This document shows positions 1-64,000 of a DNA stretch of 64,000 nucleotides, one piece after another (positions within the stretch are counted from its first letter, which is position 1; the number at the start of each line of letters is the position of its first letter). The notes beneath the pieces were generated by a model. The model was not told where the DNA came from, made no database searches, and saw only the letters and a list, made by a program, of their open reading frames with translations. The stretch covers positions 120,893-184,892 of the forward strand of contig JAFDYT010000011.1 in assembly GCA_018266055.1 (NCBI GenBank). The letters are read 5' to 3'. The position numbers and the translations under genes were made by a program. The stretch comes from Bacteroidota bacterium. Its GTDB lineage: Bacteria; Bacteroidota; Bacteroidia; Cytophagales; Cyclobacteriaceae.

Positions 1-5
1 TGTTG

Positions 6-89
6 TACACGTAAGATGTCTTGTCATACACGTAAGATATCTCATTGTACACATGAGATGTCTTATTGCACAAACGAGATGTCTCATTC
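6..89. repeat. Four tandem copies of a degenerate 21-bp repeat
   Basis: Four consecutive 21-base units (6-26, 27-47, 48-68, 69-89) share a core like TACACGTAAGATGTCT with several substitutions per copy. The array begins at or before the left window edge, so its full length is unknown. It lies in non-coding, AT-rich DNA upstream of an accessory gene. No coding potential or CRISPR-like spacer structure is visible, since the units are contiguous. Confidence 0.75.
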
Positions 90-674
90 TACCTGCGGAG
101 CTTCTCCCCTTGCCTGCGCGATTGGATACATCCCGTGCGTCGACATTCGCGGGTAGTAACTGATCTGACAAGTGTAGGGCGATGATGCTCATTTTTCTTT
201 TTTTATCTATCGCGTTACTCTCTTTATTTTTTGTGTGCTGCGCGATTGATGATACAAGGATATGGATAAGGCTTTCATATCTGAAAGGATTTGTACAAGT
301 ATTTTTGTCGAATGATGCATTTCTTAACCTACGTCAAGTAGAATGCATGAGATTAGAAGATGTTTTTGACTTATGTCAAGAGAAATGATATGTGTGAATC
401 ACATTTATATATAGTCAGGATTGCATTTATATAAAGTGTAAGGATGACTATTTTGGTCTTTGGCGAAGCGAGGAAAGACCTACGGAAAGGATTGGATTAG
501 GTAATGATTATTGATTGTCAATTACTAATGGTCAATTAATTTTTACCGAAGCAAAAAGGCAGTGTTTTGTATTTTATTGTTTGGAAGAGAGTCTCAGTCG
601 TGGGTTCTGACCGTATAAAAAGGCTCAATTTTTGTTTACTTTTAACATGAGAATCAATTTGACTCGAAAATTCC
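90..674. other. Non-coding stretch without a convincing gene
   Basis: No well-supported gene is seen. A 68-codon frame at 182-388 has a hydrophobic start but no recognisable family or start context. Short direct repeats of CATTTATATA occur near 400-440, and low-complexity TCAATTA words near 510-540. The stretch looks like an intergenic spacer in a recently rearranged or acquired region. Confidence 0.5.
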
Positions 675-2216
675 ATGACACTAATTAAAGGTGCAGATTT
701 TGAACAAACAATAAAGAGCAACGGATCAACAGATAATTATGAAATTGTGGAAGATAGTCTTGTTCTTCATAATGTTCGGACGGTCCGTCCAATAAGGAAT
801 TGCAAGTTTAAAGACTTACACTTACAATCACCATTTATTGACCTAGAATTAGATAATTGTGAAGCTCTAAATTTAACTATTGTTGGAACCACTGGAGGCG
901 GAGGATTAGGCAAAATCCGACTTACAAACTGCAGAATAAAATTCCTTCAAATCCAAATGGTAGTCAACGATTTAAATTATCAGCACTACACTAATCTAAC
1001 TATTGACGGTAAGGAGAGTTTAATCGAAAGAATATTATTAAATCAAGGGGGGTATAAATCAATTCAAATAGAAAACACTGTACAAATAAAGGAGATAGAG
1101 TTCTATTTGATAAATGCTGAACAAATCCGGGTTAATAGTGTTTCAAACTCAAATCTACTTTTTACTGGAGCTAACGTTAAGAAATTTATTCAGCTACTAA
1201 GCAATACCAATACTCGATCTGTATTCTTTGATTGTGATGTTGGTAATATTTCAGTAGCTACATCTAAAGACATAGATATTGATTTTGTGAGTTGTGTTAG
1301 TAAAACAATAACCCTGTATTCTGGAAAGTATAAATCGATAACGTTAAGTGGGAAAGGCGAGTTTGATTTAGTATTTGCAGCTCCATCAACAGTTATAGCT
1401 GAAGCAGTTGTGTCGTCAATTTCTTTTGCTGATTTTTTTCTTATAAATAAAAGTAGAATTAAACTACGAGGTGCCCGAATAGAAGAACTGCTCCTTTCCA
1501 ATTTCGACAATGACGGAAACTTCACATTGGACAACTGCACCATAAGGAGTGTCATAAGAATTAATTCTTCGAATCTTGGGAAAACACATTTCAACAACAC
1601 CACATTTAGTGATTCATACATTTCAATACTCGACTCTAACCTTAGCGATTGTAATTTCACTAATCTGAAATGGAGATCCGACTACAAAATCCATACAAAT
1701 GAAAATATCACACTCCTTCCAGCGATAAGAGAGACGTATCGACAATTGAAAGCAAACTATTTCAAAAACGGAAATAAGATTGAAGCGCTGGAATTTCAAA
1801 AACATGAGTTAGAAACTCATTATAAACTCTTAGCTAAACAAAAATTCAAAAGACCTTTATTTAGAAATCTAGGAAATTTCTTGGTTGTGGGTACTAACAA
1901 ATGGTCAAGTGATTTTGGGCAAAATATTTGGAAACCGTTAGTGCTCCTCTTCGCATTTCATCTATTATTTTTTAATCTCCTTCTATTGTCTACTCCTGAT
2001 TTAGGCATTACGATTGGAACCAGCTTTGACAAAGAGCTCATAGAGAAAGGCATAAGATTATACTTCCAAACTCTGCTGCCAGTTCATAGCTCTGAGATAA
2101 GATTTGATGCCAAGACTTTAGTCCCGATCGCAGGTTTTTGGGATTTCTTGATTAGAATATCATCTGGTTATTTCATCTACTACTTCATCAGCGCATCGAG
2201 GAAGTATCATCAATAA
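675..2216 (+). CDS. Pentapeptide-like beta-helix protein with C-terminal membrane segments
   Basis: 513 residues, function unknown. Residues about 20-340 are a run of short beta-strand units of about 20 residues with regularly placed Asn, Cys, Leu and Ile, the look of a right-handed beta-helix related to pentapeptide-repeat proteins. A helical linker rich in charged residues follows at about 346-390 (it includes the motif ALEFQKHELE). Two hydrophobic segments come next (about 416-437 and 488-507), separated by about 50 residues, and the protein ends in a basic tail. Proteins of this layout recur in Bacteroidota as uncharacterised membrane proteins. The gene is visibly more AT-rich than the genes that follow and is flanked by repeats, which suggests horizontal acquisition. 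A membrane effector or sensor role is possible but unproven. Confidence 0.7.
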   Translation: MTLIKGADFEQTIKSNGSTDNYEIVEDSLVLHNVRTVRPIRNCKFKDLHLQSPFIDLELDNCEALNLTIVGTTGGGGLGKIRLTNCRIKFLQIQMVVNDLNYQHYTNLTIDGKESLIERILLNQGGYKSIQIENTVQIKEIEFYLINAEQIRVNSVSNSNLLFTGANVKKFIQLLSNTNTRSVFFDCDVGNISVATSKDIDIDFVSCVSKTITLYSGKYKSITLSGKGEFDLVFAAPSTVIAEAVVSSISFADFFLINKSRIKLRGARIEELLLSNFDNDGNFTLDNCTIRSVIRINSSNLGKTHFNNTTFSDSYISILDSNLSDCNFTNLKWRSDYKIHTNENITLLPAIRETYRQLKANYFKNGNKIEALEFQKHELETHYKLLAKQKFKRPLFRNLGNFLVVGTNKWSSDFGQNIWKPLVLLFAFHLLFFNLLLLSTPDLGITIGTSFDKELIEKGIRLYFQTLLPVHSSEIRFDAKTLVPIAGFWDFLIRISSGYFIYYFISASRKYHQ

Positions 2217-2222
2217 AATCCC

Positions 2223-2460
2223 TACGGGATTGTGGATACACGTTTAGTCAGTTATTGGTTAAATAGTTATTCGCGGTAAGCAGATAACAAGTAACAATTC
2301 ACGGATAACAATCTTCGACCCCTATGAGGTCGTTCCTTCGCGGCTTACTTTATACCACAAAGCTTTAATCGATACGGGATTGTTTGATCCACTTCGGTCA
2401 GTTATTGGTGATTCGTTATCCGCGATAAGCAGATAACAAATAACTGATAACCGCTAACGG
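2223..2460. repeat. Imperfect direct repeat pair, about 88 bp each, 150 bp apart
   Basis: Copies at about 2223-2310 and 2373-2460 share TACGGGATTGT, then CAGTTATTGGT, then GCAGATAACAA at matching offsets of 149-150 bases. Between the shared words the copies diverge. The 2217-2547 interval between the membrane protein and the sigma factor holds no gene; this repeat pair is its main content. It may be a decayed small mobile element or duplicated spacer. Confidence 0.65.
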
Positions 2461-2547
2461 ACGGCTATTTGTTACTTTTACAGAAATTTTGATTCTTTTT
2501 AAAATAAATAAGAATAGGCCCCGTCTTTACAGTCAAATGAGCGGGCA

Positions 2548-3114
2548 ATGGACGTAGTCATGCAAGAAATACAACAGAACACATTCCTGAAGGAGAAAGA
2601 CAAGTTGCTGGGATTTATCCGCAGTCGCGTGTCGTCGGTGGAAGAGGCGGAGGATATCCTTCAGGATGTGTTTTACCAATTTGTGGCTGGCTTTGGTGCC
2701 ATTGAGTCGATCGACAGGGCAACCTCATGGCTGTATAGCGTAGCGCGCAACAAAATAATCGATCGCTATCGCCGTGATGCTGTGCGCCCCAAACGTACCG
2801 ACTTCGAATTGCTTTCCGGTAAGGACGAAGACACTCCCCTCACCTTGCAGGAAATCCTCCCCGACCTCGATAACAGTCCGGAATCGACCTTGCTTCGCGA
2901 AGCTATTTGGGATGAGATCACCGAAGCTCTGGCAGAGTTGCCAGCTGATCAGCGGGAGATCTTTATTCAAAATGAAATTGAGGAAAAAGGATTCAGGGAA
3001 ATTTCGGAAGAGACCGGCGTGTCGATCAACACCTTGTTGTCACGGAAACGCTATGCGATCCTTGCCTTGCGCAAACGACTACAGAAGTTTTATGATGATG
3101 TAGTGGGGAATTAA
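2548..3114 (+). CDS. ECF-type RNA polymerase sigma factor
   Basis: 188 residues, the usual size for a group 4 (ECF) sigma factor, which directs RNA polymerase to a small regulon. Region 2 is visible at about residues 20-80 (EDILQDVFYQF, then SWLYSVARNKIIDRYRR, the -10 recognition helix area). Region 4 is at about 125-180 (LPADQREIF, then the helix-turn-helix REISEETGVSINTLLSRKRYA), which reads the -35 element. The start at 2548 has an alternative ATG at 2560 in frame. The next gene, 68 bases downstream, is a small membrane protein that may be co-transcribed. No canonical anti-sigma factor is adjacent, so how this factor is held inactive is not evident. The target genes cannot be read from the sequence. 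Confidence 0.93.
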   Translation: MDVVMQEIQQNTFLKEKDKLLGFIRSRVSSVEEAEDILQDVFYQFVAGFGAIESIDRATSWLYSVARNKIIDRYRRDAVRPKRTDFELLSGKDEDTPLTLQEILPDLDNSPESTLLREAIWDEITEALAELPADQREIFIQNEIEEKGFREISEETGVSINTLLSRKRYAILALRKRLQKFYDDVVGN

Positions 3115-3182
3115 GGATTGAATGAATGAGTAAGAGAATGATTGAATGAAAAAAATTGTAAAAAATATTGAATTTTAAAGAT

Positions 3183-3533
3183 ATGAAAGCTGCAAAATGG
3201 ATAGTTGGAATGGTAATATTTGGTATCTCAGCCATTGCGCTGCTGGTGTGGATAACCATGTCGTTGTGGAATTGGCTTGTACCTGAATTGTTTCATGGTC
3301 CGGCCATCACCTACTGGCAAACGTTAGGACTTTTAATACTTAGTAAGATATTCTTCTGGACATTCGGAAAGAAGCATCACGGCCATCGTGGCGGCTGGCG
3401 CCCGTATTGGAAAGAAAAGTGGACTTCGATGAGTCCGGAAGAAAAAGAGCGCTTCAAACAGAAGATGAAAGACAAGTGGTGCTACCGTGAAGAACCCACT
3501 TCACCGAAGGATTCAGGCACTTCAAACGGTTGA
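3183..3533 (+). CDS. Small membrane protein linked to ECF sigma factor
   Basis: About 116 residues from the ATG at 3183; an in-frame TTG at 3168 would add five. Two hydrophobic segments (about residues 6-28 and 40-60), with a WNWLVPELF motif between them, are followed by a His/Gly/Trp-rich cytosolic or periplasmic tail (KKHHGHRGGW) and a charged C-terminus. Similar small proteins with the same WNWL...PELF signature commonly sit after ECF sigma factors in Bacteroidota. No enzymatic motif is present. The association suggests a role in sensing or in modulating the sigma factor, but it is not a ZAS-type anti-sigma factor and the function is unknown. Confidence 0.75.
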   Translation: MKAAKWIVGMVIFGISAIALLVWITMSLWNWLVPELFHGPAITYWQTLGLLILSKIFFWTFGKKHHGHRGGWRPYWKEKWTSMSPEEKERFKQKMKDKWCYREEPTSPKDSGTSNG

Positions 3534-3612
3534 GGAAACAGTTCACGCAAAGACTGAAAAATAGTTCAACAAAAATCCAACCTCTTCGATAAAAATGCGT
3601 TGAAAGAAACCG

Positions 3613-3642
3613 TGGAAACTTTTGAAAGGTCAAAAGTTTCCA
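3613..3642. promoter_or_regulatory. Palindromic operator upstream of the TetR gene
   Basis: Perfect 12-bp inverted repeat: TGGAAACTTTTG at 3613-3624 and CAAAAGTTTCCA at 3631-3642, separated by six bases. It abuts the -7 box at 3643-3650 and covers the probable -33 region. This is the expected position for autorepression by the TetR-family product encoded immediately downstream. Confidence 0.7.
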
Positions 3643-3650
3643 TAGTTTTG
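3643..3650 (+). promoter_or_regulatory. Bacteroidota -7 box of the efflux operon
   Basis: TAGTTTTG matches the Bacteroidota -7 consensus TAnnTTTG exactly. The TetR start codon lies only eight bases downstream, so the transcript would be leaderless or nearly so. Confidence 0.6.
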
Positions 3651-3657
3651 CAGCCCT

Positions 3658-4302
3658 ATGGAAGATCACGACATCAAAGAGAAAATACTTAACGGCTCCA
3701 AAAAGCTATTTATGAAATACGGTGTTCGCAGCATATCGATGGACGACATTGCGCGGCACCTTGCCGTTTCTAAAAAGACACTCTATCAGCATTTTGCCGA
3801 CAAAGACGAGCTCGTTTTGATGGTTTCGAAAAGCCACCTCAAAGACGAAAAGAACCGCTACGAAACGATTACCTCTAATTCTTCCAACTCCATTGAAGAA
3901 TTGCACAAAATCTCTTCGTGCCTGCGGCGCGACATGGAAGAAATGAACCCCACGCTGCTTTTCGATATTGAGAAGTTTTATCCCAAAGCGTTTGAAGTCT
4001 ACACCGATTTCAAAAACAAATTTGTTCGTCACTCCATTGTGAAGAACATCAAGCAGGGAATTGAGGAAGGCTACTTCAGGCCCGAAATCAATCCAGAAAT
4101 CATTGCTTCGTTACGACTCAATAATGTAGAAGCCGCCTTTGACGAACGCATTTTCCCTAAAGAGAAATTCAACCTGGCTGCCGTGCAAGTTCAGCTTTTT
4201 GAGTTTTTTGTTTATGGTATCTGTACCGAAAAAGGAAGAAAACTCTATCTCAAATACAAAGAAAACAACCTCCAATCTCAAATCAACAACGCGATACTAT
4301 GA
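3658..4302 (+). CDS. TetR/AcrR-family transcriptional regulator
   Basis: 214 residues. The N-terminal 50 residues form the TetR DNA-binding domain: KILNGSKKLFMKYGVRSISMDDIARHLAVSKKTLYQHFADKDELV is a textbook match, with the recognition helix at about residues 36-45. The remainder is an all-helical ligand-binding and dimerisation domain with no recognisable ligand signature. The stop overlaps the start of the TolC gene (ATGA), so the regulator is first in the efflux operon. A perfect palindrome sits over its promoter, supporting autorepression relieved by an efflux substrate. The inducer is unknown. Confidence 0.95.
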   Translation: MEDHDIKEKILNGSKKLFMKYGVRSISMDDIARHLAVSKKTLYQHFADKDELVLMVSKSHLKDEKNRYETITSNSSNSIEELHKISSCLRRDMEEMNPTLLFDIEKFYPKAFEVYTDFKNKFVRHSIVKNIKQGIEEGYFRPEINPEIIASLRLNNVEAAFDERIFPKEKFNLAAVQVQLFEFFVYGICTEKGRKLYLKYKENNLQSQINNAIL

Positions 4303-5753
4303 AGTCTATTTACAAACTATTTTTTCTTGCCGGTAGTTGGGTGTTAAGCTCGCCCTTGCTGGCGCAAACGCAAGCGGCCCAGTCGTTCACACTGGAGCAG
4401 TGTATTGAATATGCGATCAATAACTCAGTCAATATGCAGAACTCTGTGCTGGATGAGCAGATCGCCACCTCGAAGGTGAGGGAGACGATCGGCATTGGCT
4501 TACCGCAAATCAGCGGAAGTGTAAATGCTACCAACAACCCTCAGTTGCAACGGTTCTTTGGTACTAAGCAAAGGCTCTTTGGGTTCTCAGGATTGGATGC
4601 ATCGCAATATCCTAACTTCTTCCCTACGTTGAAGGACGACGACGTGTTAGCTTCACAAAACTTCTTTCAGCTTAAAAATAGTTTGATGGGAAGTGTATCT
4701 GTGAATCAGCTGCTCTTCAATGGTTCTTACCTGGTAGGGCTTAAAGCATCGTCGGCCTACAAAGAATTAGCAGTCCGCACTACTACACAAACCAAAGAGC
4801 AGACCATCGTGCAGGTGACTAAGGCGTATTACGCTGCCATCATCAACAAGGAGCGGATGCAGTTGTTTGAAAATAACATTTCACGTGTAGATTCATTATT
4901 GAAAAACACCACCGCTCTTAACAGCAATGGTTTTGCCGAAAGTATTGATGTTGATAGAATTCAGGTTTCTTTGAATAATCTCATCACTGAAAAAACAAAA
5001 TTCGAGCGCCTTCAGGAGCTAAGCATCGAACTCTTAAAATTTCAGATGAACTACCCGATGGATCAGCCTCTTGCAGTGAGTGGTGACATTACTTCTGTAA
5101 AAGTAGATGTGGCACTAGATGATTACCTGAAAGAATGGGATTACAAAAGACGCCCCGATTATCAGGTGTTGGAAACGAACCGCAAACTCCAAGAACTCAA
5201 TGTAAAGAATAAATACGCGGCCGGAATGCCAGTGCTTAGCGCTAACGCTAACCTCGGTTACAGCAAGCAGTCGACAACATTTGGAAACTTATTTGCGGCT
5301 GCGCCTAGCTTCCCGGAGACCAATGGAGTTGGGCCTGGCAAACTGTATCCGTATAGTTCAATAGGCTTCACCTTAAGCGTACCTATTTTTAGCGGGCTTC
5401 AGAGAAGCTATCAGTTGCAACAAGAAAAACTAAAGCTTCAGAAAATTGATAATAGTTTCAAAACACTCAAGTCGGGCATTGATCTTGAAATCAAACAAGC
5501 GGTGACCAATTACCAGAACAGCGTACAATCTCTTGATTCCCAGAAAAAGAATATGGGGTTGGCCGATAAAGTAGCCCGTGTAACGAAGATAAAATACCAG
5601 CAAGGTATTGGCTCTAACATTGAAGTGGTGGACGCTGAATCAAGTTTAAAAGAAGCTCAGGTTAATTACTACAATGCTCTTTACGATGCACTTGTCGCGA
5701 AAACTGATCTCGACAAAGCTTTCGGTAAGCTAGTCAATACAAATCCTAACTAA
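4299..5753 (+). CDS. TolC-family outer membrane efflux protein
   Basis: 484 residues with a Sec signal peptide (about 1-22, ending near LLAQ). The body begins with the TolC-family opening FTLEQCIEYAINNSVNMQ and contains two long-helix outer membrane efflux repeats (about 35-230 and 260-475). It would form the trimeric outer membrane channel for the adaptor and RND pump encoded next. The start is translationally coupled to the TetR stop (four-base overlap). The protein is distinct from the second TolC-like gene at 44185, which belongs to a different exporter. Confidence 0.93.
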   Translation: MKSIYKLFFLAGSWVLSSPLLAQTQAAQSFTLEQCIEYAINNSVNMQNSVLDEQIATSKVRETIGIGLPQISGSVNATNNPQLQRFFGTKQRLFGFSGLDASQYPNFFPTLKDDDVLASQNFFQLKNSLMGSVSVNQLLFNGSYLVGLKASSAYKELAVRTTTQTKEQTIVQVTKAYYAAIINKERMQLFENNISRVDSLLKNTTALNSNGFAESIDVDRIQVSLNNLITEKTKFERLQELSIELLKFQMNYPMDQPLAVSGDITSVKVDVALDDYLKEWDYKRRPDYQVLETNRKLQELNVKNKYAAGMPVLSANANLGYSKQSTTFGNLFAAAPSFPETNGVGPGKLYPYSSIGFTLSVPIFSGLQRSYQLQQEKLKLQKIDNSFKTLKSGIDLEIKQAVTNYQNSVQSLDSQKKNMGLADKVARVTKIKYQQGIGSNIEVVDAESSLKEAQVNYYNALYDALVAKTDLDKAFGKLVNTNPN

Positions 5754-5779
5754 TCACAAAACTCCCAACGAATAACGAT

Positions 5780-6955
5780 ATGAAATCTCTACTTAACGTA
5801 AAAACTACCTCAGCCCTGATTTTGATTGCTGTGCTGGCTTCTTGCAGCGGCGCAAAACAAGGCGACAAACGAGCTGAACTAGATGCCCTAAATAAGCAAC
5901 ACAACGACCTGGCATTGAAGATCGAAGAATTTGAAAAAGAGCAAAAAGCCATTTCAGAAAAGATCGATGTGCTTGAAAAAGAACTTGCTAAGGAAGATCC
6001 TAAATTCATCAAGAGCATTGCCAAAGACATTCAGGTTACACCGCTGGCGGTTCGCTCATTCGATTATTATGTGCAAACACAAGGCACCATACTGGCCATC
6101 GACAACATTCAGATGAGCGCCAAGTCGGCCGGAGTAGTGACACATGTATTTGCTCATGAAGGAGAATCTATTTCGCAAGGACAAATTCTTGCACAAATCG
6201 ACAACTCACTTATCGTGCGCAACATTGACGAATTGAAAGCTAATCTAGAATTGGCCACTACTGTATTTGATCGTCAGAAAAACCTGTGGGCGCAAAAGAT
6301 CGGAACGGAGATTCAATACCTGCAGGCAAAGAGTAACAAAGAAAGCCTTGAGCGTCGCCTTGCCACTCTCAACGAGCAAAACGAAATGACGAAAATAAAA
6401 TCACCGATCAACGGAACCGTTGAAACCGTGAATATTAAAGTAGGTGAAAACGTAGCTCCTGGTGTTCCTGCCTTCCGTGTAATCAATACCAACGACCTGA
6501 AAGCATCGGCGAAAGTCTCTGAAGCGTACATCACGTCCATTGAAAAAGGAAACAAGGTGACTGTATCTTTCCCTGACCTGAATAAGAGCATTGACGCGAA
6601 AGTTACGTTCGTAGGGCGCAACATTGATGGCCTTACGCGCTCATTCCCTCTGGAAGTGAAACTTCCTTCTGCTCAGTTCTTGCGTCCTAACATGACGGCT
6701 GTGCTTCGTGTTGTTTTCCACACCGAAGCGCAGGCACTTTGCGTACCCGTGAATGTGGTGCAGGATGTAAACGGCAGCAAGATTGTGTACATCGCCGAGA
6801 AAGACGGAGATAAAGTAGTAGCGCGCAAAAAGGTAGTTGAAGTAGCCGGCGTGTACGACAACTTGGCTCAAATTAAATCCGGATTGAAAGTCGGCGATCA
6901 AATCATCACCATCGGATATCAGGGACTGAACGACGGCGAATTGATTAAGCTGTAA
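5780..6955 (+). CDS. RND efflux periplasmic adaptor, lipoprotein
   Basis: 391 residues. A lipoprotein signal ends at VLASC (Cys near residue 22), so the adaptor is probably anchored to the inner membrane by lipid. A short coiled coil follows (about 34-75). The membrane fusion protein core then appears: a first lipoyl half at about 105-150, a helical hairpin at about 150-205, the second lipoyl half (MTKIKSPINGTVETVNIKVGE) at about 208-230, and beta-barrel and membrane-proximal domains to the end. It would link the TolC channel to the RND permease. Spacing to both neighbours is short, consistent with one operon. Confidence 0.93.
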   Translation: MKSLLNVKTTSALILIAVLASCSGAKQGDKRAELDALNKQHNDLALKIEEFEKEQKAISEKIDVLEKELAKEDPKFIKSIAKDIQVTPLAVRSFDYYVQTQGTILAIDNIQMSAKSAGVVTHVFAHEGESISQGQILAQIDNSLIVRNIDELKANLELATTVFDRQKNLWAQKIGTEIQYLQAKSNKESLERRLATLNEQNEMTKIKSPINGTVETVNIKVGENVAPGVPAFRVINTNDLKASAKVSEAYITSIEKGNKVTVSFPDLNKSIDAKVTFVGRNIDGLTRSFPLEVKLPSAQFLRPNMTAVLRVVFHTEAQALCVPVNVVQDVNGSKIVYIAEKDGDKVVARKKVVEVAGVYDNLAQIKSGLKVGDQIITIGYQGLNDGELIKL

Positions 6956-7010
6956 AAAGACGTAAGTAGTAAGACACAAATAGCAAGACAATAGTAACAA
7001 GACTTACGAT

Positions 7011-10000
7011 ATGAAAGATCTCGAAAAAGAATTTAAACCCACAAGTTGGTCGATCGATAACAAGATTGCCATCTATGCCGCTACGGTGATCATCTGCCTT
7101 GCGGGGATGATGACATACAATAGTCTTCCGAAGGAAAACTTTCCGGAAGTTGTATTCCCACAGATTTTCGTGGCTACAGCTTTTCCCGGAGCCTCTCCTG
7201 AAGATGTAGAAAACCTCGTGACCAAACAGATTGAAAAACAAGTAAAATCAATTGCAGGCATCCGTAAAGTGACCAGCAACTCAGTACAGGATTTCTCTAA
7301 CGTCATTATCGAATTTGAAACCGACGTTGAAGTGAAAGAAGCGAAGCGCGAAGTGCAGGAAGCCGTGGACAAAGCAAAGAACGATTTACCGCCGGTACCC
7401 ACAAGCTTACCACAAGAACCTCAGGTTATTGACATCGACATCTCGGCCGTGCCGATCATGAACATCAACCTTTCCGGTGATTATGATCTGGTGACTTTGA
7501 AGAAGTATGCCGAACAGATGCAAGACCGCATTGAGGCATTGACAGAAATCCGTCGTGTGGATATAGTAGGTGCATTGGATCGCGAAATCCAGATTAATGT
7601 AGATATGTTCAAACTGGCGCAAGCCGGAGTTGATCTTGGCGACATTAACAGTGCTATCGGTTATGAAAACAGAATCATTCCCGGTGGGCAGCTGGCCATG
7701 GGTGGCATGAAACGTTCCCTTAGCGTGAATGGTGAATACGTGAATGCCGAACAAATAGCAAACACCGTGATCGGCTCTATCAAGGGCGGTAAGATTTACT
7801 TGAAAGATGTGGCCGAAGTGATCGACACTCACAAAGAACAGGAAAGTTTTGCCCGCCTTGACGGAAAAAATGTAGTTACACTGAACGTAGTAAAGCGCGG
7901 CGGTGAAAACCTTATTCACGCATCCGACAAGATCAATGCGATCGTAAAGGAGTTTGAAGACAACGTTCTTCCTTCAGGGTTAAAGATTACCGTAACCGCA
8001 GACCAATCGGATAATACGAGAACTACACTTCACGACCTGATCAACACGATCATCATCGGATTCGTGTTGGTAACCATCATTCTGATGTTTTTCATGGGTG
8101 CAACGAACGCGATCTTCGTAGGGTTATCGGTACCGATTTCAAGCTTCATCGCATTCCTGGTGTTCCCCTCGATTGGCTTCAGCCTGAACCTGATGACGTT
8201 GTTCTCGTTCCTGTTGGCGCTCGGTATTGTGGTAGACGATGCGATTGTAGTGATTGAAAACACACACCGCGTTTTCGACAATGGGAAAGTACCCATTCGC
8301 CACGCCGCTAAGATTGCCGCAGGAGAAGTGTTTATGCCGGTGCTTTCGGGTACATTGGTAGTATTAGCTCCGTTCGTGCCCCTCGCCTTCTGGCCTGGCA
8401 CCATCGGTGAGTTTATGTTCTTCCTGCCGATCACATTGATTATTGCGTTGCTGGCCTCGTTGGTGGTGGCCTACATTATCAACCCTGTGTTCGCCGCAGA
8501 TTTCATGGACACACACGATCACGATCACAGCCGCAAGAAGTTTACCAAAGGATATCAGATCGGCATGGTGGTATTTGCTGCCGTAGCGCTGGTATTTTAT
8601 CTGACGAAATCCGTAGGACTTGGCAACTTTACCGTTTTCATTTTCGGCATCTACTCACTGCACCGCTTTGTGCTGGAAGAAGTGATTTCTAAATTCCAAA
8701 CCGAAGGCTGGCCTAAAGTGCAACAAGGCTATATGAATATAGTGTCATGGTGCCTTAAAGGATGGAGACCTGCGATAGTAATTGGCTCAGTGATCTTCCT
8801 GTTTATTTTCTCTATCGTCTTTACTGGCATACGAAAACCGCCTGTAGGCTTCTTCCCGAAAGGAGATCCTAACTTCATCTACGCGTACATCCGAATGCCT
8901 ATTGGTACCGACCAACGGGTGACGGATTCGGTAACCAAAGTAGTGGAGCAACGAATTACTGATGTAATTTATAAAGGTGGAAAAAACAGATTGGTCGAAT
9001 CAATCATTTCGAACGTAGCGATTGGTGCAAGCGAAAATCCGTTTGACAATTCAGGCCAGTCAAGCCCTCATCTGGGGAAAGTGACAGTAGCTTTTGTGAA
9101 TTTCGATCAGCGCAATAGCCAGTCGACCAAAGTATATCTCGACAAAATCCGTAAAGCGGTAAAAGGCATTAAGGGCGCAGCTATCTCGGTTGATCAGGAA
9201 GCTGGCGGTCCGCCTTCCGGAAAACCGATCAGTATTGAGATTTCGGCCGACAACTTTGATGTGTTGGTCGCTACATCAAACCGCGCCAAGAAATACCTCG
9301 ACTCGTTACAGATTCCAGGCATTGAAGAATTGAAATCCGATTTCCAAAGTGATAAACCAGAGATTTCAATCAAGATTGATCGTGAAAAAGCAAATCGGGA
9401 AGGGATTTCTACCGCTCAAATTGGTGGCTTGTTGAATACTGCAATTTTCGGTACTGAGGTTTCAAAATTCCGTGACGAAAATGACGACTACCCGATTGAA
9501 CTTCGTGTTAAACAAAGCCAACGCAACGACATCAACACGCTGTTGAATCTTCCTGTGACGTACCGCGACATGACCATGGGCGGCCAAGTACGTCAGGTGC
9601 CGCTTTCATCGTTCGCTAAAATCGAATACTCGAATACTTATGCAGGTATCCGAAGAATCGATCAGAAAAGAACGGTCACGCTCGAATCCAACGTGCTTAC
9701 TGGTTTCAATGCAAATGAAGTGGTTGGAAAAATTCAAGCAGCGATGAAAACATTCAAACTTCCTGAAGATGTTACCATCAACATGACCGGCGAGCAAGAG
9801 AAACAAGCTGAAACCATGAGCTTCCTCGGCAAGGCAGGCTTAATATCAATAGGCTTGATTTTCATGATCCTGGTGATCCAGTTTAACTCCATTGGTAAAC
9901 CCTTGATTATCTTGTCTGAAATTGTATTGAGTATCATCGGTGTGTTAATCGGGTTCTCGCTCTTCAAGATGGAAATCTCCATTGTCATGACAGGTGTAGG

Positions 10001-10433
10001 TATCCTGGCGCTGGCGGGGATCGTAGTTAGAAATGGTATTCTGCTGGTAGAATTTACGGACCTTCTCATCTCGCAGGGCGTAGAAGTAAAGGCCGCCATC
10101 ATCGAAGCCAGCAAAACCCGTATGACACCGGTATTGCTTACCGCCATGGCTGCTACCCTGGGCCTAATTCCATTAGCCGTAGGATTAAATATCGATTTCG
10201 TAACCTTGTTTACCGAACTTAACCCGCACATCTTCTTTGGGGGAGATAACGTAGCCTTCTGGGGACCGCTCTCCTGGACCATGATTTTCGGGATTATTTT
10301 CGGTACTTTCCTTACGCTGATATTTGTACCTGTCATGTATCTGTTGAGAGTTCGGCTTAAAGCCTCCTTCTCACGATCACCCAAAAAAGGGATAATCCTT
10401 CCTGAAGAAGTAAACCCCGGATTAGTCGAATAA
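7011..10433 (+). CDS. RND-family efflux permease (AcrB-type)
   Basis: 1140 residues, slightly longer than AcrB. It has the usual duplicated plan: a first transmembrane helix near 20-40, a large periplasmic porter and docking domain, helices 2-6 at about 340-500, helix 7 near 590, a second periplasmic region, and a final helix bundle at about 930-1110. The proton-relay acidic pair is visible in helix 4 (ALGIVVDDAIVVIEN). It uses proton motive force to export substrates through the adaptor and TolC partner. A His/Asp-rich stretch (DTHDHDHSRKK) lies in the cytoplasmic loop after helix 6 and might bind metal. Whether the pump exports drugs, lipids or metals cannot be told from sequence. Confidence 0.95.
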   Translation: MKDLEKEFKPTSWSIDNKIAIYAATVIICLAGMMTYNSLPKENFPEVVFPQIFVATAFPGASPEDVENLVTKQIEKQVKSIAGIRKVTSNSVQDFSNVIIEFETDVEVKEAKREVQEAVDKAKNDLPPVPTSLPQEPQVIDIDISAVPIMNINLSGDYDLVTLKKYAEQMQDRIEALTEIRRVDIVGALDREIQINVDMFKLAQAGVDLGDINSAIGYENRIIPGGQLAMGGMKRSLSVNGEYVNAEQIANTVIGSIKGGKIYLKDVAEVIDTHKEQESFARLDGKNVVTLNVVKRGGENLIHASDKINAIVKEFEDNVLPSGLKITVTADQSDNTRTTLHDLINTIIIGFVLVTIILMFFMGATNAIFVGLSVPISSFIAFLVFPSIGFSLNLMTLFSFLLALGIVVDDAIVVIENTHRVFDNGKVPIRHAAKIAAGEVFMPVLSGTLVVLAPFVPLAFWPGTIGEFMFFLPITLIIALLASLVVAYIINPVFAADFMDTHDHDHSRKKFTKGYQIGMVVFAAVALVFYLTKSVGLGNFTVFIFGIYSLHRFVLEEVISKFQTEGWPKVQQGYMNIVSWCLKGWRPAIVIGSVIFLFIFSIVFTGIRKPPVGFFPKGDPNFIYAYIRMPIGTDQRVTDSVTKVVEQRITDVIYKGGKNRLVESIISNVAIGASENPFDNSGQSSPHLGKVTVAFVNFDQRNSQSTKVYLDKIRKAVKGIKGAAISVDQEAGGPPSGKPISIEISADNFDVLVATSNRAKKYLDSLQIPGIEELKSDFQSDKPEISIKIDREKANREGISTAQIGGLLNTAIFGTEVSKFRDENDDYPIELRVKQSQRNDINTLLNLPVTYRDMTMGGQVRQVPLSSFAKIEYSNTYAGIRRIDQKRTVTLESNVLTGFNANEVVGKIQAAMKTFKLPEDVTINMTGEQEKQAETMSFLGKAGLISIGLIFMILVIQFNSIGKPLIILSEIVLSIIGVLIGFSLFKMEISIVMTGVGILALAGIVVRNGILLVEFTDLLISQGVEVKAAIIEASKTRMTPVLLTAMAATLGLIPLAVGLNIDFVTLFTELNPHIFFGGDNVAFWGPLSWTMIFGIIFGTFLTLIFVPVMYLLRVRLKASFSRSPKKGIILPEEVNPGLVE

Positions 10434-10446
10434 AATAAAATCTGCC

Positions 10447-10477
10447 AATGATCGTCCTGAACTTCAGGACGATCATT
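10447..10477 (+). terminator. Strong hairpin terminator after the RND operon
   Basis: Perfect 15-bp inverted repeat (AATGATCGTCCTGAA at 10447-10461 and its complement at 10463-10477) followed by TTGTTTTA. It lies between the efflux operon and the metallophosphoesterase, ending eight bases before the latter's start. Confidence 0.85.
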
Positions 10478-10484
10478 TTGTTTT

Positions 10485-11732
10485 ATGATAAATCGAATTA
10501 TGGTGCTGCTTGTTTTTATCCTCCTGTTTCTCCTCATCGATGCCTACGTATTTCAGGCGGTGCTTACGGTGAGCAAAAACTGGTCACCTTTATGGAAACA
10601 ACTAGCGCGCTACGGATATTGGGTGCCTACCGCACTGTGTATAATCGCCCTGCTGTGGTGGACATTCGGCGATCCCTACAAAGCGCGTGATTCATTCAGA
10701 GTTTATATTTTAGCTGGTACTGCTATATTCTATCTCTCCAAGGTATTCGCTGTGCTTGTGCTTTTTATAGACGACTTGCAGCGGGGCGTGCGTTGGCTGG
10801 TGAAGTATTTCTCCAAATCGGCGTCCAACCTTCCAGGCGAACCAATCACAAGGTCAGAGTTTCTTTCCAAGGCAGCCCTTGTGGCGTCAGCGGTTCCTAT
10901 GGGGCTTTCGGTATATGGAATAGTTTCCGGAGCACACGACTATCGTGTAAAACGAGTAAGTCTTAAGCTCCCCAATCTTCCCAAATCGTTCGACGGAATA
11001 AAAATTGGACAAGTATCTGACATTCACTCGGGAAGTTTTTGGAACAAAACTGCCGTGAAAGGTGGAGTCGAGATGTTGTTGAATGAAAAGCCTGATCTTA
11101 TTTTCTTTACCGGCGACCTGGTCAACAATCAGGCGAAGGAAGTGAAAGATTACATCCCGGTGTTCGAAAAACTTAGGGCGCCGCTCGGAGTCTTTTCCGT
11201 TACCGGAAATCATGACTATGGCGACTATCACCCGTGGCCCGATGCCGAATCGAAACGAAAAAATTTCAAAGATTTAGTTGAGTCGCACAAGCTATTAGGT
11301 TTTGATCTACTGATGAATGAACATCGTATGATCGAACAAAATGGCGACAAGATCGCGATCATTGGGATTGAAAACTGGGGCGCAGGCAGATTTTCGAAAT
11401 ATGGTAAACTTGAGCAGGCCTACGCAGGCACGGACGAAGCTGCTGCCAAGGTTTTACTTTCACACGACCCTACGAGCTGGGATGCAATTGTACGCCCGAA
11501 GCACAAAGACATTGATCTCACGCTTTCCGGTCATACTCATGGTTTTCAGTTCGGAGTGGAAATTGCCAACATAAAGTGGAGCCCCAGTCAATACGCGTAC
11601 AAGCAATGGGCTGGCTTGTATCAGGAAAACAACCAATACTTGTACGTGAATCGCGGCTTTGGATATCTTGGGTATCCGGGAAGAATCGGGATGCCGCCGG
11701 AATTGACCATCATTGAATTGAAGCGAGCTTAA
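10485..11732 (+). CDS. Membrane-anchored metallophosphoesterase
   Basis: 415 residues (an in-frame ATG at 10500 is an alternative start). The N-terminal 170 residues carry about four hydrophobic helices. The C-terminal 240 residues are a calcineurin-like phosphoesterase with all metal-binding blocks: GQVSDIHSG, FFTGDLVNN, VTGNHDYG, LLSHDP and LSGHTHGFQ. This resembles the YkuE/LpxH-like group of membrane-attached phosphoesterases. The two-metal site should hydrolyse a phosphodiester or phosphomonoester; the substrate, possibly a lipid such as UDP-diacylglucosamine or a phospholipid, is unknown. The gene is transcribed separately from the preceding efflux operon, which ends in a strong hairpin just upstream. 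Confidence 0.9.
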   Translation: MINRIMVLLVFILLFLLIDAYVFQAVLTVSKNWSPLWKQLARYGYWVPTALCIIALLWWTFGDPYKARDSFRVYILAGTAIFYLSKVFAVLVLFIDDLQRGVRWLVKYFSKSASNLPGEPITRSEFLSKAALVASAVPMGLSVYGIVSGAHDYRVKRVSLKLPNLPKSFDGIKIGQVSDIHSGSFWNKTAVKGGVEMLLNEKPDLIFFTGDLVNNQAKEVKDYIPVFEKLRAPLGVFSVTGNHDYGDYHPWPDAESKRKNFKDLVESHKLLGFDLLMNEHRMIEQNGDKIAIIGIENWGAGRFSKYGKLEQAYAGTDEAAAKVLLSHDPTSWDAIVRPKHKDIDLTLSGHTHGFQFGVEIANIKWSPSQYAYKQWAGLYQENNQYLYVNRGFGYLGYPGRIGMPPELTIIELKRA

Positions 11733-11754
11733 TTTAAGATTCCTAAAATAAGTG

Positions 11755-11792
11755 CGGGTGCATGATGAAGAACTCGCCACATCACACACCCG
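11755..11792. terminator. Hairpin between convergent genes
   Basis: CGGGTG (11755-11760) and CACCCG (11787-11792) pair, with a second inner helix TGATG/CATCA. It sits between the convergent phosphoesterase and DUF6249 genes and could terminate both transcripts. Confidence 0.5.
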
Positions 11793-11801
11793 AGATTAGT
11801 T

Positions 11802-12140
11802 CTATTTTTTCTTCGCCTTCCTTTCTTCAATTAAGTAGGCTAGCCCGAGACCAATACCGCCGCAAATGAAAAGCATGGAGAAATATCCTACCTCATCTGC
11901 ACCCCATTGACGGTCGAGCCAATGGCCAAGCAAAAGGCCCACACCTGACCCAATCAATAACAACGACCAACGAAGTACCGGCGCGGTAGTGCTTTCCTTT
12001 TTGAAATAATCCGGCGCTAATCCCTTTTCTATAATGGCCATCCTCTCAAGGTTCTCGAATTTCCGTACATAAATAAGCGTGATAAACACGCCGATTGAAA
12101 TAATGATCGGGACCATAATCCCCATAATTGCTGCATCCAT
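11802..12140 (-). CDS. DUF6249 small membrane protein
   Basis: 112 residues with three hydrophobic segments (about 5-22, 54-72 and 83-100) and a lysine-rich C-terminus. The central motif ERMAIIEKGLAPDYF and the following membrane segments match the DUF6249 family as remembered. These proteins are often next to ECF sigma factors in Bacteroidota, and here one is divergently encoded 133 bases away. Function unknown; a role in the sigma factor's membrane-stress response is only suggested by position. Confidence 0.8.
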   Translation of the reverse strand: MDAAIMGIMVPIIISIGVFITLIYVRKFENLERMAIIEKGLAPDYFKKESTTAPVLRWSLLLIGSGVGLLLGHWLDRQWGADEVGYFSMLFICGGIGLGLAYLIEERKAKKK

Positions 12141-12239
12141 AGTTTTTGCGATTTAAAATTCAACCCTATGACGCCGCGGTTTTCAAAGCGGTTACAGCTC
12201 GCTGGAGAAATATCACCAGAATTTAATTGTCAATAATCT

Positions 12240-12265
12240 GTAACTTAAAAATCAGTAACTGCGTC
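12240..12265 (+). promoter_or_regulatory. ECF-type promoter of the second sigma factor
   Basis: GTAAC at 12240-12244 and CGTC at 12262-12265, separated by 17 bases, match the usual ECF promoter form (AAC-type -35 and CGTC -10). The GTG start at 12274 is eight bases after the -10 element. This predicts autoregulation by the encoded sigma factor and a nearly leaderless transcript. Confidence 0.55.
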
Positions 12266-12273
12266 CAACGGCC

Positions 12274-12834
12274 GTGATCACTGTCCATGAAGAAAATGCG
12301 CTAATTGACCGTATTCTAGCGGGTGAGGAAGCCTTGTATGCCCAACTGGTTGACAAGTACAAGAGCTTCGCCTATACCATTGCGATCAAGATTGTGGAAA
12401 ACCGGCCCGAAGCAGAAGAAATTGCTCAGGACGCATTTGTCAAGGCTTTTCACTACCTCAAGAAATTTAATCGCGAAGCTAAATTCAGCACGTGGCTCTA
12501 CCGGATCGTTTTTAACACCGCCATTAGTTATAAACGAAAAAACAAGTATTCACTTCACAGCATCGAAAATGAAATCATAGAATACCACGAGCGCGCCGAC
12601 CACCAGATGGAGAAAGACGATAAACATATTTATATTGCCAAAGCATTGAACAATCTTTCAGATGCGGATAAACTTGCCGTACAACTTTATTATCTGAATG
12701 AATTCAGTTTGGAAGAAATTGCGGAGATGCTCACTCAAAATATCAATACCATAAAGGTAAGAGTACACCGGGCCCGCCAACGAATGGCCGATGAGTTGAG
12801 AAAAATATTACACGAAGAAGCGTTAACCTTGTAG
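12274..12834 (+). CDS. ECF-type RNA polymerase sigma factor
   Basis: 186 residues starting at GTG. Region 2 is clear at about residues 18-90 (EAEEIAQDAFVKAFHYLKKF, FSTWLYRIVFNTAISYKRK). Region 4 is at about 125-180 (LSDADKLAVQLYYLNEFSLEEIAEMLTQNINTIKVRVHRARQRM). The product would direct RNA polymerase to stress-type promoters. The following gene starts two bases after the stop and looks like its anti-sigma partner. A plausible ECF promoter directly upstream suggests positive autoregulation. No ATG occurs in frame near the start, which supports GTG. Confidence 0.93.
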   Translation: MITVHEENALIDRILAGEEALYAQLVDKYKSFAYTIAIKIVENRPEAEEIAQDAFVKAFHYLKKFNREAKFSTWLYRIVFNTAISYKRKNKYSLHSIENEIIEYHERADHQMEKDDKHIYIAKALNNLSDADKLAVQLYYLNEFSLEEIAEMLTQNINTIKVRVHRARQRMADELRKILHEEALTL

Positions 12835-12836
12835 CT

Positions 12837-13346
12837 ATGCAAAATATCACAGACAACGAGTTGCTAGATTTCCTCGATGGAAATGGAGACGAACGTGATC
12901 GCGCGAGGATTGAAAAAAGTATTTCCTCAGACCTCACTGTGAAAAAACGGCTTGAAGAGCTTCGTTTGGTGCACCAGTTTTTGCAAGGCAATACACTATC
13001 ATCGCCGTCCAAGAATTTCACACAAAGGGTGATGAGCAACCTGCATGCCCGGCCAGCGTCATCACTACTCTCACCCAAAAACGGTTTGATCTTATTAGCC
13101 GGGTTGCTTATTGCATCGCTTCTGGCGCTAACCCTTACCTCGTCAGGAGCCTTCGACCAATGGCATGGATTCCTTCCTTTCGATTCAAGCCCTTTAAAAA
13201 ACAAATGGGTGACTTTGCCTTCATCGGTTCCATTTGATATTAAGGTGTTTGTTAAAGTTGTGGTGCTGATCAATGCGGCGTTAGCCTTACTCCTTCTCGA
13301 CAGAACAATACTCCGCCCCTATTTCCAACGGAGAAAATTCTCCTGA
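12837..13346 (+). CDS. Probable anti-sigma factor, single-pass membrane protein
   Basis: 169 residues. The N-terminal 60 residues (ITDNELLDFLDGNGDERDRARIEKSI, then RLEELRLVHQFL) resemble the cytoplasmic sigma-binding domain of anti-sigma factors, but without the zinc HxxxCxxC motif. A hydrophobic segment at about 82-102 and a second at about 137-155 place the remainder in or across the inner membrane. The start is two bases after the sigma factor stop, indicating translational coupling. By analogy it would sequester the sigma factor until an envelope signal releases it. The assignment rests on domain look and gene order. Confidence 0.75.
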   Translation: MQNITDNELLDFLDGNGDERDRARIEKSISSDLTVKKRLEELRLVHQFLQGNTLSSPSKNFTQRVMSNLHARPASSLLSPKNGLILLAGLLIASLLALTLTSSGAFDQWHGFLPFDSSPLKNKWVTLPSSVPFDIKVFVKVVVLINAALALLLLDRTILRPYFQRRKFS

Positions 13347-13414
13347 CAAAAGACTTCAACAGTTTGCCTTTACGAGAATAACCTTGCAACTTTCGTTTTC
13401 AAATAAAGAAAGTT

Positions 13415-13834
13415 ATGAGAAAAATAGTGTGGATGGGTGTGTTGGCTTTCGCATTGACTTCCTGTGGTAATCGTATCATTTATTATGGTCGGTCGTATCA
13501 GCCAACGCAACAAGTTGAAATTTTCTTTCGCGAAAGCGACGTAGCTGAGCAGAGCGAAATCATGGGGAAAGTGGTGTACGAAGTTTCGGCACGCAAGCGC
13601 TCCGAAAAAGTGCAAAACAAATTGATGAACGAAGGGAAACGCAAGGGAGCCGATGCCATTATCTTTGACGACATCTCATTGACCAACACCGGTTCTAAAA
13701 CAGGCGGCGCTGCAGTGGGTGCTTCGAAAAGAGGAGGTTTTCTTGGCCTTTTCGGATCGAGAACCAAATACGAAAAAGGCCAACAGGTAAAAGCTACGCT
13801 ACTGAAGTACAAGAAAAATCTCTCTGGCAGATAG
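13415..13834 (+). CDS. Small lipoprotein of unknown function
   Basis: 139 residues with a lipoprotein signal (FALTSC, lipid-attachment Cys near residue 17). The mature part contains an alpha/beta-looking segment (QVEIFFRESDVAEQSEIMGKVVYEV), a Lys/Arg-rich helix, a Gly-rich stretch (TGGAAVGASKRGGF) and a basic end. The segment QSEIMGKV...GADAIIFDD resembles lipoproteins that handle heavy-metal or stress-type YbjQ-like folds, but this is weak. It follows the sigma/anti-sigma pair by 68 bases and may belong to its regulon. Confidence 0.7.
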   Translation: MRKIVWMGVLAFALTSCGNRIIYYGRSYQPTQQVEIFFRESDVAEQSEIMGKVVYEVSARKRSEKVQNKLMNEGKRKGADAIIFDDISLTNTGSKTGGAAVGASKRGGFLGLFGSRTKYEKGQQVKATLLKYKKNLSGR

Positions 13835-13837
13835 GTC

Positions 13838-14770
13838 TTATTTCTTTATGAACTTTGCGCCCCTTCCGCTCACAGCACCTACGTTAAAAAAACCTACCAC
13901 TGTTGAGCCCTTAGGGTTTACGTTTTTGATATTGGTAGAAACATTGGCTAGCGGGCGTGAAAACAATTCCTGAAATCCACCGGGGCGATCGGTTTGCACA
14001 ATTACTTCATTTAGATAGTTGAATGCTGCAAGTGAAATTGAATGAATCTCTACATACACCGAGTCGCCAGGCCAATACGGGGAAGGGTCACTTTTTTTCT
14101 CTGAATAATTAGGCGTGATTCCTCGTCGAATGGGTGGAAGAAATTCAACACCATCGGTGTCGCTGCCTGCGGAAAAGCCGCCATCATAAGCCAGGTTTTG
14201 CTCACTCGGTTTGTTGAGGAGCGTATCATTCTTAGTAGCTCTGATCCAATACGTATCGCCAGGCCCAATCGGATCAACCGCCCAAAACTCTCCCTGATAA
14301 CGCTCCTTTCCATCTACACTACGTACGTCTTTAGAAAAGGTAATGCTATCGATTTGAGGTACTCGACCCATCCTAGTAGTAGATTCAAATTGTTCACCAT
14401 TCACTGTGACGATCAATTTATACGTATTGCCCACCTTGCCGAAAGATGAAGCGCCAGGAGTCCATTCATACGAACCCTTCTTTGTTGAGCTTTCTACAAA
14501 AGAATATTGCTTCCCTTCGGTGAGGTCTTGAATTGCAACTGCAGCGCCAGATACTCCTGTGGGTTGAGATGAATCGAAATACGATTGAGTTTGCGTGAGC
14601 AACACAGTTTGCTTTTCAAGCTTATCGTTGATCCACGCATCCACAACCAACACCGGACTCGCATTTTGCAAGGTCGGGTTGATTACAGTTTCGCAGGAAA
14701 AGAAGACCACGCCAACAGCCATTGTAAAAACGGCTTTAGAAATCAGATGATTATATTTTGTGAATTTCAT
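13838..14770 (-). CDS. DUF4249 lipoprotein, partner of a TonB receptor
   Basis: 310 residues. The N-terminus has a membrane segment ending in VVFFSC, a lipoprotein-type site near residue 26. The mature protein opens with the DUF4249 hallmark (PVLVVDAWIND, then QTVLLTQTQSYFDS). Members are surface or periplasmic beta-rich lipoproteins nearly always encoded next to a TonB-dependent receptor, as here: the receptor stop is ten bases upstream. A role analogous to SusD, binding the substrate taken up by the receptor, is commonly supposed. Substrate unknown. Confidence 0.88.
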   Translation of the reverse strand: MKFTKYNHLISKAVFTMAVGVVFFSCETVINPTLQNASPVLVVDAWINDKLEKQTVLLTQTQSYFDSSQPTGVSGAAVAIQDLTEGKQYSFVESSTKKGSYEWTPGASSFGKVGNTYKLIVTVNGEQFESTTRMGRVPQIDSITFSKDVRSVDGKERYQGEFWAVDPIGPGDTYWIRATKNDTLLNKPSEQNLAYDGGFSAGSDTDGVEFLPPIRRGITPNYSEKKSDPSPYWPGDSVYVEIHSISLAAFNYLNEVIVQTDRPGGFQELFSRPLANVSTNIKNVNPKGSTVVGFFNVGAVSGRGAKFIKK

Positions 14771-14780
14771 GATGCTCCTA

Positions 14781-17156
14781 TTAGAATTTTAAGTTGTACG
14801 AAATGGCCGGAACAAATGACCCAATGATCGACAATTGCTTGGCCTGTGATACCATCGGCTGACCTGCCAACACATGACTGTCGAGCTGTGAAAAATAAAT
14901 CGAGAAAGGGTTTTTGTGTGCGTACAAATTGTAGACCGAAAACACCCAATAGTCCTTGTTCTTTCGCTTTACGCCATGTTTATATTCTTTTCCTTGCAGC
15001 GTGAACGCAATATCCAGCCGATGATAGCTCGGAAGGTTCACATTATTTCGAGCGTTGCCTGCTTCATACGGAATCAAGATTCCCTGCTGCACATACCGCG
15101 ACGTAGGGAACGTGGTTGGCGTACCTGACGAAAAAACAAAGTTGGAAGAAAATGACCACCGCTTATTGATCTCATAAAAAGCTACCAATTTCAAGTTGTG
15201 GGTTTGGTTGTAGCGCGTTGGATACCAGTTGCCGTTGTTGATTCCTGCTACCTGCAATTCGGTACGAGCCAAGGTATAACTGATCCAGCCGTTGAATCGT
15301 CCTGTTTTTTTCTGAGCGTACAACTCCAGACCGTAAGCTCTGCCTTTTCCGGAAAGCAAATCCCCTTCCAGGAATCGGTTGATCAGCAAGTCAGCTCCGT
15401 CAATATAATCGATCTGGTTTTGTGTGAAGCGCAAATAGGTCTCGGCAGAAAATTCATATTCATTGGAGCCTTTGGTAAGCGAGTGAAAATATCCTACCGT
15501 AAATTGATCACCTAATTCCGGTTTGATGTTGCGTGTGCTTGGCGTCCACACGTCAAGCGGGTTGGAGGCGGTAGTGTTGGAAATCAGGTGAAGATACTGC
15601 ACCATGCGGTTGTAACTTCCTTTGAATGACGTTGCCTCATTGAGTTGTACTTTGAAGGAAAACCTCGGCTGCCAGTTGTTGTAATTTTGAATGACTTGTC
15701 CGCGAGTAAACAACAGCGTGTCGGCAACACGTTTTCGTAATCCTGGAATAGTATCGTGATAGGTGTATTGCTTGCCTGGACCGTACAAGGCAAAGTTTGA
15801 AAACCGCACACCGTAATCCACAGATAAAACCGGGTTGATACGTAAGCTGTGGCTCAGGTAAAGTGATGTTTCCAGGTTATACTTCTTGTCGAGACTTATG
15901 TCCACGGGAGTTCCGTTGGTAATTCCTGAAGCATTGGCCGGTTCAAACGTATAGTAAATCGCTTCCCCTCCAAAATTCAATTCACTGTTGCTGTTGATGA
16001 AGTAACTGAAATCCGGTTTGAAGATGTAATTGTTGATGGCCGAGTTCCATACGAACCTATTGCGGTTATCATTGCCAAACTGAAGATGATAATCGTACTT
16101 ACTGAACAAAATAGTTTGGTTCATGAATAGCCTGTCATTGAAAAGGTGATTCCACCGGAAGGTGCCCGTGGCATTTCCCCAACTGAAGCCCTGATTTTTG
16201 CTGAACAAAAAATTATCTCGCCCAAAATAACCGGAGAGGTAAAATTTGTTTTTTGAATTGTAATTGTAGTTCGTTTTGAGCGTGAGATCATAAAAATTCA
16301 ATGCTCCTCCATCTTTAAGAATGTTGACGAACGGCCGCGCCAGCACATCAATGTACGAGCGACGCGCTGCGATAATAAACGAAGCTTTGTTTTTAATGAG
16401 CGGTCCCTCAACGGCAAGCCGACTGAAAATGGTTCCTATTCCGCCGGTCACTTCCACTTTCTTGCTGTTTCCTTCTTTCATCCTCACATCGAGCAGCGAA
16501 GCAAGGCGGCCACCATACCGTGCGGGAATAGCACCCTTATATAGCTTCACATCTTTCACCGCGTCAGGATTGAACACCGAGAAAAATCCAAGCATGTGCG
16601 AGGAATTATACACCGGAGCCTCGTCGAGCAGAATAAGGTTTTGCCCCACATTACCACCACGCACATTAAAGCCGGAAGCACCCTCGCCTACCGTGCTTAC
16701 GCCTGGTAGAAGTTGAATACTTTTAATGATATCGACTTCTCCTAAGAAAGCTGGGATCTTTTTGATGATGGAAATATCCAGTTTATTGGTACTCATTTCG
16801 GGGTTTTGGGCAGCCGGGCGGTCGCGTTCGTCGGTCACCTGCACCTCCTGAAGCTGAGTGGCCTCCGATTTCAATTCCGTATCTATTCGGATGTTTTTAT
16901 CCAACATAATTTCCTGGGTAGACACGGTATATCCCAGATAATTAAAGACAAGCACATATTTTCCAGAAGGGACGGTGATTGAGTAAAATCCATACTCGTT
17001 GGTGGCCGTTCCCACCTTGAGTTCCTGAATGTAAACGGTTGCGCCAATCATAGCCTCGCCATTGGCAGCATCCTTGACGTATCCGTTCACAGTGAATTTT
17101 TGTTGGGCCGATGCCCCGATAGTTACGAAGAGAAAGAGCAGGAATAAAAATCGCAT
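14781..17156 (-). CDS. TonB-dependent outer membrane receptor
   Basis: 791 residues. Signal peptide about 1-18 (ends GASAQ). A carboxypeptidase-regulatory-like beta-sandwich follows at about 20-100 (VNGYVKDAANGEAMIGATVYI), typical of Bacteroidota receptors. The plug domain is at about 120-230, with IPAFLGEVDIIKSIQLLPGV and VRGGNVGQNLILLDEAPVYN. The rest is a 22-strand-type barrel rich in aromatic residues, ending with a C-terminal aromatic strand (SYNLKF). It imports an unknown ligand using TonB energy. Its DUF4249 partner lies immediately downstream. A short hairpin in the 17278-17293 region separates it from the acetyltransferase upstream. Confidence 0.93.
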   Translation of the reverse strand: MRFLFLLFLFVTIGASAQQKFTVNGYVKDAANGEAMIGATVYIQELKVGTATNEYGFYSITVPSGKYVLVFNYLGYTVSTQEIMLDKNIRIDTELKSEATQLQEVQVTDERDRPAAQNPEMSTNKLDISIIKKIPAFLGEVDIIKSIQLLPGVSTVGEGASGFNVRGGNVGQNLILLDEAPVYNSSHMLGFFSVFNPDAVKDVKLYKGAIPARYGGRLASLLDVRMKEGNSKKVEVTGGIGTIFSRLAVEGPLIKNKASFIIAARRSYIDVLARPFVNILKDGGALNFYDLTLKTNYNYNSKNKFYLSGYFGRDNFLFSKNQGFSWGNATGTFRWNHLFNDRLFMNQTILFSKYDYHLQFGNDNRNRFVWNSAINNYIFKPDFSYFINSNSELNFGGEAIYYTFEPANASGITNGTPVDISLDKKYNLETSLYLSHSLRINPVLSVDYGVRFSNFALYGPGKQYTYHDTIPGLRKRVADTLLFTRGQVIQNYNNWQPRFSFKVQLNEATSFKGSYNRMVQYLHLISNTTASNPLDVWTPSTRNIKPELGDQFTVGYFHSLTKGSNEYEFSAETYLRFTQNQIDYIDGADLLINRFLEGDLLSGKGRAYGLELYAQKKTGRFNGWISYTLARTELQVAGINNGNWYPTRYNQTHNLKLVAFYEINKRWSFSSNFVFSSGTPTTFPTSRYVQQGILIPYEAGNARNNVNLPSYHRLDIAFTLQGKEYKHGVKRKNKDYWVFSVYNLYAHKNPFSIYFSQLDSHVLAGQPMVSQAKQLSIIGSFVPAISYNLKF

Positions 17157-17337
17157 TGGTAAAAATTAAAAATAAGCATTAGGAGTTAACTGCGGGTTTG
17201 AACGCACAAAACTGGGAAAGGATTTGCCACAAATGATCTAATTTATAAAACTGAACGACTTTCCAGTATGGATTTATAAACCAGAAATGGTTTGAATTGT
17301 TTCTCTTGTATTGCGTTCGTTCTGAACTAAGCGGGCA

Positions 17338-17856
17338 TTAACCTAGCTTTCGTTTCATGAGCCAGTCGATCTGAGGATCATCGCCCATTTGAAAAACATG
17401 CTCGCCAAAACGCTCGAAGTCCCACTTGGAATAAAACTTCTGAGCCTTGAAATTCCGTTCCCACACACCAAGCCATATCCAGTCGAACTTATTAGCCTCC
17501 GCATAGGCAAGAGCCTCCTCCATCAGCATGCGTGATACTCCGCTGGAACCGTGATAGTCGCGGTGAATATACAAGCGCTGAAGCTCGATGGTATTTTTTC
17601 CAAGCTGGTCCTCCACTTCGTGGCTAATCCGTAGTCTCAGAAACCCAATTATTTTAAGATCATCAAGAGCCACATATAACACCGATCCCTCCTCGGAAAA
17701 TTCAGAAGTAAATTTTTCGAGTGTGTACGTTTCGTTAAAAAAAGCCTGCAGATTTTCTTCTGTATTGTGCTCTGCAAACGTATCGGTGTAAACCTCTATG
17801 GCAAGTTCCCGCACCGCGGGCATCTCTTCAATTCTGGCTTTTCGTACGCGTATCAT
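17338..17856 (-). CDS. GNAT-family N-acetyltransferase
   Basis: 172 residues. GNAT fold with the acetyl-CoA-binding motif A at about residues 92-125 (LQRLYIHRDYHGSSGVSRMLMEEALAYA) and the following motif B (WLGVWERNFKAQKFYSKWDFERFG). It transfers an acetyl group to an amine; the acceptor is unknown. It stands alone between the OmpH-like gene and the TonB receptor, all on the minus strand, and is separated from OmpH by a strong hairpin. Confidence 0.9.
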   Translation of the reverse strand: MIRVRKARIEEMPAVRELAIEVYTDTFAEHNTEENLQAFFNETYTLEKFTSEFSEEGSVLYVALDDLKIIGFLRLRISHEVEDQLGKNTIELQRLYIHRDYHGSSGVSRMLMEEALAYAEANKFDWIWLGVWERNFKAQKFYSKWDFERFGEHVFQMGDDPQIDWLMKRKLG

Positions 17857-17896
17857 TCGTGCAAAATAATAAAAAAGGCGGTGTTAAGTTAAAACA

Positions 17897-17923
17897 CAAA
17901 TGCCCCGCAAAGCAGGGCATTTG
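17897..17923 (-). terminator. Terminator after the OmpH/Skp gene
   Basis: Nine-bp inverted repeat, CAAATGCCC at 17897-17905 and GGGCATTTG at 17915-17923, read on the minus strand just after the OmpH stop and followed by TGTTTTAACTT. It separates OmpH from the acetyltransferase gene. Confidence 0.8.
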
Positions 17924-17946
17924 AATAGTGTTGGCAGATCTGAAGC

Positions 17947-18564
17947 TTACTTTTTTGTAGCGGTTGAATCTGCTTTGGCAGGTCCTTGCTTTTCAGTTTT
18001 GTATTCGTCGTTGAGGCCTTTGATCACATCCTGAGAGATGTCGATGCCAGGGCCGCCAAATAACACATCACTTGACGGATCGTATTTCAACACAACCTGA
18101 AGGCCACTTCCTTCGCTGTATTTTTTAAGGAACTTGGTGATACGGCCATAAAGCGCTTCGTTCATTTTAGATTGATCGTTTACCAATTCCTGCTCAAGGC
18201 TTTGTTGGTAAAGGCGGAAGTTCTGTTGTTTTTTGCCGAGATCTTCTTCCAATGCTTTGGCCTGGCCGATGGTAAGGCTGCCGATGTTTCTTTGGTACGA
18301 ATTGATATCGTTTTGGAGGCTTTGGGCGCGGTTTTGCAGATCCTGATCGAGTTTCTTGTTCTTCGCTTCAAGGATCGTTTTCATTTCCTTAAAGTAATCG
18401 TAATACTTCAACACGGTATCCGATTTGATGTACGCGATTTTCAGGTCAGAAGGAGCCGTTACAGACGATTCACCGCCAGCCTTTTTGTTGGAAAAGAACA
18501 GGAAATACAAAATGCCTACGGCAACTAGCAGTACCCCGTTAAGGATGAGAGAAATGTTTTTCAT
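17947..18564 (-). CDS. OmpH/Skp-like periplasmic chaperone
   Basis: 205 residues. An N-terminal hydrophobic segment (about 5-25) looks more like an anchor than a cleaved signal, since no clear cleavage site follows. The rest is a long coiled-coil (about 55-140, KTILEAKNKKLDQDLQNRAQSLQNDI), the tentacle region of Skp/OmpH, with a beta core and a charged tail. It would bind unfolded outer membrane proteins on their way to the Bam complex. A terminator lies directly downstream and a TATATTTG box about 70 bases upstream. Confidence 0.87.
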   Translation of the reverse strand: MKNISLILNGVLLVAVGILYFLFFSNKKAGGESSVTAPSDLKIAYIKSDTVLKYYDYFKEMKTILEAKNKKLDQDLQNRAQSLQNDINSYQRNIGSLTIGQAKALEEDLGKKQQNFRLYQQSLEQELVNDQSKMNEALYGRITKFLKKYSEGSGLQVVLKYDPSSDVLFGGPGIDISQDVIKGLNDEYKTEKQGPAKADSTATKK

Positions 18565-18633
18565 TGGGTTATTAAATTAATTTTGGGTCACAGCCTTGGC
18601 TGAACTGCAACGGGTTTAAGGTTTTTAAGGTCG

Positions 18634-18641
18634 CAAATATA
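18634..18641 (-). promoter_or_regulatory. -7 box for the OmpH gene
   Basis: On the minus strand the bases read TATATTTG, an exact TAnnTTTG match, about 70 bases upstream of the OmpH start. A convincing -33 TTTG is not evident, so confidence is moderate. Confidence 0.45.
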
Positions 18642-18655
18642 AGAGGTTTAATGAA

Positions 18656-19174
18656 TTATGCCTCGTCTTTAAACCACTCGGCATACATGGGATAGTTACG
18701 GGCGGTGCGTGCAATCACTTCCTTCATTTCAGGCCCGGTATCCTTGATTTTTCGTGCTGGCGCCCCTGCGTATATACTTCCCGGCTCCACGCGTGTGCCA
18801 GCCAGCACTACCGCGCCGGCAGCAATCACCGATCCGGTACCCACCACGGCGTCATCCATGACAATGGCGCCCATGCCGATCAGCACGTTGTCCTCAACGG
18901 TACAACCATGCACAATGGCATTGTGCGCGATGGAAACATTGTTTCCGATCACGGTCTTAGCTTTCTGGTAAGTACAATGGATAACCGCCCCGTCCTGGAT
19001 ATTGGTATTATCGCCGATGGTGATAGAGTGCACGTCGCCGCGCACTACGGCATTGAACCACACGGTGCAATTATCGCCCATCTTCACTTCGCCAACTACG
19101 GTGCAGTTGTCAGCAAGGAAACAGTTTTTACCAAATTCTGGCGAATGCCCCCGAACGGATTTTAGTAATGCCAT
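18656..19174 (-). CDS. Gamma-class carbonic anhydrase family protein
   Basis: 172 residues made of left-handed beta-helix hexapeptide repeats (for example VVGEVKMGDNCTVWFNAVVRGD and IGDNTNIQDGAVIHC). The His residues that hold the metal in this family are present (IQDGAVIHC, and AHNAIVHGC at about residues 84-92). This is the YrdA/PaaY/CaiE-like subgroup, trimeric proteins of which some are active carbonic anhydrases and many have no proven activity. Gene order gives no specific pathway. It lies upstream of OmpH on the same strand. Confidence 0.87.
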   Translation of the reverse strand: MALLKSVRGHSPEFGKNCFLADNCTVVGEVKMGDNCTVWFNAVVRGDVHSITIGDNTNIQDGAVIHCTYQKAKTVIGNNVSIAHNAIVHGCTVEDNVLIGMGAIVMDDAVVGTGSVIAAGAVVLAGTRVEPGSIYAGAPARKIKDTGPEMKEVIARTARNYPMYAEWFKDEA

Positions 19175-19244
19175 AAACTAGTAAGGTTGAGTAGGAAAAA
19201 GCTAAAAGTAAAAAGTTTAAAGTGAAAAAGTAACGCTGGAATTC

Positions 19245-20147
19245 TTAACGGAGAAATGAAATCCGTTGGGGAAGAATTTCAATTTTCATCGGCAGCCAGC
19301 CCATCCATTCTCCTTCCGCCTCAATGGCGCACGGCTCCGGTGAGGTCACTTCCACTTTTCGGGTCTGGTGATAGTGAATGCGTGGATTATCGATCTTTTG
19401 TTTGCCTTTGATTTTCTGGAGGTACAACAAAAATTTAAGCAACGGCAACTCACCGGCAATGAAACTGGAGAATACTCCGTCGTCGGGCGAAGCCTCGGGG
19501 GCGATATACATTTCATTGCCAAACGATATTCCATTGGCGATGGCAAACACACGCATCTTTCCGCTCCACTCCCACCCGTCGCACCGGGCATAAATCTGTT
19601 GCGGCTTATGACTAAAGAAAGTTTCGGTAATCGCCTTCAGATAAGTCATAGTCGGCCCCAGCGACCTGTCACTTTTCATTAGGCGTTTTACTACTTCCGG
19701 CCCCATGCCGAGGCTGCACACATTGATAAAATAATTAGTCAGTGGCTCGCCGTGTTCTTCACAGCATTCAATCCTTCCTACATCGGTGGCTTTTGGCTGA
19801 TTTCGGGTCAACAGATCTGCAATCTGCTTTCCGTCGATTTTGATGCCGCACATTTTTGCAAAGTCATTGCCAGTGCCCAGCGGGAGTATTCCGATGGCGG
19901 GAAGCTTCGTATGAGTAGCGTGCTTCATCACACCATTCAACACTTGATTTAGGGTTCCATCGCCACCAGCGGCCATGACGTAATCAAAATTCTCTGCACA
20001 GGCTAATCCTGCCAGCTCCACTGCATGCTGTGCATATTGAGTTTCAAAAACAACGGTTTCTACACTTTGCTGAATGGGCGGCAGTAGTTGAGAATAGAAG
20101 ACTTTCTTTTTTCGGGAGATGCCGTTGATGATGATCGCTACTTTCAT
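19245..20147 (-). CDS. Diacylglycerol/lipid kinase family protein
   Basis: 300 residues from the ATG at 20147. The frame is open for 28 more codons upstream, but the family typically begins with MKVAIIING as here. The DAGK catalytic signature is intact: AAGGDGTLNQVLNGV at about 62-76 and GILPLGTGNDFAKMCG at about 91-106. It should phosphorylate a lipid such as diacylglycerol or a sphingoid/ceramide lipid with ATP. The latter would suit Bacteroidota that make sphingolipids, but the substrate cannot be read from the sequence. It is divergent from miaB. Confidence 0.9.
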   Translation of the reverse strand: MKVAIIINGISRKKKVFYSQLLPPIQQSVETVVFETQYAQHAVELAGLACAENFDYVMAAGGDGTLNQVLNGVMKHATHTKLPAIGILPLGTGNDFAKMCGIKIDGKQIADLLTRNQPKATDVGRIECCEEHGEPLTNYFINVCSLGMGPEVVKRLMKSDRSLGPTMTYLKAITETFFSHKPQQIYARCDGWEWSGKMRVFAIANGISFGNEMYIAPEASPDDGVFSSFIAGELPLLKFLLYLQKIKGKQKIDNPRIHYHQTRKVEVTSPEPCAIEAEGEWMGWLPMKIEILPQRISFLR

Positions 20148-20259
20148 TTTATCCGGATGGATTTTAAAGTTATGATTTTTATAAAATTTCAATCTATCCC
20201 GTGCTTTGAAAGCTAATTTTAGCCCTGCCAATCTGTCACCTCTCTACAATTTTTTTGTT

Positions 20260-20267
20260 TAAATTTG
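20260..20267 (+). promoter_or_regulatory. -7 box of the miaB transcript
   Basis: TAAATTTG matches TAnnTTTG exactly. A transcription start about six bases later would fall after the in-frame TTG at 20272 or close to it, favouring the ATG at 20287 as the miaB start. Confidence 0.5.
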
Positions 20268-20286
20268 TGGTTTGAAATTGAGGAAG

Positions 20287-21741
20287 ATGGAGAATTTGAT
20301 TCCCGACCTGGATATTCTGGATAGAAACAAAGAATTGACCGAAGAAGTCAAGACTACTGGCGACTATAACTCCGGCAAAAAGCGGAAGCTATACATCGAA
20401 AGCTACGGCTGCCAGATGAATTTTTCGGACAGCGAAATTGTGGCTTCAATCCTTCACAACGAAGGTTTCGACACCACATCGGATATTGCTCAGGCAGACC
20501 TTGTATTTCTGAATACCTGTTCCATTCGCGAAAAGGCCGAACAAACCGTACGCTACCGCCTCAACCATATCAATGGATTCAAAAAGAAAAAGCCTGAACT
20601 TATGGTGGGCGTGCTGGGCTGCATGGCCGAGCGACTGAAGACTAAATTACTTGAGGAAGAAAAGATCGTAGACCTGGTAGCAGGACCTGACGCTTACCGC
20701 GATTTGCCTCAGCTGATCGCACAGGTGGACGAAGGCGCCAAAGCCGTCAATACATTTTTATCGCGCGAAGAAACCTATGCAGATATAAGTCCGGTGCGCC
20801 TCAATTCCAACGGCGTTACGGCATTCATCTCCATCATGCGGGGTTGCGACAACATGTGCTCGTTTTGTGTGGTGCCCTTCACTCGCGGGCGCGAGCGGAG
20901 CCGCGATCCACACTCCATTTTAGCCGAAGCGAAAGATTTATTTGACCGCGGTTTTCGCGAAGTAACCTTACTCGGCCAAAATGTAGATTCATACAAATGG
21001 AGCGAAGAAGAAAATAACAAAGCACGACTCGAAAAGAAAGGCGTTGATCAGGTGGTGAACTTCGCCAACCTGCTGGAAATGGTCGCTCAGGTAAACCCTG
21101 ACCTTCGCGTGCGTTTCTCTACCTCGCACCCCAAAGACATTACCGACGAAGTACTTCACACCATGGCGAAGTACGAAAACATCTGCAAAAATATTCACCT
21201 GCCAGTGCAAAGCGGTAGTTCGCGTATCCTTGAGTTGATGAACCGCGGTTACACACGCGAGTGGTACCTGGAGCGTGCCAAAAGCATTCGCACCATTCTG
21301 GGTGACGACTGCGGCATCACGTCCGACATGATTGCCGGGTTCTGCACCGAGACCGAAGAAGAGCACAAGGAAACGCTCGCCGTGATGGACGAAGTGCAAT
21401 ACGATTATTCATTCATGTTCTTCTATTCGGAGCGTCCCGGAACACTAGCTGCCAAAAAATTTACCGACGACATTCCGGTGGACGTGAAGAAAAGAAGGCT
21501 TGAGGAAATTATCGCCAAGCAATCAGAAACATCATTGGCGCGGTACACTAAAGACATTGGAAAAAAATACAAAGTGCTGATCGAGGGAACTTCCCGGCGG
21601 TCGGATGACTTTTTACAGGGAAGAACTTCCTCCAACAAGGTGGTCATCTTCGCGAAGGAAAATAAAAAGAAGGGCGAATACGTCAATGTCTTGGTGGAGA
21701 GTTGTACGCAGGGAACATTGTTGGGTAAGATAGTCGATTGA
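20287..21741 (+). CDS. miaB: tRNA-2-methylthio-N6-dimethylallyladenosine synthase
   Basis: 484 residues from the ATG at 20287. It is a radical SAM methylthiotransferase that adds a methylthio group to i6A37 of tRNAs reading UNN codons. The N-terminal cluster-binding domain has [24 protein letters not shown] and LGCMAERL, the three cysteines of the auxiliary [4Fe-4S] cluster. The radical SAM site is [19 protein letters not shown] (CxxxCxxC). A TRAM domain closes the protein at about 420-484. The downstream regulator gene begins three bases after its stop, so the two may be co-transcribed. Confidence 0.97.
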
Positions 21742-21743
21742 TT

Positions 21744-22994
21744 ATGGCAAGTACAGAAGAAGAGTTACAAAGCATAAAACAGCGGTTTGGCATCATCGGC
21801 AATGCACCGATGCTAAACCACGCTGTGCGGGTGGCGATACAGGTTGCCCCTACGGATATGTCGGTGTTGATTACCGGAGAAAGTGGAAGTGGAAAAGAAT
21901 CCTTTTCCAAGATTATTCATAACATGAGCCACCGCAAGCACGGCCCGTTTACGGCCATCAACTGCGGTTCTATTCCGGAAGGCACCATCGATTCAGAATT
22001 ATTTGGTCATGAAAAAGGATCCTTCACCGGTGCACACGAAGCCCGCAAAGGATACTTTGAAGTAACGAACGGCGGTACCATTTTCTTGGATGAGATCGGA
22101 GAAATGCCGCTGAGTACACAGGCGCGCCTGCTGCGCGTGCTTGAGTACGGTGAGTTCATTAAAGTTGGAGCCTCGAAAGTGATGAAGACCGACGTGCGCG
22201 TGGTCGCCGCCACCAACGTAAACCTGATGAACAAGGTATCGGAAGGACGCTTTCGCGAAGACTTGTATTACCGGCTAAACTCCGTGCCCATTTACGTACC
22301 ACCGTTGCGCGACCGCGAAAAAGATGTAGAGTTGCTGTTCCGCAAGTTTGCTTCTGACTTTGCTGAGAAATATAAAGTGAAACCCATCTCGCTGACAGAA
22401 GAAGCTAAATCGGTGTTACTCAAATACCGGTTTCCCGGAAACATCCGTCAGTTGAAAAATCTGGTGGAGCAGATTTCCGTGCTTTCGCCCGAGCAAAAAG
22501 AAATTGATGCGGCCACGCTCTCCCATTACATTCCGAAAGAATCGAATTTACCGGCCGTGCTTAACGGACAAGGTGGAAAAGATATTTCCGAAAGGGAAAT
22601 TTTGTATAAAGTCCTTTTCGACCTGAAGAAAGATGTGACCGAAGTAAAACGATTGGTCCTTGAAATTCTGGCCGATCCATCGCAGGCGCAACAAATCATC
22701 CAAAACAATACACATTTGTTTGAAGGGATTGAGGAAACCAAGCCGCAACCCGATCAGCCGGTGGTATTGAATATCAACCCGGCACAAAACCAGCCGGTGG
22801 AAGAAGATGATGACGTTCAGGATATCGCACACGAGGCGGAAGACGATTCACTTTCTATTCAAAAGAAAGAGAAAGAACTGATTGTGAAGGCGTTGAGCAA
22901 AAATAAGAACAAGAGAAAATATGCGGCACGGGATTTGGGGATTTCAGAGAGAACCCTTTACCGTAAAATTAAAGAGTACGACCTCGAAAAATAA
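21744..22994 (+). CDS. Sigma-54-type AAA+ transcriptional activator
   Basis: 416 residues (ATG at 21744). There is no receiver or sensor domain: the AAA+ domain begins almost at once, with Walker A GESGSGKES at about 44-52 and the sigma-54 contact loop as GSFTGA at about 92-97 (the common form is GAFTGA). Walker B is GGTIFLDEIGEM and the arginine-finger region is FREDLYYRLN. After a variable, acidic linker (about 270-375) comes a Fis-type helix-turn-helix (KRKYAARDLGISERTLYRKIKEY). It should activate sigma-54 promoters constitutively or through a partner protein. It sits in a cluster with lptE and secG, hinting at envelope control. Confidence 0.92.
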   Translation: MASTEEELQSIKQRFGIIGNAPMLNHAVRVAIQVAPTDMSVLITGESGSGKESFSKIIHNMSHRKHGPFTAINCGSIPEGTIDSELFGHEKGSFTGAHEARKGYFEVTNGGTIFLDEIGEMPLSTQARLLRVLEYGEFIKVGASKVMKTDVRVVAATNVNLMNKVSEGRFREDLYYRLNSVPIYVPPLRDREKDVELLFRKFASDFAEKYKVKPISLTEEAKSVLLKYRFPGNIRQLKNLVEQISVLSPEQKEIDAATLSHYIPKESNLPAVLNGQGGKDISEREILYKVLFDLKKDVTEVKRLVLEILADPSQAQQIIQNNTHLFEGIEETKPQPDQPVVLNINPAQNQPVEEDDDVQDIAHEAEDDSLSIQKKEKELIVKALSKNKNKRKYAARDLGISERTLYRKIKEYDLEK

Positions 22995-22997
22995 CCC

Positions 22998-23534
22998 GTG
23001 AAAAAGACCCTTTATTTTCTTTCCATCAGCGCCATCGCCTCGCTCCTGCCATTGTCAGGATGCCTGAAATATTCCCTATCGGGAGCTTCCACCAATGCGA
23101 AGACCATTCAGGTGGACCCGTTTTTCAACAATACCGAACTTGGGCCTGCCAATCTCGGGCAGACTTTTACCAACCGGGTGAAAGATTATTTCCAGCAAAA
23201 TTCAAGTTTACGTGTAGTGCCCAGCAACGGCGAGTTACAAATTGAAGGCACCATAGTGCAATACGCCACCGCGCCGATATCACCGCAGGCGAGTACTGGC
23301 ACCGGCGCTAACGCTACGCCAAACTACGGGGCGCAGACACGCCTTACCATTGGCGTTCGCATCAATTATGTAGATGGAGCTGAACCCAAAAACAGTTTTA
23401 AAGACAGAACCTTTACGTTCTACGCCGATTTTAACAATGATCAAGACTTTTTTTCGGTGCAGGAATCGCTCGAAAAGAAAATCTTCGATCAGATCCTGAT
23501 TGATATCTTCAACGCCACCATCGCGACCTGGTAG
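22998..23534 (+). CDS. lptE: LptE-like LPS assembly lipoprotein
   Basis: 178 residues from a GTG start, three bases after the activator's stop. The signal peptide ends in LSGC, a lipobox (Cys about residue 22), so it is an outer-membrane lipoprotein. The family features YSLSGAS, IQVDPFFNNTE, and LQIEGTIVQY with a conserved C-terminal FDQILIDIFNATIATW match LptE of Bacteroidota. It partners LptD to place lipopolysaccharide in the outer leaflet. The tight spacing suggests the sigma-54-type activator is in the same operon. Confidence 0.88.
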   Translation: MKKTLYFLSISAIASLLPLSGCLKYSLSGASTNAKTIQVDPFFNNTELGPANLGQTFTNRVKDYFQQNSSLRVVPSNGELQIEGTIVQYATAPISPQASTGTGANATPNYGAQTRLTIGVRINYVDGAEPKNSFKDRTFTFYADFNNDQDFFSVQESLEKKIFDQILIDIFNATIATW

Positions 23535-23591
23535 AGTATTGTTTCAAGTGGGTTTTTCCATTACATTTACTTTGCCACAAAAATTTTACGC

Positions 23592-24377
23592 GTGGAAAGA
23601 GAGCATTTTAATAGTTTATTGGTCAATTATACCTGTCTTACAGAACAAGAAGCTCTTGAATTAGCAGGATTAACCAATGAATTCCCTTTCAGCCAGGTAA
23701 TCCGCAACTTAGCGGCACGCGCAGCACAAGACGCTGACCTTCCGGCGAAAGAAAAAATGCTCCACCAAAGCGCAGTGTACAGCACGGACCGTCAAGCACT
23801 AAAAGAAGTGATGACCTCTCCGCGTCAGAGCCGGATTGAAGTCGTTTACGCTGAAGATAAACCAGAGGCTCCGGAAATTATCCTTACGGAAGACATTGAC
23901 GACCTGCGCAACCAAGTGGTGCAAGACCTTGCCAAGCTGAAAGAATCAAAGCTTTTATTCGAATCCACTATCGAGCGGTTGGAGAAGGAAAAAGCCTTAC
24001 CCCTGGCGGAGAAGAAAGTGATTACGCTGGAACCAGAGTCTGGGCGCACTGAAACTCTGATTGAGGAGATTAAGTCTTCAAAAAAAAAAATAAAGCCGGA
24101 GGGTGAAAAGCAGAAAGAACAGATCGAGATCATTGATCAGTTTATAAAGACACAACCGGCCATTTCCAGGCCAAAACCCACGGTTTCTATGCAAACCAGC
24201 GACTTGTCTGAGCCCAGCGGACAATTTGGAGAAAACATCGTTTCCGAGACTCTGGTGGAGATTCTGTTAAAACAGGGGAAGAAAGAACGGGCCATCGAAG
24301 CCCTGAAAAAACTGATTTGGAAGTTTCCCCAGAAAAAGGCTTACTTTGCAGCCCAAATTGAAGAATTAAGAAAATAA
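23592..24377 (+). CDS. Conserved Bacteroidota protein with a C-terminal TPR-like helix pair
   Basis: 261 residues from a GTG start. The N-terminal 70 residues are helical and alanine/leucine-rich. The middle (about 95-200) is highly charged with a coiled coil and Lys/Glu runs, probably disordered in part. The C-terminal 40 residues (SETLVEILLKQGKKERAIEALKKLIWKFPQKKAYFAAQIEELRK) look like one tetratricopeptide repeat and a capping helix. Homologues are typically placed between lptE and secG in this phylum. The function is not known; an adaptor role in envelope biogenesis is only inferred from location. Confidence 0.75.
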   Translation: MEREHFNSLLVNYTCLTEQEALELAGLTNEFPFSQVIRNLAARAAQDADLPAKEKMLHQSAVYSTDRQALKEVMTSPRQSRIEVVYAEDKPEAPEIILTEDIDDLRNQVVQDLAKLKESKLLFESTIERLEKEKALPLAEKKVITLEPESGRTETLIEEIKSSKKKIKPEGEKQKEQIEIIDQFIKTQPAISRPKPTVSMQTSDLSEPSGQFGENIVSETLVEILLKQGKKERAIEALKKLIWKFPQKKAYFAAQIEELRK

Positions 24378-24380
24378 ACT

Positions 24381-24716
24381 ATGTACGTATTATTCATCAG
24401 CCTCGCTATTGTTAGCGCCATTCTGTTAGTATTAGTCGTTTTGGCCCAAAACTCAAAAGGAGGAGGACTTTCCAGCCAATTCGGAGGCTCAGGAGCTAGC
24501 AACCTGATCGGTGTAAAAAAGACCGGCGACGTGCTTGAGCGATTGACCTGGGGCTTTGCCATAGCTATTATTGTGTTTTCGTTGGCCACCAACTTTACCG
24601 CGCCAACTACAAACGCCATACCTACCGATGAAATCATGGAGCGGGCTAAGCAGCAACAAAGCGCACCAGTAGCGCCAGCCCAAACCACACCTAAGACCGA
24701 TACCACCAAGAAGTAG
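24381..24716 (+). CDS. secG: Preprotein translocase subunit SecG
   Basis: 111 residues. Two transmembrane helices (about 3-22 and 52-72) separated by the conserved SecG loop (QNSKGGGLSSQFGGSGASNLIGVKKTGDVLER). It is the small accessory subunit of the SecYEG protein-export channel. The Gln/Pro/Thr-rich C-terminal tail is longer than in Escherichia coli and likely flexible. It begins three bases after the preceding gene's stop. Confidence 0.95.
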   Translation: MYVLFISLAIVSAILLVLVVLAQNSKGGGLSSQFGGSGASNLIGVKKTGDVLERLTWGFAIAIIVFSLATNFTAPTTNAIPTDEIMERAKQQQSAPVAPAQTTPKTDTTKK

Positions 24717-24719
24717 TAA

Positions 24720-25436
24720 TCATCCTACTTTAGAAATTTCCTTTACCAGCAGACGCTTGGCCACAGGCATAAGGGTTTGCAGGAAAGGAAATTTTATTTT
24801 GGAGTTCACCAGATAAACCGCAGGGTTGGGCAATTCGGTAAATCGCCGGATGAGGGAAAGCTTCAGGTTTTCGTAAGTGCTCACCAGGTTTCGTTCAGAC
24901 GTTTCCACAAATGTGGTGTGAATGCCTCTCATGGGCTCGCTGCTTTGCTCAAAGAAAGTTACCTGATAGCGATAAATGTCTGTCTCCTTTTCGGGAGGCT
25001 GCGACACAAAAAGATACCCCTCGTGCGCGTACAGGGAAGTAAGGCCTATCGGCGAAATCTCGCATTTCGACTCCACGTAATCATAAATGTAAGAGCCTTC
25101 GTCAAGCGAAGCTTTGAATTTGGGGAGTGCGTATTCCATGATCGACTCCAGTTCTCTCATCACGCTATCGTCTTCTATAATTTTACGATAACTGAGTTCC
25201 AGATTCTTGAGCCGTTCGGCAGAAATCTCCTTAGGAAAGGACTCGGCCATAAGTAGTTTATTTTCGCGAAGGGTGATCAGGTTGCGGTAGTGAAAAACCA
25301 AATCCGAAAGAAACGGGTACAACTCCACCCGCTGAAAGGAGTCCTTCACTTTTTTCAAATAGGCCAGCAGCACATATTTTTTGTATTCAAAATCAATTAA
25401 TCCATCGGTAAGCCAGTTGTCTTTTAGTTTATCCAT
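24720..25436 (-). CDS. Conserved hypothetical protein
   Basis: 238 residues, no recognised domain. The sequence is a mixed alpha/beta soluble protein with a helical N-terminal part (about 1-90) and a beta-rich C-terminal part (SLYAHEGYLFVSQPPEKETDIYRYQVTFFE). There is no signal peptide or membrane segment. It converges on secG with only three bases between the two genes. A similar protein recurs among Bacteroidota as I recall, but no function can be assigned. Confidence 0.7.
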   Translation of the reverse strand: MDKLKDNWLTDGLIDFEYKKYVLLAYLKKVKDSFQRVELYPFLSDLVFHYRNLITLRENKLLMAESFPKEISAERLKNLELSYRKIIEDDSVMRELESIMEYALPKFKASLDEGSYIYDYVESKCEISPIGLTSLYAHEGYLFVSQPPEKETDIYRYQVTFFEQSSEPMRGIHTTFVETSERNLVSTYENLKLSLIRRFTELPNPAVYLVNSKIKFPFLQTLMPVAKRLLVKEISKVG

Positions 25437-25515
25437 ACGTATTGATTTTACATCCTGAATATACTACATCAAACAAAAGATTTACAAATGCAACCGGAGA
25501 GGCGGCAAATCCTGT

Positions 25516-26004
25516 TCAAAGGATTTTTTTCAAACGCTCCACCATTTCTAATACGGCAGGACAGACCATCGTGTTTTTGGATGTGAGCTCGGTGATCTGA
25601 ACCATTTTCTTACGGTCGGTGTGGGGGTATTCGCGGCAAGCCTTAGGGCGCGACTCGTAGATCGAGCAATAATTGTCGGTATCCAAAAACGGACAAGGCG
25701 ATGATTTCAACACATAGTCTTTGTCTTCATCGACGCGCAAATATTTTTCAATAAAATCACCTGGCTTTACGCGGAGCGCCTTGGCTGCACGCTCAATGTC
25801 AGTTTGATAAAAAATTGGGCTTGTGGTTTTGCAGCAGTTGGCGCAGGCAAGGCAATCGAGTTCCGTAAAGACTTCGTCATGCGCTTCGTGAAAAGCATCG
25901 TCCACCTTTCGGGCATCTTGCTTCTTCAATCGCTGGAGAAATTTCTTATTCTCGTCTGCTTTGTTTTTAGAAACCGCTTTAAAACGATTCAGGTCTATAT
26001 CCAT
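25516..26004 (-). CDS. YkgJ-family cysteine cluster protein
   Basis: 162 residues. The YkgJ (UPF0153) signature is present: CLACANCCKTTSPIF, then CPFLDTDNYCSIYESRPKACREYP, giving seven cysteines likely to bind zinc or an iron-sulfur cluster. The N-terminal 40 residues are a charged helix. The role of the family is unresolved; some members have been linked to metal handling or protein modification. It lies eight bases downstream of the PEP carboxylase gene on the same strand and may be co-transcribed with it. Confidence 0.88.
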   Translation of the reverse strand: MDIDLNRFKAVSKNKADENKKFLQRLKKQDARKVDDAFHEAHDEVFTELDCLACANCCKTTSPIFYQTDIERAAKALRVKPGDFIEKYLRVDEDKDYVLKSSPCPFLDTDNYCSIYESRPKACREYPHTDRKKMVQITELTSKNTMVCPAVLEMVERLKKIL

Positions 26005-26012
26005 TCTCGAAG

Positions 26013-28583
26013 CTACGCGGAATTACGCGCCGCATTAATAATTCCGAACATGCACCGAATGATGAGCTTGCGTAAGCGCTGCTCGTAGATTTTATTTTCG
26101 TCGCTGAGGTAGCGAATGTGCATCAACGCATATTGCTGAATAGCGATCAGCGGCAGCACTATGCGCTCGCGCAGCCTCACCGATTCGCCAATCATGGGGT
26201 TGTTGCCCATCAGTTCACTTAAGCCTGAAATCTTCAACACCATCTCCTTCGACAGTACATATTCGTCGTACATCTTTTTCCAGAAGTCGCCAAACTCCGG
26301 GTCTTTGCCGAGATACGTGGTGGCTTTGTAATACGTTTTCGTAAGCGACATCATGCTATTGCCCAGCAGCGTGCGGAAGAACAACGAGTTTTGATAAAGC
26401 GCTTTGAGTTCTTCTTCATGGCCCTGCTGACAGAGTTTATTCAACGCCGTACCCACACCATAGAATCCGGGAATATTTTGTTTCATCATGGCCCACGAGC
26501 CCACGAAGGGAATCGCGCGCAAGTCTTCGAACTTAAGCCCTTCGCCTCCACTCCGTTTTACCGGACGTGAGCCGATGTTGGTATCGCCAAAGGTCAAGAG
26601 CGGTGTTACCTTTTCGAGGTAAGGCACAAACTTAGGATCGTTTTTCAAGCCGAGATAAGCCTTATATCCTTCATCGGCCAGTGTGTCGAGAAGTTGTTTA
26701 TTCTTTTCCGTGAGTTGATTTTCGGTACGTTTGAAAACCGTTCCTTCCAAGCCGGATGAAAGCAGTTGCTCAAGGTTGTATTTGCTGGATGCCGGTCGTC
26801 CGAAATTAGAGCTAATGGTTTGTCCCTGAATGGTGATTTGTACTTCTTCGTGTTCGATAGTTTCGCCCAACGAAGCGTAGAAGTCGTGCGTGTTTCCACC
26901 GCCGCGTGCTGGTGGTCCGCCTCGTCCGTCGAAGAACAGCGCTTTTAATCCAAACTTACGCGATGTAAACGTGAGGCTTTCTTTGGCTCGGAAGATCGAC
27001 CAGTTGGCGCGAAGATAGCCACCGTCTTTTGTACCGTCAGAAAATCCAAGCATGATCGACTGATGATCTTTGCGGGAAACCAGGTGCTTGCGATACACAG
27101 AAATCGAGTAAAGTTCTTCCATAATCGAAGGCGCATGCGCCAAGTCACCAATCGTTTCGAAGAGAGGCACTACATCCAGTTCGAGGTGATCATCCTTTCC
27201 GATCAGCAAGCGCGCCAGCGTAAACACTTCGATAATGTGAAGCGGACTCTGGCAGTTGCTGATTACATAGCGATGGCTGCCCAGCAGTCCATTTTCTTTC
27301 TGAATCGTCGCGATAGCCAAAATACTCTGAATAGTTTCATTCACGAGCGAATCTTCGAACACGTGCGCCGAGAGATCGACATTCAAATTCAGGAGATATT
27401 CAATCTTGTCGTGGGCCGAAAGGGCTGCGTATTTTTCAGGCGAAAGGGAAAGGTTCTTCTCCGAAAGAGTTTTTAAAATTGAATCCCACACAGCATCATG
27501 CTTGCGGCTATCCTGCCGGATATCGAGGCTGGCGAAATGAAATCCAAAGAGTTTCACTTTTAATATGAACGAATCGAGCAGCTCTAAAAACAAGCCGCCG
27601 TGGTCGCGCACCAAAATAGTTCGGGCTTCATTCAATTCGGCAACCAGTTCATCGGGCGATGCATAATTCTTTTCTTTGGAGAACACCAGCGAGTAAATCT
27701 TCTGTTCTATCTCCGTAATAATCTTCGACACGCCGTGGAACGTGAGTCTGCGGCGAAGCAATCGCAAATCGCGGTAGTAACATTTTAAGATAGAGTCTTT
27801 CAGCTTCGCAGCCACCTTCAGCGTAATGTCGGCGGTGACAAACGGGTTGCCATCGCGGTCGCCGCCAGGCCAAAAACCAATCACTACGAGCCGATTGTTT
27901 TTCCATTCATGAAGGTTCATCTTCAAACCTTTCACCAGCGATTCGATCGTCTCAGGAATTGAAGTATAAAACACGTTCTCCAGAAACCAGCACAAGCTCA
28001 CGGCTTCGTCATATGGCGAGGGCTTGGCCTGATTGATAAACGCCGATTTGCCGAGCTGGCTTAACAGAAGATTAATCTGAGCGAGGTCGTTTTCACGTAT
28101 TGATTTTTCAAGATCAGTCAAAATACCGAGCACATACCCGGGATAAAATTGCGTAGGGTGCGCGGTAAGCACCAGCCGCAAACTAAATTCGTCGAGGCGC
28201 GCTTTCAGTTCTTCGGCTTTCTTTTCAAATTCCGTGCGCAGTAGTAGTGCAGGCACAGTTCCTTTGCCGGCAAGGTCGTGTACTTGCTCAAAGGCTGAGT
28301 CTTCAATCGAGTCGAACAACGCCACCTGGCGCTCTACATATTGAATAAAATTGAAGAGCATGTCAAACTGCTCTTGTTTTGAAGTGTTGGGAGCGTAATC
28401 GCGAAAGAACGTTTCAATGATTTCGATGGCGGAAGCGCCTCGTTCAAAACCACTTTCGCATTCGCGCAACAGCAGCGGCAGCAAAGTGCCGGTACGCGAA
28501 ATGTTTTGAAACGGCAAGTTGAGAAACAAGCTGTTGTAAATATGAAACCGAGATCCAACCTGCTCTTCGTATTTTGAATACAT
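26013..28583 (-). CDS. ppc: Phosphoenolpyruvate carboxylase
   Basis: 856 residues. It fixes bicarbonate onto PEP to give oxaloacetate, an anaplerotic reaction. Catalytic blocks are visible: LTAHPTQFYPG (the HPT histidine), GGDRDGNPFVTADITL, IMLGFSDGTKDGG, FDGRGGPPARGGG, and IPGFYGVGTAL near the C-terminus. Compared with Escherichia coli PEPC it differs in the first motif (HPTQ rather than HPTE) and in a PYDEAVSL stretch replacing the usual DEIR region, which I recall as a Bacteroidota-type variant. It is slightly shorter than the 883-residue E. coli enzyme. Bicarbonate is its substrate, relevant to the uptake cluster at 37633-40639. Confidence 0.95.
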   Translation of the reverse strand: MYSKYEEQVGSRFHIYNSLFLNLPFQNISRTGTLLPLLLRECESGFERGASAIEIIETFFRDYAPNTSKQEQFDMLFNFIQYVERQVALFDSIEDSAFEQVHDLAGKGTVPALLLRTEFEKKAEELKARLDEFSLRLVLTAHPTQFYPGYVLGILTDLEKSIRENDLAQINLLLSQLGKSAFINQAKPSPYDEAVSLCWFLENVFYTSIPETIESLVKGLKMNLHEWKNNRLVVIGFWPGGDRDGNPFVTADITLKVAAKLKDSILKCYYRDLRLLRRRLTFHGVSKIITEIEQKIYSLVFSKEKNYASPDELVAELNEARTILVRDHGGLFLELLDSFILKVKLFGFHFASLDIRQDSRKHDAVWDSILKTLSEKNLSLSPEKYAALSAHDKIEYLLNLNVDLSAHVFEDSLVNETIQSILAIATIQKENGLLGSHRYVISNCQSPLHIIEVFTLARLLIGKDDHLELDVVPLFETIGDLAHAPSIMEELYSISVYRKHLVSRKDHQSIMLGFSDGTKDGGYLRANWSIFRAKESLTFTSRKFGLKALFFDGRGGPPARGGGNTHDFYASLGETIEHEEVQITIQGQTISSNFGRPASSKYNLEQLLSSGLEGTVFKRTENQLTEKNKQLLDTLADEGYKAYLGLKNDPKFVPYLEKVTPLLTFGDTNIGSRPVKRSGGEGLKFEDLRAIPFVGSWAMMKQNIPGFYGVGTALNKLCQQGHEEELKALYQNSLFFRTLLGNSMMSLTKTYYKATTYLGKDPEFGDFWKKMYDEYVLSKEMVLKISGLSELMGNNPMIGESVRLRERIVLPLIAIQQYALMHIRYLSDENKIYEQRLRKLIIRCMFGIINAARNSA

Positions 28584-28680
28584 AAAAAGGATAAAGAAGG
28601 TCGAAAATACGGCACTTTGCGGAGATGGGCAATTCTCTCAAAGGCAAAACAGTTTCACACGATTGCACGCCGCAGCATCA

Positions 28681-29373
28681 CTACCTTACTGACGTTAGTC
28701 CACCATCCACATGCAAAATTTGACCTGTCATCCACGACGACTCTTCCGATAAGAGATAGCACGCTAATGACGCAATATCAGCCGGAGTGCCAATGCGCTT
28801 GAGCGGATGACGTTCGGCCGACGCTTTCAATTTTTCTTCGGATGAAATAAGCTTGGATGCCAGCGGAGTGTTGGTGAGCGACGGGGCGATTGCGTTCACG
28901 CGGATTTTTGGTGCAAGCTCTGCCGCAAGAGATTTGGTCAGCCCTTCCACGGCACCTTTGGCCGCAGCAATAGATGCATGAAATGACATACCCTGATTCA
29001 CGGCCACCGTACTGAAAAGGACCACCGAAGCATTTTCTGAATTTTTTAACAAAGGCAAAGCCGCGCGAATGGATCGTGCTGCGCCAAGGCAATTCACCTG
29101 AAAGTCGTCGAGAAAATCCTGATCTGAAAGACGATGAAATGGTTTCAGGTTGATGCTTCCGGGGCAATATACCAGTCCGTGCAATGTTTCCGGAAGTGAG
29201 GCGACCGGCAATTCATCTTTTACCGCATCGAAAACGAGATGATCCGAAGTTTTATCCCCCATTTTTCTGGAGGCGGATAAAACCTGATATCCTTTTTGCC
29301 GCAGGTTGTCTGCAATAGCCAACCCGATACCCGAAGTGCCGCCGATTACGAGAATGTTTCGATTTATACTCAT
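28681..29373 (-). CDS. Atypical short-chain dehydrogenase/reductase
   Basis: 230 residues with an SDR Rossmann fold. The nucleotide loop GGTSGIG (11-17) is intact. The usual NNAG motif reads CPGS (70-73). The catalytic Ser is present (S121) and so is Lys139, but the Tyr of YxxxK is replaced by Ile135 (SIAAAK). The C-terminal pattern (VNAIAPSLTNTPLA, then MTGQILHVDGGLTS) is SDR-like. I recall sister sequences with the same atypical core in Bacteroidota, so it is probably not a sequencing error. It might bind a cofactor without normal reductase chemistry, or use another residue as acid. Confidence 0.85.
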   Translation of the reverse strand: MSINRNILVIGGTSGIGLAIADNLRQKGYQVLSASRKMGDKTSDHLVFDAVKDELPVASLPETLHGLVYCPGSINLKPFHRLSDQDFLDDFQVNCLGAARSIRAALPLLKNSENASVVLFSTVAVNQGMSFHASIAAAKGAVEGLTKSLAAELAPKIRVNAIAPSLTNTPLASKLISSEEKLKASAERHPLKRIGTPADIASLACYLLSEESSWMTGQILHVDGGLTSVR

Positions 29374-29546
29374 GCATTCAGAAACAATGAATGTCGGCGT
29401 TTGTTAAAGCGTAGAAGCGTTTTTTTGGCAAAGGACAAACAAAAAATGACATTCAGGGGTCAGTTTTCTTTTTAAAAAATTAATCGATTGCGTTTCATTC
29501 GATTGTTCAGTAAAAAAGTTTAATTTCAAAGTGCTAAATCTACCTT

Positions 29547-30119
29547 ATGAATAAACTGTACCTGATTCTTGTGATGGCTTTAGTTTCATCTTGTTTAGGA
29601 TACCGCGAGCTTCCCGTGGAGTATGACTATAGCTATAAAGGTAATTTCAAAAGATACAAAACGTTTGATCTGATGCGGCCGGTTTTTGAAACCGACAGCT
29701 CGATGCGGAGTGAAATCGTAGAAAAATCAATCGCTGCGCGCATGAAATTTCTTGGCTACAAGAAAACTACAACACGGCCGCACCTCATTATTTCTTACAA
29801 GATGTTTAACGACAGCCTTCGTCTGAACGGATACGTACAGCCAGAAATGGACGTATGGATGAAATCTACCAACGACCACCTGAACTATGATAAGAAGAAA
29901 TACAATTTGAAAACCGGTACCCTGCTTATTCAATTTTACGATCGCCGTCAAAATCAATCAGTGTGGCAAGGGTACTCTACCATGTTGTACGGCGACATCA
30001 ACTTCAGTAACAACAAGCAGTTGCGCAACGCCGTGATTTCTATTCTGGACAAGTACCGCGTCTGGGCCGATGGGTTTCTTGAAGAGCAGGCAAAAAATCA
30101 GCAGTTGAATAACCCATAA
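29547..30119 (+). CDS. DUF4136 lipoprotein
   Basis: 190 residues. A lipoprotein signal ends in VSSC (Cys near residue 16). The mature protein matches DUF4136, a beta-rich periplasmic domain: YSYKGNFKRYKTFDLM, a conserved tail (WADGFLEEQ), and a central LIISYKM. The function of the family is unknown. It is separate from its neighbours: a hairpin overlaps its stop codon. Confidence 0.82.
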   Translation: MNKLYLILVMALVSSCLGYRELPVEYDYSYKGNFKRYKTFDLMRPVFETDSSMRSEIVEKSIAARMKFLGYKKTTTRPHLIISYKMFNDSLRLNGYVQPEMDVWMKSTNDHLNYDKKKYNLKTGTLLIQFYDRRQNQSVWQGYSTMLYGDINFSNNKQLRNAVISILDKYRVWADGFLEEQAKNQQLNNP

Positions 30120-30132
30120 AGGGTTATTTTTG
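30108..30132 (+). terminator. Hairpin overlapping the DUF4136 stop, with overlapping -7 box
   Basis: AATAACCC (30108-30115) and GGGTTATT (30121-30128) pair around the TAA stop and are followed by TTTG. The bases TATTTTTG at 30125-30132 also match the TAnnTTTG promoter box for the next gene, so the terminator's 3' arm and the trmH-like promoter share sequence. Confidence 0.55.
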
Positions 30133-30160
30133 CCTTCTCAAAAGTACTTCTCGATTTTAC

Positions 30161-30841
30161 ATGGCTTCTAAGGAACAGCTTCTTATTGATCATTTCGCTC
30201 AATACATTTCCGACCACAAAAAACAATTCATTGAACGCGTTCTTGCAGAGCGAACGCGGTATGTAACGCTGGTGCTCGAAGATATTTTTCAATCACAAAA
30301 CGCAAGTGCAGCCGTGCGCACGTGCGAGTGCCTTGGCTTGCAAGACATTCACATCGCAGAGACTGAAAGCCAATATTCGGTTAACAAGCGGGTACTAAAA
30401 GGGTCAAACAAGTGGATCGATCTCCATCGCCACAAGCTGAAGGGATTCAACAACACCGAAATTTGCTTTCGCCAACTTCGTGAAAGTGGCTATCAGATCC
30501 TGGTCACAGATCCCTCGCCCGATGGCGTCTCTATCAATGACGTAGCCATCGACAAAAAAATAGCCATCGTCATGGGCAGCGAATTGCGCGGCACTTCTGA
30601 TTTTGCTTTGGCGCACGCCGATCAGAAAATTTTCATCCCTATGTATGGCTTCACCGAAAGCCTCAACATCTCTGTAAGTGCCGCCATCTGCCTGAACACC
30701 ATTCTTACTAAAGTCCGGCAATCGCCAGTAGCCTGGCAATTGAGTGAGGAAGAAAAGGAGAGCCTGCGTCTTAAATGGTACAAGAAAATAGTGCGCAGGT
30801 CGGATCTTATTGAACGCGAATTTCTCCGCACGATTGAGTAA
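30161..30841 (+). CDS. trmH: tRNA/rRNA 2'-O-methyltransferase, TrmH/SpoU family
   Basis: 226 residues. SPOUT fold with the three family motifs: an N-terminal NASAAVRTCECLGL (motif 1), AIVMGSELRGTSDFALAHAD (motif 2), and IPMYGFTESLNISVSAAICL (motif 3), forming the knotted SAM-binding site. The size and N-terminal sequence (YVTLVLEDIFQSQNASAAVRTCECLGL) resemble TrmH, which 2'-O-methylates G18 of tRNAs, but closely related rRNA methyltransferases cannot be excluded. Confidence 0.88.
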   Translation: MASKEQLLIDHFAQYISDHKKQFIERVLAERTRYVTLVLEDIFQSQNASAAVRTCECLGLQDIHIAETESQYSVNKRVLKGSNKWIDLHRHKLKGFNNTEICFRQLRESGYQILVTDPSPDGVSINDVAIDKKIAIVMGSELRGTSDFALAHADQKIFIPMYGFTESLNISVSAAICLNTILTKVRQSPVAWQLSEEEKESLRLKWYKKIVRRSDLIEREFLRTIE

Positions 30842-30868
30842 TTTTACCTGGCTTTAATCTGATTACTC

Positions 30869-31516
30869 ATGAAATGGTGGCGAAGGCTGAGAAATCTATC
30901 TCTGTATCTAATTCTCTTTACACTCCTGTTTGTAGTCATTTCCAATTGGTGGGTAATCCGAAGCACTCAGGGTAAAGTAGTCACCGACATCAGTTCATTT
31001 AATGGGCCCAACGTGGCGCTGGTGTTAGGAACGAGCAACAAGTTGCGCAACGGATCGACCAATCCTTATTTCGAAAATCGCATTAAAGCAGCCGCGGAAT
31101 TATACCACGAAGGCAAAGTCGCTCATTTTATCTTAAGCGGCGACAATCGTTCCATTTATTACAACGAGCCGATGGACATGAAGAAAGCGCTGATTGTGCT
31201 CGGCGTGCCCGATAGCACTATTACGCTTGATTACGCAGGCTTACGCACGCTCGACTCCATTGTGCGCAGCAAAGAGATTTTTGGCCAAAACAAAATCACG
31301 ATTATCACGCAGCCCTTCCATAGCTACAGGGCGCTGTTCATTAGCCAATTCTATGAAATCGAAGCGGTAGCCGTAGTGGCGCAAGAACCTAACACCGATG
31401 CGGCGATCAACATTTATTTCAGAGAATATTTCGCTCGAACCAAGGCCGTTCTTGATTTATACATTCTTAAAACCGCACCTCGTCACCTGGGCGAAAAAGA
31501 ACCGCTAAGCATTTGA
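30869..31516 (+). CDS. SanA/YdcF-like DUF218 membrane protein
   Basis: 215 residues. One N-terminal membrane helix (about 8-27), then an alpha/beta DUF218 domain: NVALVLGTSNKLRNG, FILSGDNRS, and KITIITQPFHSYRALFISQFY. This layout matches SanA, whose loss in enterobacteria alters outer-membrane permeability to vancomycin at high temperature; the biochemical activity is unclear. It follows the methyltransferase by 27 bases on the same strand and may share a transcript. Confidence 0.85.
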   Translation: MKWWRRLRNLSLYLILFTLLFVVISNWWVIRSTQGKVVTDISSFNGPNVALVLGTSNKLRNGSTNPYFENRIKAAAELYHEGKVAHFILSGDNRSIYYNEPMDMKKALIVLGVPDSTITLDYAGLRTLDSIVRSKEIFGQNKITIITQPFHSYRALFISQFYEIEAVAVVAQEPNTDAAINIYFREYFARTKAVLDLYILKTAPRHLGEKEPLSI

Positions 31517-31571
31517 GAATCCTCATTGCCTCAGATAAGTTTTTCGCGTAGGTTTAAGACAAATTAATACT

Positions 31572-32651
31572 ATGCTCTCTCCCATCGACAGCGACATCGC
31601 TCAGGCAAAAACACTCGATACCAAGTTTTATCTAAGCGAAACCCTCTTTCAGGAATCCAAAGAAAAAATATTTTCCGCTTGCTGGCATTTTCTGGACGAC
31701 ACGGATAAAGTGAAGGAAAGCGGGCAAGTTCTGCCATTGACTCTCTTACCAGATTTTATTGACGAGCCGCTGTTGATCAGCCACGATAAAAACCAACAGT
31801 TACATTGCCTGTCGAACGTATGCACTCACCGGGGAAACTTGCTGATAGAAAAACCGTGCAAACTCAACGACATAAGGTGTAAATACCACGGTCGTCGCTT
31901 TCACCTTGATGGGAAATTTCTGTCGATGCCAGAATTCAAGGAAGTGAAAAATTTTCCGTCTCCTTCCGATAATCTCCATGCATTACCCCTTTTCACCTGG
32001 GGGAAATTACTGTTCACTTCTCTCGGTAATAAATTTAAAGCCGAAGATTTTCTCAAGCCGATGATCGACCGCGTTAGCTGGCTTCCACTCGACCGGTTGG
32101 TGTTTCGGGCCGACCGTTCCAAGGATTATGTGCTTGACGCCAACTGGGCGTTGTATTGCGAAAACTATCTCGAAGGATTTCACATCCCCTTTGTGCACGC
32201 CGGATTAAACTCGGTGATCGACTATGGAAATTATGCGGTGGAACTTTATCGCTATTCGAATTTACAGATCGGCATAGCCAAAGATGGGGAATCGGTATTT
32301 GATATTCCGTCAACCTCGCCTGACTATGGAAAGAAAATCGCCGGCTATTATTTCTGGGTTTTTCCCAACATGATGTTCAACTTTTATCCGTGGGGGCTTT
32401 CGATTAACGTCGTGAAGCCGATGGGGGTGACTAAAACGAAGGTCTCCTTTTTGTCATACGTGTTCGACGAAAGCAAACTTAATCAGGGAGCCGGCGCCGA
32501 CCTTCACACGGTAGAAATGGAGGACGAAGAAGTCGTGCTCAATGTGCAGAAGGGAATCCGGTCGAAATTTTATACTCATGGTCGCTACTCAGTCACACGC
32601 GAGCAAGGCACCCATCACTTTCATCAGCTTATTACTGAGTTTATGAAGTAA
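31572..32651 (+). CDS. Rieske-type aromatic-ring/amine oxygenase alpha subunit
   Basis: 359 residues. The N-terminal half has a Rieske [2Fe-2S] site: CTHRGNLL at about 81-88 and CKYHGRRF at about 101-108 (CxH...CxxH). The catalytic domain has the mononuclear iron ligands in ENYLEGFHIPFVH (two His), with a late acidic ligand probably near the C-terminus. It belongs to the ring-hydroxylating oxygenase family that also includes carnitine and glycine-betaine monooxygenases. The substrate is unknown. No ferredoxin or reductase partner is encoded nearby. Confidence 0.9.
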   Translation: MLSPIDSDIAQAKTLDTKFYLSETLFQESKEKIFSACWHFLDDTDKVKESGQVLPLTLLPDFIDEPLLISHDKNQQLHCLSNVCTHRGNLLIEKPCKLNDIRCKYHGRRFHLDGKFLSMPEFKEVKNFPSPSDNLHALPLFTWGKLLFTSLGNKFKAEDFLKPMIDRVSWLPLDRLVFRADRSKDYVLDANWALYCENYLEGFHIPFVHAGLNSVIDYGNYAVELYRYSNLQIGIAKDGESVFDIPSTSPDYGKKIAGYYFWVFPNMMFNFYPWGLSINVVKPMGVTKTKVSFLSYVFDESKLNQGAGADLHTVEMEDEEVVLNVQKGIRSKFYTHGRYSVTREQGTHHFHQLITEFMK

Positions 32652-32705
32652 GTGGTTCTAAAAAATTCAATTTCTTTTAACTCCTCCAATTCTATTACTC
32701 TCACA

Positions 32706-33962
32706 ATGAAAAAACTCATTCTTCTTTTCATCGTCCTTTTTACAGCCACTCAATCCTTTGGTCAGAAAAATTTTCAGAAAGGTTATATTATTCAACTGAA
32801 CGGCGATACAATCCGAGGTGCCATTGATTATGCTAACTGGGAAAAGAACCCAAAGAAAATAAATTTCAAGAATTCAAACGGAACCGTTACCGAGTTTTCA
32901 CCGATAGACATCAAAGAATTCAAAGTACTGGACGAAAGGTATTTAGGTGCAATAGTAGAAGCCGTTAACCCTTTTAACCTGACGGAATACCAGGCTTCAC
33001 CTCAACTAAAAATGGATACAGCGTTTCTACAAACCATGATTGATGGACCGAAACAACTATTCTATTATCAATCTCCTTTTGGTCAGGAACATTTTTACAT
33101 CAGGCAAGACTCAAAGTTTGTGCTGCTGGTTTTCAAGAAATACATAAAAATGCAAAACGGTTTTCCAACGGAATTTGAAAACAACAAATACGTTGGTCAA
33201 CTTACTTACTATTTAGACAATTGCCCCTCCCTCAAGTCAAAACTTAATAATCTAGATTATGTAAAAACCAGATTGGAAGCCCTCTTTAATACGTACTATG
33301 AAAACTGCACTTCCAGTCAAATAAAGTTTCAGAAGAAAACAGAAAAAATCAAAACACAGATAGGAGTGCTCGGCGGATTAGCACTAACTTCTTTGGTTTT
33401 CAAAACTGACAATCAGGCCAGCGCCTCATTTAACTACATTGACAAAGCTGATTTCAAACAATCTGTTGGAATAACAGGTGGAGTATTTGTAGAATTTATC
33501 TTACCACGAAGTAAACAAAAATGGTCTATCAATAATGAAATCACCTATAGCAGTTATAATGCTAGTGGATTCTATAATGATTACATGAATTCGCACCAAT
33601 ACACAAAAATTTATTCTACGCTAAACTATGCCTATTTAAAACTTGGGAATATGCTTCGCTACAAATTTCTTCTCAATAAAGGCTGTGTGTTTATTAATTT
33701 CGGAATCACGAATGGAGCAGCCATTAGCGAAAAAAATTCCCAGCACCAGGAAACAACTTTTTTTACAACCTACACTACCAGCGACGGCAACGCGCTGGGT
33801 AGAACCAGAAGATATGAAGTTGGTTTTCTCGGAGGCATTGGTACAAAATTCAATAAATTATCTTTTGAGACTAGGTACGAAAGCGGCAACGGAATGTCTG
33901 ACTATACGAATTTAGCAGCGACCACCAATAAACTCTATTTTCTGATAGGTTATAATTTTTAA
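32706..33962 (+). CDS. Secreted or outer-membrane protein with beta-barrel-like C-terminus
   Basis: 418 residues from the ATG at 32706 (signal peptide about 1-20, ending SFGQ). The N-terminal part (about 20-60) has FQKGYIIQLNGDTIRGAIDYANW, a short beta-rich segment common to a family of uncharacterised Bacteroidota exported proteins. The C-terminal 200 residues alternate aromatic and polar residues and end in a strand finishing with Phe (FLIGYNF), typical of small outer-membrane barrels. The gene is more AT-rich than its neighbours. Function unknown. Confidence 0.75.
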   Translation: MKKLILLFIVLFTATQSFGQKNFQKGYIIQLNGDTIRGAIDYANWEKNPKKINFKNSNGTVTEFSPIDIKEFKVLDERYLGAIVEAVNPFNLTEYQASPQLKMDTAFLQTMIDGPKQLFYYQSPFGQEHFYIRQDSKFVLLVFKKYIKMQNGFPTEFENNKYVGQLTYYLDNCPSLKSKLNNLDYVKTRLEALFNTYYENCTSSQIKFQKKTEKIKTQIGVLGGLALTSLVFKTDNQASASFNYIDKADFKQSVGITGGVFVEFILPRSKQKWSINNEITYSSYNASGFYNDYMNSHQYTKIYSTLNYAYLKLGNMLRYKFLLNKGCVFINFGITNGAAISEKNSQHQETTFFTTYTTSDGNALGRTRRYEVGFLGGIGTKFNKLSFETRYESGNGMSDYTNLAATTNKLYFLIGYNF

Positions 33963-33977
33963 GTCAGGTAGCCCAAT

Positions 33978-34505
33978 ATGGTTTCTCACCACCCGACGAT
34001 AGAAAATATTCTGCATAGTTATCGCGAATCCCTCGGCACAAATTTTTCATGCTATCGAAATCACGTTTACCGGGTTTATAATTTTGTCGCGACCGGATTC
34101 ACAGATCCTCAAGACCTGGAATTGCTTGCCGTTGCTGCAGCCTTTCATGACTTAGGAATTTGGACGCACCATACATTTGATTACCTCCAGCCTTCGAACA
34201 AGCTGGCGGAAAAGTATGCAATTGAAAATCACATTCCAGCCGACAAAGCGAATACCCTCTTTCTGATTATCGACCAGCACCACAAGCTTTCAAAAATAAG
34301 CACTTCGCCACTGGCTGAGGCCTTTCGGGTAGCAGACCTGGTTGATCTTTCACTTGGCTTAATCCGAAAAGGAGTCAATAAAAAATTCATTCAGGAGGTA
34401 AAAAGAGAGTTTCCTAACCAGGGATTTCATATATTTCTTATCCGGATATTTTTAAAAAACTTGTTCACCCATCCGATGAAGCCACTTCCTATGTACAAAT
34501 GGTAA
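33978..34505 (+). CDS. HD-domain metal-dependent phosphohydrolase-like protein
   Basis: 175 residues. The HD motif is present (HDLGIWTHHTFDY at about residue 57), with histidines before (SYRESLGTNFSCYRNHVYRVY) and after (IIDQHHKLS), as expected for a two-metal HD fold. It probably hydrolyses a phosphate ester such as a nucleotide; the substrate is unknown. The gene starts 15 bases after the preceding stop. Confidence 0.82.
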   Translation: MVSHHPTIENILHSYRESLGTNFSCYRNHVYRVYNFVATGFTDPQDLELLAVAAAFHDLGIWTHHTFDYLQPSNKLAEKYAIENHIPADKANTLFLIIDQHHKLSKISTSPLAEAFRVADLVDLSLGLIRKGVNKKFIQEVKREFPNQGFHIFLIRIFLKNLFTHPMKPLPMYKW

Positions 34506-34525
34506 CTTACTAATTAGTTGACTGC

Positions 34526-35077
34526 ATGAATTATCTTTTGAAAAATCAAGAAACCCCTCGGCTTAAATTCCGGCCCATCGCTACTGAAGATTATGATCAA
34601 TGGCTTCCATTTTTTCAACACCCTTCCTCTTTCAAACATTGGGTAGCGCCAAAACAATCGCCGGAAGAAGCATGCAAGGAATGGTTTGCGCGCCAGACGC
34701 AGCGCTACAACAATAACGAAGGCGGTATGAATGCATTGATTGAGAAATCGTCTGGGCGATTAGCAGGATACTGCGGATTGTTGGTTCAGCATGTTGATGG
34801 AATTACCGAACTGGAAGTAGGATATTCACTCCTACCCAATTTTCGAGAAAAAGGTTATGCCACAGAAGCCTCCAAGCGATGCCGAGACTTCGCTTTTGAA
34901 AACAACCTGACTGAATCGCTCATCTCGATCATCAGTATTACCAATGTGGCCTCGGTCAACGTGGCTATTAAAAATGGAATGAAGCCTCACAAGAAGACGG
35001 TGTACAAAGAAGTGGACGTTAATATTTTTCGCATTTCGCGAATGGAGTGGACGCAGATTATCTCCTTTGGCGGCTAA
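34526..35077 (+). CDS. GNAT-family acetyltransferase, RimJ/RimL-like
   Basis: 183 residues. It opens with the RimJ-type sequence ETPRLKFRPIATEDYDQWLPFF and carries the acetyl-CoA motif ELEVGYSLLPNFREKGYATEASKRCRDFAF at about 93-122, then ITNVASVNVAIKNGMK. This group acetylates N-terminal amines of proteins or other amines. Acceptor unknown. Confidence 0.88.
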   Translation: MNYLLKNQETPRLKFRPIATEDYDQWLPFFQHPSSFKHWVAPKQSPEEACKEWFARQTQRYNNNEGGMNALIEKSSGRLAGYCGLLVQHVDGITELEVGYSLLPNFREKGYATEASKRCRDFAFENNLTESLISIISITNVASVNVAIKNGMKPHKKTVYKEVDVNIFRISRMEWTQIISFGG

Positions 35078-35097
35078 AGCGCTTTCAAATTTGACCG

Positions 35098-36417
35098 ATG
35101 AATATAAAAAATACTTTGCTTGGTTTGATCATTGCTATCGCCGCATGCGTGGCAGCGTACGTCTATCTTTCGTCTGCCCGTGGTGGTCACGTTCCATTTA
35201 ACCCAACCTTTCGGTTGATTGAAACGGAGAAATTTTATTTCAACTCCTTTGTCGATTGCAATATGGCCGAAGCATGGATTGGCGACACATTTCGAATTTT
35301 TCCCGGCAAATATGGAGAAGACCCGTTGTGGGGATATTCCAACAATCTGAAATATGCCAATGGCAAAAATGCTGACGAAGCCTTTCTTACCAAAGAGGCC
35401 GACTTCACAGAACCTAAGATGCCCGCCAACGTGGCGCCCGGCAAGCCTGGCCTTCATGGTGCTGTTTGGTTTGAAACGATTTACCAGGACACTGCTGATA
35501 CTTCGGGCAAAACACTTTTCGCCGTGTATCACAACGAGAATTATCCAGCTACACTTCCCTACGATTCGTTGAGCGGAGAAGGATACATCGACAAGAACTG
35601 GCCGCAAGGAATCACTGGACCCCAATCACCGGCGGCTGTGTGCCGGATCGGTATAATGAAATCAACCGACGGTGGACTAAGCTGGGACAACAGAGGAATT
35701 TTCATTGAAGACAAGCAGCCGCGCATGATTCTGAAACCCCACAACACTTCCAAAACATTTGCCGGTGGAGTGGGCGATCCGTCGGCAGTAGTAAGTGGTC
35801 AATACCTTTATTTGTTTTACGGTGAGTACGGATACCCCGGCAAATACGAAGAGAAAACGTTTAATCCTGAAACCGAATGGCGTGGGCAGTGCATCAGCAT
35901 TGCACGCATCGCACTAGGCGACCTCGATCATCCGCAAGGAAAAGCCCAGCGTTGGGATGGTCGTTCATTCAATGCAGCTTACGACGGAGTTGGTGCACCA
36001 ATTGATTCATTGCGCATCAATCCAGCAGAGGGTGGCGGACCAGCCTCCTCTCCTACCGGATCATTTCATTGGGGCCCTTCGGTCAGTTGGAATACTCATC
36101 TCAATTGCTGGGTTATGCTGATGGCACGAGCAGAAGGACCTTCGTGGGCTGGTGATAAAATTTATATTTCATTTAATCCCAACAAAGCGCTCGGAGTTGG
36201 CACAAATTCGCAAGCCTGGACAAAACCCAAACTTCTTTTACAGAAAAAAGGATATTTCCTTTGGTATCCATCACTTCAGCCACTGAACACCGCCGAGAAC
36301 ATTGCTAACCGCAACACCTGTCTTCGGCTTGGACAACGCGCCAGGTTATTTGTAAAGAATATTAAACCAGAGAAAAGCGACTATCTTTCCGAATATATTG
36401 TTGAGTTTGAAAAATAA
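35098..36417 (+). CDS. Exported protein with probable beta-propeller fold
   Basis: 439 residues. An N-terminal hydrophobic segment (about 7-25) is a signal anchor or signal peptide. The mature part repeatedly shows propeller-like strands with Gly-Asp and Ser-x-Asp-Gly-Gly-x-Ser-Trp features (MKSTDGGLSWDNRG, GGVGDPSAVVSGQYLYLFYGEYG, SFHWGPSVSWNTHLNCWVMLMARAEG). Such features are seen in sialidase-like or glycosidase-like propellers, but no complete Asp-box set or catalytic triad is obvious. A carbohydrate-related role is therefore a guess. Confidence 0.7.
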   Translation: MNIKNTLLGLIIAIAACVAAYVYLSSARGGHVPFNPTFRLIETEKFYFNSFVDCNMAEAWIGDTFRIFPGKYGEDPLWGYSNNLKYANGKNADEAFLTKEADFTEPKMPANVAPGKPGLHGAVWFETIYQDTADTSGKTLFAVYHNENYPATLPYDSLSGEGYIDKNWPQGITGPQSPAAVCRIGIMKSTDGGLSWDNRGIFIEDKQPRMILKPHNTSKTFAGGVGDPSAVVSGQYLYLFYGEYGYPGKYEEKTFNPETEWRGQCISIARIALGDLDHPQGKAQRWDGRSFNAAYDGVGAPIDSLRINPAEGGGPASSPTGSFHWGPSVSWNTHLNCWVMLMARAEGPSWAGDKIYISFNPNKALGVGTNSQAWTKPKLLLQKKGYFLWYPSLQPLNTAENIANRNTCLRLGQRARLFVKNIKPEKSDYLSEYIVEFEK

Positions 36418-36459
36418 TGAGGTAAGAAAAGTGAAACGGATAAACTAAAAAAAATCAAC

Positions 36460-37182
36460 ATGAAACTAACTGGAAATAAAATTCTCATCACTGGCGGAGC
36501 TACAGGCATTGGTTTCGGGCTAGCCGAGCGGTTCATCGCTGAAAAAAATACCGTGATCATTTGCGGGCGTCGTGAATCCGCTTTGAAAGAAGCCGCGGCT
36601 AAACTTCCAACCGTTATCACGCGTGTGTGTGACCTGTCGTCGGAAGTAGAGCGTGAGAAACTAGTGCAATGGGTTGAGCAACACCATCCTGACACCAATG
36701 TGCTGATCAACAATGCGGGAATTCAGCAATGGATGTCGATCGACGACGCCAACTTTGTCAAACGAGCTAAAGAAGAAATCACAACCAATGTAGAAGCTCC
36801 TATTCATCTGACTACGCTATTCATCCAACTTAAATCACTTACTACAATCATTAATGTTACTTCAGGATTGTCGTTTACACCGCTCACGAAAACTCCGGTA
36901 TACTCGGCCACGAAAGCTTTCTTTCATTCCTTTACTCTTTCGCTGCGGTATCTGCTAGCACCGAAAAATATTGAGGTTATCGAAATGATTCCTCCAGCAC
37001 TGAACACAGACCTTGGAGGAAAAGGACTACATGACCACGCACCTCCGGTAAGTGATTTCATCCAATCAATTTTCGAGCAACTCAAACAAGGCAAAACCGA
37101 ACTTACCTTTGGTTTCAGCGAAGCCATGGCCAAAGCCGGTCCAGACGATCTGCGCGCCGCCTTCAACAGAATGAATCCTTAA
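36460..37182 (+). CDS. Short-chain dehydrogenase/reductase
   Basis: 240 residues. Typical SDR features are all intact, in contrast to the SDR at 28681: GGATGIGFGLAERF (nucleotide loop), NNAGIQQWM, Ser in NVTSGL, and YSATK (YxxxK). It resembles the DltE-type subgroup. Its substrate is unknown. It precedes the DUF3052 gene by 17 bases. Confidence 0.9.
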   Translation: MKLTGNKILITGGATGIGFGLAERFIAEKNTVIICGRRESALKEAAAKLPTVITRVCDLSSEVEREKLVQWVEQHHPDTNVLINNAGIQQWMSIDDANFVKRAKEEITTNVEAPIHLTTLFIQLKSLTTIINVTSGLSFTPLTKTPVYSATKAFFHSFTLSLRYLLAPKNIEVIEMIPPALNTDLGGKGLHDHAPPVSDFIQSIFEQLKQGKTELTFGFSEAMAKAGPDDLRAAFNRMNP

Positions 37183-37199
37183 ACTAAAAAACTGATCCC

Positions 37200-37622
37200 A
37201 TGAGCAGTGCTGGTTATTCAGGAACTCCTCTTGCAAAAAAACTAGGGATAAAGACGAATACTGCGCTGCGTTTCATCAACGCGCCGGACTATTATTTCAA
37301 ACTATTTACAGATTTTCCTCCGAATACTATTACCGTTAAGGATCGGCGAAACAAAGTAGATTTCATCCACTATTTTGAAACTAGCTTTGTTACCCTAAAA
37401 AGTGAAATCCCGGAACTTAAGCGTCAACTGCAACCCAACGGAATGATCTGGGTATCGTGGTATAAGAAATCAGCCAAAAAGCCAACCGACATCACCGAAG
37501 ACTTGATTCGAAGCGTAGCGCTTGAAAACGGACTCGTGGATGTGAAAGTGTGTGCCATAGATGAAATGTGGTCTGGGTTAAAGTTGGTCATTCCTGTAAA
37601 AGATAGAGGCGCTAACGGTTAA
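37200..37622 (+). CDS. DUF3052 family protein
   Basis: 140 residues. The N-terminus (AGYSGTPLAKKLGI, then FINAPDYYFKLFTDFP) and the C-terminal WVSWYKKSAKKPTDITEDLIR are hallmarks of DUF3052. The fold is predicted to be small alpha/beta. The function is not established; members are often near regulatory or tRNA-modification genes. It converges on the LysR gene ten bases away. Confidence 0.87.
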   Translation: MSSAGYSGTPLAKKLGIKTNTALRFINAPDYYFKLFTDFPPNTITVKDRRNKVDFIHYFETSFVTLKSEIPELKRQLQPNGMIWVSWYKKSAKKPTDITEDLIRSVALENGLVDVKVCAIDEMWSGLKLVIPVKDRGANG

Positions 37623-37632
37623 TGCTCTGGCA

Positions 37633-38556
37633 TCAATACTGTTCATGCCAATCGAATACATTTTGTATTATCGATGTCTTTTCTTTTCGCACAAACTCTA
37701 AAAATGCCTTGGCTACCGGAGTGTGTCTTTTTTCTTTCATCCAAATTAATCGCCAAACAGTTTTGATGGGCAACCCCTTGACGGGAACGATCTGCAGGTC
37801 TTTATTATGAAGTTCGTTTTTAATACCGATCAGCGGCATGATTGAGAAGCCCAGGCCCGCGATCAGCGCTTGCTTCACCGCTTCGTTTGACGTCAACTCC
37901 ATTTTCTTAATGACGGGAATATGGTTGCTGTCGATGAAGCGCTCCATCACCTGGCGGGTGCCCGATCCTTTTTCGCGGTAGATTAAGGGAAGCTCTTTAA
38001 AAATTTCTTTGGAATAAGGTCTCTTCTTAAAACGCTGTGCAGAAGAGCCCACCAGATAAAGCTTATTCTGAAAAAGTTCAAGTTTCTCTACCCCCAGATC
38101 ATCAGGAATAACCGACACCAGCGAGAAATCCACTTCATTATTCCGAAGGCTTTGTACCACCTGGGTTTTGTTGGTCACATCCATCAGCAACTCCACCCCA
38201 GGATGTTGCTTTAAAAAGGGAGAAAGAAAATAGGGCATCACATACTTGCCTGTGGAGGCTACTGAAATTTTCAGCCGGCCTGCAAGCTGTCCTTTATGAG
38301 AATGAGTTTTATAGTTAATCGCATACACCTGATTCAAAATATTCTCGGCCAGGGAAGCGATCTCCATTCCAAAATCAGTAATGTAAATTTTTCTGCCGAC
38401 TACTTCGGTCAGCGCGATATCAAATTGATCCTGAAAATTTTTAAGCTGAATAGAAACCGCAGGTTGGGTAAGGTGAAGTTCCTCGGCCGCTTTGGTGATG
38501 CTCTGCGTCTGCGAAATTTTTAAAAAGATCCGCAGTTGATTCAAGGTGTAATTCAT
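37633..38556 (-). CDS. LysR-family regulator of the carbon-uptake cluster
   Basis: 307 residues. The N-terminal winged helix-turn-helix is clear (LRIFLKISQTQSITKAAEELHLTQPAVSIQLKNFQDQFD, about 7-45), followed by a periplasmic-binding-protein-like effector domain (about 90-300, with YREKGSGTRQVMERF). It is divergently encoded from the carbonic anhydrase/bicarbonate transporter genes, the usual layout for a LysR regulator of its neighbours, and resembles the CbbR/CmpR group that controls carbon fixation or bicarbonate uptake. The effector ligand is unknown. Confidence 0.9.
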   Translation of the reverse strand: MNYTLNQLRIFLKISQTQSITKAAEELHLTQPAVSIQLKNFQDQFDIALTEVVGRKIYITDFGMEIASLAENILNQVYAINYKTHSHKGQLAGRLKISVASTGKYVMPYFLSPFLKQHPGVELLMDVTNKTQVVQSLRNNEVDFSLVSVIPDDLGVEKLELFQNKLYLVGSSAQRFKKRPYSKEIFKELPLIYREKGSGTRQVMERFIDSNHIPVIKKMELTSNEAVKQALIAGLGFSIMPLIGIKNELHNKDLQIVPVKGLPIKTVWRLIWMKEKRHTPVAKAFLEFVRKEKTSIIQNVFDWHEQY

Positions 38557-38577
38557 AAATATGGCTAATGCTTTCGA

Positions 38578-38589
38578 TTATAAATATAA
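38578..38589. promoter_or_regulatory. Candidate LysR-type binding palindrome
   Basis: TTATA-AA-TATAA is a short inverted repeat in the 141-base divergent spacer between the LysR gene and the carbonic anhydrase gene. It is AT-rich, so chance is possible; it is listed because LysR sites are usually imperfect dyads in this position. Confidence 0.25.
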
Positions 38590-38697
38590 ATAAAAATTGA
38601 TGGTTTCAAATGCACAATTTTACGGCGCAAAAAAAATTCTCCGGGGAATTAACGCAAACGAGCTGTTTAAAATCTTTAAATCTAAACCATTTGTTCT

Positions 38698-39348
38698 ATG
38701 CATTTAAGTGTAGTAATCGCCTCCTTCGTGTTTCTCTCCTCCCTTCAAGGATTCTGCCAAACGTCCACTTCTCCGGACGAAGCTCTTATCCGGTTAAAAG
38801 AAGGAAATCAGCGCTTTGTCAATGGAAAATCCACCAAACCCAGACAAGACTTCATGCGCATTAAAGAAGTAGCCGCAGGGCAAAAGCCTTTTGCTACGAT
38901 TGTGGGCTGCTCCGACTCGCGTGTGCCGAGCGAAATAATTTTTGATCAGGGATTGGGTGATCTGTTTATCGTGCGCACGGCAGGACAAGTTTCTACCTAT
39001 GCCTCCTGGGGAAGTATAGAATTTGCCGAAGAAATCCTCGGCACCAAACTGATTGTGGTGCTTGGTCATACCAACTGCGGTGCTGTCGGCGCAGCCGTGA
39101 ACCTACCGGAAGTACCGGGCCATATTGTTACGCTGATCAACGCGATCAAACCAGCCGTGGAGAAGGTGAGGAAAAAATCGCCGGATAACTTATTGAACGC
39201 TTCAATTCGTGAAAACATAAACATGCAGGTAGAACAACTGAAAAATCTGGAACCTATTTTGGCAAAACGTGTGAAAGAAAACTCAGTCAAAATAATTGGG
39301 GCGCTGTACGACCTTGAGTCGGGCAAGATCGAATTCTTTGAAAATTAA
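38698..39348 (+). CDS. Exported beta-class carbonic anhydrase
   Basis: 216 residues. An N-terminal signal peptide (about 1-20, ending GFCQ) predicts periplasmic location, unlike most bacterial beta enzymes. Zinc ligands are intact: C71, H124 and C127, with the D73/R75 dyad (CSDSR, and LGHTNCGAVGAA). The enzyme interconverts CO2 and bicarbonate. It is the first gene of a cluster with an SbtA-like transporter and a PII-like protein. In this position it could generate bicarbonate outside the inner membrane for uptake. Confidence 0.93.
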   Translation: MHLSVVIASFVFLSSLQGFCQTSTSPDEALIRLKEGNQRFVNGKSTKPRQDFMRIKEVAAGQKPFATIVGCSDSRVPSEIIFDQGLGDLFIVRTAGQVSTYASWGSIEFAEEILGTKLIVVLGHTNCGAVGAAVNLPEVPGHIVTLINAIKPAVEKVRKKSPDNLLNASIRENINMQVEQLKNLEPILAKRVKENSVKIIGALYDLESGKIEFFEN

Positions 39349-39366
39349 AACCTAGCCTAAACCCAA

Positions 39367-40332
39367 ATGTTCACCAGCATATTATCACCGATGGTGCTCG
39401 CATTTCTGCTGGGCATCATCGCCTCACGAATAAAAAGTGATTTAAAGTTTCCTGACTCGTTGTACCAATCGCTCACCATTTATCTGCTGGTAGCGATTGG
39501 CATGAAGGGCGGCTACAAACTTTCAATAGCCTCCTTTTCGGAAGTGGCCTTCCCCGCCATGGGGGCCATTTCATTGTGTTGCACCATTCCATTATGGACT
39601 TACTTTCTGATGCGGCGAGTGGGAAAATTCGATGTGCCCAACGCTGCGGCTCTTGCTGCTCACTACGGTTCCGTTTCCGCTGTAACGTTTAGTGCGGCCC
39701 TCGCCTTTCACGAAACATTGAAAATTTCCTTTGAAGGCTTTATGCCGAGTATGCTTGCCATCATGGAGATTCCGGCAATATTAATTGGTATTTCGCTGGC
39801 GCGGATTAATGCCACCTCAGGCGAATCGTCACAACAGGTTCCCTTGAAAGAGATTGCACGAGAACTGGTGGCCGGAAAAAGTGGGCTATTACTTCTCGGC
39901 TTTTTGATTATCGGCTTTCTGGCCGGCAAAACCGGATGGGAACAAGTTTCTCCGCTTTTCGATGTTCCATTCAAAGGAGTGCTGACGCTTTTTCTTTTGG
40001 AAGCCGGACTCGTCGCAGGGCGCAAGCTGTCAGACCTTCGGCAAGGTGGACTTTTCCTGATTGGTTTTGGAATAATTTTCCCGATCATTCATGCGGTCAT
40101 CGGAATTTCGCTGGGGCACCTGGCCGGGCTGTCGATTGGGGGAGCTACCATTTTAGGAACACTGGCTGCCAGTGCCTCGTACATCGCCGCTCCTGCGGCC
40201 TGTCGGGTGGCGCTGCCCGAAGCCAATCCGAGTTATTATCTCACGGCCGCACTCACCATTACCTTCCCGTTCAACATCATCATCGGGTTGCCGCTCTATC
40301 ATGAAATTGCGACCTTACTTATTCAACCGTAA
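39367..40332 (+). CDS. sbtA: SbtA-like sodium-dependent bicarbonate transporter
   Basis: 321 residues, a hydrophobic protein with about ten membrane helices. It resembles the SbtA/DUF897 family: two inverted halves, with IYLLVAIGMKGGYKLS and ALAAHYGSVSAVTFSAALAF in the first half and FKGVLTLFLLEAGLVAGRKL and ATILGTLAASASYIAAPAACRVALPEANPSYYL in the second. SbtA takes up bicarbonate using the sodium gradient. Its PII-like partner follows in an operon-like arrangement, starting ten bases after the transporter stop. Confidence 0.9.
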   Translation: MFTSILSPMVLAFLLGIIASRIKSDLKFPDSLYQSLTIYLLVAIGMKGGYKLSIASFSEVAFPAMGAISLCCTIPLWTYFLMRRVGKFDVPNAAALAAHYGSVSAVTFSAALAFHETLKISFEGFMPSMLAIMEIPAILIGISLARINATSGESSQQVPLKEIARELVAGKSGLLLLGFLIIGFLAGKTGWEQVSPLFDVPFKGVLTLFLLEAGLVAGRKLSDLRQGGLFLIGFGIIFPIIHAVIGISLGHLAGLSIGGATILGTLAASASYIAAPAACRVALPEANPSYYLTAALTITFPFNIIIGLPLYHEIATLLIQP

Positions 40333-40342
40333 ATTCTTTAGT

Positions 40343-40639
40343 ATGGACAATTTACAATTGCTCACTATCATCGCAGAAGAAGCGCTTACCACAATGCTTG
40401 AAAAAGAAATCGCGCAGCTCGGAGCAAAAGGATATACCGCTTCGGTAGTTACTGGGAAAGGGCTAAAAGATACACGCAACAATCTGTGGGAAGGCGAGAA
40501 TATTAAAATTGAAACAGTAGTGTCAGAGGATACTTGCAATAAAATATTGGCACACCTGAAGTCAAAATATTTCGAACGGTACGCCATGATCGCGTTCCAC
40601 CATCCGGTAAATGTAGTGAGGTCATCGCACTTTCAATAA
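40343..40639 (+). CDS. sbtB: PII-like SbtB regulatory protein
   Basis: 98 residues from the ATG at 40343. The sequence has the PII ferredoxin-like plan (EALTTMLEKEIAQLGAKGYTASVVTGKG, a T-loop region KDTRNNLWEGENIKIETVV, then a second half ending MIAFHHPVNVVRSSHF). It resembles SbtB, which binds SbtA in cyanobacteria and responds to adenine nucleotides. The redox R-loop (CGPEGC-type) of some SbtB proteins is absent. Its adjacency to the transporter supports a gating role. Confidence 0.82.
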   Translation: MDNLQLLTIIAEEALTTMLEKEIAQLGAKGYTASVVTGKGLKDTRNNLWEGENIKIETVVSEDTCNKILAHLKSKYFERYAMIAFHHPVNVVRSSHFQ

Positions 40640-40648
40640 AATCTATAA

Positions 40649-40672
40649 AACAATCTTACCAGCCAGATTGTT
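40649..40672 (+). terminator. Hairpin after the sbtA-sbtB genes
   Basis: AACAATCT (40649-40656) and AGATTGTT (40665-40672) form an eight-bp stem with an eight-base loop, followed by ATTCTATATT. It separates the carbon-uptake cluster from the ABC exporter operon. Confidence 0.55.
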
Positions 40673-40728
40673 ATTCTATATTAGTACTTTTTATACACCC
40701 AATAAGTTGCTGACTCTTGCGTTAAATT

Positions 40729-42900
40729 ATGGCCATGAATACCGATCAATTACACAGCATTTTGCAGGAGTCAGCCACCTATTTAGACCGGTCTATCAAT
40801 TTATCAGAGATAAAAGGCGACCGGCTTACCCACCGTCATTATGAGGATGCCGAGCTAAACGAATTCATCTGGGATCTTATCGAAATAGCTAACTCGCAAA
40901 ATATTCTCTTTGCCGAGTATGCCTTAAAAAAAGAGACCTTCCTGAAGTTACTTTCGGAAATTAAATACCCGGTTATTTTTTTCAGTCAGGAGAATTCTAT
41001 CACTCCGCAGCTTGTAAAATTTTTAGGAAAGAATAAGTTTGAAATTACTTCCTTCGAATCAGATCCTGGCGCCAAGCAAATCATTTCAGAAAAAGACCTT
41101 GATGATTACCTGACCCGTGCCGTTGGTGATTCGTTCTTCGCCATGGCGTCTTACGATAACCTCGTCAGCGAACCGGCAGAAGAAAATGAAAGCAAGGAGA
41201 TATCTCCCCTTTCAAGATTGTTGCGCCTGCTTAAAGGTGAAAAGCGCGATATCCTTTACATCCTCTTTTACGCCGTCATCGCGGGTTCAATCAGTTTGAT
41301 TTTGCCGTTAGGGATTCAGACCACGGTTGAAATGGTTTCGGGTGGAGTGTTTTTCAGTTCGATTTACATTATGATCGGACTTATTATTGCCGGTGTAATT
41401 GTAGCCGGAGGCTTGCAGATTGTGCAGCTTAGCATGGTTGAGTTTTTACAGCAACGCATTTTCACCAAAGCTTCTTACGAATTCGCCTTTCGGCTACCAC
41501 GTCTTAAAACCGAAAACCTCCACGGCCATTATCCGCCGGAATTGGTAAACCGTTTTTTTGATATTCTTACCATTCAGAAAAGTCTGCCCAAACTACTGAT
41601 CGACTTATCTTCCGCTTCGCTTCAGATTTTCTTTGGGCTTGCTTTGATATCGCTTTACCATCCCTTTTTCATGTTCTTCGGCTTAACGCTGATGCTGGTG
41701 CTGTTCTTTATTTTCTTCTTTACAGGATCCAAAGGATTATCTACTTCCATCAACGAGTCGAAGTACAAATACAAAGTAGTGTATTGGCTTCAGGAATTGG
41801 GTCGAACTATCAACTCTTTTAAAGTAGCGGGCAAATCCTTTCTTCCCATCCGGAAGACCGACAGCCTGGTCAATAATTATTTAAAATACCGCAAAGGTCA
41901 TTTCAATATTCTGATCACGCAATTCTGGTACATCGTATTGTTTAAGGCCGCCATTACAGCCGCGCTGCTGATCATGGGTACTATTTTGGTAGTGGAACGG
42001 CAAATTACATTGGGCCAATTCGTAGCCAGCGAAGTAATCATCATTCTTATTCTGAATTCGGTAGAGAAAATCATCGCCTACATGGACGTGGTGTATGATC
42101 TGCTCACGGCAGTTGACAAAGTAGGTCATGTGACTGACATGCCTCTTGAGAAATCGGGCGGCATCGATTTACCGCATGCCACTGCGCGCCTGCCTATCTC
42201 GATCGCCATCAAAGACCTGAAGTACAAATATCCCGACGAGGAAAAGTACAGCCTCAATGGAATCACGATGACCGTCGCAGCCGGTGAACGAATTTGTATT
42301 TCCGGAGAAGGTGGTTCTGGCAAAAGTACATTAGGAAACGTAATCGCCGGACTCTACCATAACTACGAAGGGGTAGTTTCATTTAATGGGCTTTCTTTAC
42401 GCGATCTTGATGTGACAAACCTGCGCGACAAAATCGCCAAAAACATTTCTCCGGAAGATCTTTTCGAAGGCACCTTACTGGAAAATATTACCGTTGGAAA
42501 ATTAGGAACTACCACCGACGATGCGCTGGCAGCGATTGAACAAGCGGGGCTTAAAGATTGGGTTGATGCTTTGCCAGAAGGGCTTTCCACACGAATCCAA
42601 AGTCGGGGGCTCGGGCTAAGCGCTATCACCATTCAGAAACTAATTTTATGCCGTTGTCTGGCCGAGCGCCCTACCCTACTGGTGCTCAAAGATCTTTTCT
42701 ATGGATTACAAAAGAAGGACAAGCTTGGCATGATCAGCACGGTGATTCAGGAAAATAATCCTTGGACGCTGGTGGCTGTTTCCAACGATCCGATGATTAT
42801 GTCAGCTTGCGATCGGGTTATCCTTTTGCAGGAAGGACGAATTGTAGCCAATGGACCCTTCGAGCAATTGCTTCAGTCAAACCAATTAACGCACTTCTGA
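40729..42900 (+). CDS. ABC exporter with degenerate ATPase domain
   Basis: 723 residues. N-terminal domain (about 1-165) is unrecognised but its placement recalls an inactive C39-like domain (CLD) of type 1 secretion transporters. A six-helix membrane domain follows at about 175-465. The nucleotide-binding domain (about 490-723) keeps Walker A (GEGGSGKST, 526-534), but the Q-loop Gln is Ser574, the LSGGQ signature reads LSAIT (630-634), Walker B is LLVLKD (Lys654/Asp655 in place of Asp-Glu) and the H-loop His is Asn686. It therefore may not hydrolyse ATP by the usual mechanism. HlyD-like and TolC-like genes follow at one to two base spacing. Confidence 0.88.
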   Translation: MAMNTDQLHSILQESATYLDRSINLSEIKGDRLTHRHYEDAELNEFIWDLIEIANSQNILFAEYALKKETFLKLLSEIKYPVIFFSQENSITPQLVKFLGKNKFEITSFESDPGAKQIISEKDLDDYLTRAVGDSFFAMASYDNLVSEPAEENESKEISPLSRLLRLLKGEKRDILYILFYAVIAGSISLILPLGIQTTVEMVSGGVFFSSIYIMIGLIIAGVIVAGGLQIVQLSMVEFLQQRIFTKASYEFAFRLPRLKTENLHGHYPPELVNRFFDILTIQKSLPKLLIDLSSASLQIFFGLALISLYHPFFMFFGLTLMLVLFFIFFFTGSKGLSTSINESKYKYKVVYWLQELGRTINSFKVAGKSFLPIRKTDSLVNNYLKYRKGHFNILITQFWYIVLFKAAITAALLIMGTILVVERQITLGQFVASEVIIILILNSVEKIIAYMDVVYDLLTAVDKVGHVTDMPLEKSGGIDLPHATARLPISIAIKDLKYKYPDEEKYSLNGITMTVAAGERICISGEGGSGKSTLGNVIAGLYHNYEGVVSFNGLSLRDLDVTNLRDKIAKNISPEDLFEGTLLENITVGKLGTTTDDALAAIEQAGLKDWVDALPEGLSTRIQSRGLGLSAITIQKLILCRCLAERPTLLVLKDLFYGLQKKDKLGMISTVIQENNPWTLVAVSNDPMIMSACDRVILLQEGRIVANGPFEQLLQSNQLTHF

Positions 42901-42902
42901 GT

Positions 42903-44183
42903 ATGCTGGGACTATCGAAAAAAAGTGTGGAACACCTGATGCCTACTGATCAGCTTTATTCTTTGCGCGCGCTAAGTACGCCAAAAGCAGGCCGGGTGCT
43001 GGCTCGTTGGTTCCTGGCCATCGGGATTGTATTTCTGATCGTTCTATTTTTGCCGTGGCAACAAAACATCCGGGGAAAAGGAGCGGTGACAACACTCTCG
43101 CCTGCCAACCGACCTCAGGCCGTTGAAACGGCTATCGCTGGACGCATTGCCGAATGGCGCGTGCGCGAAGGCACTCACGTAAACAAAGGAGATACGATTT
43201 TGCGGTTAAGTGAAATCAAAGAAAAATATTTTGATCCTCAAATGCTCGAACGGTTGCAACAACAACTCGACGCCAAAAACAAGAGCAGCCGATCGAAAGA
43301 AGAAAAGACAAAGGCGCTGCAGCGACAAATAACAGCGCTGCAGGAACAGCTCCAAGGAAAATTGGAACAATCTAAAACGAAACTTGAAGCGGAGAAATTC
43401 AAATTTCAGAATGCAGAAAATCTACACGACCGCAATAAAAAATTATACGAATTGGGTAACATTCCACTGACCAAGTTTCAGGAGATTGAATACAAATACC
43501 AAAGCAGTAAAGCAGAATATCTGAACGCACAGATTGAAGTGCAACGCATTCAGGCTGAGTATCTCGACAAAATCAACAAAGCCGAGTCAGAGCTAAACAG
43601 TACGTTCGCTGATTTTTACGAAACACAAGCCGAGGTTTCGAAAATGCAAAACGAAAACGCTAACATGCAAATACGCAACGGGCAGTATCAGGTTATTGCT
43701 CCGCAAAGTGGCATCGTGGTAAAGACATTGAAAGCAGGAATTGGTGAAACCATTAAAGAAGGTGAAGCCATTTGCACGATCATGCCTGAAACGACCGACC
43801 TGGCTGTAGCGCTCTATGTCAAAGCGATGGATGTGCCGCTAATCACCAGAGGTAGAAAAGTAAGAATTCAATTTGACGGATGGCCAGCGTTGCAATTCTC
43901 CGGATGGCCCAGTGTTTCAGTAGGTACATTTGGTGGCGTGGTTGAAGTGATCGACTATGTAAATTCAAAACCAGGCGAATTCAGAATCCTTGTCGTGCCC
44001 GATCAGGCACAGGAAGCCTGGCCAAAACAATTGCGTATGGGCTCTGGAATAAAAGGCTGGGTGATGCTCAACAACGTTCCAGTGTGGTACGAACTGTGGC
44101 GGCAACTCAACGGATTTCCGGCCAGTATTTACGAAGAACCTGAGCACCCCATGGAAGAAGTGAAGAAAGCTAAAGAGAAATAA
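42903..44183 (+). CDS. HlyD-family membrane fusion protein
   Basis: 426 residues from the ATG at 42903. One N-terminal membrane helix (about 40-60) is followed by the periplasmic adaptor part: a lipoyl half (AIAGRIAEWRVREGTHVNKGDTI), a long coiled coil (about 115-255), and the second lipoyl half (YQVIAPQSGIVVKTLKAGIGETIKEGEAI), then a beta-barrel. It links the ABC subunit to the TolC-like channel. The unusually long helical hairpin suits a type 1 secretion-type exporter. Confidence 0.9.
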   Translation: MLGLSKKSVEHLMPTDQLYSLRALSTPKAGRVLARWFLAIGIVFLIVLFLPWQQNIRGKGAVTTLSPANRPQAVETAIAGRIAEWRVREGTHVNKGDTILRLSEIKEKYFDPQMLERLQQQLDAKNKSSRSKEEKTKALQRQITALQEQLQGKLEQSKTKLEAEKFKFQNAENLHDRNKKLYELGNIPLTKFQEIEYKYQSSKAEYLNAQIEVQRIQAEYLDKINKAESELNSTFADFYETQAEVSKMQNENANMQIRNGQYQVIAPQSGIVVKTLKAGIGETIKEGEAICTIMPETTDLAVALYVKAMDVPLITRGRKVRIQFDGWPALQFSGWPSVSVGTFGGVVEVIDYVNSKPGEFRILVVPDQAQEAWPKQLRMGSGIKGWVMLNNVPVWYELWRQLNGFPASIYEEPEHPMEEVKKAKEK

Positions 44184-44184
44184 A

Positions 44185-45630
44185 ATGCGCTCACTTACCT
44201 CACAGGCTGTCGCTCTCCTTACGCTCATTTTTTTCTCCTTTACGGGAATGATCGCTGTTGCCCAACCCATATCAAGCAACGCTGCTGACACTACAGAAAA
44301 ATTTTCGTTGGATGAATTTTATCGCGTGGTGCTGGAGTATCACCCGATGGTTCGTCAGGCGAGGCTGCTCAATGAATCGGCCCGGCAAGAACTAAGGTTG
44401 GCCCGAGGAAGTTTCGATCCCAAAGCCGAAGTTCAGCTCGACAAAAAGGAATTTCAAAACAAAAGTTATTACAACAAGCTGGACGCGTACTTGTCTTTTC
44501 CCACTTGGTTTCCAGTCAACCCAAAACTAGGAATGGAGAACAACACAGGCCAGTTGCTAAATAGTGCCGAGACAATTCCAGGCGGACGGCAGTATTTTGC
44601 AGGCGTGAATTTACCGATCGGCAAAGGCTTGTTTACCGACGAGCGCCGCGCAATGGTAAAGCAAGCGTCGCTGCTCACTACATTATCTGAAGCGGAGCAG
44701 GTAAAGCAAATTAACAAGGTGCTGCTGCAGGCAGCGAAGGATTATTGGCAGTGGTATAACAGTTATCACAATCTTCTTCTTACCGAAAAGGGCGTGACTA
44801 TTGCTCAGGAAATATACCGGAGAGTAAAGCTCAATCATCAGCACGGCGAAGCCTCACGTATCGATACGATGCAGGCGAAAATTATTTGGCAGTCGCGCAA
44901 GGTGGAGCGAATGGAGGCCCAGTTGGCTTTTCGCAACACGAGCCTTGCCTTATCAAACTACCTGTGGGACGCGGCCAGCCAGCCGTTACAACTTTCCACC
45001 AAGGTTTCCCCCGTCATCCGCGAAAGCGATCAACTGAAAATAGATGACTCAATGCTTCAATCCCTGATTGAACGGGCGAGACAAAATCATCCCGAACTGA
45101 TCAAATACAAAACGAAGTTGAACCAGCTTGGAGTTGAGCGCTCGCTCGCCAAGGAGTTCTTGAAACCAAAACTGGACCTTAGCTACTATGTATTGACTCA
45201 ACCGGGTGCACCGCAGGCTATTGATTTTTCAAGAGATTACAAATTGGGCGTTGACTTCTCCATGCCCATCTTCCTGCGAAAAGAACGATCGAAGCTCGCG
45301 CTCACCGACTTGAAAATCAGCAGCACGGAATTTGAACAACGACTTGCCGAACGTGAAATCATCAATGAAATCACAGCCACGTACAACCAAATCACTAACA
45401 CGGGCCAGATGATTGAGCAACTTGCCGAGATGGTGACGTTGTACGACCAACTGCTCAATGCAGAGATGATGAATCTTGAGCATGGCGAAAGTGATCTTTT
45501 TAAAATAAGCCTTCAACAAGAAAAATTAATTCAGGCTCAAATCAAATTACTCAAACTCCAGGTGGAGCAGCAAAAAGCAAAAGCCTCGCTTTACTGGGCT
45601 GCTGGCGTTAGGAATCTTAACTTCGAATAA
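44185..45630 (+). CDS. TolC-family outer membrane channel of the ABC exporter
   Basis: 481 residues. A signal peptide of about 28 residues ends near VAQPI. The body begins FSLDEFYRVVLEYHPMVRQARLLNES, the TolC-family opening, and has two long helical repeats. It is the third gene of the ABC/HlyD/TolC trio, which should span the envelope as one exporter. A substrate gene is not evident next to the trio. Confidence 0.9.
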   Translation: MRSLTSQAVALLTLIFFSFTGMIAVAQPISSNAADTTEKFSLDEFYRVVLEYHPMVRQARLLNESARQELRLARGSFDPKAEVQLDKKEFQNKSYYNKLDAYLSFPTWFPVNPKLGMENNTGQLLNSAETIPGGRQYFAGVNLPIGKGLFTDERRAMVKQASLLTTLSEAEQVKQINKVLLQAAKDYWQWYNSYHNLLLTEKGVTIAQEIYRRVKLNHQHGEASRIDTMQAKIIWQSRKVERMEAQLAFRNTSLALSNYLWDAASQPLQLSTKVSPVIRESDQLKIDDSMLQSLIERARQNHPELIKYKTKLNQLGVERSLAKEFLKPKLDLSYYVLTQPGAPQAIDFSRDYKLGVDFSMPIFLRKERSKLALTDLKISSTEFEQRLAEREIINEITATYNQITNTGQMIEQLAEMVTLYDQLLNAEMMNLEHGESDLFKISLQQEKLIQAQIKLLKLQVEQQKAKASLYWAAGVRNLNFE

Positions 45631-45705
45631 ACCGCATCATCTAGGCGATTGCATAGTTACGGCCATTGGCAGGTTCGATAAAGTTCTTTATCTTTCTTCG
45701 AATCC

Positions 45706-47124
45706 ATGGCAGAAAAATTAGAACGTACACTCGGTTTACAGTCAACCGTTTCTTTGGTAGTTGGAGGCATCATTGGTTCTGCCATCTTTATGAAGCCGGC
45801 GCTGATGGCTTCGCAACTCGGATCGCCGCTATTGCTAATTGCTGTGTGGATAATCGCTGGCGGAATCACTTTTCTCGGCGCACTTACCAACGCAGAGGCA
45901 TCGGCGATGATGCCTGAAACCGGAGGCCAATACATTTTCTTTCAGCGGATGTTTGGCGACTTCGTGGCCTTTCTTTACGGATGGTCGGCTTTTGCTGTAT
46001 TCAATACAGCGGGTGCGGCGTCCATCGCGTATGTGTTTTCCATTTATGCCGAATACTTTGTGCCCTTGCCGCGCCTGCCAAAAGAAATGGAGCATCTCTT
46101 CTATTTGTATCTGCCGGGCATTGGCAAAATTTTCCCACTTGAAAACATTGGCATAAAGTCGTTGACAATTTCATTGATCTGGCTGCTGACGTGGGTGAAC
46201 TACCGCAGCACCAAGTCAGGCGACTTTGTGCAGGTTCTGTTTTCATTTCTAAAAGTTGCAGCCATGATTTTTTTGGTCGTTGGCATTTTTCTTTTTGGTA
46301 AAGGATCCTTCGCAAATTTCAGTCACGCATCGCCGCATGCAGGATGGCCCATGGTACTAGCTATTGTTGCCGCCACTTCGGGTGCATTCTGGGGATACGA
46401 TGGATGGAACAACATTACCTTCATGGCTGGCGAAATAAAAAATCCAAAACGCAATCTTCCGCTCGGACTTCTGCTCGGGCTCTTCATCGTCATACTGATT
46501 TACGTTTTGTTAAACCTGGCCTACATCTACGCCTTGCCGATATCCTCTATCGCATCTTCATCCTTTGTGGCGTCCGACGCTGCGTCAAGTGCCTTTGGCT
46601 TTGGTGCGGGCGCACTGATTGCTCTCATGGTGATGATTTCTACGTTTGGGTGTACCAGTGGAAATATCCTTGCCACTGCGCGCGTGACCTTCGCGATGGC
46701 GCAAGAAAAAAAGTTTTTCAGTGCGATTGGAAACGTTCATCCTAAATTCAAAACCCCCGGCAACGCCCTGCTCCTGCACGGCGTGTGGACGTCGATGCTG
46801 ATTCTCAGCGGTTCATTTGACATGCTTACCGACATGCTGGTATTTGTAAGCTGGCTGTTCTATGGGCTTGGCGCCGTAGGCGTAATGGTGCTACGAAAGA
46901 AATTCCCCGACGCCGAAAGGCCGTACAAAACCTGGGGCTATCCGTATGTGCCTGTTCTTTTCATCAGCATTGCCGGTATTTTTCTGTTGCTCACGCTCTA
47001 CAACGACATCAAAAATTACTACGACGGAGTGTCGCCTTTAATCAATTCATTGTTTGGATTAGTGCTCGCCTCATTGGGCATTCCGCTTTACTTCTATTTT
47101 AAAAAGAAAAATCAAGCAAGCTAA
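45706..47124 (+). CDS. APC-superfamily amino acid permease
   Basis: 472 residues with about twelve membrane helices. The first helix carries the APC motif VSLVVGGIIGSAIF, the region where the substrate amino group binds, and helix 6 has SGAFWGYDGWNNITFMAGEIKNPKRN. It resembles the LAT/cationic-type permeases. The substrate is not readable. A following DUF2279 gene starts three bases later. Confidence 0.9.
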   Translation: MAEKLERTLGLQSTVSLVVGGIIGSAIFMKPALMASQLGSPLLLIAVWIIAGGITFLGALTNAEASAMMPETGGQYIFFQRMFGDFVAFLYGWSAFAVFNTAGAASIAYVFSIYAEYFVPLPRLPKEMEHLFYLYLPGIGKIFPLENIGIKSLTISLIWLLTWVNYRSTKSGDFVQVLFSFLKVAAMIFLVVGIFLFGKGSFANFSHASPHAGWPMVLAIVAATSGAFWGYDGWNNITFMAGEIKNPKRNLPLGLLLGLFIVILIYVLLNLAYIYALPISSIASSSFVASDAASSAFGFGAGALIALMVMISTFGCTSGNILATARVTFAMAQEKKFFSAIGNVHPKFKTPGNALLLHGVWTSMLILSGSFDMLTDMLVFVSWLFYGLGAVGVMVLRKKFPDAERPYKTWGYPYVPVLFISIAGIFLLLTLYNDIKNYYDGVSPLINSLFGLVLASLGIPLYFYFKKKNQAS

Positions 47125-47127
47125 CCG

Positions 47128-47952
47128 ATGGCACATGAGCGCAAATATTGGTACGTAGCCATCGCCGTTGCCTATGGGTTGCTTCTGGTTTGGTTGTCGT
47201 CAGTGTGGTACAGTAGCTACACGACTTTTCATTTTTTCGACGATGTTTTTGAATGGGCGTATCTCGACAAATGCGGGCACTTCTTCGCCTCCTTTCAGCT
47301 TGGGTTATTATTTTACAAAATCAGCGATACCAAAGGCCTTCCGAACTCATCGTTCTCAAAAAGGTGGATTTGTTTCAGTGGGTTTTTCCTTCTTCTTCCT
47401 ATTGAAATTCTGGATGGCTTCTCGCTGAACTATGGCGCCTCCCCGGCTGACCTGCTTGCCAATGGGATGGGAAGTATTTTCTGTTTCCTCTACGTTTCCA
47501 ACAAAACGGTTTCATGCATCTCACCTAAATTTTCGTTTCACGTCACACCATTTAGTTTGCTTCGGCCAGAACTGCTTGGCTCCAATTTTTTGCAGGAAGT
47601 GGTGAAGGATTACAACGGGCAAACCTACTGGCTTTCGTTTGATCTCAATGCGATGACTGGCAAATCGATTTTGCCTTCGTGGTTATTGCTTACCATCGGG
47701 TATGGCGCAGAAGGTTTGTTGGGCGGCCACGACAACGTATGGCAAAATGCAGAAGGCGGAGTAGCTGATTATTCGGTGGTAGCCAGAACCAAACGGGTTT
47801 TTATTTCGGTGGATATCAATGCGGCGGTACTACGAAAAAAAAGCAGGTTGTTCAGTTATCTGTTCGCTCCTTTTGTTCTCATCAAATTTCCGGCGCCGGC
47901 CATTGAATTAAATTTTGACCGTGGAATTATTTTCCATCCGGTTTACTTCTGA
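47128..47952 (+). CDS. DUF2279 membrane protein
   Basis: 274 residues. The DUF2279 signature is visible: FDDVFEWAYLDKCGHFFASFQLG, then SKRWICFSGFFLLLPIEILDGFSLNYGASPADLLANGMGSI, with about four membrane helices. The C-terminal 100 residues are soluble-looking with aromatic strands. The function is unknown; members are found beside lipid and outer-membrane genes in Bacteroidota. It converges tail-to-tail with the DedA gene, overlapping it by ten bases. Confidence 0.83.
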   Translation: MAHERKYWYVAIAVAYGLLLVWLSSVWYSSYTTFHFFDDVFEWAYLDKCGHFFASFQLGLLFYKISDTKGLPNSSFSKRWICFSGFFLLLPIEILDGFSLNYGASPADLLANGMGSIFCFLYVSNKTVSCISPKFSFHVTPFSLLRPELLGSNFLQEVVKDYNGQTYWLSFDLNAMTGKSILPSWLLLTIGYGAEGLLGGHDNVWQNAEGGVADYSVVARTKRVFISVDINAAVLRKKSRLFSYLFAPFVLIKFPAPAIELNFDRGIIFHPVYF

Positions 47953-48521
47953 TCCGCAGAAGAAATACCCAAGTCACGCATGGTGATTCTTTTCACAAGA
48001 TAACCTATGGTAAGTCCGAAGAGTGCAAACCCTAGCATGATGAATAGAAAATTATTTTCGAACGTCTTCACTTCGATGGTTAACAAACGTCCGGCCCAAT
48101 AGCCTGCAGTGCTTATCGTGGTCGCCCAGATCAAACCGCTTACGATAGTGTAGAAGAGATAACTAAGAGGCCTTAGCCCGCTCATGCCTATGACTAGAGG
48201 AATGATCACGCGGAAGCCGTAGAGAAAACGATAGCTGAATAAGATTTGGAATTTGTGCCGGTGAAAAAAATCAGTAACCGGCTTTACTTTGGCTTCAATC
48301 TTTGGCCGCTTGGCAATGAATATTTTTCCGTTCAGCCGGCCGATCAGGTAATAAATCCAGTCGCTGACAAAGGAACCAAAGAAACCGGCGAACACCGTAA
48401 ACGGGAACTCAAACAAGCCGCGATAAATCAATGAAGACGCCGTGAGGATAGCCGTTTCACCTTCAAAGAAGGTGCCCACCATCAGCGCGAGGTACCCAAA
48501 CTCATTGATAAATTTCTCCAT
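47943..48521 (-). CDS. DedA-family membrane protein
   Basis: 192 residues with four to five membrane helices. It shows DedA features: an N-terminal GTFFEGETAILTASSLIYRG and the FSYRFLYGFRVIIPLVIGMSGL region (the conserved Arg residues near the second re-entrant loop). DedA proteins translocate lipids such as undecaprenyl phosphate or phosphatidylethanolamine. It begins one base after the HAD gene's stop, within the KDO synthesis cluster, which suits a lipid-flipping role. Confidence 0.9.
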   Translation of the reverse strand: MEKFINEFGYLALMVGTFFEGETAILTASSLIYRGLFEFPFTVFAGFFGSFVSDWIYYLIGRLNGKIFIAKRPKIEAKVKPVTDFFHRHKFQILFSYRFLYGFRVIIPLVIGMSGLRPLSYLFYTIVSGLIWATTISTAGYWAGRLLTIEVKTFENNFLFIMLGFALFGLTIGYLVKRITMRDLGISSADQK

Positions 48522-48522
48522 A

Positions 48523-49218
48523 TCACTGTGCCACCGTCACTGCATTCTCCCGGGTGATATAAACTTGTGTCTGCACTTGCTTTCGTACTTCCAGATAGCG
48601 CGAATAGTCGGCGCCAAACTCGCTGCGCAAGCGAATCGCGTCGTCGTATTTTTCCTGAACGCCTAAAAGTAGTTCGCACACTTCGCGCACGCCGTGGTCG
48701 TCGTGGGCAGTGATGTAATCAGCAAGGTCGTTTTTCATTGCATAGCCTTGAAAGAGAGGTGCAGCCGCGTGGTACACCATCAGACGAAGGCCGCAGCGCC
48801 GCGCTACGCCAAGGTCGAGCACATCGTCATAAACAAAAGCCACCTCGTCTTCCTTCAGGTTATTCGATTTTAGAAAATGATCAAAGGCGATCAGCTTGTT
48901 CGTCGATTTAAAATACAACGCATGAAAGTGTTCGCGTTTTGCCAGGTACGAGGCTACCGGGTTTTCCTCACCGGTAATTATCGCCACCGCCGGGAGCTCT
49001 CCCGTTCTGAGCCAATGACCGAAGCGCAGCATGTTGGTGCCCATGGCATCCACTTCGCTAAATGGGCTTCCTCCTGACTCAGCTTTAACACCGTTGTTGA
49101 ATACCCCATCCCAATCGAAGAGATAGGCCTTGATATTGGCCAGCCGCTCCTCGAATTCAGCAAAAGGGCGGCAAAATGTGCCGCCCAATTCCATGAATAT
49201 ATTTTGTGTAGGATTCAA
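48523..49218 (-). CDS. HAD phosphatase, KdsC-like
   Basis: 231 residues. The HAD nucleophile block reads YLFDWDGVFNNG (DxD), with IITGEENP (motif II) and YDDVLDLGVARRCGL (motif IV). This is the plan of KdsC, the KDO-8-phosphate phosphatase. It differs from classic KdsC (DVDGVLTDG, length about 180) in motif residues and has about 40 extra C-terminal residues (YLEVRKQVQTQV). Its place beside kdsA supports the KDO-8-P phosphatase role, but the divergence allows another sugar phosphate. Confidence 0.8.
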   Translation of the reverse strand: MNPTQNIFMELGGTFCRPFAEFEERLANIKAYLFDWDGVFNNGVKAESGGSPFSEVDAMGTNMLRFGHWLRTGELPAVAIITGEENPVASYLAKREHFHALYFKSTNKLIAFDHFLKSNNLKEDEVAFVYDDVLDLGVARRCGLRLMVYHAAAPLFQGYAMKNDLADYITAHDDHGVREVCELLLGVQEKYDDAIRLRSEFGADYSRYLEVRKQVQTQVYITRENAVTVAQ

Positions 49219-49230
49219 AATTGAATCTGC

Positions 49231-50244
49231 TTAATCCACTTCAAGATCCTGAATGTCAAGCATGCCTGCAGGCTTGCCAGCTTCAGTCACCAGAATAGTA
49301 TCCACCTTCGACTTCTTGAAGATATCAGCTGCTTCAGTCAACAACGCGTTTGAGTCAATGGCAATCGGCGCATTGTATTTGAAGTCGCCCATCTTTTGAC
49401 CCAACACGTTTCTGCCGTCGGCCTGCAATTTTCTGCGCAGGTCGCCGTCGGTAAACACGCCAAGTACTTGACCGCCGGCGTTGGTCACAGTCACCGCACC
49501 AAATCCGAACTCGGTCATCTTCACAATTGCGTCAGCCAATGTAGTATCGGCTGTTACAATAGGGTTTACTTTATTGATGGCATCTTTCACCTTCACCGTC
49601 ATCAACCGGGTGTGCTCAATGAATTGCTGTGTGCCTAACGTGGTGAAGTTATTTTCAGTCAAAGACTTCATGATCTTCCACGGCACAGTGATGGTATGAA
49701 CGCCTGCGTTGATGGCGTTGCGCACGTGCTCAGCATTACGCACTGACGAGAACATCACTTTGGTGTCGTATCCATAGTGGTTAACGGCAAACACACACTG
49801 ATCAACCAGATCAAGAGCATCGTGACCCTGATCCTGCAGGCGACCTACCAGCGGACACACGTAGGTAGCGCCGGCTTGCATCGCCATATAGGCTTGTTGC
49901 AAAGTATAAATCAGGTGAACGTTCACCAGCAAACCTTCTCTTCTCAATAAGTTACAGGCTTTAACACCTTCCAAAGAAACAGGGATTTTGAAAACTGTTT
50001 TCTTCGGGTCAAGACCAAGATCAAGTTGGCGCTTGGCTTCGTTCAACACATCCTTTGCTGTATCGCCCAGCGCTTCGATCTGAAGAACAGGAACAATTTT
50101 TGAAAGCTTTACAATCAGGCCATCCACGTCGGTAATACCGCCACGGTGCATGAACGTAGGTGTGGTAGTAAGGCCGGTGAGGAACCCTAGTTGAAATGCG
50201 TCTTCAATTTCTTTAAGATCGGCTGAGTCTAAGTATAATTCCAT
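49231..50244 (-). CDS. Transaldolase-like protein fused to two CBS domains
   Basis: 337 residues. Residues about 1-215 form a transaldolase/fructose-6-phosphate aldolase barrel: LYLDSADLKEIEDAF, FLTGLTTTPT, and VFKIPVSLEGVKA with the probable Schiff-base Lys86. The usual TTNP is TTTP here (Thr28 in place of Asn). Residues about 225-337 are two CBS domains, and FGAVTVTNAGGQVLGVFTDGDLRRKL is the CBS1 signature characteristic of KdsD/KpsF arabinose-5-phosphate isomerases. The SIS isomerase domain of KdsD is missing. The gene lies between kdsA and a KdsC-like phosphatase. It may supply or sense arabinose 5-phosphate, but this is inference. Confidence 0.85.
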   Translation of the reverse strand: MELYLDSADLKEIEDAFQLGFLTGLTTTPTFMHRGGITDVDGLIVKLSKIVPVLQIEALGDTAKDVLNEAKRQLDLGLDPKKTVFKIPVSLEGVKACNLLRREGLLVNVHLIYTLQQAYMAMQAGATYVCPLVGRLQDQGHDALDLVDQCVFAVNHYGYDTKVMFSSVRNAEHVRNAINAGVHTITVPWKIMKSLTENNFTTLGTQQFIEHTRLMTVKVKDAINKVNPIVTADTTLADAIVKMTEFGFGAVTVTNAGGQVLGVFTDGDLRRKLQADGRNVLGQKMGDFKYNAPIAIDSNALLTEAADIFKKSKVDTILVTEAGKPAGMLDIQDLEVD

Positions 50245-50273
50245 AAAGTGTATTTTCGGTTTTTAAGTTATTC

Positions 50274-51125
50274 TTATTTCAAAACAGGAGTTTGCTCGCG
50301 GTATTTTACTTCAATCGCGTGAAGCTCAATCAGCGGTTTCAAAAACTCTTCGAGGTCGTACACGCACAACTGGCTGGCAGCATCACACAGTGCCTTCTCA
50401 GGTTCAGGATGCGTTTCAATAAACACGCCGTCTACACCCGATGCCACACCCGCGCGTGACAGCACAGGCAGGAACTCGCGTGCACCACCTTTAGCATCGG
50501 CGCTTGGGATACCGTACTTGCGAATAGAGTGTGTAATATCAAACACTACAGGGTAACCAATTTTGCCCATGTGGTAGAAGCTGCGTGGGTCAACAATCAA
50601 ATCGTTGTATCCAAAGGTATAGCCACGTTCCGTAAGGATGATCTGGCTATTGCCGGCTTCTTCGCATTTGGTGACCGGATGTTTCATGTTGTCAGGTGCG
50701 AGAAACTGGCCATGCTTGATGTTGATAACACGGCCTGTTTTTGCGGCAGCTACCATCAATGCAGTTTGCATACAGAGGTACGCCGGAATCTGGAGCACAT
50801 CCACCACTTCGCCTGCGGCAGCAGCTTGCTCAGGGTAGTGAATGTCGGTCAGCAGCGAAAAACCAAATTGCTCTTTCACTTTAGCCAACAGCTTCACGCC
50901 TTTGTCCAACCCGGGGCCATTGTAATACTTCAAACTACTGCGGTTGTCCTTTTGGAATGATGATTTGTAGATGATTTTGATTTTCATGCGCTCGGAAACT
51001 TCCTTGAGCTTCTCGGCTGTCTTCATCATGATCGACTCATCTTCGATCACACAGGGGCCGGAAATCACAAAAAGCTCATCCGATCCACATTCGATATTCC
51101 CTACACGTACTATTTTTTTACTCAT
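50274..51125 (-). CDS. kdsA: 3-deoxy-8-phosphooctulonate (KDO-8-P) synthase
   Basis: 283 residues. A (beta/alpha)8 barrel that condenses PEP and arabinose 5-phosphate to KDO 8-phosphate for lipopolysaccharide. Family blocks: FVISGPCVIEDESIMMKTAEKLKE, KSSFQKDNRSS, DIHYPEQA, IKHGQFLAPDNM and THSIRKYGIPSADAKGGAREF. The Cys in GPCVIE is that of the metal-dependent class (Aquifex-like), whereas the E. coli enzyme has Asn there. It is first in the minus-strand KDO operon and its -7 box abuts the arginine promoter. Confidence 0.96.
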   Translation of the reverse strand: MSKKIVRVGNIECGSDELFVISGPCVIEDESIMMKTAEKLKEVSERMKIKIIYKSSFQKDNRSSLKYYNGPGLDKGVKLLAKVKEQFGFSLLTDIHYPEQAAAAGEVVDVLQIPAYLCMQTALMVAAAKTGRVINIKHGQFLAPDNMKHPVTKCEEAGNSQIILTERGYTFGYNDLIVDPRSFYHMGKIGYPVVFDITHSIRKYGIPSADAKGGAREFLPVLSRAGVASGVDGVFIETHPEPEKALCDAASQLCVYDLEEFLKPLIELHAIEVKYREQTPVLK

Positions 51126-51198
51126 AATGATTTTCTATTTGAATGATTTGATCTGCCATCAGCCTAACAGTTGGAAGGCAGAATTAACAAAAACTTTG

Positions 51199-51206
51199 CA
51201 AAGGTA
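51199..51206 (-). promoter_or_regulatory. -7 box of the kdsA operon
   Basis: On the minus strand TACCTTTG matches TAnnTTTG exactly, about 75 bases upstream of the kdsA start. Its edge touches the probable -33 element (ATTG at 51206-51209) of the divergent arginine promoter. Confidence 0.5.
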
Positions 51207-51239
51207 TTGACTTATTTAAAATTTTAACGCTTAATTTTG
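51206..51239 (+). promoter_or_regulatory. Promoter of the arginine operon
   Basis: ATTG at 51206-51209 and TAATTTTG at 51232-51239 fit the Bacteroidota -33 (TTTG/TTG) and -7 (TAnnTTTG) boxes with 22-base spacing. Transcription would start near 51246, giving a leader of about 280 bases before the first structural gene. Confidence 0.6.
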
Positions 51240-51294
51240 CATAAACAACAAAAACGGAATGCCTTTTATCTAACGGTAAAACCACTAACGCGAA

Positions 51295-51429
51295 TTGGAA
51301 AAAGAAACTATCACCCACGGAATCAGCCTCTTCAACAGCGATTCCATCAATTGCCGCCAGGCATTGAACAAAACGCTACTCACCGTTACACGCGTGGGAA
51401 GGCGACCCCATAGGCGCATCCGAATCTGA
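51295..51429 (+). CDS. Putative Arg-rich leader peptide
   Basis: A 44-codon frame starting at TTG, with an in-frame TAA just before it, ending in TVTRVGRRPHRRIRI. Arginine codons lie at 51391, 51400, 51403, 51412, 51415 and 51421: six of the last twelve codons, using CGC, AGG and CGA. This is the expected form of a translated attenuation peptide for an arginine operon, since stalling at Arg codons would report Arg-tRNA shortage. No homologue is recognised and TTG is a weak start, although GTG and TTG starts are used elsewhere in the same operon (GNAT, argC, argD). Confidence 0.5.
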   Translation: MEKETITHGISLFNSDSINCRQALNKTLLTVTRVGRRPHRRIRI

Positions 51430-51453
51430 TACCCCATACCATTTTATGTATTT

Positions 51454-51478
51454 AGCAAAATGCCGAGGGTGTTTTGCT
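51454..51478 (+). terminator. Leader hairpin of the arginine operon
   Basis: AGCAAAATGCC / GGTGTTTTGCT stem with a GAG loop: seven outer AT/GC pairs, two wobble pairs, two inner CG pairs. Downstream T-rich runs start eight bases after the stem. It may act as the attenuator's terminator. Confidence 0.5.
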
Positions 51479-51526
51479 GGTAGTACTTTTTAGCGTTTTT
51501 CTTACTTTATTCAACTTAGACTAATC

Positions 51527-52273
51527 GTGAACAATACTATTATTGTGCGTGAGGCTACGTCGGCCGATGCACACTTTGCGGAACTGATTACTACGGAAAT
51601 GGCCGAATCGGCTAAAGCCAGGGGCACCGGTATTGCCAAACGCTCTCCCGACTACATCAAAATGAAGATGGAAGAGGGAAAAGCGGTCATTTCGCTGACC
51701 GAATCGGGCGAATGGGTGGGCTTCTGCTACATTGAATCGTGGGAACACGAAAAATTTGTAGCCAACAGCGGACTTATCGTATCGCCTCCATTCCGCAAGA
51801 GCGGCGTTGCTACGCTTATCAAACGAAAGATCTTCGAGCTGTCGCGAAAGAAATATCCACACGCCAAAATCTTCGGGCTCACCACAGGTTTGGCGGTGAT
51901 GAAAATTAATTCGGAACTGGGCTACGAGCCCGTGACTTACTCAGAGTTGACTACCGACGAAGAGTTTTGGAAGGGCTGTCAAAGCTGCGTGAACTATGAG
52001 ATCCTGAAAAGTAAGGAGCGCAAAAACTGCATGTGTACCGCCATGCTTTATGATCCGGTGGAAGTGGCGCAAAAGCAGGCCGAGCGCAGCAAAACCGTGG
52101 TAACTCCGGAAGGAGAAATCGAACATCATAAAAAGAGAGAGTTTCAGGGTAATTTTAAATTATTCGAGCGGTGGACACGCTTTAAGCAATTCGTGTTGCT
52201 AAAAAGCTGGCGAAAGAAAGACGAAACGAACGAGCCCAAGAAGCCAGGCTTCCTGAGTTTTTTGTTTTGGTAA
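51527..52273 (+). CDS. GNAT acetyltransferase, probable glutamate N-acetyltransferase
   Basis: 248 residues from a GTG start. The N-terminal 150 residues are a GNAT domain with the acetyl-CoA motif SGLIVSPPFRKSGVATLIKRKIFELS (about 84-109) and MKINSELGYEPVTYSEL. The C-terminal 100 residues are specific to this family and include cysteines (CQSCVNYEIL, KNCMCTAML). It is the first gene of the arginine operon, and Bacteroidota lack a classic argA/argJ here, so it is the likely N-acetylglutamate synthase. The acyl group (acetyl versus succinyl) is not settled by sequence. Confidence 0.88.
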   Translation: MNNTIIVREATSADAHFAELITTEMAESAKARGTGIAKRSPDYIKMKMEEGKAVISLTESGEWVGFCYIESWEHEKFVANSGLIVSPPFRKSGVATLIKRKIFELSRKKYPHAKIFGLTTGLAVMKINSELGYEPVTYSELTTDEEFWKGCQSCVNYEILKSKERKNCMCTAMLYDPVEVAQKQAERSKTVVTPEGEIEHHKKREFQGNFKLFERWTRFKQFVLLKSWRKKDETNEPKKPGFLSFLFW

Positions 52274-52308
52274 CATATTCTGATTTCTAAACTCTCTATT
52301 ATAATAAA

Positions 52309-53526
52309 ATGAAAAAAGTAGTTCTTGCATTCAGCGGCGGTTTGGACACCTCGTATTGCGCTATCTATCTGTCAAAAGAGTTGGGCTATGAAGTGCACAC
52401 GCTTACCGTCAACACGGGAGGCTTTGACGCCAACGAAGTGAAAGACATTGAAAAGCGGGCGCTGAACCTCGGCGTAAAGTCGCACAAGACAGTGGACGAA
52501 ACCAAAAATTACTACGACAAAGTAATCCGCTTCCTGGTGTATGGCAACGTATTGAAAAACGCGACGTATCCGCTCAGCGTAAGTGCCGAGCGCATGTCGC
52601 AGGCACTGGCTGCAGCGCTGTATGCCAAAGAAATTGCCGCCGATGCCGTAGCTCACGGAAGCACAGGCGCCGGCAACGACCAGGTGCGCTTTGATATGGT
52701 GTTTCAGATTCTCGCGCCGGGACTCGAAATCATCACACCAATCCGTGACAAAAAACTGAGCCGCCAGGAAGAAGTCGATTACCTGAATAATCACGGCTTC
52801 TCTTTCAGCGCCGAAAAAGCAAAGTATTCGATCAACAAAGGAATCTGGGGAACATCGGTAGGAGGAAAAGAAACACTCAATTCATTGGGCATGCTGCCAG
52901 AAGAAGCGTGGCCTACTCAGGTGACCAAAAAAGAAAGTGAAGAAGTAACACTCGGTTTTGAAAAAGGAGAGTTGGTCCGAATTAACGACAGACGATTCGC
53001 GCACCCTACCGAGGCGATTCAATATCTTCAATCGATCGCCGGGCCTTATGGCATTGGCCGCGACATTCACGTAGGTGATACAATAATTGGTATAAAAGGA
53101 AGAGTTGGCTTTGAAGCGGCTGCGCCAATCTTAATTATTAAAGCGCATCACGCCCTGGAAAAACACGTGCTCACCAAATGGCAACTGAGCTGGAAAGATC
53201 AGCTTTCGCAATTTTATGGCAACTGGCTGCACGAAGGTCAATACCTTGATCCGGTGATGCGAAACATCGAAGCGTACCTTACCGACTCGCAGCAGCAGGT
53301 GACCGGTGATGTTTCCGTAACTCTCCTTCCCTATCGCTTTCAGATCAACGGCATTCTTTCTCCGTTCGATTTGATGTCATCTCGTTTTGGAAAATATGGT
53401 GAGATGAACCTGGGTTGGACCGGTGACGATGTGAAAGGATTCACCAAGATCTTTGGTAATCAGGTAGCGATCTATCATCAGGTAAAAGAGGAAGGCGAGA
53501 AACTGCAGGTGCTGAATGACGAGTAG
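52309..53526 (+). CDS. argG: Argininosuccinate synthase
   Basis: 405 residues. It joins citrulline and aspartate using ATP. The pyrophosphatase-type loop AFSGGLDTSYCAIYLSKEL (9-27) and HGSTGAGNDQVRFDM (about 123-137) are present, with GTSVGGKETLN. In the Bacteroidota route the carbamoyl product is deacylated before this step. It follows the acetyltransferase by 35 bases. Confidence 0.97.
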   Translation: MKKVVLAFSGGLDTSYCAIYLSKELGYEVHTLTVNTGGFDANEVKDIEKRALNLGVKSHKTVDETKNYYDKVIRFLVYGNVLKNATYPLSVSAERMSQALAAALYAKEIAADAVAHGSTGAGNDQVRFDMVFQILAPGLEIITPIRDKKLSRQEEVDYLNNHGFSFSAEKAKYSINKGIWGTSVGGKETLNSLGMLPEEAWPTQVTKKESEEVTLGFEKGELVRINDRRFAHPTEAIQYLQSIAGPYGIGRDIHVGDTIIGIKGRVGFEAAAPILIIKAHHALEKHVLTKWQLSWKDQLSQFYGNWLHEGQYLDPVMRNIEAYLTDSQQQVTGDVSVTLLPYRFQINGILSPFDLMSSRFGKYGEMNLGWTGDDVKGFTKIFGNQVAIYHQVKEEGEKLQVLNDE

Positions 53527-53602
53527 TAGTGAAAAGTGGAAAGCAGAAAGTCTTATGCCTAGCGTCTTACGTCTTGTGTCAAAAATCTAATGTCTGATTA
53601 AA

Positions 53603-54580
53603 GTGAAAGAGAAAATTAAAGTGGGGATAATCGGAGCCGCAGGATATACCGGCGGCGAAACCATACGGCTGCTGCTGCGTCATCCTCACGCCGAACTTGT
53701 ATTCGCGCAAAGCAGAAGCCAGGCCGGAAAGCCCATTGCCAACACACATACCGACCTGATTGGCGATACAGACCTTAAATTTTCAGAAGGCTTTAACTAC
53801 GAGGTGGATGTACTTTTTCTTTGCCTCAGCCATGGTGAAAGCAAAAAGTGGCTGGTCGAAAACAAGATCAATCCTTCTACCAGAATCATCGACCTTGGCA
53901 ACGACTTTCGCCTGGGCGACAAAGCCGGCGATCGTGAGTTTGTGTACGGACTTCCGGAGTTTCAACGCGAGCAAATCAAACACGCAAAAAACATTGCCAA
54001 TCCCGGTTGCTTTGCCACCGCCATACAGGTGGGACTGCTGCCACTCGCTCAGAAAAATTTGTTGAGCGAAGTGTACACCACGGGTATCACAGGATCAACC
54101 GGCGCAGGACAAAAGCTGCAAGACACTACGCACTTCACCTGGCGCACCAATAATATTTCGGCTTACAAAACACTCACGCATCAGCATCTCGGCGAGATCA
54201 AACGCACGCTGCAATCGGCTCAACCGGGGTATAACGAATCGATCAACTTTGTGCCGTGGCGTGGAGATTTCGCACGCGGAATTTATGTGTCGTCGGTGGT
54301 AAACTGCGCACTGACTCTGACCGAACTTTACGAACTATACAAATCGTATTATCAATCGCACCCCTTCACTCATGTTTCTGAATCGATGATCGACCTGAAG
54401 CTGGTGGTCAACACCAACAAGGCGCTGATTCATTTGGAGAAGGTTGACGACAAACTCGTGATCCACTCCGCCATCGACAATTTGCTCAAAGGCGCCAGCG
54501 GGCAAGCGATTCAAAACATGAACTTACTTTTTGGAATAGACGAAACGGCAGGGCTTCAGCTAAAATCAATCGGATACTAA
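53603..54580 (+). CDS. argC: N-acetyl-gamma-glutamyl-phosphate reductase
   Basis: 325 residues from a GTG start. It reduces N-acyl-glutamyl phosphate to the semialdehyde using NADPH. Seen: VGIIGAAGYTGGETIRLLLRHP (nucleotide fold), the active-site Cys in IANPGCFATAIQVGLLPL, and HQHLGEIKRTL. The spacer to argG (53527-53602) has repeated GTCTT words but no gene. Confidence 0.95.
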   Translation: MKEKIKVGIIGAAGYTGGETIRLLLRHPHAELVFAQSRSQAGKPIANTHTDLIGDTDLKFSEGFNYEVDVLFLCLSHGESKKWLVENKINPSTRIIDLGNDFRLGDKAGDREFVYGLPEFQREQIKHAKNIANPGCFATAIQVGLLPLAQKNLLSEVYTTGITGSTGAGQKLQDTTHFTWRTNNISAYKTLTHQHLGEIKRTLQSAQPGYNESINFVPWRGDFARGIYVSSVVNCALTLTELYELYKSYYQSHPFTHVSESMIDLKLVVNTNKALIHLEKVDDKLVIHSAIDNLLKGASGQAIQNMNLLFGIDETAGLQLKSIGY

Positions 54581-54581
54581 T

Positions 54582-55382
54582 ATGGCAAAGAAAATTGCAA
54601 TCATCGGTGGAGGAAATCTTGGAACGGCCATCGCACAAGGTCTTGTAAAATCTAAAATCGCGAAAGCCTCAGCGATCACCATCACCCGAAGAAATCTCGC
54701 GAAGCTTGATCATCTAAAGAGCGAAGGTTTTGTACTAAAAACGGATAACCTTGATGCGGTAAAAAAAGCCGAGCTGATTATTCTGTGTGTGCAACCCAAG
54801 CAACTTGCGCCACTACTCGCCGATATTTCGCCGCTACTTTCTTCAAACCATATTTTGGTTTCTACCATCACTGGAATCAGCACTGACGAAATTGCATCGC
54901 AAGTGCAAAAGAAAATTGCCGTGGTGCGCGCTATGCCTAACACCGCCATTGCCATTGGCCAGTCGATGACTTGTCTTTGCGCCAAAGATGCCTCTGAAAA
55001 GCAATTGGCCGAAGTGCAGGACCTCTTCAACGGATTGGGCAAAACATTGATTGTTGAAGAGCGCCTCATGAAAGCAGCCACGGTGTTGGCCGCGAGCGGC
55101 ATTGCCTTTTTCATGCGCTATGTGCGGGCCGCCACGCAAGGTGGAATACAGATGGGCTTCGACGCTGAAGAAGCACAACTGATTGCTGCGCAGACTGCCC
55201 GTGGTGCTGCTTCACTCCTGCTCTCGCGCGAGTCGCACCCGGAAATAGAAATCGACAAAGTGACTACGCCTGAAGGCTGCACCATCGCCGGCTTGAACGA
55301 GATGGAACATCAGGGATTGAGCTCCGCGCTGATCAAAGGGATAATCACTTCATTTGAAAAAATTAATAACATCAGGAAGTAA
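54582..55382 (+). CDS. proC: Pyrroline-5-carboxylate reductase
   Basis: 266 residues. Reduces pyrroline-5-carboxylate to proline. The nucleotide loop IAIIGGGNLGTAIAQGL, ITGISTDEI, VRAMPNTAIAIGQSMTC and the C-terminal TPEGCTIAGLNEMEHQGLSSALIKGI are family features. It begins two bases after argC. Its place inside the arginine operon is common in this phylum as I recall, and links proline with arginine synthesis. Confidence 0.96.
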   Translation: MAKKIAIIGGGNLGTAIAQGLVKSKIAKASAITITRRNLAKLDHLKSEGFVLKTDNLDAVKKAELIILCVQPKQLAPLLADISPLLSSNHILVSTITGISTDEIASQVQKKIAVVRAMPNTAIAIGQSMTCLCAKDASEKQLAEVQDLFNGLGKTLIVEERLMKAATVLAASGIAFFMRYVRAATQGGIQMGFDAEEAQLIAAQTARGAASLLLSRESHPEIEIDKVTTPEGCTIAGLNEMEHQGLSSALIKGIITSFEKINNIRK

Positions 55383-55463
55383 AGTTGACAACATTAGTTT
55401 CGATAATCACAACACTCCTCCTGATTTTGCATTACACATTACTTTCACTTTAACTTTTAGAAC

Positions 55464-56585
55464 TTGAAACTATTCGACGTTTATCCTCTCTTCCCCATTG
55501 AACCGGTAAAAGCCCAGGGCTCATGGCTTTGGGACAAGGAAGGAAAAAAATACCTGGACCTCTATGGTGGTCATGCTGTGATTTCCATTGGGCATAGCCA
55601 TCCGCACTATGTTGATGAACTAAAGAAGCAGCTTGATAAAATCGGGTTCTACTCCAACAGCGTGCAAAATTCTCTTCAGGAAAATCTATCTGAGAAACTA
55701 GGGAAGATTTCAGGGTACACCGACTATCAGCTTTTTCTTTGCAACTCCGGTGCTGAAGCCAACGAAAACGCGTTGAAGCTCGCCTCGTTTGTAACCGGTA
55801 GAAAAAAAATAATTGCGTTTAAAAAATCATTTCACGGAAGAACGTCGGGCGCGGTGGCTGCTACAGATAATCCCAAGATCGTAGCTCCGTTCAATGCAGG
55901 ACACAGCATTGAGTTCCTGCCGTTGAATGATGCCGAGGCTTCTTCTCAAGCTATCAGCAGCGATGTAGCCGCCGTAATCATCGAAGGAATCCAGGGTGTA
56001 GGCGGAATTCAATTGCCTGACTCAACCTTCCTTCAGCTCATTGCCAAGAAATGCAAAGAAGTTGGCGCGTTGCTGATTCTTGACGAAGTGCAGTCAGGAT
56101 ATGGCCGTACAGGAAAATTCTTTGCTCATCAATTCTCGGGAATAAAACCTGACCTGATCACCGTTGCCAAAGGAATGGGTAACGGCTTTCCGGTAGGTGG
56201 TGTTTTGATCGCACCGGAAATAAAACCATGGAGCGGTATGCTGGGCACTACCTTCGGAGGCAACTACCTTGCCTGTGTGGCGTCGCTGGCGGTGCTTGAA
56301 GTTATTGAAAAGGAAAAACTCATGGCTAACGCCGAAGCTCTGGGAAATTACTGGATGGAGAAATTACGCGAGTTTAAGGCCATCACGCAAGTTCGTGGCA
56401 AAGGGCTGATGATCGGCTTCGATCTGCCGGAAGAGTTTGTCGGCTTAAGGAAAAATCTGCTTACCACGCACCGCATTTTTACCGGCGAGGCTAAACCAAA
56501 TACGGTCCGCTTGCTGCCGTCGCTGGCTCTGAAAAAAGAAGAAGCCGACTTACTGTTGAACGCCTTAACCACCGAACTGAACTAA
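55464..56585 (+). CDS. argD: Acetylornithine/N-acyl-ornithine aminotransferase
   Basis: 373 residues from a TTG start, chosen because the family begins MKLFDVYPLFPIEPVKAQG here and no ATG is near. PLP-dependent class III transaminase; LFLCNSGAEANENALKLA, IIEGIQGVGGIQ, LILDEVQSGYGRTG and the PLP Lys in TVAKGMGNGFPVGG are visible. It transfers an amino group to N-acyl-glutamate semialdehyde. Confidence 0.95.
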   Translation: MKLFDVYPLFPIEPVKAQGSWLWDKEGKKYLDLYGGHAVISIGHSHPHYVDELKKQLDKIGFYSNSVQNSLQENLSEKLGKISGYTDYQLFLCNSGAEANENALKLASFVTGRKKIIAFKKSFHGRTSGAVAATDNPKIVAPFNAGHSIEFLPLNDAEASSQAISSDVAAVIIEGIQGVGGIQLPDSTFLQLIAKKCKEVGALLILDEVQSGYGRTGKFFAHQFSGIKPDLITVAKGMGNGFPVGGVLIAPEIKPWSGMLGTTFGGNYLACVASLAVLEVIEKEKLMANAEALGNYWMEKLREFKAITQVRGKGLMIGFDLPEEFVGLRKNLLTTHRIFTGEAKPNTVRLLPSLALKKEEADLLLNALTTELN

Positions 56586-56590
56586 CGATC

Positions 56591-57550
56591 ATGAAGAAAT
56601 TTCTGTCCGTAGACGATGTGCCTGACATCACCGCACTCATCACCAAAGCCCTTGCCTACAAAGTAAATCCCCTGGCCGACAAAACGCTTGGTGCTGGCAA
56701 AAGCATGGGGCTTTTGTTTTTAAATCCCAGCATGCGCACACGCCTGAGCACTCAAATTGCCGCTCAGAATCTTGGCATGGAACCAATCGTGTTTAACGTT
56801 GGCCAGGATGGGTGGACGCTTGAGTTTGAAGAAGAGGCCATCATGAGTGGCAACACCGTGGAGCACGTAAAAGAAGCCGCTCCGATCCTCGGAAAATATT
56901 TTGACGTGTTGGGAATCCGAACTTTTCCTTCCCTGAAAAATAAAGAAGACGATTATTCGGAATTGTATATCAACCAGTTTGTAAAATACTGCGGCATCCC
57001 CGTAGTAAGTTTGGAGAGCGCCACATTGCATCCATTACAAAGCCTGACTGATTTAATCACGATCACAGAGCTATTCAAAGAAAACAGGAGGCCAAAAATT
57101 GTGCTGACGTGGGCACCGCACGTAAAGGCGCTGCCGCAATGTGTAGCTAATAGCTTTGCGCAATGGGTAAACGCCTGGGGAAAAGCCGACTTTGTAATTG
57201 CCCATCCGGAAGACTACGAACTCGATAGAAAATTTACGCAAGGAGCACGTATCACACACCATCAGGAAGAAGCGCTAAAAGACGCTGACTTCGTGTACGT
57301 AAAAAACTGGAGCACCTACACCGACTATGGAAGAATCTATTGCAATGACCCCGAATGGATGCTCACCAACGAAAAATTAGAAAGCACGCACAATGCAAAG
57401 GTCATGCACTGTTTGCCCGTGAGAAGAAATGTAGAGCTAAGCGACGAAGTGCTAGACGGCAGTAACAGTCTTGTAATCCATCAGGCGGCCAACCGCGTGT
57501 GGGCAGCCCAGGTCGTGTTGAGTGAAATTTTGAGAGGCATTAAAAAGTAA
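56591..57550 (+). CDS. argF': N-acyl-ornithine carbamoyltransferase
   Basis: 319 residues. Carbamoylates N-acyl-ornithine rather than ornithine. The carbamoyl phosphate loop SMRTR (47-51), LHPLQSLTDLITI, and HCLPVRRNVELSDEV are present. In Bacteroides fragilis the specificity residue for succinyl substrates is Pro90; here the aligned residue, from remembered sequence, is Val90 (GNTVEH), neither the succinyl-type Pro nor the acetyl-type Glu of Xanthomonas. So acetyl versus succinyl preference is open. Confidence 0.95.
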   Translation: MKKFLSVDDVPDITALITKALAYKVNPLADKTLGAGKSMGLLFLNPSMRTRLSTQIAAQNLGMEPIVFNVGQDGWTLEFEEEAIMSGNTVEHVKEAAPILGKYFDVLGIRTFPSLKNKEDDYSELYINQFVKYCGIPVVSLESATLHPLQSLTDLITITELFKENRRPKIVLTWAPHVKALPQCVANSFAQWVNAWGKADFVIAHPEDYELDRKFTQGARITHHQEEALKDADFVYVKNWSTYTDYGRIYCNDPEWMLTNEKLESTHNAKVMHCLPVRRNVELSDEVLDGSNSLVIHQAANRVWAAQVVLSEILRGIKK

Positions 57551-57568
57551 AACCCGTCGTCATCTGTT

Positions 57569-58357
57569 ATGAACAAACTTTACATCATAAAAATCGGAGG
57601 TAACGTACTTGACGACGAAAAAGCGCTCGCCTCTTTTCTTACCGATTTTGCATCCATACAGGCGCCTAAAATTCTCATTCACGGTGGCGGAAAAATCGCT
57701 ACGAAAATCGGAGATCAGTTGGGTATCAAATCCAATTATGTAGATGGCCGGAGAATCACGGATGCGGCGACGCGCGATGTAGTGACGATGGTGTACGGCG
57801 GCCTCATCAACAAGCAGATCACTGCGCGCCTACAGGCCTTGCACTGCAACGCCATGGGCATGACTGGCGCCGATGGGAATTTGCTTAAAGCCACGAAACG
57901 TCCCGTCGGAAAAATTGATTATGGTTTTGTGGGCGACATCACAGCCGAAAATGTCAACTCTACTTTGCTCTATTTTTTATTGAAGCAAAATGTCGTTCCC
58001 GTATTCGCACCACTCACTCATGCCGCCGGGGAAATCCTGAACACCAATGCCGACACGATTGCGTCTGTTCTGGCGGTAGCGCTGAGCAAACACTTCGACA
58101 TCCGACTCATTTTCTGTTTTGAAAAAGCTGGCGTATTGAAAGATGTGAACGATGCCGACTCGGTGATTCGCAACCTGAACACCGAACTATATCAGAAGCT
58201 TTTGAAGGAAGGCTCCTTTCACGACGGGATATTGCCTAAATTGGAGAACGCTTTCAACGCCATTCGCTCAGGCGTAAAGGAAGTATTGATCGGCGAGCAC
58301 TCGCATCTGGTGGCCAATACCGGCTACGAAACAAAAGGAACACTGATAACGGCATAG
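57569..58357 (+). CDS. argB: Acetylglutamate kinase
   Basis: 262 residues. Amino-acid kinase fold: IKIGGNVLDDEK, LIHGGGKIATKIGDQLGI, VDGRRITDAATRDVVTMVYGGLINKQI, and NTNADTIASVLAVALSKHF. It phosphorylates the gamma carboxylate of N-acyl-glutamate. The gene starts 18 bases after the carbamoyltransferase stop, and the last residues lie two bases from argE. No N-terminal arginine-binding helix of the feedback-inhibited hexameric type is obvious, which would be consistent with control elsewhere, but this is tentative. Confidence 0.95.
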   Translation: MNKLYIIKIGGNVLDDEKALASFLTDFASIQAPKILIHGGGKIATKIGDQLGIKSNYVDGRRITDAATRDVVTMVYGGLINKQITARLQALHCNAMGMTGADGNLLKATKRPVGKIDYGFVGDITAENVNSTLLYFLLKQNVVPVFAPLTHAAGEILNTNADTIASVLAVALSKHFDIRLIFCFEKAGVLKDVNDADSVIRNLNTELYQKLLKEGSFHDGILPKLENAFNAIRSGVKEVLIGEHSHLVANTGYETKGTLITA

Positions 58358-58359
58358 AA

Positions 58360-59442
58360 ATGAAAGAGCATCTCACACCGTTGGCTATCGAATTATTGCA
58401 GCAGTTGATCAGCATTCCTTCGTTCAGCAAAGAAGAGAATAAAACAGCATCGCTAATCGAAAGTTTTTTCAAGCATTACGAAATCGAAACGTCGCGCAAA
58501 GGAAACAACGTGTGGTCGAAAAATAAATTCTTTGATCCCTCTAAGCCTACGCTCCTTTTAAACTCTCATCACGACACAGTTAAGCCAAATCCGGGCTATA
58601 CACGAGACCCTTTCTCCGCCGATATCGAAGACGGAAAACTATTCGGCCTCGGCAGCAACGATGCCGGTGGCGCACTGGTGTCGCTCATCATGACCTATTT
58701 TTATTTCTATGGCGAGCAAAATTTGAAATACAATCTCGTATTGCTCGCATCAGCAGAAGAAGAAATTTCAGGAACCGGCGGTGTGGAGTTGGTGTGGGAT
58801 GAACTTCCTAAAATAGATTGTGCTATTGTGGGTGAACCCACGTTGCTTGATATGGCCATTGCTGAAAAGGGACTGATGGTGCTGGATTGCGTTGCTAAAG
58901 GAAAGGCTGGCCATGCGGCGAGAGAAGAAGGTGTAAATGCCATCTATGAAGCCCTCTCAGATATCGAGTGGTTTCGAAATTATCAGTTTCCAAAAATATC
59001 GCCAACACTGGGAAAAGTGAAAATGAGTGTCACCGTCATCCACGCCGGGCAGGCACACAATCAGGTGCCACCAGAGTGTAAATTCACCGTCGATTGCCGG
59101 GCTACAGATGCCTACTCGCTGGAGGAAATCCTGGAAACAGTACAACAAAACGTGAAGTGCGAAGTAACGCCAAGATCATTGCGCCTGCGGCCTTCGGGTG
59201 TTGATGAGAACCATCCGCTCGCGCTGTCGGGCAAAAAACTTGGACTGCAGTTTTACGGCTCGCCTACTACCTCCGATCAGGCGTTGATTCCTGTGCCGTC
59301 TGTAAAAATCGGGCCAGGAGATTCTGCGCGGTCGCACAGTGCCAACGAATTTATTTATGTACAAGAAATCGAGAATGGCATCGAAACGTATATCGCATTA
59401 ATCGAAAACCTCAACCTGCATGAAACTCTGGCAAAAGGATAA
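58360..59442 (+). CDS. argE: N-acyl-citrulline/ornithine deacylase, M20 family
   Basis: 360 residues. M20 metallohydrolase: LLLNSHHDTVKPNPGYTRDPF (metal His and Asp), GLGSNDAGGALVS, LASAEEEISGTGG (the catalytic Glu pair), and a dimerisation domain with MSVTVIHAGQAHNQVPPECK. Because the carbamoyltransferase acts on the acyl form, the likely substrate is N-acyl-citrulline. The 3' end overlaps argH by 23 bases. Confidence 0.93.
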   Translation: MKEHLTPLAIELLQQLISIPSFSKEENKTASLIESFFKHYEIETSRKGNNVWSKNKFFDPSKPTLLLNSHHDTVKPNPGYTRDPFSADIEDGKLFGLGSNDAGGALVSLIMTYFYFYGEQNLKYNLVLLASAEEEISGTGGVELVWDELPKIDCAIVGEPTLLDMAIAEKGLMVLDCVAKGKAGHAAREEGVNAIYEALSDIEWFRNYQFPKISPTLGKVKMSVTVIHAGQAHNQVPPECKFTVDCRATDAYSLEEILETVQQNVKCEVTPRSLRLRPSGVDENHPLALSGKKLGLQFYGSPTTSDQALIPVPSVKIGPGDSARSHSANEFIYVQEIENGIETYIALIENLNLHETLAKG

Positions 59443-60754
59443 AGACTCGCTCAAAGAAGTAAGTCAGTTTACGGTGGGCAAAGACGGCGAGATGGATTTG
59501 TTTCTGTCGCGCTTCGATGTGCTGGGGTCATTGGCGCACATCACCATGCTGGAGTCGGTTGGTTTGCTTACGAAAGAAGAACTCATTACACTTTCTAAAG
59601 AATTAAAATCAATTTATCAGGAAATTGAAAATGGAAAGTTCGTGATTGAAGAAGGTGTTGAAGATATTCATTCGCAAGTAGAGGTTCTTCTTACCCGTAG
59701 AATCGGAGAAGCTGGAAAGAAAATACATAGTGGCAGAAGTCGCAACGACCAAGTACTGGTAGACATTAAGCTTTTTCTTCGCCACGAAATTCAACGTTCG
59801 GTTGAGCAAATAAAAAATCTTTTTGATATCCTCCTCGCCAAAAGTGAAGAGCATAAGCATCGGCTTTTGCCAGGTTATACCCACTTGCAGTTGGCCATGC
59901 CTTCGTCATTCGGACTTTGGTTTGGTGCATACGCCGAAAGCCTTGCCGACGATCTGATCACTCTTCATGGCGCGTATCAGATTGCGAATAAAAATCCGTT
60001 GGGTTCAGCTGCCGGATACGGGTCGTCGTTCCCGTTAAACCGCACGATGACTACCAAACTCCTTGGCTTCGACGACTTGAACTACAACGTAGTGTATGCG
60101 CAAATGGGCCGCGGCAAGTCTGAGCGCATCGTAGCGCAGGCCCTGGCTAACGTTGCCGCCACGCTGGCAAAACTAGCCATGGACGCATGCCTATTCCTTA
60201 ATCAGAATTTCGGATTAATTTCCTTTCCAGATGAACTTACTACGGGCAGCAGCATCATGCCACACAAAAAAAACCCTGATGTATTTGAATTGATTCGCGG
60301 AAAATGCAATGCACTTCAATCTCTTCCGAACGAAATTGCCATGCTCACTACCAATCTTCCGTCGGGATATCATCGCGAATTTCAACTTCTAAAAGAAAAA
60401 GTGTTTCCTGCTTTTCAGACGCTGAACGATTGCCTGAGTATGACCGGCCTGATGCTCTCCAACATGATAGTGAAAGACAATATTCTTGAAGACGAGAAGT
60501 ACAAGTTCCTGTTTAGTGTGGAAGAGGTAAACAAGCTGGTGCTGACTGGCGTGCCGTTCCGTGACGCGTACAAAAAAATCGGGAAAGAAATTGAAGAAGG
60601 TAAATTCACCTATTCAACCAAAATAAATCATACCCATGAGGGAAGTATTGGCAATCTTTGCAACGATAAGATCAAAGCCAACTTTGAATCGACGCTAAGT
60701 TCATTTCATTTTGAAAAACCGGAGGCGGCAATTCGCCAATTGTTAGCTCTCTAA
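59420..60754 (+). CDS. argH: Argininosuccinate lyase
   Basis: 444 residues. Last step, forming arginine and fumarate. The fumarase/aspartase signature GSSIMPHKKNPDVFELIRG is present (about 274-292), with VEDIHSQVEVLLTRRIGEAGKKIHSGRSRNDQVLVD near the N-terminus. It begins 23 bases inside argE and its 3' end overlaps the convergent DUF2721 gene by 12 bases. Confidence 0.96.
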   Translation: MKLWQKDKDSLKEVSQFTVGKDGEMDLFLSRFDVLGSLAHITMLESVGLLTKEELITLSKELKSIYQEIENGKFVIEEGVEDIHSQVEVLLTRRIGEAGKKIHSGRSRNDQVLVDIKLFLRHEIQRSVEQIKNLFDILLAKSEEHKHRLLPGYTHLQLAMPSSFGLWFGAYAESLADDLITLHGAYQIANKNPLGSAAGYGSSFPLNRTMTTKLLGFDDLNYNVVYAQMGRGKSERIVAQALANVAATLAKLAMDACLFLNQNFGLISFPDELTTGSSIMPHKKNPDVFELIRGKCNALQSLPNEIAMLTTNLPSGYHREFQLLKEKVFPAFQTLNDCLSMTGLMLSNMIVKDNILEDEKYKFLFSVEEVNKLVLTGVPFRDAYKKIGKEIEEGKFTYSTKINHTHEGSIGNLCNDKIKANFESTLSSFHFEKPEAAIRQLLAL

Positions 60755-61147
60755 TTTTTCCATGTCTTTCAGCTCAATCTCCAGCGCTTTGGTGCTGATG
60801 GTAATTTCATTGAGTGAGAGTGCCAGCGAAACCAAAAGAAAGCCCAGGCTAAGGCCGAAGGTAGAAAACGCCAGCACATCGTAACCGAAATAGAGGAAGA
60901 GCATGCAAAGCACGCAAAGGAAAAAGCTAATAATTCCGGCGGCCTGCATTTGCTTTACCAGAACCAGCCTGCGCTTCAGGTTTTTGATTTGTGCGTGAAC
61001 AACCTCACGCTCTTCGGGTACCTGCTTGTACTTCGTATGAAGGTTTCTGATCAACGTGGCCAAGGCCAGAAAGCGATTGGTGTACGCCAGCATCAGCAGC
61101 GTAATGGCGGGAAATAACAGCGCCGGAGTATTGATTGCAAATGACAT
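60743..61147 (-). CDS. DUF2721 membrane protein
   Basis: 134 residues from the ATG at 61147. The DUF2721 plan is visible: an N-terminal membrane helix (FAINTPALLFPAITLLMLAYTNRFLALATLIRNL), a charged helix, and two more hydrophobic helices near the C-terminus. The function is unknown. The frame is open 21 codons further upstream, but the family start fits better here. Confidence 0.83.
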   Translation of the reverse strand: MSFAINTPALLFPAITLLMLAYTNRFLALATLIRNLHTKYKQVPEEREVVHAQIKNLKRRLVLVKQMQAAGIISFFLCVLCMLFLYFGYDVLAFSTFGLSLGFLLVSLALSLNEITISTKALEIELKDMEKLES

Positions 61148-61198
61148 AACTACTCGTGAAAGATGTACCTTTGAACAGCAAAAATACTCGATCTGTTC

Positions 61199-62428
61199 AT
61201 GACGCCGCAAACTATTTTATACCTCATTCTTGGAATCGTCAGCGCTGGTTATCTCTTCAGCCAGTTTCTTGATTTCCTAAACCTGCGCGCACAGCGTAGG
61301 GATATTCCTGACGAAATCGCTTCATTCTACGATAAAGAGAAATATGGGAAGTCGCTCGATTACCATCGTGAGCAAACGTATTTTTCATTTCTTACCTCCG
61401 CATTTAGTTTCGGTGTTTCAATCACCATGCTGCTGCTTGGCGGTTTTGGATGGCTGGATCATTTGCTCCGATCATACATTCACTCCGAAATTCCTTTGGC
61501 TCTTTCTTTTTTTGCGATCCTGGCCGTCGCATCCGACCTCATCACTCTCCCCTTTCAATGGCATTCTGTGTTTGTCATCGAAGAGCGATATGGGTTCAAC
61601 AAGACAACCGTAAAAACATTCTTCACTGACAAACTGAAAGGGTATCTGCTGGGCGCAGTAATCGGCGGAGCGCTTATTTCATTGCTCATTTACCTGATGC
61701 AGCAGATCGGTCCGGGCTTCTGGATCTGGTTTGGATTAGTCGCCGCGCTGTTTATTTTGCTAGTGAATTTGTTTTACACCTCACTGATTCTTCCCTTGTT
61801 TAACAAACTCACACCACTGCCGGAAGGGGAACTTAAAAACGCCATCAACGACTTTTCTAAAAAAGTAAATTTTCCACTGGATAATATTTTCGTCATGGAT
61901 GGTTCGAAACGATCAGCGAAAGCCAACGCCTTCTTCGCCGGCATTGGTAAGAAAAAGAAAATCGTATTGTTTGATACGCTGATCACCAATCACACGACAC
62001 CTGAATTGGTAGCCGTGCTGGCGCACGAAGTGGGACACTTCAAAAAGAAGCACATCGTGTTTGGGTATATCCTTTCTGTGATTCAGATTTTCTTCACCCT
62101 TTGGGTACTTTCGTTAATGGTGTTTAATGCCAGCGTTTCCTTTGCCTTAGGCGGAACTGAATCAGCCATACACCTTAACCTCATCGCATTCACTATTCTA
62201 TTTGCCCCGATCTCGGGAATCACAGGTTTGCTAATGAGCATCTTCAGCCGCAAAAATGAATTCGAAGCTGACCGTTATGCCAAGGAAACTTACAGCGGAG
62301 AAGCTCTCTCGGCTGCCTTGAAAAAACTATCAGCCGATTCGCTCAGCGATTTATACCCGCATCCGGTTTACGTGTTCTTCCATTACTCACATCCGCCGCT
62401 GTTGCAGCGGTTGGAAGCCTTGAAATAA
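61199..62428 (+). CDS. M48-family membrane protease, Ste24-like
   Basis: 409 residues with about seven membrane helices. The zinc site is HEVGHFKKKH (HExxH, about residue 278) and the third ligand lies in NEFEADRYAKETY near residue 357. The sequence and length match CAAX prenyl protease Ste24 relatives, including the N-terminal domain. In bacteria these enzymes probably degrade or process membrane proteins. The gene stands alone. Confidence 0.92.
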   Translation: MTPQTILYLILGIVSAGYLFSQFLDFLNLRAQRRDIPDEIASFYDKEKYGKSLDYHREQTYFSFLTSAFSFGVSITMLLLGGFGWLDHLLRSYIHSEIPLALSFFAILAVASDLITLPFQWHSVFVIEERYGFNKTTVKTFFTDKLKGYLLGAVIGGALISLLIYLMQQIGPGFWIWFGLVAALFILLVNLFYTSLILPLFNKLTPLPEGELKNAINDFSKKVNFPLDNIFVMDGSKRSAKANAFFAGIGKKKKIVLFDTLITNHTTPELVAVLAHEVGHFKKKHIVFGYILSVIQIFFTLWVLSLMVFNASVSFALGGTESAIHLNLIAFTILFAPISGITGLLMSIFSRKNEFEADRYAKETYSGEALSAALKKLSADSLSDLYPHPVYVFFHYSHPPLLQRLEALK

Positions 62429-62431
62429 AAT

Positions 62432-64000
62432 CTATTTCTTCGCTGGAAGTTTGTCTTTGAGTTTAGGGGTACCCAGATATTTTCCGTACCATTCCAGATA
62501 ACGGGTGTACCGATCCTTCTGGTAGCTCGGCACGCCAATGCCATGATGTTGCCCGGGGTACACGATGAATTCAGTAGGTACGCCGAGCGATTTGAGCGCC
62601 TGATACATCTGCTCGCCGCCGATGGCCGGAACATTAAAATCCTTTTCACCCACCATATACAAAGTCGGCGTCTTAATTTTTTCCACATTCAAAAACGGGT
62701 ACGACACCTTCATCCATTTGTCCATATTTTTCCAGGGTACGCCGAGTTCGTTCTCGTACTGCAACACATATTGATCAGAGCCATACATGGAGAGCTGCAA
62801 AGCGCTGCCTGCACCACTAGCGGCTGCCTTAAACCGCGGATCGGTAGCGGTGACATAATCCGTAAGGATACCACCGTAGCTCCACCCACCAATTACCATT
62901 CGATCAGGATCGACTGTATTATTTTTGATCAGATGATCAACCGCTCCAAGCAGATCAACCACTTCTTTATTTCCCCAATCTCCTGAAATAGCCTCTGAAT
63001 ACTTTAGGCCGCGGCCATTGCTTCCCCTGTAATTAACACACGCCACCACGTAACCTTGCGCGGCGAAAACCTGTGGGATAAAATCAAACCCGAAGTCATC
63101 CTGACCCGTTGGTCCGCCGTGAATCCACAACACAAGAGGAAGCTTTTCACCTTTTAGTTTCCCGTAAGGGCGGAAAAGCAAAGAGCCCACGTCGGTGCCG
63201 TCTTTGCTGGTTGAATTAAATGCTTCCACAGAAGCAAACAACCGAGACTTCGAAAACTCGTCGTGTACGTGTGTGAGCCTGCGCAAGGCTCCATTTTCAA
63301 TAGCAAAAATTTCAGGAAGCGAAGACGATTCGGAAGACATTGCCACCCACTTACTCGCCGCATGACGCAAAGAATGAACGATCCTATCTCCACCGGTAAT
63401 TTTCTTTACGTTTCCTTTTAAATCAAAAGAAGTCAAATAACTTCTTCGGTCGTCTTCCACAGTGGTAAAAATAGATTGGCTGTCGTCAGCCCACTGAGGG
63501 CCCGCTACATCGCGGTCCAGAGATTTGCTAATTACTTTTGGCTCCCCCCCTTCTGCCGAAATAATTGTGATGTGATGCTGATCGTACATGCTGTATTTTT
63601 CATACTGCGATTGAAGATACGCGATCGACTTGCCGTCGGGACTCCAAGCCGGGCTATGATCGGCGCCAGCCCATTTGGTGAGCTGGTTAAGCTTCGCTCC
63701 TTTTTTTACTTCGAGAACCCACAAGTCGGAGTTACTGTTGCGATCAGCATCGGCAGTGCGATTGCTTACAAAGACAATTTTTTTGCTGTCAGGCGACCAC
63801 ACCGGATTTTCATCATCGTAATCGCCGGTGGTGAGCGTATCCAGTTTTTTGGTTTCTACAGTAAATAAATAAAGATGATTTCTTTTGCGCTCAAGGTACC
63901 CGCCTCCATCAGATTTAAAATGATAGCGATCCATCACAATGGGCTTGGCATTTTTTCTTTTGTCGGCCTCGTCGGGCGATTCCTGATCCTGAATCACCAA
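62432..64000 (-). CDS. S9-family prolyl oligopeptidase-like peptidase, 5' end outside window
   Basis: At least 522 residues; the N-terminus lies beyond the right edge. The visible part has WD40-like beta-propeller repeats (LWVLEVKKGAKLNQLTKW, YLTSFDLKGNVKKIT) and a C-terminal alpha/beta-hydrolase: nucleophile Ser in GGWSYGGILTDY, Asp in VGEKDFNVPAIGG, and His in YPGQHHGIGVP. It likely cleaves peptides in the periplasm, but the signal peptide is outside the window. Confidence 0.92.
   Translation of the reverse strand: MVIQDQESPDEADKRKNAKPIVMDRYHFKSDGGGYLERKRNHLYLFTVETKKLDTLTTGDYDDENPVWSPDSKKIVFVSNRTADADRNSNSDLWVLEVKKGAKLNQLTKWAGADHSPAWSPDGKSIAYLQSQYEKYSMYDQHHITIISAEGGEPKVISKSLDRDVAGPQWADDSQSIFTTVEDDRRSYLTSFDLKGNVKKITGGDRIVHSLRHAASKWVAMSSESSSLPEIFAIENGALRRLTHVHDEFSKSRLFASVEAFNSTSKDGTDVGSLLFRPYGKLKGEKLPLVLWIHGGPTGQDDFGFDFIPQVFAAQGYVVACVNYRGSNGRGLKYSEAISGDWGNKEVVDLLGAVDHLIKNNTVDPDRMVIGGWSYGGILTDYVTATDPRFKAAASGAGSALQLSMYGSDQYVLQYENELGVPWKNMDKWMKVSYPFLNVEKIKTPTLYMVGEKDFNVPAIGGEQMYQALKSLGVPTEFIVYPGQHHGIGVPSYQKDRYTRYLEWYGKYLGTPKLKDKLPAKK

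Follow-up and report, generated by a model that had tools for sequence, protein, structure and literature searches.

Bacterial arginine biosynthesis is usually described as being under the control of ArgR. Arginine can also be sensed through a translated leader, as by the fungal arginine attenuator peptide, an upstream peptide of an arginine gene at whose stop codon free arginine arrests the ribosome. Lyubetsky and colleagues have reportedly published comparative papers on attenuation, which may hold related predictions. Among described bacterial systems, the one that the mechanism predicted here most resembles is Salmonella orf34-speF, although the peptides described below lie outside the SpeFL family. 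As set out in passages of its description (PMC6386406), orf34-speF has a short leader ORF with rare, consecutive Arg codons, one hairpin that holds the stop codon and another downstream of it; no intrinsic terminator was found, low arginine favours expression, and control runs through Rho, translation and RNase G. Passages of another report describe rbfL of Staphylococcus aureus, an upstream ORF with rare Arg codons that senses arginine (PMC13009471). Transcriptome work in Flavobacterium psychrophilum or Bacteroides thetaiotaomicron has led to proposals of leader-peptide attenuation at amino-acid operons (PMC9723704) and of leader peptides in long 5' UTRs (PMC7366714), and the passages concerned name no arginine leader. 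An earlier sequence-only reading of this DNA proposed a candidate translated attenuator for its arginine operon. The open-access literature searched yielded no arginine-biosynthetic leader peptide in bacteria and no counterpart of the leader described here.

The locus studied here lies in the window, by which we mean the whole stretch of DNA that was analysed (64,000 nucleotides). Upstream of its arginine operon is a short Arg-rich frame whose translation, judging from the DNA of this locus and its relatives, probably senses arginine supply and sets the expression of the operon. With orf34-speF it shares an Arg-codon leader ORF and, to judge from hand-picked sets, a hairpin downstream of the stop, and a terminator is not found in most arg leaders. 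In passages of the same source (PMC6386406), however, orf34-speF controls ornithine decarboxylase, whereas the leader here precedes arginine biosynthesis; there the Arg adjoining the stop is dispensable, while here an Arg at position -2 is the most constant residue; and orf34-speF is described as conserved in gamma-proteobacteria. The five leaders compared here with Pfam are unrelated to its peptide. The arrangement is also like that of trp and his attenuators, those of the same genomes included, in that a peptide using codons for the amino acid that the pathway makes is encoded just upstream of the operon. Those attenuators, however, have a GC hairpin followed by a U-tract (all 16 trp and 10 of 16 his leaders, but 2 of 16 arg leaders), and their last control codons lie at a median of 13 (trp) and 8 (his) codons before the stop, and the arg leaders differ in these respects. 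The fungal arginine attenuator peptide likewise sits upstream of an arginine gene but, unlike the leader here, is eukaryotic. As for rbfL, its target is a biofilm regulator, whose ribosome binding site it covers, and there low arginine lowers expression, according to the passages available (PMC13009471).

The leader and its operon

The features of the locus are these.

51207..51239, forward strand: putative Bacteroidota-type promoter, with TTG at 51207-51209 and TAATTTTG (TAnnTTTG) at 51232-51239
51259..51273, forward strand: mini-ORF ATG CCT TTT ATC TAA (MPFI*), 21 nt 5' of the leader start
51295..51429, forward strand: candidate arginine leader peptide ORF, 44 codons, TTG start at 51295 and TGA at 51427-51429
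51391..51426, forward strand: Arg-rich tail, the final 12 codons (RVGRRPHRRIRI), with six Arg codons and Arg as penultimate residue
51452..51480 (core), extendable to 51449..51486, forward strand: hairpin downstream of the stop, 13 pairs, triloop GAG
51487..51500, forward strand: T-rich stretch after the extended stem, TTTTT at 51487-51491 and 51496-51500, possible intrinsic terminator
51527..52273, forward strand: first operon gene, GNAT acetyltransferase, GTG start
52309..60754, forward strand: remaining operon genes, argG, argC, proC, argD, acetylornithine carbamoyltransferase, argB, argE-like, argH

The TAnnTTTG block at 51232-51239 matches what we take to be the Bacteroidota promoter consensus, and a similar block stands 5' of the leader in relatives. 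Transcription would start near 51246, and the arg leader 3' of the promoter element is about 280 nt long. The divergent kdsA gene has an apparent minus-strand TAnnTTTG element of its own (TACCTTTG; window 51180-51245), which overlaps the -33 region of the arg promoter.

Gene order and spacing suggest that the nine genes from 51527 form one operon. Their identities are NCBIfam best matches, and those of argG, argD, the carbamoyltransferase and the argE-like gene fall below the curated cut-offs. The GNAT gene matches Pfam Acetyltransf_1 at 21.9 bits, barely above the cut-off of 20.7, and NCBIfam weakly; its product perhaps carries out the N-acetylglutamate synthase step. The named records nearest to the GNAT protein are uncultured Cyclobacteriaceae or other Cytophagales, then Chryseosolibacter, Ohtaekwangia and Chryseolinea, and the window is probably part of a Cyclobacteriaceae genome.

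Read directly in the sequence, the leader is the 44-codon TTG frame with six Arg in its final twelve codons that the sequence-only reading had reported, and its peptide is MEKETITHGISLFNSDSINCRQALNKTLLTVTRVGRRPHRRIRI. Searched as DNA against 96 genomes, the leader matches 14 of them at E<=1e-5; these belong without exception to the window's genus and include the window's own genome. The genus set comprises 30 returned loci, 22 of them with the GNAT gene (an argG match adjoins it in 20, and in the remaining two the contig ends within the GNAT gene); removal of one exact duplicate leader left 21 to be read. Every one of them starts with TTG, is 42-44 codons long with Ile as the final codon, stops at TGA and has an Arg-rich tail, of the RRPHRRIRI, KRPARRIRI, RRPHRGIRI or FRRQIRI type. 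In the last 14 codons of these leaders AGG and CGA make up 55 of 96 Arg codons, compared with 24 of 161 in 15 coding sequences of the window. Thus the comparison with related leaders finds both the frame and its Arg codons kept within the genus, and the earlier idea of an arginine-codon leader for the arginine operon gains further from the recurrence of Arg-rich leaders across the phylum.

The signal of in-frame selection within the genus is modest: pN/pS over 14 genus leaders of 44 codons is 0.75 in frame against 0.85 and 0.95 in the other forward frames, and for the tail 0.62 against 1.16 and 0.91. Of 19 Chitinophaga leaders tried, 15 have the same length, and these give 0.41 in frame against 0.98 and 1.66, with one minus-strand frame also at 0.51. 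Five leader peptides compared with Pfam (up to E=1) and NCBIfam gave no match; DUF2618 (PF10940), the family of the SpeFL peptide, is thus among the Pfam families without a match up to E=1. From leader stop to operon gene the median distance is 115 nt (middle half 104-127).

A mini-ORF, taken as an ATG frame of four codons whose end lies 8-40 nt upstream of the leader's start codon, is present in 20/21 genus leaders, in 4/6 named loci assigned to the genus on their peptide and in 16/21 Ohtaekwangia/Chryseolinea-like leaders. Elsewhere it is rare (2/27 in other Cyclobacteriaceae genera, 1/22 in Chitinophaga, 2-4% in shuffles). Its third residue is Phe in 19 genus, 4 named and 14 Ohtaekwangia/Chryseolinea-like leaders. 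Its stop varies (TAA, TGA, TAG), as would be expected of an ORF more than of an RNA motif with a fixed sequence, and it may feed ribosomes to the weak UUG start of the leader.

Arg-rich leaders across Bacteroidota

Among 292 order genomes 235 encode the GNAT protein (E<=1e-30), as do 103 of 247 genomes of the phylum sample (E<=1e-25). Leaders were read at the loci returned by the searches, together with 60 stretches from the order, 40 from the phylum and 80 named loci; the order and phylum stretches were chosen by hand to cover genera, and the set is non-random. The 257 loci gave 240 leaders once one with too little upstream DNA and 16 duplicates had been dropped (L233 and L235 are counted as Cyclobacteriaceae, not Chitinophaga).

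In the order set, 47 of 106 leaders hold a short frame whose last 12 codons include four or more Arg, where shuffles lead one to expect 1.5 and the minus strand, as a control, gives 3. The next-largest excess after that of Arg is for Leu at a level of at least five (11 against 4.9 expected). When the threshold is set at four or more Arg in the final 16 codons, leaders of the order and phylum pass in 92 of 167 cases and shuffles in 4.8%: 21/21 in the genus, 24/33 in other Cyclobacteriaceae, 9/9 in f42 and 11/19 in f26, and none in f16 (0/7), f5 (0/4) or f25 (0/3). Once the named loci are included, 143 of 240 homologous leaders carry an Arg-rich short frame, with 22/22 passing in Chitinophaga and 7/27 in other Chitinophagaceae. 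Among the 97 of 240 leaders that miss the threshold of at least four Arg are visibly related ones, with HTTPFRFR-like tails (f5, f11, f18), SPEVRML tails or, in Chitinophagaceae, RRGC or RRVF tails; in some others, e.g. in f20 and f25, nothing related was seen.

The peptides differ from family to family, each with motifs such as LRRFRNSFRA, HTTPFRFR or SRRPRI, and the element they have in common is Arg. The stop is TGA in 94/143 leaders, including every passing leader of the window's genus, of its neighbours and of Chitinophaga.

Three side observations belong here. Some f26 genomes (L171, L176, L178) have tandem Arg-rich short ORFs before the arg operon, those of L171 at -221 and -73. In Chitinophaga (L236, L249 and others) the leader and the GNAT gene both seem to start with UUG within similar potential hairpins (CAAUUU/AAGUUG), a likeness that could link their translation. 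A contig titled Beijerinckiaceae (L257) carries a Chitinophagaceae-like GNAT gene and leader and is probably misbinned.

A penultimate arginine

Arg stands at codon -2 in 126 of 143 leaders, where 40.4 would be expected if Arg were placed randomly in the last 16 codons, and in 14/76 shuffled frames that pass the same filter. Counting each unique 12-residue tail once gives 99/115. By group, Arg is at -2 in 21/21 genus leaders, 5/5 passing named loci assigned to the genus on their peptide, 21/21 Ohtaekwangia/Chryseolinea-like and 22/22 Chitinophaga leaders, 15/20 in other Cyclobacteriaceae, 6/6 in f13, 10/11 in f26, 5/6 in f11, 6/9 in f42 and 2/7 in other Chitinophagaceae. The apparent rule thus spans several families of differing peptide, relatedness inflating the counts. 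The last Arg codon of arg leaders has a median position of -2, and in the paired genomes considered below the last control codon has a median of -13 in 14 trp leaders and -8 in 16 his leaders.

RNA structure around the leader stop

The hairpin that the sequence-only reading placed after the leader stop is present at 51452-51480, with 13 pairs and a 3-nt loop. Thirteen hairpins, picked by hand from the genus and its neighbours and including the window's, have 93% of cells paired and 23 double-change cells, and 0/500 shuffles reach covariation as high. Another 18, likewise picked by hand but from f11 and the other genera of Cyclobacteriaceae, have a different conserved loop (CC-UAYGY-GG in most) and 24 double-change cells. 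A covariance model of CCUAYGYGG has the arg leader as its best hit in 6/6 genomes, four of which are sources of the model; the other 12 hits lie in or beside other open frames and were judged to be chance, and the idea of a generic element was rejected. The idea that the loop mimics a tRNA-Arg anticodon was also rejected, several loops not matching.

In 14 Chitinophagaceae sequences the stop codon lies inside a stem that hardly varies and whose inner helix covaries. A general stop-codon hairpin is not favoured by a simple test, in which a helix over the stop codon is found in 95 of all 143 leaders (66%) against 80% of shuffles, and the stop stem is retained for Chitinophagaceae only.

The alternative fold proposed earlier fared less well. 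GGCATT (51360-51365) does complement AATGCC (51459-51464) in the 5' arm of the hairpin, and the window's own leader has a z of -1.68 for complementarity between ORF and 5' arm; over 26 leaders (in 4 of which a later hairpin was picked), however, the median z against shuffled ORFs is +0.31. With complementarity no better than that of a shuffled ORF, and the GGCATT pairing not kept in relatives, this switch is rejected as a conserved element. No conserved mutually exclusive fold was found with the pairing of ORF and 5' arm as the partner tested.

Terminators before arg, trp and his operons

A distance of eight bases between stem and T-tract had been counted as a weakness of the window's hairpin as a terminator. 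Because GTATT (51449-51453) can pair with AGTAC (51482-51486), the stem extends to 51486 and the first T-tract follows it directly, which removes the gap for the window's sequence alone. The hairpin passes our terminator filter, and that part of the terminator attenuation proposed earlier stands; as a general mechanism it is doubtful, for a hairpin and U-tract between leader stop and gene is found in only 10 of 143 leaders (shuffles 4/286). Eight of the ten are from the window's genus, one from Ohtaekwangia and one from Chitinophaga, so that the filter passes 8/26 leaders assigned to the genus and 2/117 elsewhere. Stretches farther upstream, on both strands, pass in 29/97 cases, which shows only that the filter can fire. 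A second filter passes 5/20 genus leaders (shuffles 3/60) and 0/56 other leaders (shuffles 3/168).

As a paired control, the 200 nt before trpE, hisG and the arg GNAT gene were compared in 16 genomes. With the main filter a hairpin and U-tract is found before trpE in 16/16, before hisG in 10/16 and before the arg GNAT gene in 2/16; of 16 genomes, a stricter setting passes 16 trp, 10 his and 1 arg leader, and a looser one 16, 12 and 5. At the strict setting the sole arg leader to pass carries the same stem and T-tract as the window. The window is one of the two arg passes at the main setting, so that a genuine terminator is possible there. In its species intrinsic termination may therefore operate; as the general mechanism it is unlikely, and with pass rates of 10/143 and, for paired arg leaders, 2/16, a general intrinsic terminator was rejected for the phylum set.

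WWW runs are seen in most trp leaders of the paired genomes, and His-rich runs in most his leaders. The window's own genome has a classical-looking trp leader (MNHISINAWWWHRSGSDRCFAVLY; L312, before trpE) and a classical-looking his leader (MNTTQNIHHLHHHAHRIVGRLLF; L286, before hisG), each followed by a GC hairpin and U-tract. Six of the 16 his leaders (L284, L285, L287, L289, L295, L299) fail the main terminator filter despite their His-rich frames, and terminator loss may therefore extend beyond arg. Upstream of ilvD, short frames with runs of Ile, Leu and Val (L318, L322, L328), noted by eye, suggest branched-chain leader peptides in some relatives.

Distribution of ArgR

No genome of the order set (0/96, made up of 58 genus genomes and 38 others, some of them incomplete) matches the ArgR model TIGR01529, to which 9 of 14 control genomes are positive. 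In the phylum sample 92 of 247 genomes match, two of them weakly and partially (G398, G376), leaving 90 convincing cases. A convincing ArgR and the GNAT protein, at the threshold used, occur together in only two phylum genomes (G567 and G575), where argR lies directly upstream of the GNAT gene and there is no Arg tail; a diverged GNAT in ArgR genomes may be missed at that threshold. Some GNAT genomes have neither ArgR nor an Arg tail. This distribution fits the replacement of ArgR by the leader, in a split that is confounded with ancestry because both traits largely follow clades.

A model of arginine sensing, and alternatives to it

The mechanism that we propose would run as follows. A ribosome would start at the weak UUG, perhaps fed to it by the four-codon ORF in the genus and its neighbours, and would read Arg codons up to the penultimate position. 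With charged Arg-tRNA scarce it would stall, presumably within the last few codons, and its leading edge would then lie over the stop codon and the first bases beyond. With ample arginine it would finish and leave, the stop-proximal RNA would fold into the conserved hairpins, and these would probably lower expression of the operon. In most of the phylum the output would run through Rho, through the translation of the operon's first gene or through decay of the mRNA, and probably not through intrinsic termination. (A rho gene is present in 7/7 genomes checked; after the leader stop C is at 0.228 and G at 0.169, and C-rich, rut-like sequence is weak.) The conserved frame, the Arg codons, the penultimate Arg, the hairpin covariation and the lack of an ArgR match in the order set support this scheme, and codon sensing by a ribosome stalled over the stop would explain why there are several Arg codons, why they lie so near the stop and why a terminator is lacking. 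More tentatively, many Bacteroidota that lack ArgR may use a widespread leader of a new layout, in which the penultimate Arg is fixed, a ribosome stalled on the stop gates a conserved stop-proximal RNA element without a terminator and the UUG is supplied with ribosomes by the four-codon ORF where that is present, in the window's genus and nearest neighbours.

Attenuation of the classical trp/his type, in which a stall would favour an antiterminator over a U-tract terminator at 51449-51500, is the natural comparison in the window itself, where hairpin and T-tract pass as a terminator, the genome's own trp and his leaders look classical and 8/26 genus-assigned leaders pass the filter. Outside the genus, though, just 2/117 leaders have a terminator (whole-set shuffles 4/286), the strict setting passes 1/16 paired arg against 16/16 trp leaders, the alternative pairing is not conserved and the control codons are at the stop rather than 8-13 codons upstream, and we regard classical attenuation as somewhat unlikely. 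It is also possible that the leader acts as an arrest peptide, the nascent chain binding free arginine or ornithine and arresting the ribosome at termination, for which SpeFL, TnaC and the fungal arginine attenuator peptide are precedents. An Arg fixed at residue -2 would suit arrest, as would the near-constant length of leaders within genera, the family-specific motifs (LRRFRNSFRA, HTTPFRFR, SRRPRI) and the TGA stop of 94/143 leaders and of all passing genus, neighbour and Chitinophaga leaders. Yet Arg aside, the peptides differ between families, the five compared with Pfam or NCBIfam have no match, and the many Arg codons, rare ones in the genus, fit codon-based sensing; arrest is in our judgement an unlikely explanation.

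An arginine-binding RNA, with the ORF incidental to it, was suspected first, on the strength of two blocks that are conserved as DNA, and was dropped after the conserved frame had been found and no Rfam match at threshold. The RNA around the Chitinophagaceae leader stop is strongly conserved, unpaired stretches included, and a hairpin loop is conserved in other Cyclobacteriaceae genera, which counts in favour of a riboswitch, but the RNA motifs vary between families, and in-frame conservation, Arg enrichment and a fixed penultimate Arg all speak against it. Rfam has no match to the window at gathering score (two sub-threshold matches in its leader region look like chance) and none up to E=1 to ten relatives, and we consider a riboswitch highly improbable. 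No more credit is due to a constitutive leader ORF that aids only ribosome loading or reinitiation at the first gene. Leader genes have been proposed as such aids in several phyla including Bacteroidetes, in passages of PMC4833913, but the leader stop here lies a median of 115 nt from the gene, much farther than the short spacings envisaged there, and the Arg codons would be left unexplained. Codon sensing by a leader ribosome thus stays our preferred reading.

Significance

If the leader works as proposed, it would explain arginine control in lineages without ArgR across a major phylum, and arginine would join those amino acids whose biosynthesis is governed by leader peptides. Direct tests are possible both for the rule of the penultimate Arg and for the mini-ORF, and the matched trp, his and arg leaders of each genome would offer a natural comparison between terminator-based sensing and sensing that is apparently terminator-less.
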